Below are positions 1 to 35,683 of a stretch of 35,683 nucleotides of DNA, piece by piece (the first letter of the stretch is position 1; each line of letters opens with the position of its first letter). This DNA comes from a virus. The DNA is taken from the IMG/VR virus record IMGVR_UViG_3300031111_000024, positions 1-35,683 of that record; one strand, written 5' to 3'. The position numbers and the translations under genes are program-made. The notes below the pieces were generated by a model. The model worked only from the letters and a program-made list of their open reading frames with translations, was not told the origin of the DNA and made no database searches.

Positions 1-339
1 ACAAAAGATATTACAAAAGATAATGTCATAATACCCTTTCAGGAGATCATCGAAGACCTGAATTGTCGGCTCAAAGAAAGGAACCTGCGGGGCAATTACC
101 GGCACCAAAGCAAAGCCACCAGAGGGATGATATCGGCGCGCTGGAAAGAGGGGGCGCAGCTTGAAGATTTTCAGCACGTCCACAGGGTCATGGTATCGAA
201 ATGGTGGAACGACGACAAGATGTCACAATATCTCCGGCCGTCGACGCTGTACCGGGCATCGAAGTTTGAGGGGTATCTGAACCAAAAGTCACAAAAGGAA
301 CAACAGGATGACAGATTCAAAACAGCGTTTCCGCACTAA
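1..339 (+). CDS. Phage replication-type protein, conserved C-terminal domain (partial, 5' end missing)
   Basis: The reading frame is open at the left edge and ends at a TAA at 337-339, so only the last 112 residues are present. The visible part has the pattern of the conserved phage C-terminal domain seen on replication-initiation or helicase-loader-like proteins (TIGR02220 type): an IIEDLN start, a KATRGMISARWKEG stretch, an EDF segment, a KWWND core, then QYLRPSTLY and FEGYLNQ. In known phages this domain follows a winged-helix N-terminus, which would lie outside the window. The last 32 bases overlap the start of the DnaB-like helicase gene, so the two are probably translationally coupled; a loader or initiator next to its helicase is a common phage arrangement. 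The function in replication is inferred from family and context. Confidence 0.75.
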   Translation, partial: TKDITKDNVIIPFQEIIEDLNCRLKERNLRGNYRHQSKATRGMISARWKEGAQLEDFQHVHRVMVSKWWNDDKMSQYLRPSTLYRASKFEGYLNQKSQKEQQDDRFKTAFPH

Positions 340-1684
340 GGAGCCACCACATTCGATTGAGGCAGAACGATCTGCACTCGGGGCTATAATGAGATCACCT
401 GACGCCCTTGAGGGTGTGATGGAATTCCTACCTAACGCGGAGGCTTTCTATGCTCCGAAATATCGAAAAATCTATAATGCCTGTCTGTTGTTGGTGGCCA
501 AGAATGAACCTGTTGATATCACCACGGTGTCGACTGAGCTGGATACGTCGGGGGATCTCGAGTCAATCGGCGGTCGGGTTCACTTGGTTGATCTGGCCGA
601 ATATGAAGCACTGGTGTCGAACGCGAAACACTACGCGCTAATCATTCAAGATTGTTGGGTGAAGCGACGGGTGATCCAAGCCTGCGATGAAATCATAGCC
701 CTGGCTTATTCCGGGGACGTGTCGGCTGAGGAGTTGATATCGATTGCAGAAACAAAGATTGCAGCGGTTGGGATCGGTGTGGTGACCCAAGATTCGTTCC
801 ACTTTGGGGATGTTATGCCGCAAATCCTCACTGAGATAGATGGTTGGGTAAGTGGGGAGATGCAAAAGAAGGTTGTTGCAACAGGGTTCCCAGGCTTTGA
901 CAAGAGGTTTGTCGGATTTATGGGAGGCGACCTGGTGATCATCGGGGGGAAGCCGTCGCAAGGGAAGACACAGTTGGCGGTCCAGATATCCATGCACGCG
1001 GCGAAGTCAAGGAAAGAACCTGTATTGTTTGTGTCTATGGAAATGCCCCGGGTTCAGGTTGGCTCCCGTTTTGTTTATGCCGATGCCCGAGTCAATTCGA
1101 TGGACGTGAAACGACAGGCCTTGCGGGATGGTGACTTTGACAAGATAACCAAGTCGGCAAATCGCTTGGCGCAGTTACCTATCTACTTCGCAGACACCGT
1201 AAACCTGACAATCAACGCCCTGTGGGCGATGGCGCACAAGCTAAAGAGGAAAGAGGGGCTCGGTTTGGTTGTGGTGGACTACCTACAGCTCATGCACCCG
1301 GGGATGAAAAAGGAAAACCGACAGCAGGAAGTGGCGCACGTTTCTCGAATGCTCAAAGCGTTGGCTTTGGCGCTGAACGTCCCAGTGGTCGCTTTGAGTC
1401 AGTTCTCAAACACTGCCTATCAGAGAGATCGGGCCAGCCTGGGTGATCTTCGGGATAGCGGGGCAATCAGCCAAGACGCCGACGATGTGCTGTTCGTTTG
1501 GGAGAGCCGAGATGAACGGCAGCAGTACATTTCGGTCGAGAAGATGCGCAACGGAGAGCGCGGGGACCACAAGATGCTGTTTATCGATGGGCGCTGGGAG
1601 GAACCAGCTTTCAACCCACCGCCGGAACCGGCCCTATCATACGTTGACGGGAAGACGGCGCAAGCGGGGGATATGCCGTTTTGA
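308..1684 (+). CDS. dnaB: DnaB-like replicative DNA helicase
   Basis: 458 residues, the normal length for a phage or bacterial DnaB. The N-terminal domain (about residues 15-120) starts with the typical PHSIEAERSALGAIM segment. The RecA-like motor has a Walker A motif GGKPSQGKT at about 213-221, followed by LFVSMEMP, and a Walker B VVVDYLQLM with its aspartate at 324. The C-terminal part has SGAISQDADDVLFVW and the arginine-containing KMRNGERG seen in DnaB. It unwinds DNA as a hexamer at the replication fork. The start at 308 has AAAGGA ten bases upstream (294-299) and lies inside the end of the preceding replication-type gene. Identification is strong; the gene symbol is by homology pattern only. 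Confidence 0.95.
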   Translation: MTDSKQRFRTKEPPHSIEAERSALGAIMRSPDALEGVMEFLPNAEAFYAPKYRKIYNACLLLVAKNEPVDITTVSTELDTSGDLESIGGRVHLVDLAEYEALVSNAKHYALIIQDCWVKRRVIQACDEIIALAYSGDVSAEELISIAETKIAAVGIGVVTQDSFHFGDVMPQILTEIDGWVSGEMQKKVVATGFPGFDKRFVGFMGGDLVIIGGKPSQGKTQLAVQISMHAAKSRKEPVLFVSMEMPRVQVGSRFVYADARVNSMDVKRQALRDGDFDKITKSANRLAQLPIYFADTVNLTINALWAMAHKLKRKEGLGLVVVDYLQLMHPGMKKENRQQEVAHVSRMLKALALALNVPVVALSQFSNTAYQRDRASLGDLRDSGAISQDADDVLFVWESRDERQQYISVEKMRNGERGDHKMLFIDGRWEEPAFNPPPEPALSYVDGKTAQAGDMPF

Positions 1685-1842
1685 ACAGACACAAAGCACA
1701 GTTCTCCCTGTATGCGATCAGGTCCGGTCTCTGGCGCGAGATCCGGGCGGCAGCCGATCCTGTTGAATGCTGGCGTCTGATGTATCGCAACTGGTGGGGC
1801 GGGTATATGGCAAGGCAACGAGAGGAGGCTACGGATGGCTAA
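1681..1842 (+). CDS. Small hypothetical protein, TTG start
   Basis: A 53-residue frame opening with TTG at 1681, overlapping the helicase stop as TTGA, with GGGGGA about ten bases upstream. The product is rich in arginine and tryptophan (ends MYRNWWGGYMARQREEATDG) and has no recognisable domain. It fills an otherwise empty 150-base gap and its end overlaps the next gene's start at 1835, which fits the dense packing of the neighbourhood. The TTG start and short length make it uncertain; the gap could instead be a leader for the next gene. Confidence 0.45.
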   Translation: MNRHKAQFSLYAIRSGLWREIRAAADPVECWRLMYRNWWGGYMARQREEATDG

Positions 1843-2338
1843 GACAGCAGAAGAAAGACGGGCATACCAGCGGGATTATTACCACAAGAATGCCGAGGCA
1901 CGCCGGGCGTATCACAGGCGATGGACAGAGAGGAACCGGCCGGCAAGGAAGATATCGAAGGCGGGTGAGTCCCCGTATGGCGATACCAGGACGGCCGAGG
2001 GTTTGAAAGCGTACCGAAAAGCGTACTATGAAGCCCACAAATACAAGGCTGCCGAACACCAGAAGCGGCGGGATGCCCAAAAGAAGGCGGCTGGTACACC
2101 CCGATGGAAACGGCGGTTACGCGAACAGTCCCGTCAAGCCGGGCAATCCTACACGGCTTCCGATCTGGTGCATATGCCAACGGAGAAAGCAGCACAGGCG
2201 TTCGACAAGATACTGAGGGGTGAGGGGGTGCTGGTCCGTTCGGCGGAGACCGGCGATCATCCTGTGGCTTTGCGGGCAATCGACTACAGCCGTGAATCCC
2301 GTTTCAGCCGGGACAAGGTGGGGGGGAAGCTGGCGTGA
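1835..2338 (+). CDS. Hypothetical basic protein
   Basis: 167 residues, strongly basic, beginning with a helical stretch rich in Arg, Tyr, Lys and Glu (RRAYQRDYYHKNAEARRAYH), then a similar stretch near residues 55-85 (LKAYRKAYYEAHKYKAAEH). Such Arg/Tyr helices often precede HNH nuclease domains in phage proteins, but no HNH motif or cysteine pairs are present here. The start has GAGGAGG upstream (1821-1827). It overlaps the first DNA methyltransferase gene by four bases, GTGA style, so it is in the same operon. Nucleic acid binding is a guess from charge; I do not recognise the family. Confidence 0.8.
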   Translation: MAKTAEERRAYQRDYYHKNAEARRAYHRRWTERNRPARKISKAGESPYGDTRTAEGLKAYRKAYYEAHKYKAAEHQKRRDAQKKAAGTPRWKRRLREQSRQAGQSYTASDLVHMPTEKAAQAFDKILRGEGVLVRSAETGDHPVALRAIDYSRESRFSRDKVGGKLA

Positions 2339-3330
2339 AGTGGCCTGACGACTACATCGACAAGATCATCTGTGGCGATTGCTTGGAGGTGATGCAGGGC
2401 ATCCCCGATGGGGCAGTTGACCTCGTTGTCACCGATCCGCCGTATAATATTGGCAAGGATACGTGGGATAGAAGACCCGATTACGTTGGGTGGATTAGTG
2501 GTGCTTTTATTGGGTGTGATCGCGTCCTAAATGACCGAGGCTGCTTGTGGTTCAGCCATATGGTATTTCCGCTCTTGGCGGATATTCATCAGGAAATAAT
2601 ACAGACCACAGACCTCCGTCATGTCCAGTTTATCACCATAGACAAAGGGGTGGAGTCTATTGCGGGAAGGACGTCGGCAAGTCTGAGAACGTTTCCTCGC
2701 GCTACGGAGTATTACCAGCTTTACGCCTACGAAGACCCAACTGGAGCAGAGCAGTTGAGTGGCGAGATTGCATTAAAGAATCCGATGGCTCTATATTTAC
2801 GACAAGAAATTGATAGGTCGGGGGTTTCGCGTAAGGAAGTCGCATCCATTTTCCCATCCAAGACGGGCGGATTGACTGGTTGTGTATCTAATTGGCTCCT
2901 TGGCTATAACCTGCCATCCGTAGAACAATACGAGGCTATACGGGGACGCCTTGGGAAAGACTACCTGAGGCGTGAGTACGAAGACCTGAGGCGTGAGTAC
3001 GAAGACCTGAGGCGTGAGTACGAAGACCTGAGGCGTGCATTCAATTTGCCGTTTGGAGTGACCGATGTTTGGCGATACTGCTTCTCTGACGGTAAAAACA
3101 ACGGGCATTGTACGGAAAAACCAATAGGGGTAATGAGCCGAATCGTGTCCGCGAGTTCCCATACTGGCGACATCATTCTCGATCCCTTCTGCGGTAGCGG
3201 CACGACCTGTGTGGCGGCAAAGCAGCTTGGGCGGCATTACATCGGAATCGAAATCAACCCTGACTACTGCAAGATAGCCGAGGACAGGTTGCGGCAATGC
3301 GAGCTGTTCCCGGCGGGGAGTGAGGCATGA
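2335..3330 (+). CDS. DNA methyltransferase (N4/N6 type) with inserted HTH and heptad repeat
   Basis: 331 residues; starts with GTG at 2335. The order of motifs is DPPY (residues 34-37) before DPFCGSGTT (283-291), the beta-type order of DNA amino-methyltransferases. Between them is an insert with a helix-turn-helix-like segment (about 150-200, with SGVSRKEVASIF and VSNWLLGYNLPS) followed by three exact LRREYED heptads (residues 211-231), predicted coiled coil. The insert probably recognises the DNA target. The enzyme would methylate adenine N6 or cytosine N4 in phage DNA, likely to evade host restriction; no cognate restriction enzyme is visible nearby. It overlaps the next methyltransferase gene by four bases. 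Methyltransferase activity is certain by motif; the specificity is not. Confidence 0.93.
   Translation: MKWPDDYIDKIICGDCLEVMQGIPDGAVDLVVTDPPYNIGKDTWDRRPDYVGWISGAFIGCDRVLNDRGCLWFSHMVFPLLADIHQEIIQTTDLRHVQFITIDKGVESIAGRTSASLRTFPRATEYYQLYAYEDPTGAEQLSGEIALKNPMALYLRQEIDRSGVSRKEVASIFPSKTGGLTGCVSNWLLGYNLPSVEQYEAIRGRLGKDYLRREYEDLRREYEDLRREYEDLRRAFNLPFGVTDVWRYCFSDGKNNGHCTEKPIGVMSRIVSASSHTGDIILDPFCGSGTTCVAAKQLGRHYIGIEINPDYCKIAEDRLRQCELFPAGSEA
2965..3037 (+). repeat. 21-bp in-frame tandem repeat in methyltransferase gene
   Basis: Three exact copies of a 21-base unit (2965-2985, 2986-3006, 3007-3027) followed by the first ten bases of a fourth. Each unit encodes one LRREYED heptad, so adding or losing a unit keeps the frame and changes a predicted coiled coil by two helical turns. 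Exactly identical copies at the DNA level point to recent slippage or gene conversion. Confidence 0.95.
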
Positions 3331-5516
3331 AGTGGCCTGACCACATCGGACGAATCATCTGTGATGACTGCCTGACCGGGCTTCGCTCCGTCCCTGACAA
3401 CGTGGTGCATTGTGTTGTAACAAGTCCACCCTACTGGGGCTTGAGAGATTACGGCGTTGACGGCCAGCTCGGCCTTGAAGGGACGCCAGAGGAATACATC
3501 GGCAAAATGGTGGAGATATTCCGAGAGGTCCGGCGGGTGCTGAGAGACGACGGCACCTGCTGGCTGAATCTGGGGGACTCGTATTGGGGCGGCAAGGGGA
3601 AGTTGTCACAGGCATGGTCAACCGAACACCAAGACCGCGAGACACTCCAAAAATCACAGCACCAGATTTGCACGACAGGCGAGACGCGCCCGCAGGACGG
3701 GAAACACGACACAATCAAGCCTAAAGACCTCTGCGGCATCCCTTGGCGCGTGGCGTTGGCGTTGCAGGCGGACGGCTGGTATTTGCGTAGTGACGTTATC
3801 TGGTGCCTATCTGGTGGCACCCACGTTTACGCCAAGACACAGAAGGGCGAAATGCCGATGACAATCAAAGACCTTTATCGGCTCAAGCCTGAAACGGTGC
3901 AGCTCTGGAACGGTAAGAGGTGGACGCAACTTCTCGGTATGAACAAGAACCATCGGGCCGGTGATGAATTGGAAATCGTATTGAGATCGGGCGAAAGAAT
4001 CTCATGTACGCCAACGCATAAATTTCCCACTAAACGCGGGCTATTGGAAGCATCAGAACTACGGCTCGGTGACATTCTCAAGCGGGTCCGCCTGCCTCAA
4101 CCGGAGCATCCGAGAGATTGTGCTATTGACCATGATGCGGCTTGGTTCGCTGGTCTTTATCTTGCCGAAGGTTCACGCTCTGGCAGTTGCATTCAGATCG
4201 CGGGGCACGTCAAGGAGTCGTCCAGGTGGCGGGCGGTTACTCGGATCGCCGCGAAGTATGGCGGTTCGGCTACGAGAACCATCAACGGTAATAAGATGGA
4301 CATTCGCGTTTATGGCAAGGTGCTGAACGCGATCATTGACGAGTTGGTGTCTGGCAGGACGGCGCACGATAAGTGTTTCGCTCCGGTTGTCTGGCAGTAC
4401 AGCAATGATTTTGTCGACCGTATGCTTGCCGGGTATATGTCTGGCGATGGCCACTACGACGAAAAGAACGGGCGGTATCGCCTCGGTTTCTGCCGGAACT
4501 ATAACCTTGAGCGCGACCTGCGGACGGCCTGTGCGCGACTCGGTTTCCACCTGACACTCAAGATGTCCCATTCAAAATGTAACGAGAAGTCTTTCCCTTC
4601 ATTTAGGGGCGAGATGCGGTTTACGCTCAGTGACCACCGGAATAAGCGATCAAGGAACGAGATTGTAGAGATTCGGAAGTCTCGATGTCGGTATGTCTAC
4701 GACCTCGGTGTGGCCGACGATCCCCATACGTTCGCTTTGGCATCGGGTATTCTGACGCACAATTCAAAGCCGAACCCGATGCCAGAGAGCGTAACGGATC
4801 GGCCGACAAAGGCGCATGAGTACATCTTCCTACTCACGAAATCGGCGCGGTACTTCTACGACAACGAGGCGGTCAAGGAATCGACCACTGCACAGCCCAG
4901 AACGTGCGGAGCGAATAGCCGTGCTAACTGTGATCGTGATCCTGCCCACCAAACCAGGAAACAGGACGCTGTCGGAAGCCGCAGGTATGCAGGGTTCAAT
5001 GACCGATACGACTTTGCGAACCCGCCTACTGGTCGCAACCTCCGCACTGTCTGGAGCATAGCAACCGAGCCATACCCCGAGGCCCACTTTGCCACATTTC
5101 CCCGGAAGATACCGATGACCTGCATCCGGGCCGGTACATCCGAGCGGGGCGTATGCCCTGAATGCGGGGCACCGTGGGAAAGGGTGGTGGAGAAGGACAA
5201 ATCGTTTGAAAGCGGATCCGGGCGCAGCGGGAATCCGATAGCAGGGAAGAACGGACCCGACCTGCAAGGCGGAGGAGATACGGGAGACATCCGCAAGGGG
5301 CCGGTAGTGTCTACCACGACCACCGGATGGGAACCGACCTGTTCCTGTGGTCTGCCTGATACGGTCGGCGCGATCGTCCTCGATCCGTTCATGGGGTCCG
5401 GTACGACGATGCTGGTGGCGCGGGAGATGGGGCGCAGGGCTTTCGGGTTTGAACTGAACCCGGGGTATGTCGGTCTGGCAAACAAGCGTAATGGGCAGGA
5501 GGTTTTGTTCCAATGA
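3327..5516 (+). CDS. DNA methyltransferase interrupted by an intein
   Basis: 729 residues as translated; removing the 320-residue intein (residues 160-479) leaves a 409-residue enzyme. The host protein has SPPYWGLRDYG (SPPY at 33-36), the N4-cytosine-type variant of the catalytic motif, and DPFMGSGTT at 686-694. The rejoined extein reads DVIW/SKPNPMPESV, a conserved stretch of this methyltransferase family, which confirms the splice site. A CPECG and CSCG pair before the last motif looks like a zinc-binding knuckle and is typical of this family. It starts in the ATGA overlap with the previous methyltransferase and ends in an ATGA overlap with the resolvase gene. Expected role: modification of phage DNA against restriction, active only after splicing. 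Confidence 0.95.
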   Translation: MKWPDHIGRIICDDCLTGLRSVPDNVVHCVVTSPPYWGLRDYGVDGQLGLEGTPEEYIGKMVEIFREVRRVLRDDGTCWLNLGDSYWGGKGKLSQAWSTEHQDRETLQKSQHQICTTGETRPQDGKHDTIKPKDLCGIPWRVALALQADGWYLRSDVIWCLSGGTHVYAKTQKGEMPMTIKDLYRLKPETVQLWNGKRWTQLLGMNKNHRAGDELEIVLRSGERISCTPTHKFPTKRGLLEASELRLGDILKRVRLPQPEHPRDCAIDHDAAWFAGLYLAEGSRSGSCIQIAGHVKESSRWRAVTRIAAKYGGSATRTINGNKMDIRVYGKVLNAIIDELVSGRTAHDKCFAPVVWQYSNDFVDRMLAGYMSGDGHYDEKNGRYRLGFCRNYNLERDLRTACARLGFHLTLKMSHSKCNEKSFPSFRGEMRFTLSDHRNKRSRNEIVEIRKSRCRYVYDLGVADDPHTFALASGILTHNSKPNPMPESVTDRPTKAHEYIFLLTKSARYFYDNEAVKESTTAQPRTCGANSRANCDRDPAHQTRKQDAVGSRRYAGFNDRYDFANPPTGRNLRTVWSIATEPYPEAHFATFPRKIPMTCIRAGTSERGVCPECGAPWERVVEKDKSFESGSGRSGNPIAGKNGPDLQGGGDTGDIRKGPVVSTTTTGWEPTCSCGLPDTVGAIVLDPFMGSGTTMLVAREMGRRAFGFELNPGYVGLANKRNGQEVLFQ
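3804..4763 (+). other. Intein with LAGLIDADG homing endonuclease
   Basis: In-frame intein of 320 residues inside the methyltransferase. The first residue is Cys160, the block B motif TPTH is at 228-231, and the end is GILTHN with His478-Asn479, followed by Ser480 as the first C-extein residue. All residues needed for splicing are present. Between them is a two-motif LAGLIDADG endonuclease: FAGLYLAEG (acidic Glu281) and LAGYMSGDG (Asp374). Both acidic catalytic residues are kept, so the homing endonuclease looks intact. It sits in a conserved motif of the host enzyme, as expected of an element that targets conserved sites. Confidence 0.95.
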
Positions 5517-6163
5517 AGACTCAGCCACGGACGGCGTTTTGGGCCACGGAAGGCCCTGTCGAGTTTCGGGTATTCGGGGTGCCCCGGCAATGGCCGAAGG
5601 AAAACAGCACCACGACTATCGACAAGAATACAAGCCGGGTTGTGGGGCGGCGGGTGTTCCATCGGGACTACCGGACCCGCAAGAATCCAATCACGGGCAA
5701 GGTTGAAAAATACGACCACGGCTACCTGAAGAAGTGGAGGGATATAGTACAAGACCAGATCCACAGGCAGATGCAGGCGTTGGGGTTGAAGCCGTTTCCA
5801 AAGAACCATCCTTTGGCTATCGGGATATTGATTTTTAAGCCGAAGCCGAAATCGTGCAAGCTCGAATTGCCGTCGCAGATGCCGGACATGGACAACTACG
5901 AATACGCGATCAACAACGCCTTGAAGAGCACCCGAACGAAAAAGGGGCCGGGGCTATTCCCTGACGGGGTGCTGTTCTATGACGATGACTGTCCGGTCTG
6001 GATACTGGACCCGACCGGCAAGGTATGGGCTACGAAAGAGCACCCTCCCGGCGCCCTGATAACGATTCAGGATGCATGGTATCTGAGAGGAAAGATATCT
6101 GATCGGTTGAAGATCATCCGAGAAGAGAAGTGGCAACCAACAGAGCAAGGAGTGACGATATGA
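5513..6163 (+). CDS. rusA: RusA-like Holliday junction resolvase
   Basis: 216 residues. The central region has the RusA signature: PDMDNYEYAINNALK with Asp125, Asp127 and Asn128, and a later acidic cluster DDD at 157-159 (PDGVLFYDDDCPV), which together hold the metal ions. RusA enzymes cut four-way DNA junctions made by recombination or replication, and in phages they resolve branched DNA before packaging. The protein is longer than E. coli RusA (about 120 residues), with extra sequence at both ends. It is coupled by ATGA overlaps to the methyltransferase before it and the small gene after it. The assignment rests on the motif arrangement and the replication-gene context. Confidence 0.85.
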   Translation: MKTQPRTAFWATEGPVEFRVFGVPRQWPKENSTTTIDKNTSRVVGRRVFHRDYRTRKNPITGKVEKYDHGYLKKWRDIVQDQIHRQMQALGLKPFPKNHPLAIGILIFKPKPKSCKLELPSQMPDMDNYEYAINNALKSTRTKKGPGLFPDGVLFYDDDCPVWILDPTGKVWATKEHPPGALITIQDAWYLRGKISDRLKIIREEKWQPTEQGVTI

Positions 6164-6366
6164 ATCTGGCAGAAAACGAAATCATTATCAGGGTCGAAGA
6201 TCTGGACTGGGTACTTGAATTCGTCGACGACCTGATGGGCGAGAAGGTGATGATCCCGACGGACGCTGAGAAGTACGACCGGTTGCAGGCGATACTGAGG
6301 TCGTCAAACTGTCGCAACATTCCGGGAACGCATGAGTATATGCGGGTCACCCCATGCGACGAATAA
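6160..6366 (+). CDS. Hypothetical acidic small protein
   Basis: 68 residues starting MNLAENEIII. I chose the ATG at 6160 over an in-frame ATG at 6130 because it has AAGGAG seven to twelve bases upstream and forms an ATGA overlap with the resolvase stop. The product is acidic and probably helical (VEDLDWVLEFVDDLMGEK). No domain is recognised. It overlaps the start of the next, exported protein gene by 13 bases. Confidence 0.75.
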   Translation: MNLAENEIIIRVEDLDWVLEFVDDLMGEKVMIPTDAEKYDRLQAILRSSNCRNIPGTHEYMRVTPCDE

Positions 6367-6710
6367 CCCTCCTAACCCTGGTCCTGGTCCTGCTGCCGAT
6401 ATCCCCCAGGTCAGCGGAGTACCGGATGGTCGAGGTCATGGACCCACTGGTGACATCGACCACAACGATTGACACGTTTGTCTACCCTGCGCCCGACACG
6501 GCATCGGCAATCGTCATGGCGCAGTCAGGGCTTGCCTACGTTGGCGGAGGGGTGTGGACGGGGCAGTACGATTGCAGGGATAGATGGGGCAACCGCGTGA
6601 AGGCGCGTTGGTTGCAGGTGCAGTTTCCCGGAGATGCCAATAACGATAATCGTGTCAACATCGGCGACCTGTGTTGGCTGGTGTCGGTGCTGTTTGGAGG
6701 TGATATGTGA
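6354..6710 (+). CDS. Exported protein with a C-terminal dockerin-like repeat
   Basis: 118 residues. The N-terminus is a clear signal peptide: MRR, a leucine/valine-rich core (LLTLVLVLLPI) and a possible cleavage after PRSA near residue 21. The C-terminus, about residues 92-117, reads GDANNDNRVNIGDLCWLV, the calcium-loop and helix pattern of a type I dockerin half-repeat, common at the ends of secreted proteins in FCB-group and related bacteria. The middle (22-90) is unrecognised and has two cysteines or fewer. It was probably acquired from a host and would act outside the cytoplasm, perhaps on the cell surface or in superinfection exclusion; that role is speculation. Confidence 0.8.
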   Translation: MRRITLLTLVLVLLPISPRSAEYRMVEVMDPLVTSTTTIDTFVYPAPDTASAIVMAQSGLAYVGGGVWTGQYDCRDRWGNRVKARWLQVQFPGDANNDNRVNIGDLCWLVSVLFGGDM

Positions 6711-6949
6711 GTAAGAATCTGAGTCCGAGAATGCAGGCGGTCGTGGACAAGATGAGGGAAATCGAGAAACCCCTGAATGTGACTCGTTGGGGCGACGAAT
6801 ACACGATTGGCACCGATGCCAATGGTGACAGGATAAACTACAGTACCGTTCGCGCCCTGATAAATCGCGGGCTGCTGCAGTATGCGGGGACAGATCGTCT
6901 TACCGTCTCCTACACCCTAACCCCGGAGGCGCTTCGTGAGCAAGGATGA
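6707..6949 (+). CDS. Hypothetical small protein, possible winged-helix
   Basis: 80 residues with a GTG start at 6707, in a GTGA overlap with the previous stop and with GGAGG at about 6696. The sequence NYSTVRALINRGLLQYAG followed by a beta-rich SYTLTPEAL is the layout of a winged-helix DNA-binding fold (a recognition-helix region then TPEGL-like wing end). This would suit a small regulator, but the similarity is only by pattern and I do not recognise the family. Confidence 0.75.
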   Translation: MSKNLSPRMQAVVDKMREIEKPLNVTRWGDEYTIGTDANGDRINYSTVRALINRGLLQYAGTDRLTVSYTLTPEALREQG

Positions 6950-7091
6950 TCGTGACGCCTTCACTCCGGCACGGCATACCACCAACTGGCAGAAGGGTGA
7001 GTTGAATAGGATCAAGCGATGGTGGAACAAGTTACAGCGACGCCTTACGGGGCGATCAATCAAACGGGAATTGGAGGCGCGAGATGAGTGA
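6936..7091 (+). CDS. Small basic hypothetical protein
   Basis: 51 residues, GTG start at 6936, with GGAGG (6925-6929) seven bases upstream. The product MSKDDRDAFTPARHTTNWQK continues with a lysine/arginine- and tryptophan-rich helix (RIKRWWNKLQRRLTGR). It bridges the space between two neighbouring genes, overlapping both by a few bases, which supports it being real. No domain is recognised. Confidence 0.6.
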   Translation: MSKDDRDAFTPARHTTNWQKGELNRIKRWWNKLQRRLTGRSIKRELEARDE

Positions 7092-7449
7092 GATAGAATA
7101 CGAACTGTGGGAGCTGGACGCTCACCGCGCTGTCCCGACGCCGGACGGTGAACCAGTGGACCCATACAATCAGGAGAGGTGTAGCGCAGACGAGGCCGAT
7201 AATGCGTTTATCCGTGACATTACAGGCACGCTGGTAGATATGACACCTGTCACGATGCGGCGAGTAGTTGACGCATGGAACCTTTGCGCCGACCACCCCG
7301 ACCTTGACGGCTGCGTGGTGGTGGAGAAGAAGGATGTGGAGAGAGCTATCAGAGGGCTAAAGTCTCTCAGTGGTGGCGGGTTCAATGTAACACGCGCCGA
7401 CGATATGGCTATCGACCGCCTGGATTCTGCGCTGCGGGGGGATGAATGA
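7084..7449 (+). CDS. Hypothetical protein
   Basis: 121 residues, acidic, with GGAGG eight to twelve bases before the ATG. It has no signal peptide, membrane segment or known motif that I can see. The C-terminal half (KKDVERAIRGLKSL and DDMAIDRLDSALRG) looks helical. It belongs to the run of small accessory genes between the replication block and the packaging block. Confidence 0.75.
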   Translation: MSEIEYELWELDAHRAVPTPDGEPVDPYNQERCSADEADNAFIRDITGTLVDMTPVTMRRVVDAWNLCADHPDLDGCVVVEKKDVERAIRGLKSLSGGGFNVTRADDMAIDRLDSALRGDE

Positions 7450-7482
7450 GTAAAAACACCTTCAAACATAGGGAGATTTGTT

Positions 7483-7695
7483 ATGTCGAAGAAACTTGAG
7501 TTCATGGAAGTGGATGAACCAACTCGGACGTATCACTACGCTGACGGCTCAACACTCGAAATCCCGTCCGGCGTTAAGTCTATGGCCGTAACGAGTAGCG
7601 GGACGCATCGTATCAATGCCAATGATGGGCGGCGGTGGATTGTCGTGCCTGGGTGGATAGCAGTAGAGTTCACTGCCGACGACTGGACGTTTTGA
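7483..7695 (+). CDS. Hypothetical small protein
   Basis: 70 residues, beta-rich, preceded by AGGGAGA. The sequence YHYADGSTLEIPSGVKSM followed by SGTHRINANDGRRWIVVPGW looks like a small beta-sheet domain. The C-terminus ends in aromatic residues (DDWTF). No family recognised. Confidence 0.7.
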   Translation: MSKKLEFMEVDEPTRTYHYADGSTLEIPSGVKSMAVTSSGTHRINANDGRRWIVVPGWIAVEFTADDWTF

Positions 7696-7696
7696 G

Positions 7697-8134
7697 TTGT
7701 GCCCGCATTGGATTGTTGGTCAGGATGCCGAACCGGAACTCCGGCAATTATACGAACGACACTATTCTTGTTATCACTACAAGGATGGTCGCAAGCCAAA
7801 GAAGTTTACGGGGCCGGGGCAGGTAATCGTCCTGACCACGCCAATGCGGGACGCCCTATTTGCCTGGAGGAAATTCAAAGATGACAGCGGACAGACCGGA
7901 GTCAACTGTGCCGTCTTTCGGAATGAATCGCAAGTCCTATCATCGGACCTTATCCGAGAGGCTGACGCCATTGCTGATTTCGCGTGGCCTGGTGAGCGGC
8001 ACTACACGTATGTTTGCGCTTCGGCTGTTAAGTCGCGGAATCCCGGCTGGTGTTTCATATGCGCCGGATGGCAGCGGTGTGGACACACAAAGTCAGGGTT
8101 GGTTATTCTCGAACAATGCGCTGCGGAGGGATGA
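7697..8134 (+). CDS. Conserved phage hypothetical protein (SDLIREAD / NPGWCF family)
   Basis: 145 residues with a TTG start just after the previous stop. The sequence carries the block pattern of a family I have seen in many phages and bacterial genomes without a firm function: RHYSCYHY, KFTGPGQVIVL, FRNESQVLSSDLIREAD, FAWPGERHYTYV, then NPGWCFICAGWQRCG and KSGLVILE. The mixed alpha/beta order with a conserved GWQRCG end is reminiscent of an acetyltransferase-like fold, but I cannot confirm that. The upstream ribosome site is poor, so the start is less certain than the body. Confidence 0.8.
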   Translation: MCPHWIVGQDAEPELRQLYERHYSCYHYKDGRKPKKFTGPGQVIVLTTPMRDALFAWRKFKDDSGQTGVNCAVFRNESQVLSSDLIREADAIADFAWPGERHYTYVCASAVKSRNPGWCFICAGWQRCGHTKSGLVILEQCAAEG

Positions 8135-8145
8135 TGAATCACAGG

Positions 8146-8163
8146 CGGGCATGGAAGGAGAGT
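8146..8163 (+). repeat. 18-bp direct repeat, copy 1 (contains RBS)
   Basis: The 18 bases starting CGGGCATGGAAGG are identical to 8492-8509. Both copies contain the AAGGAG site used by the gene that follows. Confidence 0.85.
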
Positions 8164-8170
8164 AGACGAA

Positions 8171-8446
8171 ATGGCAGTGAATCCAGAGACAAACAGAATT
8201 GAGGCGTTGCAGGAATCACCTGATTCTGACCTGAACGCGAAGATGGAGAAGTTGCAGGAACAGTTTACGGCAGCGAAGCTGGTTCGCCCTGACGGCTCAC
8301 CTGTCCCGAAAACCTGGACGACGTTCACGGTGGGGGAATTGGTGGTCATCAAAGACTATACGTTCAGCGTCGCCTACATCGGCGAAACGAACGTGCTGTT
8401 CGAGCCGGTGTCACCGACGGACGCACTGGAGGCCAGCAATGGATGA
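8171..8446 (+). CDS. Hypothetical protein
   Basis: 91 residues, preceded by GGAAGGAGAG at 8153-8162. The N-terminal third is helical (ALQESPDSDLNAKMEKLQEQF), the rest beta-rich (TFTVGELVVIKDYTFSVAYIG). No family recognised. Its upstream 18 bases (8146-8163) recur at 8492-8509, in front of the membrane protein gene, so its leader has been copied. Confidence 0.7.
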   Translation: MAVNPETNRIEALQESPDSDLNAKMEKLQEQFTAAKLVRPDGSPVPKTWTTFTVGELVVIKDYTFSVAYIGETNVLFEPVSPTDALEASNG

Positions 8447-8465
8447 CCAGCGCATAGCGGAGATA
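8438..8465 (+). repeat. 28-bp direct repeat, copy 1 (gene start)
   Basis: The 28 bases here, covering the ATG and first nine codons (MDDQRIAEI), are identical to 8663-8690. This is the 5' end of a duplicated gene. Confidence 0.9.
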
Positions 8466-8511
8466 AAACAGCGGCTTGAGGCCGCGCCCACCGGGCATGG
8501 AAGGAGAGTGA
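8439..8511 (+). pseudogene. Truncated copy of the MDDQRIAEI gene
   Basis: This has a good ribosome site (GGAGG 8428-8432) and starts MDDQRIAEIKQRLEAAP, a common opening of small phage coiled-coil proteins. After about 17 residues it runs into the copied 18-base leader of the next gene. The frame stays open through to 8984, but residues 18-75 of that long reading are glycine-rich and unlike a protein, while another frame there encodes a convincing membrane protein. I read it as the stump of a duplicated gene. A 181-residue fusion product from 8439 is possible. Confidence 0.55.
8492..8509 (+). repeat. 18-bp direct repeat, copy 2 (contains RBS)
   Basis: Identical to 8146-8163; it marks the junction where a leader plus membrane gene has been placed behind the truncated copy. 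Confidence 0.85.
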
Positions 8512-8664
8512 ATGATGGAATATCTCTTGCTGATACTGTTAGGGGTGGTGGTGGTGTTGGTTGCTTTTGTGACCTACAAAGTGGTACGCAAAATGGAACA
8601 GAAGATAGAGGAAAAGCGGTTGCGGCGAGAGAAGGAAGAGGAGGGAGAGTATTTGGGATGGTAA
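8512..8664 (+). CDS. Small single-span membrane protein
   Basis: 50 residues from ATG 8512 (or 49 from ATG 8515), with AAGGAG at 8501-8506. One membrane segment at about residues 4-22 (LLLILLGVVVVLVAFVTY) is followed by a highly charged helix (KVVRKMEQKIEEKRLRREKEEEGE). Short outside, charged tail inside is the likely orientation. It lies in a different frame from the long open reading around it. Its stop overlaps the next start as TAATG. Function unknown; a lysis or membrane-interaction role is possible. Confidence 0.7.
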   Translation: MMEYLLLILLGVVVVLVAFVTYKVVRKMEQKIEEKRLRREKEEEGEYLGW

Positions 8665-8690
8665 TGGATGACCAGCGCATAGCGGAGATA
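8663..8690 (+). repeat. 28-bp direct repeat, copy 2 (gene start)
   Basis: Identical to 8438-8465; covers the start of the intact copy of the duplicated gene. Confidence 0.9.
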
Positions 8691-8984
8691 CGGGCGCGGC
8701 TTGGCGGCAGAGTGAAAATGCTTAACTATGCCGAAATGAGTCGGGCGCTTAGTGCCGAGGAACGTTCTTACAAGTTGTTTTTGATCGACGCTGAGGACCT
8801 TCTTGCCGAGGTTGAGAGGCTTCGGGGGACACTCGACACAGTGAGGGGTGACAGCAATATGCTACAAGCCCTGATGGAAGCCCACGGCGATCACATCCTT
8901 CAACTCACAGAAGCACTTGAGGAACATCCTGACGGTTACGATGGCCCATGTCAATGTGAAACCTGCCGGAGCTATGGAGATTGA
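8664..8984 (+). CDS. Hypothetical coiled-coil protein with C-terminal cysteines
   Basis: 106 residues from ATG 8664 (MDDQRIAEIRARLGG). The middle carries DLLAEVERLRGTLDTVRGD, a leucine-heptad helix that recurs almost unchanged in the next gene. The end has CQCETC, a possible metal-binding or disulfide cluster. The start overlaps the stop of the membrane gene (TAATG), so it is probably translated by reinitiation. Upstream in-frame readthrough from 8439 would give a longer form. Unknown function. Confidence 0.65.
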   Translation: MDDQRIAEIRARLGGRVKMLNYAEMSRALSAEERSYKLFLIDAEDLLAEVERLRGTLDTVRGDSNMLQALMEAHGDHILQLTEALEEHPDGYDGPCQCETCRSYGD

Positions 8985-9292
8985 TGATGGTTGAACAAAT
9001 CAAGACAGAGGAAGAATACCGGCAATGCCTTGCGGATGTTGATCTTCTAATGAACACGGTTGCCGATGATGGGTCAGTCGAGAGATTGCAATACGACCTA
9101 CTGAAAATGCGCATTGTGGAATACGACCTTCTTGCCGAGGTCGAGAGGCTGAGGGGAATACTCGACACGATAAAGGCTATGGGCGACGTAATAGCGGGCG
9201 AACCCGTCACCGAGGACACAGCGAAAGAGGTCGGCAAGGTGCGGTGTTCGCCGTCCGGCAGGCCGCAAGACACAGTGAAAGGAGGGGAGTAA
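8984..9292 (+). CDS. HigA-antitoxin-like N-terminus fused to a phage coiled coil
   Basis: 102 residues from ATG 8984, overlapping the previous stop. Residues about 5-50 (IKTEEEYRQCLADVDLLM, then a region ending LLKMRIVEYD) follow the pattern of the N-terminal helices of HigA-family antitoxins, which open IKTEEEYEAAL..I..LM and end with a LxxLIxxYE segment. The helix-turn-helix that normally follows in HigA is missing. In its place is DLLAEVERLRGILDTIKAMGD, the same coiled coil as in the preceding gene. No toxin gene is adjacent. It may be a decoy or anti-toxin protein, or just share the helical pattern. Confidence 0.7.
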   Translation: MMVEQIKTEEEYRQCLADVDLLMNTVADDGSVERLQYDLLKMRIVEYDLLAEVERLRGILDTIKAMGDVIAGEPVTEDTAKEVGKVRCSPSGRPQDTVKGGE

Positions 9293-9543
9293 TGCCGCGC
9301 ATCAAAGTGATTGAGCAAACGGCGGACGAGTTTCATGGACGCTACAAGAAACACGACATCAGCATTCGCCGAGAATCGGACTACATCTACTACATCATGG
9401 TCGCCTGTCCAGACGGAACATACGCTTACTACGGTTGGTGGGGAGATGATCTTGAGCGGCATACGATGGAACAGGCAGTCCACGAGGCGTTGGAGGGTAG
9501 CCTGCTAACCGCCCAGCCGCAAGGAGGGGAGGCGAAGCCGTGA
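9292..9543 (+). CDS. Hypothetical small protein
   Basis: 83 residues from ATG 9292, which has AAAGGAGGGG just upstream; an earlier in-frame ATG at 9244 lacks such a site. The product is a small alpha/beta domain rich in Tyr (SDYIYYIMVACPDGTYAYYG) with a helix at the end (MEQAVHEALEGSLL). No family recognised. Confidence 0.7.
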   Translation: MPRIKVIEQTADEFHGRYKKHDISIRRESDYIYYIMVACPDGTYAYYGWWGDDLERHTMEQAVHEALEGSLLTAQPQGGEAKP

Positions 9544-9752
9544 TCTTACGCATAGACCCGATCAAGTTGACGGTGCTCATTGTGCCGGACGGCGAGGACG
9601 AAGGGGAACGCATAGAGGGGTTGCTGTCGGCGATACAACGGTTCGAGACAACGAATCGCTGTAGGGCCGTGGCGACAATTTCAGATGATGAATCGGTAGC
9701 CTACGATACGCCGTGCCTGCGCTTCGACATCGACGCGGCGGGAAAGGAGTGA
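9540..9752 (+). CDS. Hypothetical small protein
   Basis: 70 residues, GTG start at 9540 in a GTGA overlap with the previous gene; AAGGAGGGGAGG lies upstream. Beta-strand then acidic helix pattern (LTVLIVPDGEDEGERIEGLL). No family recognised. Confidence 0.7.
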   Translation: MILRIDPIKLTVLIVPDGEDEGERIEGLLSAIQRFETTNRCRAVATISDDESVAYDTPCLRFDIDAAGKE

Positions 9753-9754
9753 GG

Positions 9755-10144
9755 ATGTACACGCGAGAGATCATGGTTGACTTGGCCCTTAAGATGTTGG
9801 GGACGCCTTACGTGTGGGGTGGCAATGACCCTGATGACGACGGTGGAGTGGACTGCTCCGGGTTCGCGCTCTACCTGTTGCATCGGGTCGGGCTGGTCAA
9901 GTGGGGCGAAGACATGACAGCGCATGACCTATACAAGTCGATGCCGATGCCAGAAGGCAACATACATCCAGACTATGTGGACGCGGGTGACTTCGTATTC
10001 TACGGCACCAAGGAGAAGATCACCCATGTGATGATGGCCCTTGGCCCTGGTGTTGTGATAGGGTCGATAGGCAAAGAGGGGGCTGTGGATATACGGCCCA
10101 TGAATTACAGGCCCGACATCGTGGCCGTGAGATGGTTTGAATAG
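9755..10144 (+). CDS. NlpC/P60-family peptidoglycan hydrolase (candidate endolysin)
   Basis: 129 residues from ATG 9755 (AAAGGAG just upstream). It is essentially a single NlpC/P60 domain: LGTPYVWGG near the start, VDCSGFALY with catalytic Cys34, and THVMMALG with catalytic His91. These enzymes cut peptide bonds in the cell-wall stem peptide. No signal peptide or cell-wall-binding domain is visible, so release would need a holin, or it could be carried in the virion tail. Its place next to a run of tiny membrane proteins favours an endolysin. Lysis gene assignment is inference; the enzyme family is clear. Confidence 0.9.
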   Translation: MYTREIMVDLALKMLGTPYVWGGNDPDDDGGVDCSGFALYLLHRVGLVKWGEDMTAHDLYKSMPMPEGNIHPDYVDAGDFVFYGTKEKITHVMMALGPGVVIGSIGKEGAVDIRPMNYRPDIVAVRWFE

Positions 10145-10158
10145 GAGGCTGTGTATCT

Positions 10159-10989
10159 ATGTGGTCGTCAGGCTTAACGAGGGATCAGGAGAGGTATTAT
10201 GAACGAGAGAACGCTGCGCGAACTCGTGAGGAACTTGAATCTCTCAAGAAAGAGGCGGAAGCCCTTCGCGTTAAAGCTTCTGGTTTAACGGAGGAGTTGA
10301 CACCCCGCGAACGAGGGATGATGGATCGTCGATTTGGGGTGTCAATGTATTGTCCACCGTCCCAATATAATGACGTACAGCAACAGCCAGGGTTGGAATG
10401 GTTGGATGGGTGGTGCACCCAAAATCGAGACATAGAAAACGAAGACCAGAGGAGGAATCCGTTAACTGTTTGGCTGGCCGACATTGTACCTATCGACCAT
10501 AGCTTTCGGTTGACAGATATTGTTGTCCCCATTAAGCACTACGACCGTTACGAGCACGGAACTGACAGGGTTGTCTTTCGTCGGTGGGTGTTCCGGACTA
10601 CAGAGGGGCGGTGGGTGGCATATGATGGGAGTGGGAGGTCGCCGAAAGTAGATTATATAGACTGTGATCGTTACGGGGATGCACCCAAGGCAAACTTGTT
10701 TGGTAGTGAAGAGGATGCGTGGCATCGCGCAAGGTGTGGTTATTTCAGGCTTTTACGTTATGCTGCTATGATAAGAGACAAGGGTGGGTGGTGCGCCCTG
10801 GCGCCAGAGGTTCGTCGTAAGATTGACGAAATGAAGATAGGGGTGGGAGGATGGTTTCAAGATGCACAGTGTCTTGATTGTCAAATCTCATTCTTTAAGG
10901 CAGCGTGCCATCACATCAAAAAGCAAATGATTGAGAAGGGGTATATTGAGGACGACTCCAAGTATGTCATGAACCCCTTTCCATACTGA
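10159..10989 (+). CDS. Hypothetical protein with N-terminal coiled coil
   Basis: 276 residues with AGGAGG at 10144-10149. Residues about 8-45 are a charged heptad helix (RYYERENAARTREELESLKK), then a mixed, aromatic-rich globular region. Several cysteines are scattered through the C-terminal half (GWCALAP, AQCLDCQ, ACHH) without a clean zinc-finger spacing. No known catalytic motif found. The codon use appears slightly more A/T-rich than in the structural genes, suggesting a separately acquired gene. Confidence 0.75.
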   Translation: MWSSGLTRDQERYYERENAARTREELESLKKEAEALRVKASGLTEELTPRERGMMDRRFGVSMYCPPSQYNDVQQQPGLEWLDGWCTQNRDIENEDQRRNPLTVWLADIVPIDHSFRLTDIVVPIKHYDRYEHGTDRVVFRRWVFRTTEGRWVAYDGSGRSPKVDYIDCDRYGDAPKANLFGSEEDAWHRARCGYFRLLRYAAMIRDKGGWCALAPEVRRKIDEMKIGVGGWFQDAQCLDCQISFFKAACHHIKKQMIEKGYIEDDSKYVMNPFPY

Positions 10990-11006
10990 ATAGGAGGCGG
11001 TGAGAT

Positions 11007-11294
11007 ATGAAGAAAGAAGGAAACCACTTGAAGGGGTTGTTGGTAGCCCATCTCTTGGGGCTTGCTCTCATGGCTTTTGTAGCGTGGCTATCATGGCCTG
11101 ACATTTCTCCCCCCGCCCCGGTGCCTCGGCCAGTGGTGATGTTTGAAATACCGGGTTGTGATGGGGCGTTCAACATAGAAATGTCCGACGACTTTCTTGA
11201 TAGTTTGTGGTCCGATACTCTTTGGGTCTGGTATCCCAACTATCTTAATCCCGACAAGTACAGGCTGGAATACAACCCAACAACCGGAAGGTGA
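11007..11294 (+). CDS. Membrane-anchored small protein
   Basis: 95 residues with AGGAGGCGG upstream (10992-11000). One hydrophobic segment at about 9-29 (GLLVAHLLGLALMAFVAWLSW) follows a basic N-terminus, and then a proline-rich linker (PPAPVPRP) and a globular tail of about 50 residues. Predicted N-in, C-out anchor. In the neighbourhood of the NlpC/P60 gene it could be a holin-like or spanin-like factor, but no lipobox is present and the role is unproven. Confidence 0.7.
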   Translation: MKKEGNHLKGLLVAHLLGLALMAFVAWLSWPDISPPAPVPRPVVMFEIPGCDGAFNIEMSDDFLDSLWSDTLWVWYPNYLNPDKYRLEYNPTTGR

Positions 11295-11297
11295 GAG

Positions 11298-11462
11298 ATG
11301 AGGTGGTTAAAGTGGTTTATGCTATTCTTGTGCGTCATTAGCCTGATGATTTGCTTACTGGACCCATGCGTGACGAAGTGGGTCTGCGTGGCTACGATGT
11401 GCATAATTTACCATATCTATTTCGTGGGGGATATACTCCTCAAGGCCATAAAGGAGGAATAA
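11298..11462 (+). CDS. Small two-span membrane protein
   Basis: 54 residues, ATG at 11298 with AGGTGAG just before. Two hydrophobic segments, about 5-21 (KWFMLFLCVISLMICLL) and 28-46 (WVCVATMCIIYHIYFVG), around a short charged turn, and a basic/acidic C-terminus. Two short spans and a charged tail are typical of class II holins, which makes this the best holin candidate in the window. No holin signature that I can recognise. Confidence 0.6.
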   Translation: MRWLKWFMLFLCVISLMICLLDPCVTKWVCVATMCIIYHIYFVGDILLKAIKEE

Positions 11463-11465
11463 CAA

Positions 11466-11543
11466 ATGAAGTTCACAATATTGTTAAGTTTGCTACTCTC
11501 CCTGCCGCTTGGCATCCCCCGCTCACCCGAAACCGAGAGGTGA
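11466..11543 (+). CDS. Very small signal-peptide-like protein
   Basis: 25 residues, ATG at 11466 with AAAGGAGGAA upstream, a strong site. The product MKFTILLSLLLSLPLGIPRS is a short hydrophobic stretch with a basic start and a charged end. It may be a real micro-gene, or a translated leader coupling its neighbours. Confidence 0.4.
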   Translation: MKFTILLSLLLSLPLGIPRSPETER

Positions 11544-11547
11544 AGTG

Positions 11548-11664
11548 ATGGAAACAGAAATAGTGGAAGTGCTGAAGGGGATCAAGGATGTTCTATGCTA
11601 TATTTGCTTATTACTGGCCTGTATAAGTATAGCAATCACCCTAAACATAAGATCAAAACACTAA
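11548..11664 (+). CDS. Very small membrane protein
   Basis: 38 residues, ATG at 11548 close behind AGGTGA. One hydrophobic segment at about 14-33 (DVLCYICLLLACISIAITL) with a basic tail (NIRSKH). It is the last of four tandem small membrane genes. Function unknown. Confidence 0.5.
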   Translation: METEIVEVLKGIKDVLCYICLLLACISIAITLNIRSKH

Positions 11665-11694
11665 CCCCCTAACCCCGCGAGGCGGGAAAACTAA

Positions 11695-11871
11695 ATGAAC
11701 CGTTGGCGAGCAGAATACGGAGTGCCCGAACCGAACCAAGTTATCGAATCCTTGGTATGTCCTGCCTGTGGTTGTATTGCTGGCTGGATGTGGGGCGAGG
11801 TGTGGCGGTGTCGGGGCTGCGGCCGATGGTTCCAGCGCGAAGAAATAGACGACTCAAACGATTGGAACTGA
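11695..11871 (+). CDS. Small zinc-ribbon protein
   Basis: 58 residues. Two cysteine pairs, CPACGC and CRGCGRW, about 20 residues apart, form a classic zinc ribbon. The ribosome site is weak (GGCGGG, 11680s). Small zinc-ribbon proteins in phages may bind nucleic acid or host polymerase; here that is only a family-level guess. Confidence 0.65.
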   Translation: MNRWRAEYGVPEPNQVIESLVCPACGCIAGWMWGEVWRCRGCGRWFQREEIDDSNDWN

Positions 11872-11930
11872 GAGCGAGGTGATGCCTATGGCCTGACCTG
11901 AACTACAAAAGAAATGTTAATAATCATATC

Positions 11931-11976
11931 GGTCCTGCCGGTCGTCCGTAACCCGGAATCCCCGGCCGGCAGGATC
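11931..11976 (+). promoter_or_regulatory. Long stem-loop upstream of 11998 gene
   Basis: Arms 11931-11943 and 11964-11976 can pair over 13 base pairs, including two G-U wobbles, with a 20-base loop. A TCTTATTTG run follows. It could act as a terminator, a processing site or a translation regulator of the next gene. The two arms contain the same CTGCCGG sequence in inverted order, which argues against chance. Confidence 0.5.
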
Positions 11977-11997
11977 TTATTTGACAAGGATGTCTGC

Positions 11998-12399
11998 ATG
12001 GAAATCGAAAAGTTAATCATCGACGGGATCAGGGAGGAGAAGGGGTTGCGGTACAGCGTGCGGATCAACGACCGCAGGGTAATGCTGTCTCTGACGCTGT
12101 TCGTTTACCTTGTTAGGCTTGCGGCCGGCCGGGTGGGCTTGCCCGGCGTCCCGAGTGATGGAGGTTGGGTGTGGAAGGGAGATATCAGCCCTGTCCTCCA
12201 CAGAGCAAGAAACATCCAGCGATTGAATGATGCTGTTCGGTCCCAGATGGATGCTGATCGGCGGTTCTATCTGGTCGAGAATAATCTCCGATGTTCATAC
12301 AGGCTGAAGGTGCGGCCGGACCTGGTAGAATTAAACGATGATCTGCGGGACTTCTGTGACAGCTACGAGGTCCGGCAGGTGTTTGAGGAGGTGGAGTGA
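11998..12399 (+). CDS. Hypothetical protein
   Basis: 133 residues. I chose ATG 11998 because AAGGA lies at 11986-11990 and the hairpin at 11931-11976 occupies the region behind an earlier ATG at 11914. Product: MEIEKLIIDGIREEKGLRYS, then a helical DNA-binding-like region with basic residues (NDRRVMLSLTLFVYLVRLAA) and an acidic end. No recognised domain. It ends in a TGATG-style overlap with the next small gene. Confidence 0.65.
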   Translation: MEIEKLIIDGIREEKGLRYSVRINDRRVMLSLTLFVYLVRLAAGRVGLPGVPSDGGWVWKGDISPVLHRARNIQRLNDAVRSQMDADRRFYLVENNLRCSYRLKVRPDLVELNDDLRDFCDSYEVRQVFEEVE

Positions 12400-12533
12400 T
12401 GGGACTAACAGCAAGGCAGCGCCGTGATATTGAGTACAACCGGCGACTGTTCAGGGCCACGGACAGAGTTGAAGGCGATCCTGGAGGAGAAGGGGAAGAT
12501 GGAGGCTGCGAAAGCCCTGGAGGAGGACAGTGA
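12399..12533 (+). CDS. Small hypothetical protein, possibly frameshifted
   Basis: 44 residues, starting in an ATGA overlap with the previous gene: MGLTARQRRDIEYNRRLFRA, then a glycine-rich, unprotein-like end (GDPGGEGEDGGCESPGGGQ). In the +1 frame the same stretch from 12469 reads a normal charged helix, ELKAILEEKGKMEAAKALEE, ending in an acidic tail at 12573. A join of the two near 12465-12470 would give a sensible protein, so this may be a broken or frameshifted gene. Confidence 0.4.
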   Translation: MGLTARQRRDIEYNRRLFRATDRVEGDPGGEGEDGGCESPGGGQ

Positions 12534-12573
12534 TGCCGAAGAGAATGTGGAGCGCTCCGATGGCGACGATTGA
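12424..12573 (+). CDS. Alternative overlapping frame with helical product
   Basis: 49 residues if a GTG at 12424 is used; the latter part is the helix ELKAILEEKGKMEAAKALEE and an acidic end (DSDAEENVERSDGDD). This is more protein-like than the same bases in the 12399 frame. It could be translated separately or through frameshifting from 12399. Confidence 0.3.
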   Translation: MILSTTGDCSGPRTELKAILEEKGKMEAAKALEEDSDAEENVERSDGDD

Positions 12574-12895
12574 GCTTAGCCGAGATCGGATGGAGGAGGA
12601 GGAAAATCAGGGCATCCCTTTGAACGAAATGTGTTGCACCGAGCCAGACTTAATCCTGGTCTGTGATTGCGGTTATGAATCCGTACATCGTTGTGACGCT
12701 GTGGAGGTTGAATGTCCCTGTTGCTGCGCCCGGTTTGAAGTTGGCCTGACGGTTCAGAAGGTTGGGCGTCGGGCCTTTGGTCGTAGGCTGGTCTTCATGT
12801 TGGATGCGTGGAACTACCTGCGATTTGCGGACAGGAACCGCAATAGGGATCTGCGACCACCGGCCCGGCACGCCAACTGTCGATGTATAGGATAG
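12533..12895 (+). CDS. Zinc-finger-like hypothetical protein
   Basis: 120 residues from ATG 12533, which has GGAGGAGG six bases upstream; a later ATG at 12560 is also possible. The middle has CDCGYESVHRCDAVEVECPC and a nearby C, an arrangement of cysteine pairs like a small zinc ribbon. The C-terminus is strongly basic (RFADRNRNRDLRPPARHANC). Probably binds nucleic acid; the family is not recognised. It is the last gene before the main intergenic gap. Confidence 0.65.
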   Translation: MPKRMWSAPMATIELSRDRMEEEENQGIPLNEMCCTEPDLILVCDCGYESVHRCDAVEVECPCCCARFEVGLTVQKVGRRAFGRRLVFMLDAWNYLRFADRNRNRDLRPPARHANCRCIG

Positions 12896-12901
12896 GAGGA
12901 T

Positions 12902-12952
12902 ATGATTATGCTGGATCGTATGTCGTTAGGGGATATAGGCAACCACCTATAA
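12902..12952 (+). CDS. Possible 16-residue leader peptide
   Basis: ATG 12902 sits behind a strong AGGAGGA site and encodes MIMLDRMSLGDIGNHL. The last codons lie in a short inverted repeat (TATAGG, six-base loop, CCTATA, 12934-12951). It may be a leader peptide before the late genes, or just a remnant. Confidence 0.25.
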   Translation: MIMLDRMSLGDIGNHL

Positions 12953-13115
12953 GGGGGGCCGACGATTCTTCACCCGATTTGTTTCACGTTAAACACTTGC
13001 GCCATTCTGCCCCATAATGCACCAATATATGCACTTTGTTATACTGATGTTATAGACAAATAAAACACCCGGCACCTATCCTGCCAACAGATAAACGAAA
13101 CTGCTGGCGGGAGTC
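12953..13115 (+). promoter_or_regulatory. Main intergenic region, possible late promoter
   Basis: This 163-base gap is the largest without a gene. It is more A/T-rich than its surroundings between 13010 and 13075 and has TATACT and TTATAG hexamers at about 13040-13055 plus a short direct repeat (ATGCAC at 13017 and 13029). No good paired -35/-10 set at a 16-18 base spacing stands out. Its place directly before the packaging and structural genes makes it the natural site for a late promoter, but that is inference. Confidence 0.35.
13079..13112 (+). promoter_or_regulatory. Hairpin covering the ribosome binding site of the ParB-methyltransferase gene
   Basis: Arms 13079-13090 and 13101-13112 pair at 11 of 12 positions with a ten-base loop (ATAAACGAAA). 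The 3' arm contains GGCGGGAG, the ribosome site of the ATG at 13116. Such an arrangement would lower translation until the hairpin is opened, and is a plausible autoregulatory operator. Confidence 0.55.
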
Positions 13116-14354
13116 ATGGCCGATACAGGTGTCCACTACATCCCCAAGTGCGAGATCGACCAGCTCAAGCCGTATGATCGAAACCCCCGACAGAACGATC
13201 AGGCCGTCGAGGCCGTCCGTAAGTCCTTAGAAGCCCACGGTTTCCTTAACCCAATAATCGTCGATGCCGACTTCCGTATCTGCTGCGGGCATACAAGATT
13301 CAAAGCGGCTACGGAAATGGGGATGGACACCGTCCCGGTCATTGTAGCGCCCCACCTGGTCGGCTCTAAGTTCGTATCCTACAACATCGCGGACAATCAG
13401 ACCGGCGCCATTGCCGAATGGGACACCCCGGAGCTGGCTAAGATCATATCGGAGCTACAGGCCGAGGACTGGGACATGGAGTCCCTGGGATTCGACGGCA
13501 ACGAGATCGAAACGATCTTGGCGGAGATGGATGCCGGGGCCGGGACGGGCGGTGATCCCGAAGATGTTCCCGAACCGCCGGTCGATCCGACAACGCAGCC
13601 CGGCGACCTGTGGCTGTTGGGCGACCACCGGCTGCTGTGCGGGGACTCGACGAAGGAAGTCGATGTCTGCCTGCTGATGGACGGGACCGAGCCGTTCATG
13701 ATGGTTACCGATCCGCCGTATGGGGTGGAGTACGATCCGGGATGGCGGGATGAAGCCGCGAAGGCTGGTCACCTGTCCCCTGCGAACCGCAGGGTAGGAC
13801 AGGTGACGAATGACGACAAGGTCGACTGGTCTGCCGCGTGGTCCCTGTTCCCCGGCGATGTTGTGTATTGCTGGCATGCTGACCAGCATGCCAGTGAGGT
13901 CTTTAACTCATTGGCCGAATGTACATTCCTTATTCGGGCGCAGATAGTGTGGGCCAAGCCGGGGTTCGTTATAAGCCGGGGACATTACAACGGCCAGCAC
14001 GAGCCCTGCTGGTATGCTGTGCGCAAGGGGCGAAAGAGCCGATGGTGTGGCGATAATTCGCAGTCGACTCTGTGGCAGATCAGCAATCACCTGACAGATC
14101 AAGAGGGAAAGACCGGCCACGGCACCCAGAAGCCCCTGGAGTGCATGGCCCGCCCCATCCGCAACCACGGCAAGCGTGGCGATTCCGTCTATGACCCCTT
14201 CCTTGGCTCCGGCACGACCCTGATCGCCTGTGAGCAACTTGGGCGGAAATGCTACGGAATGGAGATCGATCCTGGGTACTGTGACGTCGTGGTCGAGCGG
14301 TGGGAATCCCTGACCGGCAAGACAGCCGAACTCGTGAGGACCGGCAATGGCTAA
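13116..14354 (+). CDS. ParB-like domain DNA methyltransferase
   Basis: 412 residues in two parts. Residues about 8-130 form a ParB/Srx-type domain: IDQLKPYDRNPRQND, an HGFLNPIIVD strand and GHTRFKAATEMG. Residues about 165-405 are a DNA amino-methyltransferase with DPPYGVEY at 199 and DPFLGSGTT at 360, the beta-type order. This fusion is well known in phages and prophages. It modifies DNA, probably for anti-restriction or for marking genomes for packaging, as it stands directly before the terminase. Translation is likely controlled by the hairpin at 13079-13112. It overlaps the next gene by eight bases. Confidence 0.93.
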   Translation: MADTGVHYIPKCEIDQLKPYDRNPRQNDQAVEAVRKSLEAHGFLNPIIVDADFRICCGHTRFKAATEMGMDTVPVIVAPHLVGSKFVSYNIADNQTGAIAEWDTPELAKIISELQAEDWDMESLGFDGNEIETILAEMDAGAGTGGDPEDVPEPPVDPTTQPGDLWLLGDHRLLCGDSTKEVDVCLLMDGTEPFMMVTDPPYGVEYDPGWRDEAAKAGHLSPANRRVGQVTNDDKVDWSAAWSLFPGDVVYCWHADQHASEVFNSLAECTFLIRAQIVWAKPGFVISRGHYNGQHEPCWYAVRKGRKSRWCGDNSQSTLWQISNHLTDQEGKTGHGTQKPLECMARPIRNHGKRGDSVYDPFLGSGTTLIACEQLGRKCYGMEIDPGYCDVVVERWESLTGKTAELVRTGNG

Positions 14355-14904
14355 AGCGAAACGCAAGGCCAAGCAGGTCAAGAAAGCTGATGGGCGAGGC
14401 CGCAGGAACAAGTGGCCGACCCATGTGAAGCCGAGGCTTGAGACAATCAAGGCATGGAGACGCAAGGGGCTGACCGAGCAGGAAATATGTAAGGGTCTTG
14501 ACGTAGCTGTTTGCACCTTCGCCACTTACAAAAATAAATATCCCGAATTGGTAGAAGCCTTAAGTATCAGTAAGGCCGATGCTGACGGCCAAGTGGAAAA
14601 CGCCCTGTTCAAGCGGGCTGTCGGATACACGTTCGAGGAAACCGAGACCCATGTAACCCAAAGAGGGGATGGGACGGAGAAGATTGTTCGGGTCAAAAAG
14701 ACCCTCAAGCATGTCGAGCCGAACACGACTGCCATGATGGCTTACCTGTTGAACCGGGTGTCAAAAGACTGGCAAAACAAATCACGACATGAGCTATCCG
14801 GCCCTGACGGTGGACCTATCCAGACCGGCGGGGTGCTTTTGGTATTGCCTGACAATGGAAGAGACGAAAAGAATGCCGACGGCAGCCTTAAAACAGACGA
14901 CTGA
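14347..14904 (+). CDS. Terminase small subunit
   Basis: 185 residues. A very basic N-terminus (MAKAKRKAKQVKKADGRGRR) is followed by a helix-turn-helix at about 40-60 (KGLTEQEICKGLDVAVCTF) and the KYPELVEAL segment, the usual layout of phage small terminases that bind the packaging site. Later comes an alpha/beta part with FKRAVGYTFEETET and EPNTTAMMAYLLNRVSKDW, typical of this family. It recognises phage DNA and hands it to the large subunit, whose gene overlaps its end by about 50 bases. Confidence 0.88.
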   Translation: MAKAKRKAKQVKKADGRGRRNKWPTHVKPRLETIKAWRRKGLTEQEICKGLDVAVCTFATYKNKYPELVEALSISKADADGQVENALFKRAVGYTFEETETHVTQRGDGTEKIVRVKKTLKHVEPNTTAMMAYLLNRVSKDWQNKSRHELSGPDGGPIQTGGVLLVLPDNGRDEKNADGSLKTDD

Positions 14905-16270
14905 TCTGCCGAAGATCAAGCCCCAGCCCGGGCCGCAATACGACTTCCTGGCTACAAAGGCGGACATCGGTATCTTTGGCGGTGCGGCTGGTGGTGGAAA
15001 GACCTACGGCCTGTTGATGGAGTGCGGTCGGCACGTTATGGTGCCGAACTTCTATGCTGTTCTGTTCCGCCGTGAATATACGCAGATAACCCAGCCCGGT
15101 GGAATGTGGGATTCGGCTTTGAGTATCTACCCGGGGCTCGGTGGACAACCCCGATACGGTCCGCTTGATTGGGCGTTCGGGAACGGTGCAAAGATCAAGT
15201 TCGGCCATATGCAGCATGAGCAGGACCGGTACAACTGGGATGGTTCCCAGATTGCGATGATCGGCTTTGACCAGCTTGAATCGTTTACATGGCGCCAGTT
15301 TTCGTACCTGTTGTCCAGGAACCGATCGACTTGCGGTATCAAGGGCTATGTTCGGGCAACCTGTAACCCGGTGCATGGGGATGACCCAACCGGGGGATGG
15401 CTCCGACATCTTATAGCGTGGTGGATTGATGACGATTCGGGGTTGGCTATTCCCGAACGGTCCGGTGTGATCAGGTACTTCGTAAATATCGACGACGAAA
15501 TCGTATGGGCTGACACCCCAGGCGAACTGATAAAGCGATACGGTGCAGACACGTTGCCTAAATCCTGCACGTTCATCCATTCCAACATATACGACAACAA
15601 GATACTGATGGATGCCGACCCTCAATACTTGGCGTCCCTGAAGGCCATGCCCCTTGTCGATCGGTCCCGGTTGCTCGGGGCGAACTGGAACGTCAAGGAA
15701 GCGGCCGGAATGTTCTTCAAGCGGCCGTGGTTTGAGGTTGTCGACGCTGCGCCTGCTGGTGGACAGGAGATCAGGTACTGGGACCGGGCGGGCACGGATG
15801 CGATGGATAAGAATGCGGGGCAGGCCTCATGGACGGCGGGCATCAAGTTGCAAAAGCATCCATCGGGGGTATGGTATGTGGTTCATTGTGTGCGCTTTCA
15901 GGGTAGCCCCCTCAAAGTACAGGAACAGGTCAAAAACGTCGCCAGTCAGGACGGTACGGCCGTGCAGGTTGGTATCGAAGGAGATCCCGGCCAGGCCGGC
16001 AAGGCCGAAGCCGAGCTCCAAGTCCGCAACTTGGCTGGTTACGATGTCCGAATAAACACGGTTAGGGAATCCAAGGGCACCAGGGCGAAGCCGGTATCTG
16101 CGCAGGCTGAAGCTGGGAATGTCAAGCTCGTTAAGGGTGACTGGGTTGAGGCGTTCTTGCGAGAGGCAGAGAATTTCGACGGCACAGACAAATGTACATC
16201 GGATCAGGTCGATGCCCTGTCCGGTGCCTTTATGATGCTGAACAACACGGTCCAGATCGGTGTGTATTGA
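14855..16270 (+). CDS. Terminase large subunit
   Basis: 471 residues from ATG 14855; ATG 14789 and 14873 are alternatives. I prefer the later starts because 14789 has no ribosome site and adds a poorly conserved leader. Walker A GGAAGGGKT is at 42-50, the FDQLESFTWRQFSYLLSR block holds the ATPase acidic motif (with Gln in place of the usual Glu after Asp), and RATCNPVHG is the coupling motif. The nuclease half has RYWDRAGT, IEGDPGQAGKAEAE and DQVDALSGAF, with the metal-binding aspartates. It drives DNA into the prohead and cuts it. Confidence 0.95.
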   Translation: MEETKRMPTAALKQTTDLPKIKPQPGPQYDFLATKADIGIFGGAAGGGKTYGLLMECGRHVMVPNFYAVLFRREYTQITQPGGMWDSALSIYPGLGGQPRYGPLDWAFGNGAKIKFGHMQHEQDRYNWDGSQIAMIGFDQLESFTWRQFSYLLSRNRSTCGIKGYVRATCNPVHGDDPTGGWLRHLIAWWIDDDSGLAIPERSGVIRYFVNIDDEIVWADTPGELIKRYGADTLPKSCTFIHSNIYDNKILMDADPQYLASLKAMPLVDRSRLLGANWNVKEAAGMFFKRPWFEVVDAAPAGGQEIRYWDRAGTDAMDKNAGQASWTAGIKLQKHPSGVWYVVHCVRFQGSPLKVQEQVKNVASQDGTAVQVGIEGDPGQAGKAEAELQVRNLAGYDVRINTVRESKGTRAKPVSAQAEAGNVKLVKGDWVEAFLREAENFDGTDKCTSDQVDALSGAFMMLNNTVQIGVY

Positions 16271-16301
16271 GGATGAGAAACCCGTACAGAGGAGAGTTGT
16301 G

Positions 16302-16424
16302 ATGGCTGAATATGCTGGTCCAATATGTATCGTGGTGGGGCTGATAATGATTATTAGGGGATGGCGAGGTTTATCTCTGGATGTAAGACGGGAGACCCAG
16401 CGTCGAGGGAAGGCAAATCTATGA
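16302..16424 (+). CDS. Small single-span membrane protein
   Basis: 40 residues, ATG 16302 behind GAGGAGAG. One membrane segment at about 6-19 (GPICIVVGLIMIIRG) followed by a basic, glutamine/arginine-rich tail (RRETQRRGKANL). Ends in an ATGA overlap with the next gene. No family recognised. Confidence 0.6.
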   Translation: MAEYAGPICIVVGLIMIIRGWRGLSLDVRRETQRRGKANL

Positions 16425-16600
16425 GTAATTATCTGAGTATTATCGTGGGCTTGGCTATAGCGGTGGCCATCATCGGCGGCATCGCGATGTTCGTCCGGGG
16501 TCAGTGCCGAGCCTACGACGCAGCGTGTGATGCCGACGAAGCATGCCCTGATACGCGTGCAGTGTGGGGCGATGGATGCGGAAGGGAAGGGGCACCATGA
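16421..16600 (+). CDS. Small membrane protein with cysteine-rich tail
   Basis: 59 residues from ATG 16421, chosen over an in-frame ATG at 16361 because of the AGGGAAGG site and the ATGA overlap. A long hydrophobic segment (about 5-26, LSIIVGLAIAVAIIGGIAMF) leads to a tail with four cysteines (CRAYDAACDADEAC and GDGCG). If exported, the cysteines may form disulfides. Unknown function. Confidence 0.65.
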   Translation: MSNYLSIIVGLAIAVAIIGGIAMFVRGQCRAYDAACDADEACPDTRAVWGDGCGREGAP

Positions 16601-16872
16601 ATTGGGGTGAGGTGGCCGACTTGTGGGCCTCGGAACCTTTCCATGCTCAGATCTATTACGTGGTCGCAGTGGCGCTCACCCTGTTTGCCATCGGTTTAAT
16701 CATTATGGTCCTCAAGCATTATCTGGCCCCTATGCACGTCGAAGAACCGTGGGATATTTCCCCGGAAGTTGCAGAGGCTATAGCCTGTGGTGCTAAGAAG
16801 AGAAGGCAGGAAGATTGGGACAGGAAACACCCTGAAACATTTTGGATGGATATAGATGGCAGCCAAGGCTAA
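16597..16872 (+). CDS. Membrane protein between terminase and portal
   Basis: 91 residues from ATG 16597 (AAGGGG upstream, ATGA overlap with the preceding stop); an in-frame ATG at 16564 is less likely. One span at about 19-39 (IYYVVAVALTLFAIGLIIMVL), then a soluble tail (EEPWDISPEVAEAIACG and KKRRQEDWDRKHPE). Overlaps the portal start by 17 bases. Holin-like or prohead-membrane role cannot be told apart. Confidence 0.65.
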   Translation: MNWGEVADLWASEPFHAQIYYVVAVALTLFAIGLIIMVLKHYLAPMHVEEPWDISPEVAEAIACGAKKRRQEDWDRKHPETFWMDIDGSQG

Positions 16873-18250
16873 AAGTAAGATCGACGAACAGAAGATGATG
16901 GAGCAGGCGATGGCTCGCGTCTTGTCGAGCGCCCTGCGCCCCAGGATAGCGGGCAGGCTCGGTAAGTCGGGCTATACCGACAGGGAACTGTATACCGAGC
17001 TCGGATACGTCGAGTCTCTGACGTATGCCAACCACTACTATCCTGCATTCCGTCGCAACCCGATTGCTAACGCTGTTATCACCCGGCCTGTCGACGAAAG
17101 CTGGCGCCTTCCCCCGACGATAGACGAAAACATTGCGGGTGAATCCACCCTTGAAAAGGAATGGGGTTCACTGTCCGACCGCCTGCAACTCTCGAATAGG
17201 TTCAAGCGGGTTGACAGATTGGCAACACTCGGACAGTGGGCGTTGATGCTGATTGGGTTCAAGGATGGGTCGATGAATCTGTCTGAACCTGTGGGCGCGG
17301 CGCAAGACGTCCTGTATGTGACACCATACCCGGAATCATCGGCAACAATAGAGGCTTATGAGACTGACACCCAGAACGCCCGGTATGGATTGCCGAACAT
17401 CTACAAGCTGTCCGTTCGCATGGGCACGACCACAACGACACACCTGGTTCATTGGAGCCGGGTCATCCATGTGGTGCAGGACAACGACGTGAGTGATATC
17501 GAGGGCAATCCGGCACTGGAATGCGTTTACAACTTCGTCACCGATCTGGAAAAGGTGGTCGGTGGCGCAGGCGAGATGTTCTGGCGCGGGGCGATGCCGT
17601 GGATGAAGCTGTTAATTAACGACCAGGGTCTTATCACTGACACGGTTAAATCTGAGATGAAAGACAAGATCGAGTCGCTGGTGCATGGCCTTCGCCGGTA
17701 TCTGATGCTGCAAAATATGGATATGCAGCAGATATCGCCGCAAGTGGCCGACCCGTCGAACCATGTCTCCGCCATCTTGGACGTGATAAGTGCAGGGACG
17801 AGGATCCCGAAGCGTATCCTGGTCGGTTCTGAACGCGGGGAATTGGCGTCAACGCAGGACAGGGAATCGTGGGCTGAGCAAATAGGAACCCGCCGCGAAT
17901 CGTATTGTGAAACGCAAATAGTACGACCGTTTATCGACAGGTGCATCCAGTACGGGGTATTGCCCGAACCGAAAGAGGGTACATACGACGTAGATTGGCC
18001 CGACCTCATGTCGTCGTCGGATAAGGATTTGGCCGAGGTTGCGAAGTTGCGTGCTGAGACGGTCAAGGTGTACGCCGACAGCGCAGCGGCCGGTGATATC
18101 ATGCCGTCCGACATCTTCTTTGACAAGATTATGGGCTTTACGCAGGAAGAGATCGAACAGATAAACGCAGCCCGAGACACTCAACGAGACGAAGCCGACA
18201 ACGACGATGATCTGCCGCCTGATCCTGACGGGGGACCCGATGTCGTATGA
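16856..18250 (+). CDS. Portal protein (DUF1073-like)
   Basis: 464 residues. It has the layout of the DUF1073/Phage_portal_3 family: YESLTYANHYYPAFRRNPIANA-type N-terminal block (here ESLTYANHYYPAF), RPVDESWR, a VTPYPESSA region, HWSRVIHV, and the conserved end IPKRILVGSERGELASTQD. Twelve copies form the ring through which DNA enters the head and to which the tail attaches. Its place between the terminase and the Mu F-like gene is the classical order. Note that the DUF1073 family also contains proteins named for anti-CBASS activity; here the structural context argues for portal. Confidence 0.92.
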   Translation: MAAKAKSKIDEQKMMEQAMARVLSSALRPRIAGRLGKSGYTDRELYTELGYVESLTYANHYYPAFRRNPIANAVITRPVDESWRLPPTIDENIAGESTLEKEWGSLSDRLQLSNRFKRVDRLATLGQWALMLIGFKDGSMNLSEPVGAAQDVLYVTPYPESSATIEAYETDTQNARYGLPNIYKLSVRMGTTTTTHLVHWSRVIHVVQDNDVSDIEGNPALECVYNFVTDLEKVVGGAGEMFWRGAMPWMKLLINDQGLITDTVKSEMKDKIESLVHGLRRYLMLQNMDMQQISPQVADPSNHVSAILDVISAGTRIPKRILVGSERGELASTQDRESWAEQIGTRRESYCETQIVRPFIDRCIQYGVLPEPKEGTYDVDWPDLMSSSDKDLAEVAKLRAETVKVYADSAAAGDIMPSDIFFDKIMGFTQEEIEQINAARDTQRDEADNDDDLPPDPDGGPDVV

Positions 18251-19124
18251 CCCCACCAGGACAACGGCGTTACGTGCCCGGTTTGTATCGCAGGTCAATC
18301 GCCGATGGCGGACGGTGAAAACCGACCTGCGCAAGTCAATAGTCGACAACGATTGTTTCGGTATTGCTGATCGTATGGTTGCGCTGGCGGCCTTACCGCC
18401 GGAGGAACTGGCAATGTTCCTCGATGCTGCCAAGGTTGATAGGTTCATGGCGTGGCTGAGAGAACAGGAAGAAGCCGGGATACTGGAGACGGTATTCATG
18501 CCGAGCCGGTTATCGTCCGAACCGTGGTCAAACCTATATATCGACAGCGCATACCGCCAAGGCATTCGCCGGGCATACTCGGAACTGCATAAAGCAGGAT
18601 ACGCCACCCCGATCCCGATCGATATGGCTTTCGGTCAACCGGTCCATGCCCAGCGGGTGGCTCTGCTCTACAACCGGACGTGGGAAGACCTGAAGACCGT
18701 GGCGCAGGTGGTAAATGCCAGGGTAAGGCAAAAGGTCACGGATGCGCTATCGAGTGAACTGGCCAGAGGTATTGCCGAGGGAAAGGCGCCGAAGGTTGTG
18801 GCGAAGGAACTGTATGCAGAGTTGGGAACTATCGTCGACGGCATAGGGCTCAACAGGTGCCGGACGATTGCCAGAACGGAGATCATTCGAGCACACCACC
18901 ATGCCAATATCCTTGAATACCGGCAAGCGGCAAAAGATATGGAAGTCGAGGTGTTGGTGGAGTGGAGTACGGCCGGCGACGAACGGGTCTGTGAGAAATG
19001 TGCAGGCATGGCCCATCACACCTACACCCTCGATCAGATAGAATCTATGTTACCAGCCCACCCTAATTGCCGGTGTTCTGCTATACCGGCCCGGCGGGCT
19101 ACAATGCGACGGAGAGCGGCATGA
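18240..19124 (+). CDS. Mu F / SPP1 gp7-like head morphogenesis protein
   Basis: 294 residues from ATG 18240, overlapping the portal end by 11 bases. The C-terminal domain has the signature of this family: IARTEIIRAHHHAN, then EWSTAGDERVCEKCAG and a final AHPNCRCS. The cysteine/histidine set (C..C...H...C.C) may bind a metal. The family is a minor head protein that interacts with portal and scaffold. The remaining N-terminal helices match the usual length. ATG 18207 in the same frame is less well placed. Confidence 0.9.
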   Translation: MSYDPTRTTALRARFVSQVNRRWRTVKTDLRKSIVDNDCFGIADRMVALAALPPEELAMFLDAAKVDRFMAWLREQEEAGILETVFMPSRLSSEPWSNLYIDSAYRQGIRRAYSELHKAGYATPIPIDMAFGQPVHAQRVALLYNRTWEDLKTVAQVVNARVRQKVTDALSSELARGIAEGKAPKVVAKELYAELGTIVDGIGLNRCRTIARTEIIRAHHHANILEYRQAAKDMEVEVLVEWSTAGDERVCEKCAGMAHHTYTLDQIESMLPAHPNCRCSAIPARRATMRRRAA

Positions 19125-20596
19125 AAGATAGACAATCGTATGTATTCAACTTCTCTGGCGGGTACAGACAGGAGGTGCTGGACGGCCGGGACTGTTTAGT
19201 GGTCTCTGTTGTTCCGTTAGTCCCGGGTGTTCACACGGGGATGGACGGTAACCCGACGTACTATTCGCCAGAAGCCTTATCAACTGCGGTGTCCTACAAC
19301 AATGGCCGTCCTATCGTGGTCAATCATCCCGGTGCGGGTCAGACCGCAAACAGGCCGGACATTCTGGAGGATACTGGTGTCGGCACCATGTTCAACCTGC
19401 GATATGCTGACGGGAAGTGGCGGGCCGATCTGTGGATTGATGTGGAAAAGGGCGAACGGATTATGCCGACCGTCATGTCCCGTATCCGCAACCATGAGGT
19501 GGTTGAGGTGTCGACCGGTTTGTACGGTCGGTGGGACCAGACACCCGGCGTGTGGAACGGGGAGGATTACACTGCTGCGGCCGGCGACTTGATCCTCGAC
19601 CATCTGGCTATCCTGCCGGATGCCGTTGGGGCGTGTTCGGTTGCGGATGGGTGCGGAATTCATGCCAATAAAAGCGATAGAGATAAACAGAAGGAGCAGC
19701 CTATGATAAGTCGAGCCAAGGCTTGGCTGCGGCAGTTCATCCAACAGGAACAGCTTGAGGCCAGTCACGATGATGTCCGGCGAAATATTCAGGCGTTGCT
19801 CGACGGGATGGACAACGGCAGTTGGATGCACTGGGTACGGGATGTCTATGATAACAAGGTTATCTATGAGGCGTCGACGACCAATCCCAGTGAGATGGCG
19901 GACGGCCAGACATCCATAACCAAGTTGTACGAGCGTTCTTACACCGTCGACGATGATGGCGTGGTGACTTTGGGTGAGGAAGCCCAGGAGGTTATTGAGG
20001 AACGCAACTATGTACCGGTAGACAACGCGGGGGGGGATGAGAACCCCGACAACAATAAAGCGTCCAACGATAAGGAGTTGAAGACGATGGAGAAAGAGCA
20101 GAAAGTCAAAGCACTGATCGCGTGCGAAGGCACTCGATTCGAGGATGGCGACAAGGATTGGCTGATGGCGTTAGAGGAAGGGCAGCTTGATAAGTTGGCT
20201 GCACCGGAGACCCCGGAACCCAAGCCCGAAGAAACGCCGGACCCCGAACCGAAGGAGGAGCCGACTGAGCCCAAGGAGAATGCGGAGGCCGAATCGAAGG
20301 CGCCGACATTCGAGGGGCTTCTGGCTAACGCATCTCAGGAACACCGGGAGCTATGGGCTCAGCTGGAGGCCGAGAGGCAGGATCGCCGGGACAAGTTGGT
20401 TTCGGGCCTGACCGAAAACAAGGCGTGCAAGTTCACCTCCGAGGAGCTACAGGCGAAGCCGTTGGCCGAGCTTGAGAAGATGTCGGAACTGGCGGCCATA
20501 CCCGTAACCTATGCTGGTAACAGTCCAGCGCCTGTGAACAAGGAAACGGCTCCCGTTCCTCCGCCCCTGGTTCCCCTGGAGAACGTTAAGGAGTAG
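19121..20596 (+). CDS. Prohead protease / scaffold fusion (DUF2213-like)
   Basis: 491 residues from ATG 19121 (GGAG upstream; ATGA overlap). Residues about 30-200 follow the DUF2213 protease pattern: YYSPEALSTAV, GRPIVVNHPG, VEVSTGLYGRWD and LDHLAILPDAVGACS. The long remainder is a Pro/Glu-rich spacer (PEPKPEETPDPEPKEEPTEP around residue 380) and a helical scaffold-like end. In HK97-type phages such proteins process the head proteins and serve as an internal scaffold that is then cut. A residue of scaffold dense in helix and acid is consistent. Serine/histidine catalytic residues cannot be assigned by eye. Confidence 0.85.
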   Translation: MKDRQSYVFNFSGGYRQEVLDGRDCLVVSVVPLVPGVHTGMDGNPTYYSPEALSTAVSYNNGRPIVVNHPGAGQTANRPDILEDTGVGTMFNLRYADGKWRADLWIDVEKGERIMPTVMSRIRNHEVVEVSTGLYGRWDQTPGVWNGEDYTAAAGDLILDHLAILPDAVGACSVADGCGIHANKSDRDKQKEQPMISRAKAWLRQFIQQEQLEASHDDVRRNIQALLDGMDNGSWMHWVRDVYDNKVIYEASTTNPSEMADGQTSITKLYERSYTVDDDGVVTLGEEAQEVIEERNYVPVDNAGGDENPDNNKASNDKELKTMEKEQKVKALIACEGTRFEDGDKDWLMALEEGQLDKLAAPETPEPKPEETPDPEPKEEPTEPKENAEAESKAPTFEGLLANASQEHRELWAQLEAERQDRRDKLVSGLTENKACKFTSEELQAKPLAELEKMSELAAIPVTYAGNSPAPVNKETAPVPPPLVPLENVKE

Positions 20597-20670
20597 GTTC
20601 ATCTGTGCCTGCAAGTATTGAAAAAGCGATAATGATATGGAAGTTCCCATACCAACAGGAGAAATGAGCA

Positions 20671-21129
20671 ATGGCTTATAACACGATTGCAGTTGTCGAA
20701 ACCGGACTGCTCCGCAAAGAGGCGGTGGCTAACGCGGCTATCACTCCGGGACACCTGATCGAAAGAATGTCCACGGGCAAAGTCCGGGTCCATGCGACCG
20801 CAGGAGGGACCGCATCGCCCATGTTTGCCCTTGAGGACAGCATTCAGGGCAACGGGATAACCACGGCGTATGAGGCCGCAGACCGCGTCCAGGTGGGCAT
20901 CTTCAACAGCGGCGACGAGGTCTACGCACATCTATACAACGGCGAAACTGCTGTTATCGGCAGTAAGCTGGAGTCCCAGGGCGATGGCACCCTGCGCGTA
21001 GTCGATGCCGATACGTCTGTCGGCACCGTGGGCGTCCAGTCTGTCATAGGGACGGCGCTTGAAGCGGTCGACATGTCCGGTTCTTCGGGCGTTGATCCTG
21101 ACGGCCGCATCCTGATCGAGATCCTGTAG
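20671..21129 (+). CDS. Head decoration protein (probable)
   Basis: 152 residues, with CAGGAGAAA upstream. Small, beta-rich, starting MAYNTIAVVETGLLRKEAV, with a glycine-rich middle (TAGGTASPMFALEDSIQG) and VQVGIFNSGDEVYAHL. The position just before the major capsid and the size fit the trimeric decoration proteins that sit on capsid surfaces (gpD/SHP class or the DUF2190 type). Assignment is by context and composition. Confidence 0.7.
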   Translation: MAYNTIAVVETGLLRKEAVANAAITPGHLIERMSTGKVRVHATAGGTASPMFALEDSIQGNGITTAYEAADRVQVGIFNSGDEVYAHLYNGETAVIGSKLESQGDGTLRVVDADTSVGTVGVQSVIGTALEAVDMSGSSGVDPDGRILIEIL

Positions 21130-21172
21130 TCCATGAAGAGAAGTAACACACACGTTTCGGAGGATACGAACA

Positions 21173-22165
21173 ATGGATAATCACCTCATCGACCCTGTTG
21201 GGATGGATGATTTACGTCAGGGCACGAGCCTGATGGCACAGAAGATTCTTCAGGGGGGCATCGGTCCTCACCTGCGAGAAAACACCGTCCTGACTTACGA
21301 CCAGTGGAAAAAGATCGATACGGCAGTAGTGACGGCCGCCCGTCAGAGGATGGTCATTACGGCTGATGTGATGGGTAGGGGTCTGACTGAAGACCTGGGT
21401 TCTGATCCTCTTGGGGTTACTGTGATGGTGTCCCAGAAGGCTTCTGGTATCGCTGCGGCCCAGATGGACATGAACGCAGATACCGAGACCAGGAAGGACC
21501 GCATTGAGTTGGGTACGGACTACCTGCCTATCCCCATTGTCCACTCTGGTTTCTGGCTGAATGTCCGGGAACTCAAGGCCAGCCAGCGCAACGGTATCGG
21601 TCTTGATACCACCCTGGCTGAAGAGTGTGCCCAGGTCATCATGGAGAAGATCGAAACGAACTTCACCAGCGGGACCAGCAGCTTCAAGTTCGGCTCTGGT
21701 ACTATCTACGGCATCGAGGACTTCCCGAATGTCTCCACCACGTCCCTGACGGCCAACTGGGATGCGTCCGGTGCTGACCCGGTAGCGGATGTCGTCGCTT
21801 TGAAGCAGGCAGCTATCAACGACCGGCACTACGGCCCGTACATGGTCTACGTCCCTACGGCATACGAAACCCAGCTCGACACGGATTATGTGAGCGGGTA
21901 TCCGAAGAGTGTCAGGACCAGAATCCTTGAGATTGACAAGATCGAGGGGATTAAGGTCGTCGACAAGATGTCTGCGAACCATGTCGCTCTCGTTCAGATG
22001 CAAAAGAATACTATTCGAGCCGTCACCGGCTGGGGTGGTGCTTTGCAGACCGTGGAGTGGGAGAGCCAGGGCGGGATGCGCGTGCATTACAAGGTCATGG
22101 GCATCATCGTTCCGCAGATCAGGTCCGACTACAACGACCGCTGTGGTATCGTGATTGGCACCTAA
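21173..22165 (+). CDS. Major capsid protein (HK97 fold, encapsulin-like)
   Basis: 330 residues with CGGAGGAT upstream. The sequence matches the encapsulin-like branch of HK97-fold capsids: LGVTVMVSQKASGIAAAQMD, YLPIPIVHSGFWLNVRE, FKFGSGTIYGIEDFPN, HYGPYMVYVP and a final GGMRVHYKVMGIIVPQI. There is no obvious N-terminal scaffold (delta) domain, in line with the separate protease/scaffold gene upstream. Followed by a strong hairpin, as is common after highly expressed genes. Confidence 0.9.
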   Translation: MDNHLIDPVGMDDLRQGTSLMAQKILQGGIGPHLRENTVLTYDQWKKIDTAVVTAARQRMVITADVMGRGLTEDLGSDPLGVTVMVSQKASGIAAAQMDMNADTETRKDRIELGTDYLPIPIVHSGFWLNVRELKASQRNGIGLDTTLAEECAQVIMEKIETNFTSGTSSFKFGSGTIYGIEDFPNVSTTSLTANWDASGADPVADVVALKQAAINDRHYGPYMVYVPTAYETQLDTDYVSGYPKSVRTRILEIDKIEGIKVVDKMSANHVALVQMQKNTIRAVTGWGGALQTVEWESQGGMRVHYKVMGIIVPQIRSDYNDRCGIVIGT

Positions 22166-22182
22166 TGTAACCAACAATAATC

Positions 22183-22207
22183 CCCGCCGTCAGTAAATGG
22201 CGGCGGG
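22183..22207 (+). terminator. Hairpin after major capsid gene
   Basis: Arms 22183-22192 and 22198-22207 form a 10-base-pair GC-rich stem (one G-U) with loop GTAAA. No T run follows, so it is likelier a 3' mRNA-stabilising or weak pausing structure than a full terminator. Confidence 0.5.
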
Positions 22208-22227
22208 TGCCTATAGGAGAGACCCTC

Positions 22228-22593
22228 ATGGCTAAGTATAGAATCAAGAGCGGACGACATTACGGCAGAGACGGCAAGATTTATGACCCTGGTGACATCT
22301 ACGAATACGTCGGAGAATTACCGCACGCCCTCGCTTGCAAGTCGGAACTCGTCGAGGCCGACCCCGAAATCGAACAGCCCCCTGAAGCCGTCTTGAAGGT
22401 GGTCAACACCAGCCCCGGCTGGTATCTGGCAGTCAATCAGGCGACCGGCAAACCTATCAACGATAAGAAACTGCGCAGAGACGATGTTGTCGCTATCGCA
22501 GGAGAAGAAGCCGTCGTGGCTGCCGAAGCCGATGAGAACGGGGATGATCCAGAGAAGGAAGATGGCGAACCGGAAGACGAGGACAACGAGTAA
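22228..22593 (+). CDS. Small acidic head-associated protein (hypothetical)
   Basis: 121 residues from ATG 22228 (AGGAGAGA upstream). The first 60 residues are a beta-rich domain (KYRIKSGRHYGRDGKIYDPG); the middle has PGWYLAVNQATGKPIN; the end is a long acidic tail (EADENGDDPEKEDGEPEDED). It is probably a head or neck accessory protein, since it lies right after the major capsid. No family recognised. Confidence 0.7.
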   Translation: MAKYRIKSGRHYGRDGKIYDPGDIYEYVGELPHALACKSELVEADPEIEQPPEAVLKVVNTSPGWYLAVNQATGKPINDKKLRRDDVVAIAGEEAVVAAEADENGDDPEKEDGEPEDEDNE

Positions 22594-22599
22594 ACAGCA

Positions 22600-23220
22600 A
22601 TGAAAGTGGAGTCTTGGACAGTTCCCAAGATATGGGAAGGCGGAGAGTGTTTTGTGCTCGGGGGCGGGCCGTCGGTGAATAACCTCGACCTGCCTCGCCT
22701 GCATGACAAGCGGGTGATCGCTGTTAATAACTCATACCAGCTGGGACCGTGGGACGTGTTGTTCTATGGCGACTGTCGGTGGCGGGAATTGCATACACAG
22801 GGGCTGGCGGACTTCACGGGACTTAAGGTTCATGGGTGTCCACATGCTGAAGGTATCGGCGATATCAAGCGGGTCCACAGACACCATACGCCATACGGGA
22901 TTGATCGCCGGCCGAATGAACTGTGCTGGAACCGTTCAAGCGGTGCCTGTGCTATCAACTTGGCTGTCCACTTCGGGGTCAAACGAATCGTCCTGCTCGG
23001 CTTTGACATGCGGAAGGTCGATGGTGAGACTAATTATCATCGGGATCATCCGAAGCACCGCATGAAGAGTAGCAAGGTGCCGTACCCCTACCCGTCGTTC
23101 CTCGAACCGTTCCCTGTCATCGCCAGAGATTTGAAGAGACTGAAAGTCGAATGTGTTAACGCGACGCCGGGGTCCGCACTTGATGTGTTCCCCATTGTCG
23201 AACCAGATGAGGTCATGTGA
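22600..23220 (+). CDS. DUF115-like putative glycosyltransferase or sugar-modifying protein
   Basis: 206 residues. It opens with GECFVLGGGPSVNNLDL and continues VIAVNNSYQLGPWDVLFYGD, then GACAINLAVHFGVKRIVLLG with FDMR and NYHRDHP. This set of a glycine-rich loop, alternating strands and a GFDM motif belongs to the DUF115-like / sialyltransferase-like Rossmann families (Maf flagellin-modifying proteins use this fold). The reaction and substrate are unknown. It is the first gene of the sugar island between the capsid and connector genes. Confidence 0.7.
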   Translation: MKVESWTVPKIWEGGECFVLGGGPSVNNLDLPRLHDKRVIAVNNSYQLGPWDVLFYGDCRWRELHTQGLADFTGLKVHGCPHAEGIGDIKRVHRHHTPYGIDRRPNELCWNRSSGACAINLAVHFGVKRIVLLGFDMRKVDGETNYHRDHPKHRMKSSKVPYPYPSFLEPFPVIARDLKRLKVECVNATPGSALDVFPIVEPDEVM

Positions 23221-23244
23221 TGGGCCTCCATAAAAATCACGAGT

Positions 23245-23269
23245 CCGCCAGGCCCGGCGGTCGGTTTTT
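23245..23269 (+). terminator. Candidate intrinsic terminator inside the sugar island
   Basis: CCGCC (23245-23249) and GGCGG (23256-23260) pair around a six-base loop, followed by TCGG and five T residues (23265-23269). The stem is short but GC-rich. It lies in a 97-base gap between two sugar genes, so it may reduce expression of the following genes relative to the capsid genes. Confidence 0.45.
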
Positions 23270-23317
23270 CTCCGTTTCCCCACCCCGGGTCTGGCGCCTC
23301 CTCCTACGGGAGAATAC

Positions 23318-25210
23318 ATGATCACCGTTGCCTGCCTCTATAAGACCGGTGGGGACTTTTCAACCCACGACGTACACCGACTGTCTGACGCCGTTGCGCG
23401 ACAAATGACACAGCCCCACCGGTTTGTTTGTATATCCGATTCCCGTGTTTGCGGGATCAAGACCATCCCACTCGACCCCGACGTCCCGTCATGGTGGGGC
23501 AAGATGCAGGCGTTCCGAATACCTGGACCGGTGTTATTCCTTGATCTCGACACTATCCTTGTCGGCAATATCGACGGTTTGGCTGATGCCGTTAAGGGTT
23601 TGGGTGACAAGTTACTTATGCTCGACGACTTCTATCACTCTGGTGTACGCGCCAGTGGCATACTCGGATGGGCCGGGGACTTCTCGTCACTGTCTGATTC
23701 GTTCAACGAGATCATTCAGGGCAACCACAAATTTACAACTGCCGTCAATGCCTGCCGGTTGCGATGTCCTGGTGGGACATACCGGGGTGATCAGGAGCTA
23801 ATCAACCGGATGGTAGCAGACAGGAAGATAGCGACCGTGGCTGCACAGTCTGTGTTCCCTGGCATCTACTCCTACAAGGTCCACGTCAAAGACATAGGCA
23901 CTCCACCCGACGATGCTGCGGTTATCTGTTTCCACGGTCGCCCTCGTCCCAAGGAAGTCAATCAGCCTTGGGTCACAGGATATTCACAGGAAAAGGACAA
24001 GGCTTGTCGGGCCATTCAGATCAGGAAGAGTGTGACCAACTACAAAGGGCAGCATACTGGAACGCTGGTCGTTGCCGGATCCGCCGAATGCCTCCAGGAC
24101 GATCTGGATCGGGTTCGGAAGATACGGGACGATTTCAAAATAGCCGTCGTCGGTCATGCGGCGGGCATGATCAAAGCCGACCTCGTTGTCAGTGACCATT
24201 ACGAAGTTCATGCTGAACTGCGACGATTGCAGGAACAGTTTCATTCAGATTTCACGACGCATTGTACGTTCACCGCGTACTACCTGGAATATCCCAGCGT
24301 TGACTACTGGTGGGGATGGCCCCGGGCGCAAGCGACATCGATGGAAACGGCCGTCAGAATAGGGCTGCACACAGGGTTCGACGAAGTCATTCTGTGCGGT
24401 TGCCCTTTATCGGCTGGAGCGATACAACACCCCGATCAGCAGCGTAAGGACGGTCAGGTCTGGCCCCCCCCTCGTGACTTGAGCCGATACGCTCCCTGTC
24501 CCAGCAGGACATCCTCTGATCAGATATTAAATGGGTTCAGGGCAGGCTTTGCAAACGTAGCGTCGAGGTGGCGGGGGAGAGTCTTTTCGATGGGCGGGTT
24601 TACGAACCGGATGCTCGGCGATCCCCCCGACGAACCGTTGCCGCCGACGGCAGAGAATGAAGTTGACCGGCAGGTAACAATAGATCACTGGACAACGAGG
24701 GATTCGGTTCACCGCGTATATCCCAAAACGGCGGGTAAATGGGCCGACCCCGAGACCCCGAAGATACTGAAAGACCTGTGTGTCGGGACGGTTTGCGACG
24801 TGGGGTGTGGAACGGGTCGGTGCTGTGACCTATTCGGACCGGAGCTGTACGTTGGTGTTGATATTAGCCAGCACGCCGTTAACCGAGCCCGCAAACGATA
24901 CCCTGCCCATGACGTCCGGTCTGTGATGTGGGATGACGAATACCCCGAAGCCGATACGTATCTATTCCTCACGGTCTTACTACACGTCCCTGACAGCGAA
25001 TTGCCCAGGGTGTTGGCTCGAACAACAGGCAGGGTAGTAATCTGCGAAAGCATGGATCATCGATACCGGAGTGAGGGGCATTGCTGTTTCAACCGTGACG
25101 TCTCGGCCTATGTGGACCTCCTCACATCGTTAGGTCGCAAAGTAGTGAACCGTAAACGCCTCGAATCCCAATACAACCCGGGATTCGTGGACTTTCTGGT
25201 GGTGGAATGA
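23318..25210 (+). CDS. Three-domain glycosyltransferase / DUF115-like / SAM-methyltransferase fusion
   Basis: 630 residues. Domain 1 (about 1-230) is a GT-A-type glycosyltransferase: RFVCISD, WWGKMQAFRIPGPVLFLDLD with the metal-binding Asp76-Leu-Asp78, and a YRGDQELINRM block. Domain 2 (about 245-420) is a second Rossmann region, LVVAGSAECL to TAVRIGLHTGFDEVILCGCP, which has the layout of the 22600 protein. Domain 3 (about 465-630) is a class I SAM-dependent methyltransferase with CDVGCGTG at 493-500 and TVLLHVPDSELP. It could add and O-methylate a sugar. Substrate unknown; fusion is seen directly in one open frame. Confidence 0.85.
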   Translation: MITVACLYKTGGDFSTHDVHRLSDAVARQMTQPHRFVCISDSRVCGIKTIPLDPDVPSWWGKMQAFRIPGPVLFLDLDTILVGNIDGLADAVKGLGDKLLMLDDFYHSGVRASGILGWAGDFSSLSDSFNEIIQGNHKFTTAVNACRLRCPGGTYRGDQELINRMVADRKIATVAAQSVFPGIYSYKVHVKDIGTPPDDAAVICFHGRPRPKEVNQPWVTGYSQEKDKACRAIQIRKSVTNYKGQHTGTLVVAGSAECLQDDLDRVRKIRDDFKIAVVGHAAGMIKADLVVSDHYEVHAELRRLQEQFHSDFTTHCTFTAYYLEYPSVDYWWGWPRAQATSMETAVRIGLHTGFDEVILCGCPLSAGAIQHPDQQRKDGQVWPPPRDLSRYAPCPSRTSSDQILNGFRAGFANVASRWRGRVFSMGGFTNRMLGDPPDEPLPPTAENEVDRQVTIDHWTTRDSVHRVYPKTAGKWADPETPKILKDLCVGTVCDVGCGTGRCCDLFGPELYVGVDISQHAVNRARKRYPAHDVRSVMWDDEYPEADTYLFLTVLLHVPDSELPRVLARTTGRVVICESMDHRYRSEGHCCFNRDVSAYVDLLTSLGRKVVNRKRLESQYNPGFVDFLVVE

Positions 25211-25911
25211 TGAGCAAGACCTTCTCGATCCTCTGTCCTTCGCGCGGCCGGCCGGACCTGTTTGCCCGTATGGCCGAGTCTGCGAAATACGCCCCGGATG
25301 CTGATTGTGAGATACTGGCATTCCTGGATGACGACGACGAAACGGCCCTGGATTACCGCCGCGACTTGATTGACGATGTCGTTATCGGTCAGGTCAAGTC
25401 GGTGGGTGTGGCTTGGAACCGGTTAGCTGAACGGTGTTCCGGCCAGTACCTACTGATGGGCAACGACGACCTGGTCTTTGAGCCGGAATGGGACAAGAAA
25501 CTGCTTAAAGTATTCGCCCAGAGATTACCGGTCGATGGGCTCTTTGTGGCGTGGGCTGAAGATGGGTCTAAGCGTGGGAACGGCACATTTCCAATTATGA
25601 CCCGGCTGTGGTATGAAGTGCTGGGTTACTTCACCCCGACCCGGTTCCATTTCCTTTGGAATGATACGTGGGTGACAGACATTGCCCTCCGGGCCAAGCG
25701 GGGGTTCTACATCCCCGACGTCCTGATCGAGCACAGACATTTCACGTTTCACAAGGCTGAGTACGACGCCACTTACCGGCGCCATCGTGAGGGGCAGGGG
25801 CTGAAAACACAGGAAGACAGAAGGGTGTACACAGATTCGTTGGCCGACAGGAAGGCCGACGCCCGGGCTATCCTACGGAAGATTGAAGAACTGAAAGGCA
25901 TTACAAGATGA
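25207..25911 (+). CDS. GT-A-fold glycosyltransferase (GT2-like)
   Basis: 234 residues, overlapping the previous stop by four bases (ATGA). It opens FSILCPSRGRPDLFARM and EILAFLDDDDETALDY, typical of GT2-like enzymes, with SVGVAWNRLAERCSGQYLLM and Asn86-Asp87-Asp88 in the metal-binding position. The later block NDTWVTDIALRAKRGFYIPD with IEHRHF is the acceptor side. It probably moves a sugar from a nucleotide donor to a protein or glycan. It is coupled to its neighbours at both ends, so it works with them. Confidence 0.82.
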   Translation: MMSKTFSILCPSRGRPDLFARMAESAKYAPDADCEILAFLDDDDETALDYRRDLIDDVVIGQVKSVGVAWNRLAERCSGQYLLMGNDDLVFEPEWDKKLLKVFAQRLPVDGLFVAWAEDGSKRGNGTFPIMTRLWYEVLGYFTPTRFHFLWNDTWVTDIALRAKRGFYIPDVLIEHRHFTFHKAEYDATYRRHREGQGLKTQEDRRVYTDSLADRKADARAILRKIEELKGITR

Positions 25912-27191
25912 AGACCGGCATCATAGGATTGGGCAAAATGGGGTTGCCGATAGCAACTGCGATGGATTTCGGTGGCCACGACGTCATGGGGTATGACCTG
26001 AACCCCGCACGTATGAGCCTGGACCCACAACCGTATCGGGAAACCGGGCCGGATGGGCGCAGTGATTTCAATAAGTGGCTTGCAGCGTCGACGGTGAAGT
26101 TCGGGTCGATGGAAGAGGTTGTCGATCATGCGGACATCCTGTTCGTCATGACACAGACCCCGCATGACCCTGAATTCGAGGGGTTGACCCGGTTGCCGGC
26201 GGACCGCGTTGATTTCGATTATCAGTACCTACGCGAAGCCGTTCGGCAGATCGTTGATGTCGTCAAGGAACCGACCGTACTGGTGGTTGTGTCAACTGTC
26301 CTCCCCGGCACTCTGTCCCGCGAACTAAAGCCGATCATCGAACCGGTCAAGGATACATTGGCCCTGGTCTACAATCCGAGCTTTATCGCAATGGGTACGA
26401 CCATGAAGGACTTCCTGTATCCAGAGTTCATTCTGGTCGGGCAGGAAAACGTTGATGAGGCCGAAACCCTCAAGACGTTCTACTCCTCGTTTATCGACGC
26501 CCCCCTGATGACCATGTCTATCGAATCGGCGGAGTTGTCTAAGGTTGCCTATAACACGTTCATCGGGGAAAAGATCATATTTGCCAATCAGGTCATGGAG
26601 ATATGCGATCGGATGGCCGGTGCCGACTGCGATGAAGTTGCGGGGGCATTGAAGAACGCAAAGCGGCGACTGATTTCAACGGCCTATCTGGATGGTGGCA
26701 TGGGAGATGGTGGAGGATGTCATCCGAGAGACAACATCGCTATGTCATACCTGGCTCAGAAACTCGGATTGAAGTATGACCTATTCGAGTCGGTCATGCT
26801 GTGCCGGGAAGGTCAGACCGACTATCTGGCTTCGATGGCGGTCGGCTACGCTAAAGCAATGGATCTGCCCGTTGTCATTCTCGGCCAGGCATTCAAGCCC
26901 CATACAAACCTGACCATCGGAAGCCCGGCCATACTGTTGGGCAACCTGATAAAGGAAAAGGGAGTTGCTGTTCAGTATGCAGACAACGACGTCGGCACGG
27001 CACTCAAGGAATCGGACGTACTCCAGTCGCCGGCGGTGTTTGTGATTGGATGCAAACATGACAGATATGCGAATGCTGTGTTCCCCAAGGGGTCGTGGGT
27101 GATCGATCCGCATCGGATGATTCCCCCACAGGCCGGGGTTCACATTGAAGGTATAGGGTCAAAGGTCCGGGCAAACCCGGTGAAGGGATAA
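25908..27191 (+). CDS. UDP-glucose / GDP-mannose dehydrogenase-like enzyme
   Basis: 427 residues in the normal length range. The NAD-binding N-terminus is KTGIIGLGKMGLPIA; the middle has ESAELSKVAYNTFIGEKI with the conserved lysine; the catalytic cysteine is Cys271 in GGGCHPRDN, which replaces the usual GGSCFPKD and keeps the Cys and Asp. The C-terminal sugar-nucleotide domain has VVILGQAFKPHTNLTIGSPA. These enzymes oxidise the C6 alcohol of a nucleotide sugar to a carboxylate in two NAD-dependent steps. The changed motif may mean a different sugar. It overlaps the glycosyltransferase by four bases. Confidence 0.88.
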   Translation: MKTGIIGLGKMGLPIATAMDFGGHDVMGYDLNPARMSLDPQPYRETGPDGRSDFNKWLAASTVKFGSMEEVVDHADILFVMTQTPHDPEFEGLTRLPADRVDFDYQYLREAVRQIVDVVKEPTVLVVVSTVLPGTLSRELKPIIEPVKDTLALVYNPSFIAMGTTMKDFLYPEFILVGQENVDEAETLKTFYSSFIDAPLMTMSIESAELSKVAYNTFIGEKIIFANQVMEICDRMAGADCDEVAGALKNAKRRLISTAYLDGGMGDGGGCHPRDNIAMSYLAQKLGLKYDLFESVMLCREGQTDYLASMAVGYAKAMDLPVVILGQAFKPHTNLTIGSPAILLGNLIKEKGVAVQYADNDVGTALKESDVLQSPAVFVIGCKHDRYANAVFPKGSWVIDPHRMIPPQAGVHIEGIGSKVRANPVKG

Positions 27192-27194
27192 GTC

Positions 27195-27560
27195 ATGGCC
27201 AGGGTATCCACAAGTGACGTCAAGGCGCTACTGATCGGGTCAGAGTTAACAGACGAACAGGTGGAGCCGTTCATCGAGACGGCTAATGTGGTGGTCACGA
27301 ATCATTGCGCCGGATACAGTTACGACGCTGACGTATTGAAGCAGATCGAGCTTTGGCTGTCGGCACATTTCGTTTGTCAGGCCGATCCGCAGATTTCGAG
27401 AGAAGGGGTCGAAGGCGGTACGAATGTCACCTACGATGGCAAGACCGGCATGAACCTTGACAGCACCCGGTACGGCCAACAGGTGAAGATACTGGACTAC
27501 AAGGGCACCATCAGGGAAGCCCGCAAAGAACCGAGCCTCGATGTTATGATGGATGAATGA
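27195..27560 (+). CDS. Head-tail connector protein (adaptor)
   Basis: 121 residues. An all-helical N-terminus (VSTSDVKALLIGSELTDEQV, FIETANVVVTNHC, KQIELWLSAHFVC) is followed by an extended region (GMNLDSTRYGQQVKILDYKG), which is the usual design of gp6/gp15-like adaptor proteins that bind beneath the portal. Its place at the head of the connector block supports this. Sequence-level family assignment is moderate. Confidence 0.75.
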   Translation: MARVSTSDVKALLIGSELTDEQVEPFIETANVVVTNHCAGYSYDADVLKQIELWLSAHFVCQADPQISREGVEGGTNVTYDGKTGMNLDSTRYGQQVKILDYKGTIREARKEPSLDVMMDE

Positions 27561-27561
27561 T

Positions 27562-27924
27562 ATGGCGTTCAAGGGTGCAGGCATATCGAGAGTATTAACC
27601 CAGACGGCTGTGTATTGGGCACCGCCCACAAAGGATGCACACGCCAAGGGTACGTTCACCACGGGGACCGAAATGTCGGTACGGTGGGAGGAGAAGCAGG
27701 AGATTTTCGTTAACGCACAAGGTGAAGAAGTTCGGTCGGCCGCCGTGGTTATACTTGGCAGCGACGTTGTGAAGGGCGGCTATCTCTATCTGGGTACTCT
27801 GTCAAGTCTTGGCTCGGACGCCAGGTCAGATCCAACCAAGGAAAGTACGGCGCATGAAATACGGGCGTTCTCAAAGGTGCCTAATCTGGCCGGTACGAGT
27901 TTCGGGAGGAAGGCATGGCTGTAA
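27562..27924 (+). CDS. Head closure protein (probable)
   Basis: 120 residues from ATG 27562; ATG 27553 in frame is also possible. Beta-rich with VYWAPPTKDAHAKGTFTTG and VRSAAVVILGSDVVKGGYLYLG, similar to SPP1 gp16-like head-closure rings. The position second in the connector block fits. It overlaps the next gene by ten bases. Confidence 0.65.
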   Translation: MAFKGAGISRVLTQTAVYWAPPTKDAHAKGTFTTGTEMSVRWEEKQEIFVNAQGEEVRSAAVVILGSDVVKGGYLYLGTLSSLGSDARSDPTKESTAHEIRAFSKVPNLAGTSFGRKAWL

Positions 27925-28268
27925 CGGTAAAGGGTGGCTTCAACATCAGGCGCAACCTGGAGAGGTACAAGGCCCTGTCTGTGAAGGAACAGCGTGGGCG
28001 CATGAGGGAGGCCTGTATGGAGGTCCAGCGGCGGTCGCAGTTGGTTGTGCCGGTTGATGTGGGCAACCTTAAAAACAGTTGCGAAACAAGGGTTGTCCAC
28101 ACGGCGTCTGGTGTCCGGGGGCAGATCATGTACCTGGCTGCCTACGCGGCATTCGTCCACGAAAACCTACGGGCCAGACACAATCCTGGTAAGCGGGCGA
28201 AGTTTCTACAGGGGCCGCTACAGGATTCAACCCATGAGGTTGCCCGCATACTTGGAGGCCGGGCATGA
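27915..28268 (+). CDS. HK97 gp10-like neck protein
   Basis: 117 residues. The signature VQRRSQLVVPVDVGNLKNS and MYLAAYAAFVHE followed by AKFLQGPL is the standard HK97 gp10 pattern of tail-completion/neck proteins. Joins the head to the tail. Overlaps its neighbours by ten and four bases. Confidence 0.85.
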   Translation: MAVTVKGGFNIRRNLERYKALSVKEQRGRMREACMEVQRRSQLVVPVDVGNLKNSCETRVVHTASGVRGQIMYLAAYAAFVHENLRARHNPGKRAKFLQGPLQDSTHEVARILGGRA

Positions 28269-28672
28269 ATTCCCCTGCTGACGACATAATGACCATCCTG
28301 ACGGCCGTCCCGGCTCTCGGGCTGACGGCCGCAACGAATATGTTCGTCGGCCACATGCCAGAGGACAAGACGTCTCTGGTGGTCTGTGTTTTTGACACCG
28401 GTGGTTATGACCCGGCCAACATCATGTCGGGATCGGGAGTGTCAAGGCCAACCGTTGAGATCATGGTGCGGGGAATACCGGGAGAATACGAGGATGCTTA
28501 CGCCAAAGCGGCAGCCATAGATGCACAATTACACCTGCTGACAGGGACCACAGTGGACACTGCGCGGTATCTGATCATCAGCAGGATAGGAGATATCAAC
28601 AGCATAGGGGTCGACAAAGGTCGGCAACCATTACTGACAATCAATTATCGCATGGAACGCACAGCGAGTTAA
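28265..28672 (+). CDS. Tail terminator protein (probable)
   Basis: 135 residues with an ATGA overlap. Pattern of the minor-capsid/tail-terminator families: VGHMPEDKTSLVVCVFDTGG, an IMVRGIPGEYEDAYAKA helix region and a final RQPLLTINYRMER. It stops tail tube growth at the head-proximal end. Based on order and pattern. Confidence 0.72.
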   Translation: MNSPADDIMTILTAVPALGLTAATNMFVGHMPEDKTSLVVCVFDTGGYDPANIMSGSGVSRPTVEIMVRGIPGEYEDAYAKAAAIDAQLHLLTGTTVDTARYLIISRIGDINSIGVDKGRQPLLTINYRMERTAS

Positions 28673-28684
28673 CAGGAGGATATT

Positions 28685-29104
28685 ATGTCTGATGCAGTAT
28701 CAGTAGTTGGGACACTATTCAAGAGGGGGGACGGTGCATCGTCCGAAGCGTTTGTGTCTTTAGGTGAAATCACCGGGATCACACAGGGTGGAATGAACCG
28801 GGATACTATCGACGTCACGAACCTCGGGTCAACGGGGGGGTATCGTGAATTCATCACGTCCTTCCGCGACAGTGGGGAGTTTACCCTACAGTGCAACTAT
28901 GTCCATGATGCCTATGAGACATTCAAGGCTGATTTCGAGGCTTCGGCGTCAGTCAACTATCAGATCGTTGTTGACGATACCGACGCCTCAACGTTCAGCT
29001 TCGCAGGTTTCGTTACGGCTATGCCTGTGACGTTCAATACGGGGGAGCAGGCCAAGGTGGCGATCACTATCAAGGTCACAGGCGAAATGACCCTATCCAG
29101 CTAA
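28685..29104 (+). CDS. Major tail tube protein
   Basis: 139 residues, AGGAGGA upstream (28675-28681). A beta-sandwich pattern: VSVVGTLFKRGDGASS, ITQGGMNRDTIDVTNLGSTG, REFITSFRDSGEFTLQCNYV and an end with VAITIKVTGEMTL. This is the small lambda gpV-N-domain-like tube protein that stacks to form the tail. Expression is expected to be high. Confidence 0.85.
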   Translation: MSDAVSVVGTLFKRGDGASSEAFVSLGEITGITQGGMNRDTIDVTNLGSTGGYREFITSFRDSGEFTLQCNYVHDAYETFKADFEASASVNYQIVVDDTDASTFSFAGFVTAMPVTFNTGEQAKVAITIKVTGEMTLSS

Positions 29105-29115
29105 AGGAGATCGAC

Positions 29116-29493
29116 GTGCTTAAAAAAGATGAGATACTGAACGCACAAGACCTCAAGACAGAGGTCGTCCATGTTCCCCAGTGGGGCGGTGATGTTATCG
29201 TTCGAGAGTTGACCACGGCACAGCGGAACGAGGTCTATAAGTACATCGCCGACAATAGGGAATCGGCGGTTGGCAGGTTTCAGCCTATGGTGGTCAGGAT
29301 GTCCGTTGTCGGTGAAGACGGGCATCCTGTCTTCTCCGAAGATGACGAGGCCGCCTTGGCTGGGAAGAGCTCGAAGGCAATGGACATCGTGTTTGCTGCC
29401 TGCTGTCGAACCACAAAGCTGCGGAGAGCAGACATTGCTGAGACGGCAAAAAACTCAGAGGAGACCCCTACCGACGGTTCCTCTTCCGACTGA
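29116..29493 (+). CDS. Tail assembly chaperone, short form (G-like)
   Basis: 125 residues, GTG start at 29116 with AAAGGAGA upstream. The first 110 residues (DGEILNAQ-like start, VIVRELTTAQRNEVYK, MDIVFAACCRTTKLRR) match the helical chaperone that binds the tape measure. A slippery site near the end allows a longer form (next entries). In lambda-like phages both forms, in a set ratio, are needed for tail assembly. Confidence 0.85.
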   Translation: MLKKDEILNAQDLKTEVVHVPQWGGDVIVRELTTAQRNEVYKYIADNRESAVGRFQPMVVRMSVVGEDGHPVFSEDDEAALAGKSSKAMDIVFAACCRTTKLRRADIAETAKNSEETPTDGSSSD

Positions 29494-29768
29494 GCCTGGC
29501 GTTGGGGTTTGCGCACCCGGACCACTTGGAGCGGGTGCTAACCCCGACACAGTTGGTGGAGTGGCAGGTGTTCTCCGAACTCGAACCCTTTGGTGAAAGA
29601 GGTGACTATTTGCGCACATGGATGCTGGCACAAGCGATGGTTGCCCCATATCAGAAGAATGGGTCGCCGGGATTGCAGATGGATCAGTTTGTCCCCGGCA
29701 TAGAACCGAAACGACAGACGGTGGATGAAGCGAAAGAGATACTGAGACGATTTGCTGGTAAGGAATAG
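29116..29768 (+). CDS. Tail assembly chaperone, frameshifted long form (GT-like)
   Basis: Produced by -1 frameshift at 29448-29454: 113 residues of the G-like frame followed by 104 from the -1 frame, about 217 in all. The added part starts KKLRGDPYRRFLFRLSLALG-like and contains LTPTQLVEWQVFSELEPFGE and YLRTWMLAQAMVAPY, a strong T-domain pattern. The region from about 29502 on would also read as a separate 88-residue frame, but its N-terminal part is continuous with the -1 frame. The tape measure follows at once. Confidence 0.85.
29448..29454 (+). promoter_or_regulatory. -1 ribosomal frameshift slippery site A AAA AAC
   Basis: The heptamer AAAAAAC lies in the phase A AAA AAC in the G-like frame (GCA AAA AAC), the classical X XXY YYZ form for -1 slippage. 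The -1 frame opens at once into the T-like coding sequence and stays open to 29768. Confidence 0.9.
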
Positions 29769-29774
29769 CCCGAT

Positions 29775-32240
29775 ATGAATATAGGCCATCTTGTAGCGAC
29801 CATCGATGCCGATAATACCAAGTTCATCCGTGGTATCACTCAGGCCAATACCCACATGGCCGGTTTCGAGAAGCGGATAACGAGGTCCGGTGCCGTGGTA
29901 GATGGTGCGTTCAACTCGATAGCTGCATCGGCCAAGCGTATGGCCGGGGCGCTGGCTGTTATTGGGGTGACAACCGGTCTCGGTGCGCTTGTGGGGCAGG
30001 CGGCGCGTGTCGGTATTGAGTTCGAGCAGTCGATGGCAACGGTTGCTGGTATAACCCGGGCCACGGCTGACGAGTTCGAGATGCTGACCGGCATTGCAAA
30101 GGAAATGGGCGCCACGACCGAATGGACGGCGTCACAGTCGGCTGATGCCCTCAAGTTCCTCGGCATGGCGGGATTCGAGGCGACACAGGCCGTCAAGGCA
30201 TTACCTGGAGTCCTGGACCTTGCCACGGCCGGATCCCTTGATCTTGGCAGGGCTGCCGATATCGCGTCGAATGCTCTGACTGCGATGCAGATACCTGTGG
30301 GACAGTTGTCTCGGGTCAATGACGTATTCATCGCCACCATCACCCGGTCCAATACCGACATCGAACAGATGGCGGACGCCTTCAAGTATTCGGCGCCGAT
30401 AGCTAACGCCTTCGGCTACAGCATAGAACAACTGTCGGCCATCATCGGCAAGCTCGGGGACGCAGGAATCCAAGGCAGTATGGCGGGCACCTCGTTGGCC
30501 CGGGCCATGCAGGACGCCCGAGAGTATGCGGCGGAGATGGGGTTAGCTTCTGGCGATCTACTGTCCGTACTGGATCACCTGAAATCTTCCGGTGGTGATC
30601 TGGGCGATGTAATCTTTGAGGTGTTTGAGCAGCGGGCCGCGAAAGCAGCCCTGATTCTGGCGGACGTTACCGACGAAACCCGGTCGTTTACCGAAACGCT
30701 TGCAGGTGCGAAGGGTGAATCGACAAGGCTTGCCGACATCATGCGGGACACCGTGGGCGGATCGTTCAAGACGCTTAAATCGGTTCTTCAGGATGTGGCA
30801 ATATCGGGATTTGATTTGTACGGTGGCAACCTCAAAAGCCTAATAGATGATGCCACTCAGTGGGTGCGGGAACATAAGGAATCTATCCTGGCCTTTGCCG
30901 ATGTTTCCGTTACTGCCCTGAACCTGCTGGCCCGTGCCGTCGGTGGGGTGTTAGAGGTCGTCGGTGGGGGATTGCAGGGTGCGACAATCTTTTCGGACAT
31001 TCGGACACAGGCGGATGAAGCAGCAAGGAGTGTCCAGTCGTTAGACGAGGAAATCTCCGGGGTTTTCGATCTGGACGATCAACAACTGACAGCAGAGAAG
31101 TTCTTCAAGGCTCTGACATATTCGCTCGTTGATGCGGCAGCGTTTGCTGCGGCAGGAATCACCAGTATTGTCTCGTTTACAGCGGGAGCCATTTGGGAAC
31201 TTATCAAAACGGTTCTCAAAGATATTGCCCAAATAGGTGTTGTGATTGATGCTGTCGGTAAGGCCATAACGGGCGCTGGCACGTTCGATGATGTCACTGC
31301 GGCATTGTCCGGGATTAAGGCCCCCGATGTTAGTGGCCTGTGGAAAACCCTATCCGATGAAATGACGAAAACGTGGGGTGACTTCTATAAGGAAACTGCC
31401 GCTGAATGGCTTAAAGCGATCTACAATCCCGCCACGGCTGACGTGTTGATAGCCGGTTTGAATCCACAGGGTTCCCCCGTGGCACAAGGCGGCGTGGCTG
31501 GGGCCGGTGGTGTATCTCCGGGGGCATCACCCTTTGCGGGTGTCTCAGCCCCCCCCCTTATCGGCGGTGAAGACATAGACCCTGTTCACCAAATGATGAT
31601 GGGGGGAGTTTCCCCTATAGAGACGATGTGTAAGGCTGAAGAAACATGGCAGATGACGGTGAAGCGTGTAGTTGATGAATGGGAGAAGGGGGTCACCAAT
31701 ATCGAAGGCAGGACGTGGGATGCCCTGTCTATCATGGAGTCGTCCTTTTCACAACTGTCCGGCGGCGTTACCGAGATGATGTTCGGTATGCGGGATAGTC
31801 TTGCTGACATCTTCAAGGGCATCGCAATGGACTGGGTTAAGTTCTTCATCGATGAGGCATTGAAGGCGTTGAAGGTGAAGTTCGTTGGGCAGGTGGTCAA
31901 CCTTGTCACCAGCATATTCGACAATCCCGTCAACGACGCCCTTGCCGCGAAAGAGGGGTACAGGGTCGCCATGTTTATGCAGCAGGGGTTTGTCGCTGGG
32001 TTCTCACAGCAGGACATGGCCAACATCGTGACAAAAGCGGTCGGGGATGCCGGGGCCAACGGCGGGCAAGCATCGCCTGTCGTCAATCACTACCATTTCG
32101 ACGGTGTGGTCACAGAAGATTTCCAGAGTGAGACTATCCGCCGGGCGAGCCTGGCCTCAAAACGGAGGGCTGTACAGTTCAGAACAGTCAGGGATGAGCA
32201 GTTCGGGGATTCGATAGCTTTAGGGGGGCTGATAGGGTAA
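29775..32240 (+). CDS. Tail tape measure protein
   Basis: 821 residues. The N-terminus is a TP901/PhageMin_Tail-type core (ARVGIEFEQSMATVAGIT, ATTEWTASQSADALKFLGMA, LGDAGIQGSMAGTSLARAM). Long helices and two hydrophobic stretches follow (around 375-400 and 445-475), the latter seen in tape measures that enter the host membrane. There is a Gly/Pro-rich loop near residues 565-600. Using 0.15 nm per residue the tail would be about 120 nm long, a rough family-based estimate. Ends in a TAATG overlap with the tip gene. Confidence 0.9.
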   Translation: MNIGHLVATIDADNTKFIRGITQANTHMAGFEKRITRSGAVVDGAFNSIAASAKRMAGALAVIGVTTGLGALVGQAARVGIEFEQSMATVAGITRATADEFEMLTGIAKEMGATTEWTASQSADALKFLGMAGFEATQAVKALPGVLDLATAGSLDLGRAADIASNALTAMQIPVGQLSRVNDVFIATITRSNTDIEQMADAFKYSAPIANAFGYSIEQLSAIIGKLGDAGIQGSMAGTSLARAMQDAREYAAEMGLASGDLLSVLDHLKSSGGDLGDVIFEVFEQRAAKAALILADVTDETRSFTETLAGAKGESTRLADIMRDTVGGSFKTLKSVLQDVAISGFDLYGGNLKSLIDDATQWVREHKESILAFADVSVTALNLLARAVGGVLEVVGGGLQGATIFSDIRTQADEAARSVQSLDEEISGVFDLDDQQLTAEKFFKALTYSLVDAAAFAAAGITSIVSFTAGAIWELIKTVLKDIAQIGVVIDAVGKAITGAGTFDDVTAALSGIKAPDVSGLWKTLSDEMTKTWGDFYKETAAEWLKAIYNPATADVLIAGLNPQGSPVAQGGVAGAGGVSPGASPFAGVSAPPLIGGEDIDPVHQMMMGGVSPIETMCKAEETWQMTVKRVVDEWEKGVTNIEGRTWDALSIMESSFSQLSGGVTEMMFGMRDSLADIFKGIAMDWVKFFIDEALKALKVKFVGQVVNLVTSIFDNPVNDALAAKEGYRVAMFMQQGFVAGFSQQDMANIVTKAVGDAGANGGQASPVVNHYHFDGVVTEDFQSETIRRASLASKRRAVQFRTVRDEQFGDSIALGGLIG

Positions 32241-34642
32241 TGCGTACACCTCCGACCAAATTCAGCAACTTCCAGAAGCGGGGAGATGTCGATCGTGTTT
32301 GGGTTGTGAAGATAACCGACGGGTCGAATACCCTGATGGTTGCCGACAGGGACATGGAACTGACGGACGGTCATGTGTACGCCCTGCTCAAGGGTGATAT
32401 CACTATTGAGCAGAGTATTGACCCTCTGGCCCGGTCGTGGTCGGACGCTTCCTTTGAAGTCATCCTGCGCAATTCGCCCTACCGAAAAGATACGTCCGGT
32501 AACTGGGTAAGACCGTCAGACGAAACGGTGTTTGACGGTTCGCAGGTGGACGTTACTATTTACGCTATCACAGGGCCGAGTGCTGCTGCCCTGACTGATG
32601 GGCTACTGGAATTTACCGGGGTGAGTACGGCACCCTGCCAGTACAACGGATCCGAGCTAACGTTGTCGGTGGAAGATATTGGGGCGCAGAAACGACGAGA
32701 ACAGTTCCCGATCACGTCTATGTCGGAAGTCGATTCCGGTCATCCCGAGGAAGACGCCATCCTGCCCGTTATCGGCGGATCGTTCGAGGACGCGACGTTA
32801 TGGGGTGGCCCGGAGCATTTAGTCAGGGGATATGCGAGGGAGTCCGGGGGAACAATAACCTATCACATAGCTGATCATCTGTTGGCTGATGTTCATGCGG
32901 CATGGGTTCGTATCGATGAATTGGACGCGTGGATGAAGCTGGACTGGTCTGGGATGAGCTTCACTGAGACTACAGGTTCAGGAGATGATGGCATAACGAG
33001 AACGATTGTGACCGTTGCCACCTCATCCAACCCAATCAAGGGGCACCTGTTTATTCCCCCCAGGCGGGTAGAAATTGAAGCGTTTACGGGGGCTTATAAT
33101 AACGCCGACTATTCGGGAGGCAGGAACAATTGCCAAAACCCGCAATATATGTACGACCTCAACAATAAGACTTGTTCGATACTGAACCAAGGGAGCACTG
33201 CCGGGCACGCCTTAGTATCCGTCAGATGGGAGGACGTTGAATCGTTCCAGATAGTGCCGGGAGGGACGGCGACATATGAAAGTAGGCGGGGGAATAGTGG
33301 GTGTACTCCGTTCCGTAGTCAGAGGGGTCCGCACGGCCCGGATCAGGAAAGAGAAATCATTCGAGGGACTTATACTCTACCGGCAATAAAGAAGAGCCGA
33401 CTAACGATGCACGGCACTGACACCTACTTGGTGTGGAGGGCTTTAGCGAATCCAGATTTGACGTATAGCTATGGATGGTCGGGGAGTCCAGACTACGACT
33501 TCCTGTCATGTGCGATGGGATGGTTCCCGAATGCTCCCGGTGGCGCGCAGTATTTGATGTCTGAGGAATCAAACATTTATGATGGTTCTATCCGTGAAAT
33601 GCATCTCTGGGCTGATGTGCCGTCAGGTGCCGCCGTTGAGGTACAATTCAGTCGGGACGTTGGCTGGGACTTCTACACCAACGGGTTTATAGCCAGATTC
33701 CTCGTGAAGACATCCGCCGCCACCGAAGACTGGATGCTTAAGATATACCAAGTTGCGCTGCGGCTTTACACCACGACTGATATCAACATATCCGAAGGCA
33801 TCCCCGTATATTTTGAGGTGTCAGGCATCCCAGTATCGTCCAGGCAGGGTACGGCTTATGCCTCTGTGACGGCAGGCGATGTGGCTGAACATCCCTTGTT
33901 GCAGAGTGAACTTCTTCAGTCGCAGCCTATCGGTTTGTCTGCCGGTGAGATCGATACGGATTCTGTTGATGCTGCCTACACGGCCTCAATTAGTGAGAAC
34001 ACGGTAACAACCGACCTGGAAACCCGCTTTATCATCAGGTCCGAAGATCGGCATACCATCGGGTCGTTCCTCCAGGAATTGGCGGAAAACTCTCACCACC
34101 TGTTCTATTTCGACGCAGATGGAGAGGCCCGGTTCGTCGATATGTTGTACGGTGACACACCGTCGCCTGATGCGACCATCCCGTATTACGACCTGTCGAC
34201 TGCCCCTGAAGTGTTCGGCACCGACTTCAAGAGCATCATTAACCGACTCGGCATGAACTATGGCTTCGTCCCTGTTCGGAATCGATTCTCCGAAAGCATG
34301 ATAATCGACAACTCAAGTTCACAATCCACCTATGGGATCAAGACGCGGCCGGGGGATTTCAGGTTCATCGTCGGCGATACTACAGCAACAAACATCGGCA
34401 AGGGGCTGGTGTCCGAATCCTACTCCCTCCTGAAGAACGTGAAGCACGGCATCAGGATCGCGACCAGGGGGTGGACCTGGTTGCACTTGCAGATCGGTGA
34501 CTGGATCGAGATTGATGATTCGAGCGTCGATCCTCACTTGGAGTTCAGGAGCGCAACCTGGTCGGGTGAGGTGTTTATGATCATCGGCAAGCAGAGAAGA
34601 ATGGGCGGGGTGGTGTTTGAGGCCCTGAAAATATACGAGTGA
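32240..34642 (+). CDS. Large tail-tip / baseplate hub protein
   Basis: 800 residues, starting in the TAATG overlap. N-terminal part (about 1-165) looks like a tail-tip adaptor (DRVWVVKITDGSNTLMVADR, DITIEQSIDPLARSWSDASF, LSVEDIGAQKRREQFP). A large central region (about 190-570) is beta-rich and may be a carbohydrate-binding or head-domain insertion. The C-terminal part (IGSFLQELAENSHHLFYFDA, WTWLHLQIGDWIEIDD) resembles hub proteins. It should sit below the tail tube and contact the host. The middle insert is not recognised. Confidence 0.78.
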   Translation: MRTPPTKFSNFQKRGDVDRVWVVKITDGSNTLMVADRDMELTDGHVYALLKGDITIEQSIDPLARSWSDASFEVILRNSPYRKDTSGNWVRPSDETVFDGSQVDVTIYAITGPSAAALTDGLLEFTGVSTAPCQYNGSELTLSVEDIGAQKRREQFPITSMSEVDSGHPEEDAILPVIGGSFEDATLWGGPEHLVRGYARESGGTITYHIADHLLADVHAAWVRIDELDAWMKLDWSGMSFTETTGSGDDGITRTIVTVATSSNPIKGHLFIPPRRVEIEAFTGAYNNADYSGGRNNCQNPQYMYDLNNKTCSILNQGSTAGHALVSVRWEDVESFQIVPGGTATYESRRGNSGCTPFRSQRGPHGPDQEREIIRGTYTLPAIKKSRLTMHGTDTYLVWRALANPDLTYSYGWSGSPDYDFLSCAMGWFPNAPGGAQYLMSEESNIYDGSIREMHLWADVPSGAAVEVQFSRDVGWDFYTNGFIARFLVKTSAATEDWMLKIYQVALRLYTTTDINISEGIPVYFEVSGIPVSSRQGTAYASVTAGDVAEHPLLQSELLQSQPIGLSAGEIDTDSVDAAYTASISENTVTTDLETRFIIRSEDRHTIGSFLQELAENSHHLFYFDADGEARFVDMLYGDTPSPDATIPYYDLSTAPEVFGTDFKSIINRLGMNYGFVPVRNRFSESMIIDNSSSQSTYGIKTRPGDFRFIVGDTTATNIGKGLVSESYSLLKNVKHGIRIATRGWTWLHLQIGDWIEIDDSSVDPHLEFRSATWSGEVFMIIGKQRRMGGVVFEALKIYE

Positions 34643-34646
34643 TGAC

Positions 34647-35453
34647 ATGGCAGCAACAGTAAAAGCAATCACGACCGGAAACATGGCGGCGGCTACGGTG
34701 CTGTCTGTGACGTCTGAAGCTACCGGATACCCGAAAGAGAACGTGCTCGACAACAACCCCGATACGTATTGGAAGTCTACGGATGGATCCGTCAACCAAT
34801 ATTTTGACTTCGACCTGGGATCGGCCAAGACAGTGGACACCGTGGTGCTTTGGGTTCATAACTATGAAGATCTGACCAGTTCCAGGGTGGTGCGCCTGTA
34901 CTATTCTGATGATGAAGTGACGTACACGTTTGAATCTGGATCACCTGAGTTACCCGATTCTGCCGGTCCGTTGAGGATAAGGACGTTAGGCACAGCGAGA
35001 ACCCACAGGTATTGGAGAATCATTATCGACGGCGACGCGTCGTCTCTGGCCGAAGTCCCAGAGATATCGGGGGTCTGGTTTGGAACCTTATGGCAGCCAA
35101 CGGTTGGCAGTAGGTATCCCGAATCCGATGCTGTCATGGCGGGGAATGGGGTTGCGATATCAAATGCCGGCCGACAATTCGGCATGGCGTACAGGTCATG
35201 CCTCCAGCACCTGTATACCAGATCATTCCGTGTCACTACGGATGCTGACCTTGCGGAAGTGCAGGGAATGTTCACCGACAGTTTGGGACGGTTGAGGCCG
35301 GTGTTTCTGTGGGAAAGTTCAACGCAAACGGACGCCCATATGTGCTATCTGCAAACCGACGAAATGAACATAACTGAAATAGGCCCGGACATACACGATA
35401 CGGTACTACAATTCTTGTCGGTGCCATACATCGGACCAGGGGACAGCTACTGA
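34647..35453 (+). CDS. Tail protein with F5/8 type C (discoidin-like) domain
   Basis: 268 residues. Residues about 15-150 are a galactose-binding-like F5/8C domain: TGYPKENVLDNNPDTYWKST, FDFDLGSAKTVDTVVLWVHN, VRLYYSDDEVTY and RYWRIIIDG. The rest (SAVMAGNG-like and RSFRVTTDADLAEVQGM) is a tail-tip-type domain ending near the tail gene stop. F5/8C domains bind sugars or lipids; here the protein is a strong candidate for host receptor recognition. It ends in an ATGA overlap with the next small gene. Confidence 0.8.
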   Translation: MAATVKAITTGNMAAATVLSVTSEATGYPKENVLDNNPDTYWKSTDGSVNQYFDFDLGSAKTVDTVVLWVHNYEDLTSSRVVRLYYSDDEVTYTFESGSPELPDSAGPLRIRTLGTARTHRYWRIIIDGDASSLAEVPEISGVWFGTLWQPTVGSRYPESDAVMAGNGVAISNAGRQFGMAYRSCLQHLYTRSFRVTTDADLAEVQGMFTDSLGRLRPVFLWESSTQTDAHMCYLQTDEMNITEIGPDIHDTVLQFLSVPYIGPGDSY

Positions 35454-35683
35454 TGATTGATGTCGGCTTTATAATATTGGCCTTCGCGATTGGCGCTTTG
35501 TTTGGCGCCTTCGTGGCAGGCGCGGCTTACAGAAGAGGAGAATATGACAGTAGATTATGTAACGGTTCTGATACTGGGGGCGTTCGCAGGATATCTCGTT
35601 GGGCACCTGTCGTGGGTGTGGAGAGCGAACGGCAGGAAGGTGGTCTTTGTAGACCCGAATCAGAAGATAGTAAACAAGGGCCG
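35453..35683 (+). CDS. Small membrane protein (partial, runs off the window)
   Basis: Starts in an ATGA overlap with the F5/8C gene: MIDVGFIILAFAIGALFGAF and AGAAYRRGEYDSRLC, with one membrane segment at about 5-25. The frame remains open to the right edge (77 residues so far). The first 30 residues look real; the later ones overlap another gene in a different frame and may be a shadow if a stop lies just outside. Confidence 0.5.
   Translation, partial: MIDVGFIILAFAIGALFGAFVAGAAYRRGEYDSRLCNGSDTGGVRRISRWAPVVGVESERQEGGLCRPESEDSKQGP
35544..35683 (+). CDS. Small membrane protein (partial, 3' end missing)
   Basis: ATG 35544 with AAGAGGAG upstream. MTVDYVTVLILGAFAGYLVG then HLSWVWRANGRKVVFVDPNQ; one membrane segment at about 5-22 and a basic tail. 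Open at the window edge. The sequence is more protein-like than the overlapping frame. Could be part of a lysis gene pair. Confidence 0.65.
   Translation, partial: MTVDYVTVLILGAFAGYLVGHLSWVWRANGRKVVFVDPNQKIVNKG

Follow-up and report, generated by a model that had tools for sequence, protein, structure and literature searches.

What do four genes for sugar-modifying enzymes do in the middle of the head genes of a virus? In the window, the whole stretch of 35,683 nucleotides analysed here (positions 1 to 35,683 of IMG/VR record IMGVR_UViG_3300031111_000024), these genes occupy 22600-27191 on the + strand and are flanked by capsid and head-tail connector genes. An earlier note, made from the sequence alone, had placed four such open reading frames between these landmarks, and their positions and profile matches bear this out. 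The features of the region are as follows.

21173..22165, + strand: major capsid protein (MCP; DUF6260, HK97-like), left landmark and proposed acceptor (PF19774 2.2e-20; PHROG 771 (head) 1.9e-22; lineage alignment A1)
22207..22593, + strand: small acidic-tailed head gene that separates MCP from A in 69 of the 71 non-redundant loci
22600..23220, + strand: A, Maf/CstII-fold (DUF115/GT42-like) glycosyltransferase, 206 aa, the constant first gene of the cassette (PHROG 4603, AF2 model, alignment)
23318..25210, + strand: B, 630 aa, three domains
23318..23995, + strand: B domain 1, GT8-type GT-A transferase, relative of P1 PmgQ (PHROG 1962, model)
24008..24655, + strand: B domain 2 (middle), possibly degenerate DUF115/MptE-like (weak PF01973; middle domains of L135 and L133)
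24668..25210, + strand: B domain 3, class I SAM-dependent methyltransferase (Methyltransf_25, model)
25207..25911, + strand: C, GT2-family glycosyltransferase, 234 aa (PF00535, PHROG 14945)
25908..27191, + strand: D, nucleotide-sugar 6-dehydrogenase family, Glu-less phage subfamily, 427 aa (TIGR03026, PDB matches, alignment)
27195..27560, + strand: head-tail connector-1 type protein, right landmark of the cassette (PHROG 302 and DUF4054, both weak; 3' of the cassette in full islands)

The small head gene at 22207-22593 gave no match to Pfam or PHROG profiles; downstream of the connector gene at 27195-27560 are a gp10-like gene and then the terminator and MTP genes. The coupling by ATGA overlaps that the earlier note read from 23318 onward is present at B/C and C/D, while A and B are uncoupled and lie 97 bp apart. 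The GC and GC3 of the island are those of the flanking head genes, so it does not have the look of a recent foreign insert, and we rejected such an origin on this composition together with co-inheritance with the MCP, described below.

Recurrence and co-inheritance of the cassette in related phages

The relatives in this lineage are uncultured contigs, and the lineage is known here from genes alone. Gene A adjoins the MCP gene in 71 non-redundant contigs that carry both (median gap 434 bp), in 69 of which one and the same small gene intervenes. Among MCP-selected loci, A was found in every one whose MCP reaches 38% identity and whose sequence extends far enough downstream. The recurrence of the same gene in the same place in dozens of divergent phages excludes chance, and the island is not random cargo. 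The earlier note had taken this site to be free of such genes in most phages; in this lineage, sugar genes here are the rule.

From A to connector-1 the cassette measures 1.5-9.2 kb, and its interior varies from phage to phage. The 212 interior ORFs form 90 families, 58 of them singletons, and their Pfam tally is led by methyltransferases, glycosyltransferases (GTs) of families GT2, GT11, GT9 and GT7, epimerases/dehydratases, hexapeptide transferases and radical SAM proteins. A gene that we label SULF, on a weak sulfotransferase call, is present in 34 of 41 full islands and abuts the connector gene in 33; it is absent from the window. The window set (A, GT with middle domain, GT2, methyltransferase and dehydrogenase) is complete in L135 and L133 and for the most part present in L131 and L079, at 29-55% identity to the counterparts in L135, L133 and L131 and in three different fusions. 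Across loci, C co-occurs with D (Fisher p 2e-6), as does the methyltransferase (4e-5). The reading of the four genes as a functionally coherent sugar-modification set is upheld by this joint recurrence in L135, L133 and L131; scattered unrelated cargo in relatives, which the earlier note had named as a refuting outcome, is not what these contigs show.

Pairwise distances between A sequences follow those between the MCPs (Mantel rho 0.55, p 0.002), as do those of the decoration gene (0.54) and SULF (0.49); distances of the interior PmgQ-like GT do not (0.13, p 0.16). These patterns bear on the idea that the genes serve auxiliary metabolism, of small molecules or more generally, and that the site is a tolerated insertion hot spot among head genes. 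The extreme variability of the interior would fit that idea, as would the distant relatives without A, which have one GT-like gene or none at the site. With A constant on the capsid side and SULF on the connector side, both co-inherited with the capsid gene, and with a content nearly uniform in its sugar and methyl chemistry, we consider it improbable. The different sugar-gene sets at the same spot suggest instead that the particles of these phages carry a coat of sugar chains, made by the phage itself and open to exchange. Interior genes would be swapped among phages, and A, usually along with the terminal SULF-like gene, would be kept with the capsid module; related phages would then show different surface glycans. 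Bacterial O-antigen and capsule loci are likewise exchanged.

Folds and predicted activities of proteins A to D

Protein A matches PHROG 4603 (E 3.5e-33), whose label 'alpha-2,3-sialyltransferase' we did not adopt as its function, and matches PF01973 (DUF115/MptE) weakly, with 20.2 bits under the Pfam cut-off of 34.6. Its AF2 model (pLDDT 88) contains the catalytic Rossmann-like fold of the Maf central domain and CstII, aligning with Maf 5mu5 at VIA Z 16.6 over 187 of 206 residues (rmsd 3.4) and with CstII/CstI at Z about 11-12 (Foldseek E 7.9e-5 for CstII); identity to these structures is 12-17%. An alignment of 15 A sequences has GGG.S, N43, D136 and H147 invariant, and a GxGPS-type motif is common to A, the Maf flagellin glycosyltransferases and GT42 CstII. 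The likeness to Maf is one of fold: whereas the Maf enzymes are multi-domain, A corresponds to the central domain alone, aligning solely to residues 253-510 of 5mu5, and the three-domain Maf architecture is absent. Maf directly O-glycosylates flagellin (PMC11339370), and A, relatives of which occur in more than 500 viral contigs, may by analogy place the first sugar onto Ser/Thr of a virion protein, be it the capsid, a decoration or the small head protein.

Residues 1-226 of B match the GT profile PHROG 1962 (6.7e-36), carry the DxD motif as DLDT and are modelled with a GT-A fold (Z 17 to LgtC and glycogenin). From residue 489 onward B is a class I SAM methyltransferase (Methyltransf_25 5.8e-07, 30.5 bits against a cut-off of 27; model Z 15.5 to SAM methyltransferases), the counterpart of which is a stand-alone gene immediately 5' of D in L131, L133 and L135. 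The middle domain is 45-52% identical to its counterparts in L135 and L133 and scores 14.1 bits (window) and 28 bits (L135) against PF01973, under the cut-off of 34.6; its hhalign match to A was not significant, and the B model, built without the L133 and L135 homologues, is poor in this part. Protein C matches PF00535 (GT2; 5.7e-06, 26.8 bits, cut-off 23.3) and the GT profile PHROG 14945 (3.2e-40), and its counterpart forms one protein with A in L131, and one with B domains 1-2 in L133. Protein C and the GT8 domain of B would extend the chain from nucleotide sugars, and the methyltransferase of B would cap it with methyl groups. Structure prediction, which the earlier note had proposed, thus gave a Maf/CstII fold for A and GT8-type and methyltransferase domains for B, with a middle domain that was not confidently modelled; the enzyme assignments made from the sequence broadly stand, with qualifications for this domain, where the DUF115-like call is a weak match, and for D, which is without the canonical UDP-glucose dehydrogenase (UGDH) Glu.

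Protein D matches PHROG 9148 (2.3e-76) and exceeds the curated cut-offs of PF03721 (81.1 bits), PF00984 (68.5 bits) and TIGR03026 (196.4 bits); the C-terminal UDP-binding domain PF03720 scores 23.2 bits, under its cut-off of 30. Cys271, Lys212, Asn216, Asp275 and Thr130 are invariant in the alignment of the window protein with 85 phage homologues. Where canonical enzymes have NPEF..EG, D has NPSFIAMG, with Ser at the position of the NPE-motif Glu (E161 in the human enzyme). This catalytic Glu is absent from all 84 sampled members of the phage subfamily to which D belongs, where F, Y, Q, A or L stands in other members, and is present only in the outgroup S-SSM7 among the 85 homologues; the subfamily has nearly 600 relatives in viral contigs among the matches listed. 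D may act on a nucleotide sugar, oxidizing its C6 and so yielding a donor that is a uronate or resembles one. Its assignment as the source of an activated uronate is insecure, since without the catalytic Glu of UGDHs production of a plain uronate is unproven and the product uncertain. NadE adjoins the D homologue in 20 of the 85 loci, but neither the window nor the L079 record has one, and we rejected uronamide formation via a NadE-like ligase for the window on that ground. Members of the subfamily also lie near methyltransferases and GTs in sugar clusters of marine T4-like, Pelagibacter and jumbo phages (Bellamy, HTVC008M, LR756502); there, unlike in the window, a NadE-like amide ligase is adjacent and, in the stretches read, the dehydrogenase is not beside the capsid gene.

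Another reading is sugar hypermodification of the phage DNA by these genes. SP-15, a phage with a UGDH, is believed to hypermodify its DNA with glucuronate, and its UGDH relative adjoins a UTP-glucose-1-P uridylyltransferase gene. The SP-15 enzyme, however, is a canonical Glu-containing UGDH outside the subfamily of D. Some viral GTs glycosylate DNA (Pyle 2024, as cited in PMC12619734), and the window has three DNA methylases; on the other hand, no thymidylate-synthase-type base-modifying gene scored above cut-off in the window and 17 related records (possibly incomplete), and the cassette lies in the head module with a content too varied for one DNA modification. We regard a role in DNA hypermodification as very improbable.

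Virion or host as target, and known systems

Phage GTs that change the host serotype are well known, and the target of the cassette could be a glycan on the host surface (LPS, capsule), altered in infected or lysogenic cells so as to block superinfection or change serotype; the place of the genes in the late operon would then be incidental. The interior genes do resemble O-antigen loci, and integrase genes in 4 of 18 records indicate that some relatives may be temperate, although there is none in the window nor in 13 of the 17 related records (possibly incomplete). The island proteins are soluble in character: transmembrane-type hydropathy exceeds KD19 1.9 in 4 of 212 cargo ORFs, and A-D are all at or below 1.6. 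Among them no membrane flippase or polyprenyl-phosphate transferase was seen, and A-D lack the membrane-bound character of the flippase and transferases of gtr-type serotype conversion. Together with the fixed place by the MCP gene, co-inheritance with it, and the resemblance of A to a protein glycosyltransferase, this makes a host target rather unlikely in our view. Co-inheritance of A with the capsid gene favors the virion as the probable target.

The closest precedents for glycosylation of the virion are mycobacteriophage Corndog and protein A064R of chlorovirus PBCV-1. In Corndog, gp35-gp38 in the virion operon comprise an O-methyltransferase, two GTs and a GlcNAc-transferase-like protein, and its authors proposed that the capsid carries methyl and glycan modifications (PMC4351075). 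As in the window, GT and methyltransferase genes sit in the structural block; the likeness is one of gene content and position, the Corndog set lying in the portal-protease interval and the window set in the MCP-connector interval, and for Corndog no dehydrogenase is mentioned and no constant-ended exchangeable cassette described. Other than Corndog, literature searches outside subscription papers gave no earlier description of a capsid-side variable glycan cassette. Mycobacteriophage capsids are glycosylated (PMC11256854, PMC12619734), and these papers cite Freeman 2023 for mycobacteriophage virion glycosylation with capsid and tail glycans. PBCV-1 A064R combines two GT domains and a methyltransferase in one protein that completes a capsid-protein glycan (PMC9614988), a layout comparable with the GT, GT-like and methyltransferase domains of B; as PBCV-1 is a eukaryotic virus with an N-linked glycan, the likeness is in working principle only.

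Relatives of A also lie beside virion genes, with GT and methyltransferase genes, in the unrelated cultured phages D3, PAJU2 and CcrColossus. In Pseudomonas phage D3 the homologue is directly 3' of the MCP and a small gene, with GT9-like and methyltransferase genes nearby, although the D3 MCP has no sequence-level relation to that of the window; in Pseudomonas phage PAJU2 it is among the connector genes, with GT and methyltransferase genes nearby. Unlike the window set, both lack a dehydrogenase, and the CcrColossus cassette is by tail genes, not head genes. The earlier note knew of no such four-part combination in this place, a claim that has to be narrowed, since Corndog, D3, PAJU2 and CcrColossus all have GT and methyltransferase genes within their virion operons. 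The P1 homologues pmgO and pmgQ are non-essential (PMC10695390), so that a role in assembly is not implied.

Taken together, we think it probable that the four genes represent one allelic version of a late-expressed cassette, fixed in its site across a large phage lineage, that glycosylates a virion protein, the genes being transcribed late together with the head genes. More tentatively, and at somewhat less than even chances, the locus may act as a capsid-linked 'serotype' locus, in which a Maf-like initiator and a SULF-like cap are constant and the interior is exchangeable, so that each phage head bears its own glycan; in the window, the Glu-less dehydrogenase supplying the donor would halt at the thioester/aldehyde stage or divert the reaction there, so that the product is something other than plain uronate. 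This subfamily also poses a concrete question of enzymology.

Phage virion glycosylation has so far been known from a few cultured examples. In dozens of the phages examined here the same capsid-linked place is kept for a cassette whose ends are constant and whose interior can be exchanged. This makes testable the idea that particle surfaces diversify by sugar-cassette swaps, as in bacterial O-antigens, and with it the purpose that any benefit to the phage may reflect (adhesion, recognition or stability); the cultured proxies D3, PAJU2, CcrColossus and P1 make such a test practical.

Organization and setting of the island

The earlier note described a four-gene sugar island inside the virion gene block, and an ORF check of the 35,683-base virus record confirmed both its coordinates and its gene order. 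The genes, here A to D, lie between those for the major capsid protein (MCP) and a head-tail connector:

22600-23220, +: A, PHROG 4603 match
23318-25210, +: B, fusion of a PHROG 1962 glycosyltransferase (GT), a middle region and a class I SAM methyltransferase
25207-25911, +: C, GT2 protein
25908-27191, +: D, UDP-glucose/GDP-mannose 6-dehydrogenase superfamily

ATGA overlaps are present at the B/C and C/D junctions; A/B has none. The GC and GC3 of the island are the same as those of the adjoining head genes. Elsewhere, the window encodes three DNA methylases within a 35 kb fragment, at 2335-3330 (+), 3327-5516 (+; N6_N4_Mtase) and 13116-14354 (+), the last fused to a ParB-like N-terminal domain. 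N6_N4_Mtase has an intein-like insertion, with Pfam Intein_splicing at residues 212-479 (below the cut-off) and LAGLIDADG_3 at 362-420. The tail gene block has, at its far end (34647-35453, +), a gene for a protein with an F5/8 type C (discoidin, carbohydrate-binding) domain.

A variable cassette linked to the capsid

A search with an alignment of four capsid proteins recovered 28 related viral contigs. Among contigs with sufficient downstream sequence, those whose MCP reached 38% identity all carry A, which follows the MCP and an intervening small gene; contigs with an MCP of 35% identity or less were without A, several having an empty site or one GT-like gene there. In the distant capsid relatives L035-L037 and L039, which lack A, precisely this MCP-connector site is filled by just one GT-like gene, and a different one, suggesting its independent occupation.

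A 15-sequence alignment of A retrieved at least 528 relatives in viral contigs and only nine in a set of 84,980 species genomes of bacteria and archaea, each of them on a metagenome-assembled genome (MAG) contig. The best 80 relatives, pooled with earlier loci, were reduced to 76 loci at 80% A identity. The MCP is present in 71 of these, with the same small gene between MCP and A in 69; upstream of A, the five loci without an MCP extend for no more than ~2.3 kb. Of the islands, 41 are complete through to the connector and span 1.5-9.2 kb (median 4.9 kb). A sulfotransferase-like gene occurs in 34 and adjoins the connector in 33, and a GT related to PmgQ of phage P1 is found in 33. Their interior ORFs (212, in 90 families, with 58 singletons) most commonly match methyltransferases, GT families 2, 7, 9 and 11, epimerases, dehydratases, hexapeptide transferases and radical SAM proteins. 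The site is thus occupied by a sugar cassette that is exchangeable in its interior and constant at its ends.

Two side observations concern these islands. The island of L054 (6164-7488 and 11272-14270) carries A twice, along with two sulfotransferase-like genes, possibly a recombination intermediate of two cassettes. L121 (DSEQ01000021.1, 82 kb) and L044 represent the same cassette phage, once in a viral contig of 58 kb that includes an integrase gene and once in a longer contig of a Zixibacteria MAG, a possible host link.

Distances between A proteins correlate with capsid-protein distances (Mantel rho 0.55, p 0.002, 47 loci). The same holds for the decoration protein (rho 0.54) and the sulfotransferase-like protein (rho 0.49), while the interior PmgQ-like GT shows no correlation (rho 0.13, p 0.16). 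A therefore moves with the capsid module, and the interior is swapped between phages. Such co-inheritance is what would be expected of an A acting on a virion protein, and falls short of proof.

A scan with the D subfamily added further phages of the lineage, three of which are ordered as follows:

L135: MCP, small gene, A, GT+middle, C, methyltransferase, D, connector
L133: A, GT, sulfotransferase-like, fused GT+middle+C, methyltransferase, D, sulfotransferase-like, connector
L131 (contig of L079): A fused to C, GT, methyltransferase, D, sulfotransferase-like, connector

L135 has the window's set, but with the methyltransferase as a gene of its own; L130 and L132 share parts of it. Set members are 29-55% identical to those of the window, in phages whose capsids are 36-66% identical to one another, values that mark the association as old. 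C is present in five of six D-bearing loci, the window included, versus 0/48 full islands without D (p 2e-6), and the methyltransferase in five of the same six versus 2/48 (p 4e-5); the 48 islands were de-duplicated among full islands only and the 41 among all A loci, hence the differing counts. Three different fusions link the same parts. Scattered, unrelated cargo in relatives was the outcome that the earlier note set against its own reading. Recurrence of the set, the co-occurrence of C and the methyltransferase with D and the three fusions answer this point: the genes are kept together in L135, L133 and, for the most part, L131.

Predicted activities of the island proteins

A model of A, built with 14 relatives from other contigs (mean pLDDT 88), matched best to a Maf flagellin glycosyltransferase (Z 16.6, 187/206 residues), followed by archaeal HPPK (MptE type) and then two GT42 sialyltransferases, CstII and CstI (Z 11-12). 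Maf enzymes transfer CMP-activated nonulosonic acids directly to flagellin Ser/Thr, and their central domain resembles Cst-II (PMC11339370). The score of A against Pfam PF01973 was under the cut-off and A contains none of the other Maf domains; the likeness is therefore one of fold only, and A, which could act like the Maf/CstII catalytic domain, is not filed as a Maf protein. In the model of B, the N-terminal domain adopts a GT8-type GT-A fold (Z 17 to LgtC and glycogenin) and the C-terminal domain that of SAM methyltransferases (Z 15.5), whereas the middle domain was modelled poorly.

D retains Cys271, Lys212, Asn216, Asp275 and Thr130, but its NPSFIAMG replaces the NPEFL.EG of canonical enzymes. 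The position of the NPE glutamate is F, Y, Q, A, L or S in the window and the sampled phage members of the subfamily (Glu in 0/84), the sole Glu being that of the outgroup S-SSM7. The search used two patterns, one of them biased towards F, Y or S at this position; members found with the other (CHPRDNI) also lack Glu. An E161 mutant of human UGDH trapped the thiohemiacetal intermediate (PMC3184952). D may make a free uronate or an aldehyde, or divert an acyl-enzyme to another nucleophile. Of 85 D homologues, 20 have a NadE-like amide ligase nearby (L008, L009, L010, L013, L014 and 15 other loci); the window and the L079 record showed none. In marine T4-like, Pelagibacter and jumbo phages such a ligase sits directly beside the dehydrogenase, a pairing that suggests uronamide-type sugars in those phages.

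Proposed virion glycosylation and its alternatives

Relatives of A adjoin virion genes, with GT and methyltransferase genes, in the cultured phages D3, PAJU2 and CcrColossus. In D3 the relative directly follows the MCP and a small gene, as in the window, although the D3 MCP has no sequence match to that of the window; in PAJU2 it lies between connector and tail genes, and in CcrColossus after the tail genes. P1 pmgO is a relative of A and pmgQ of the GT of B, and both are non-essential (PMC10695390); phiNP has a pair of this type beside its terminase genes. The nearest working models for the island are PBCV-1 A064R, a GT-GT-methyltransferase fusion that finishes a capsid glycan (PMC9614988), and the GT/methyltransferase block inside the virion operon of Corndog (PMC4351075). 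In mycobacteriophages, capsids and tails do carry glycans (Freeman 2023, cited through PMC11256854 and PMC12619734).

The island most likely works by glycosylating a virion protein. Late in infection, A would place the first sugar on this protein, the GTs would lengthen the chain, D would provide an oxidised donor and the methyltransferase would cap the product. The same enzymes might instead modify the host surface or hypermodify DNA, or the island could be neutral cargo; the first two readings are countered, to differing degrees, by the soluble nature of the proteins, the capsid linkage and the missing base-modifying genes, none of which scored above the cut-off in the window and 17 related, possibly incomplete, records. 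The sugar island of the earlier note is real, on evidence that now goes beyond its first description, and the note's interpretation is supported in part; the coherence of the gene set was upheld in relatives, and the uronate step needs revision, as D is without the catalytic Glu. With the virion as its inferred target, the island belongs to a known phenomenon, phage virion glycosylation; what stands out beyond this is a capsid-linked, exchangeable cassette and a widespread dehydrogenase subfamily that lacks the glutamate.
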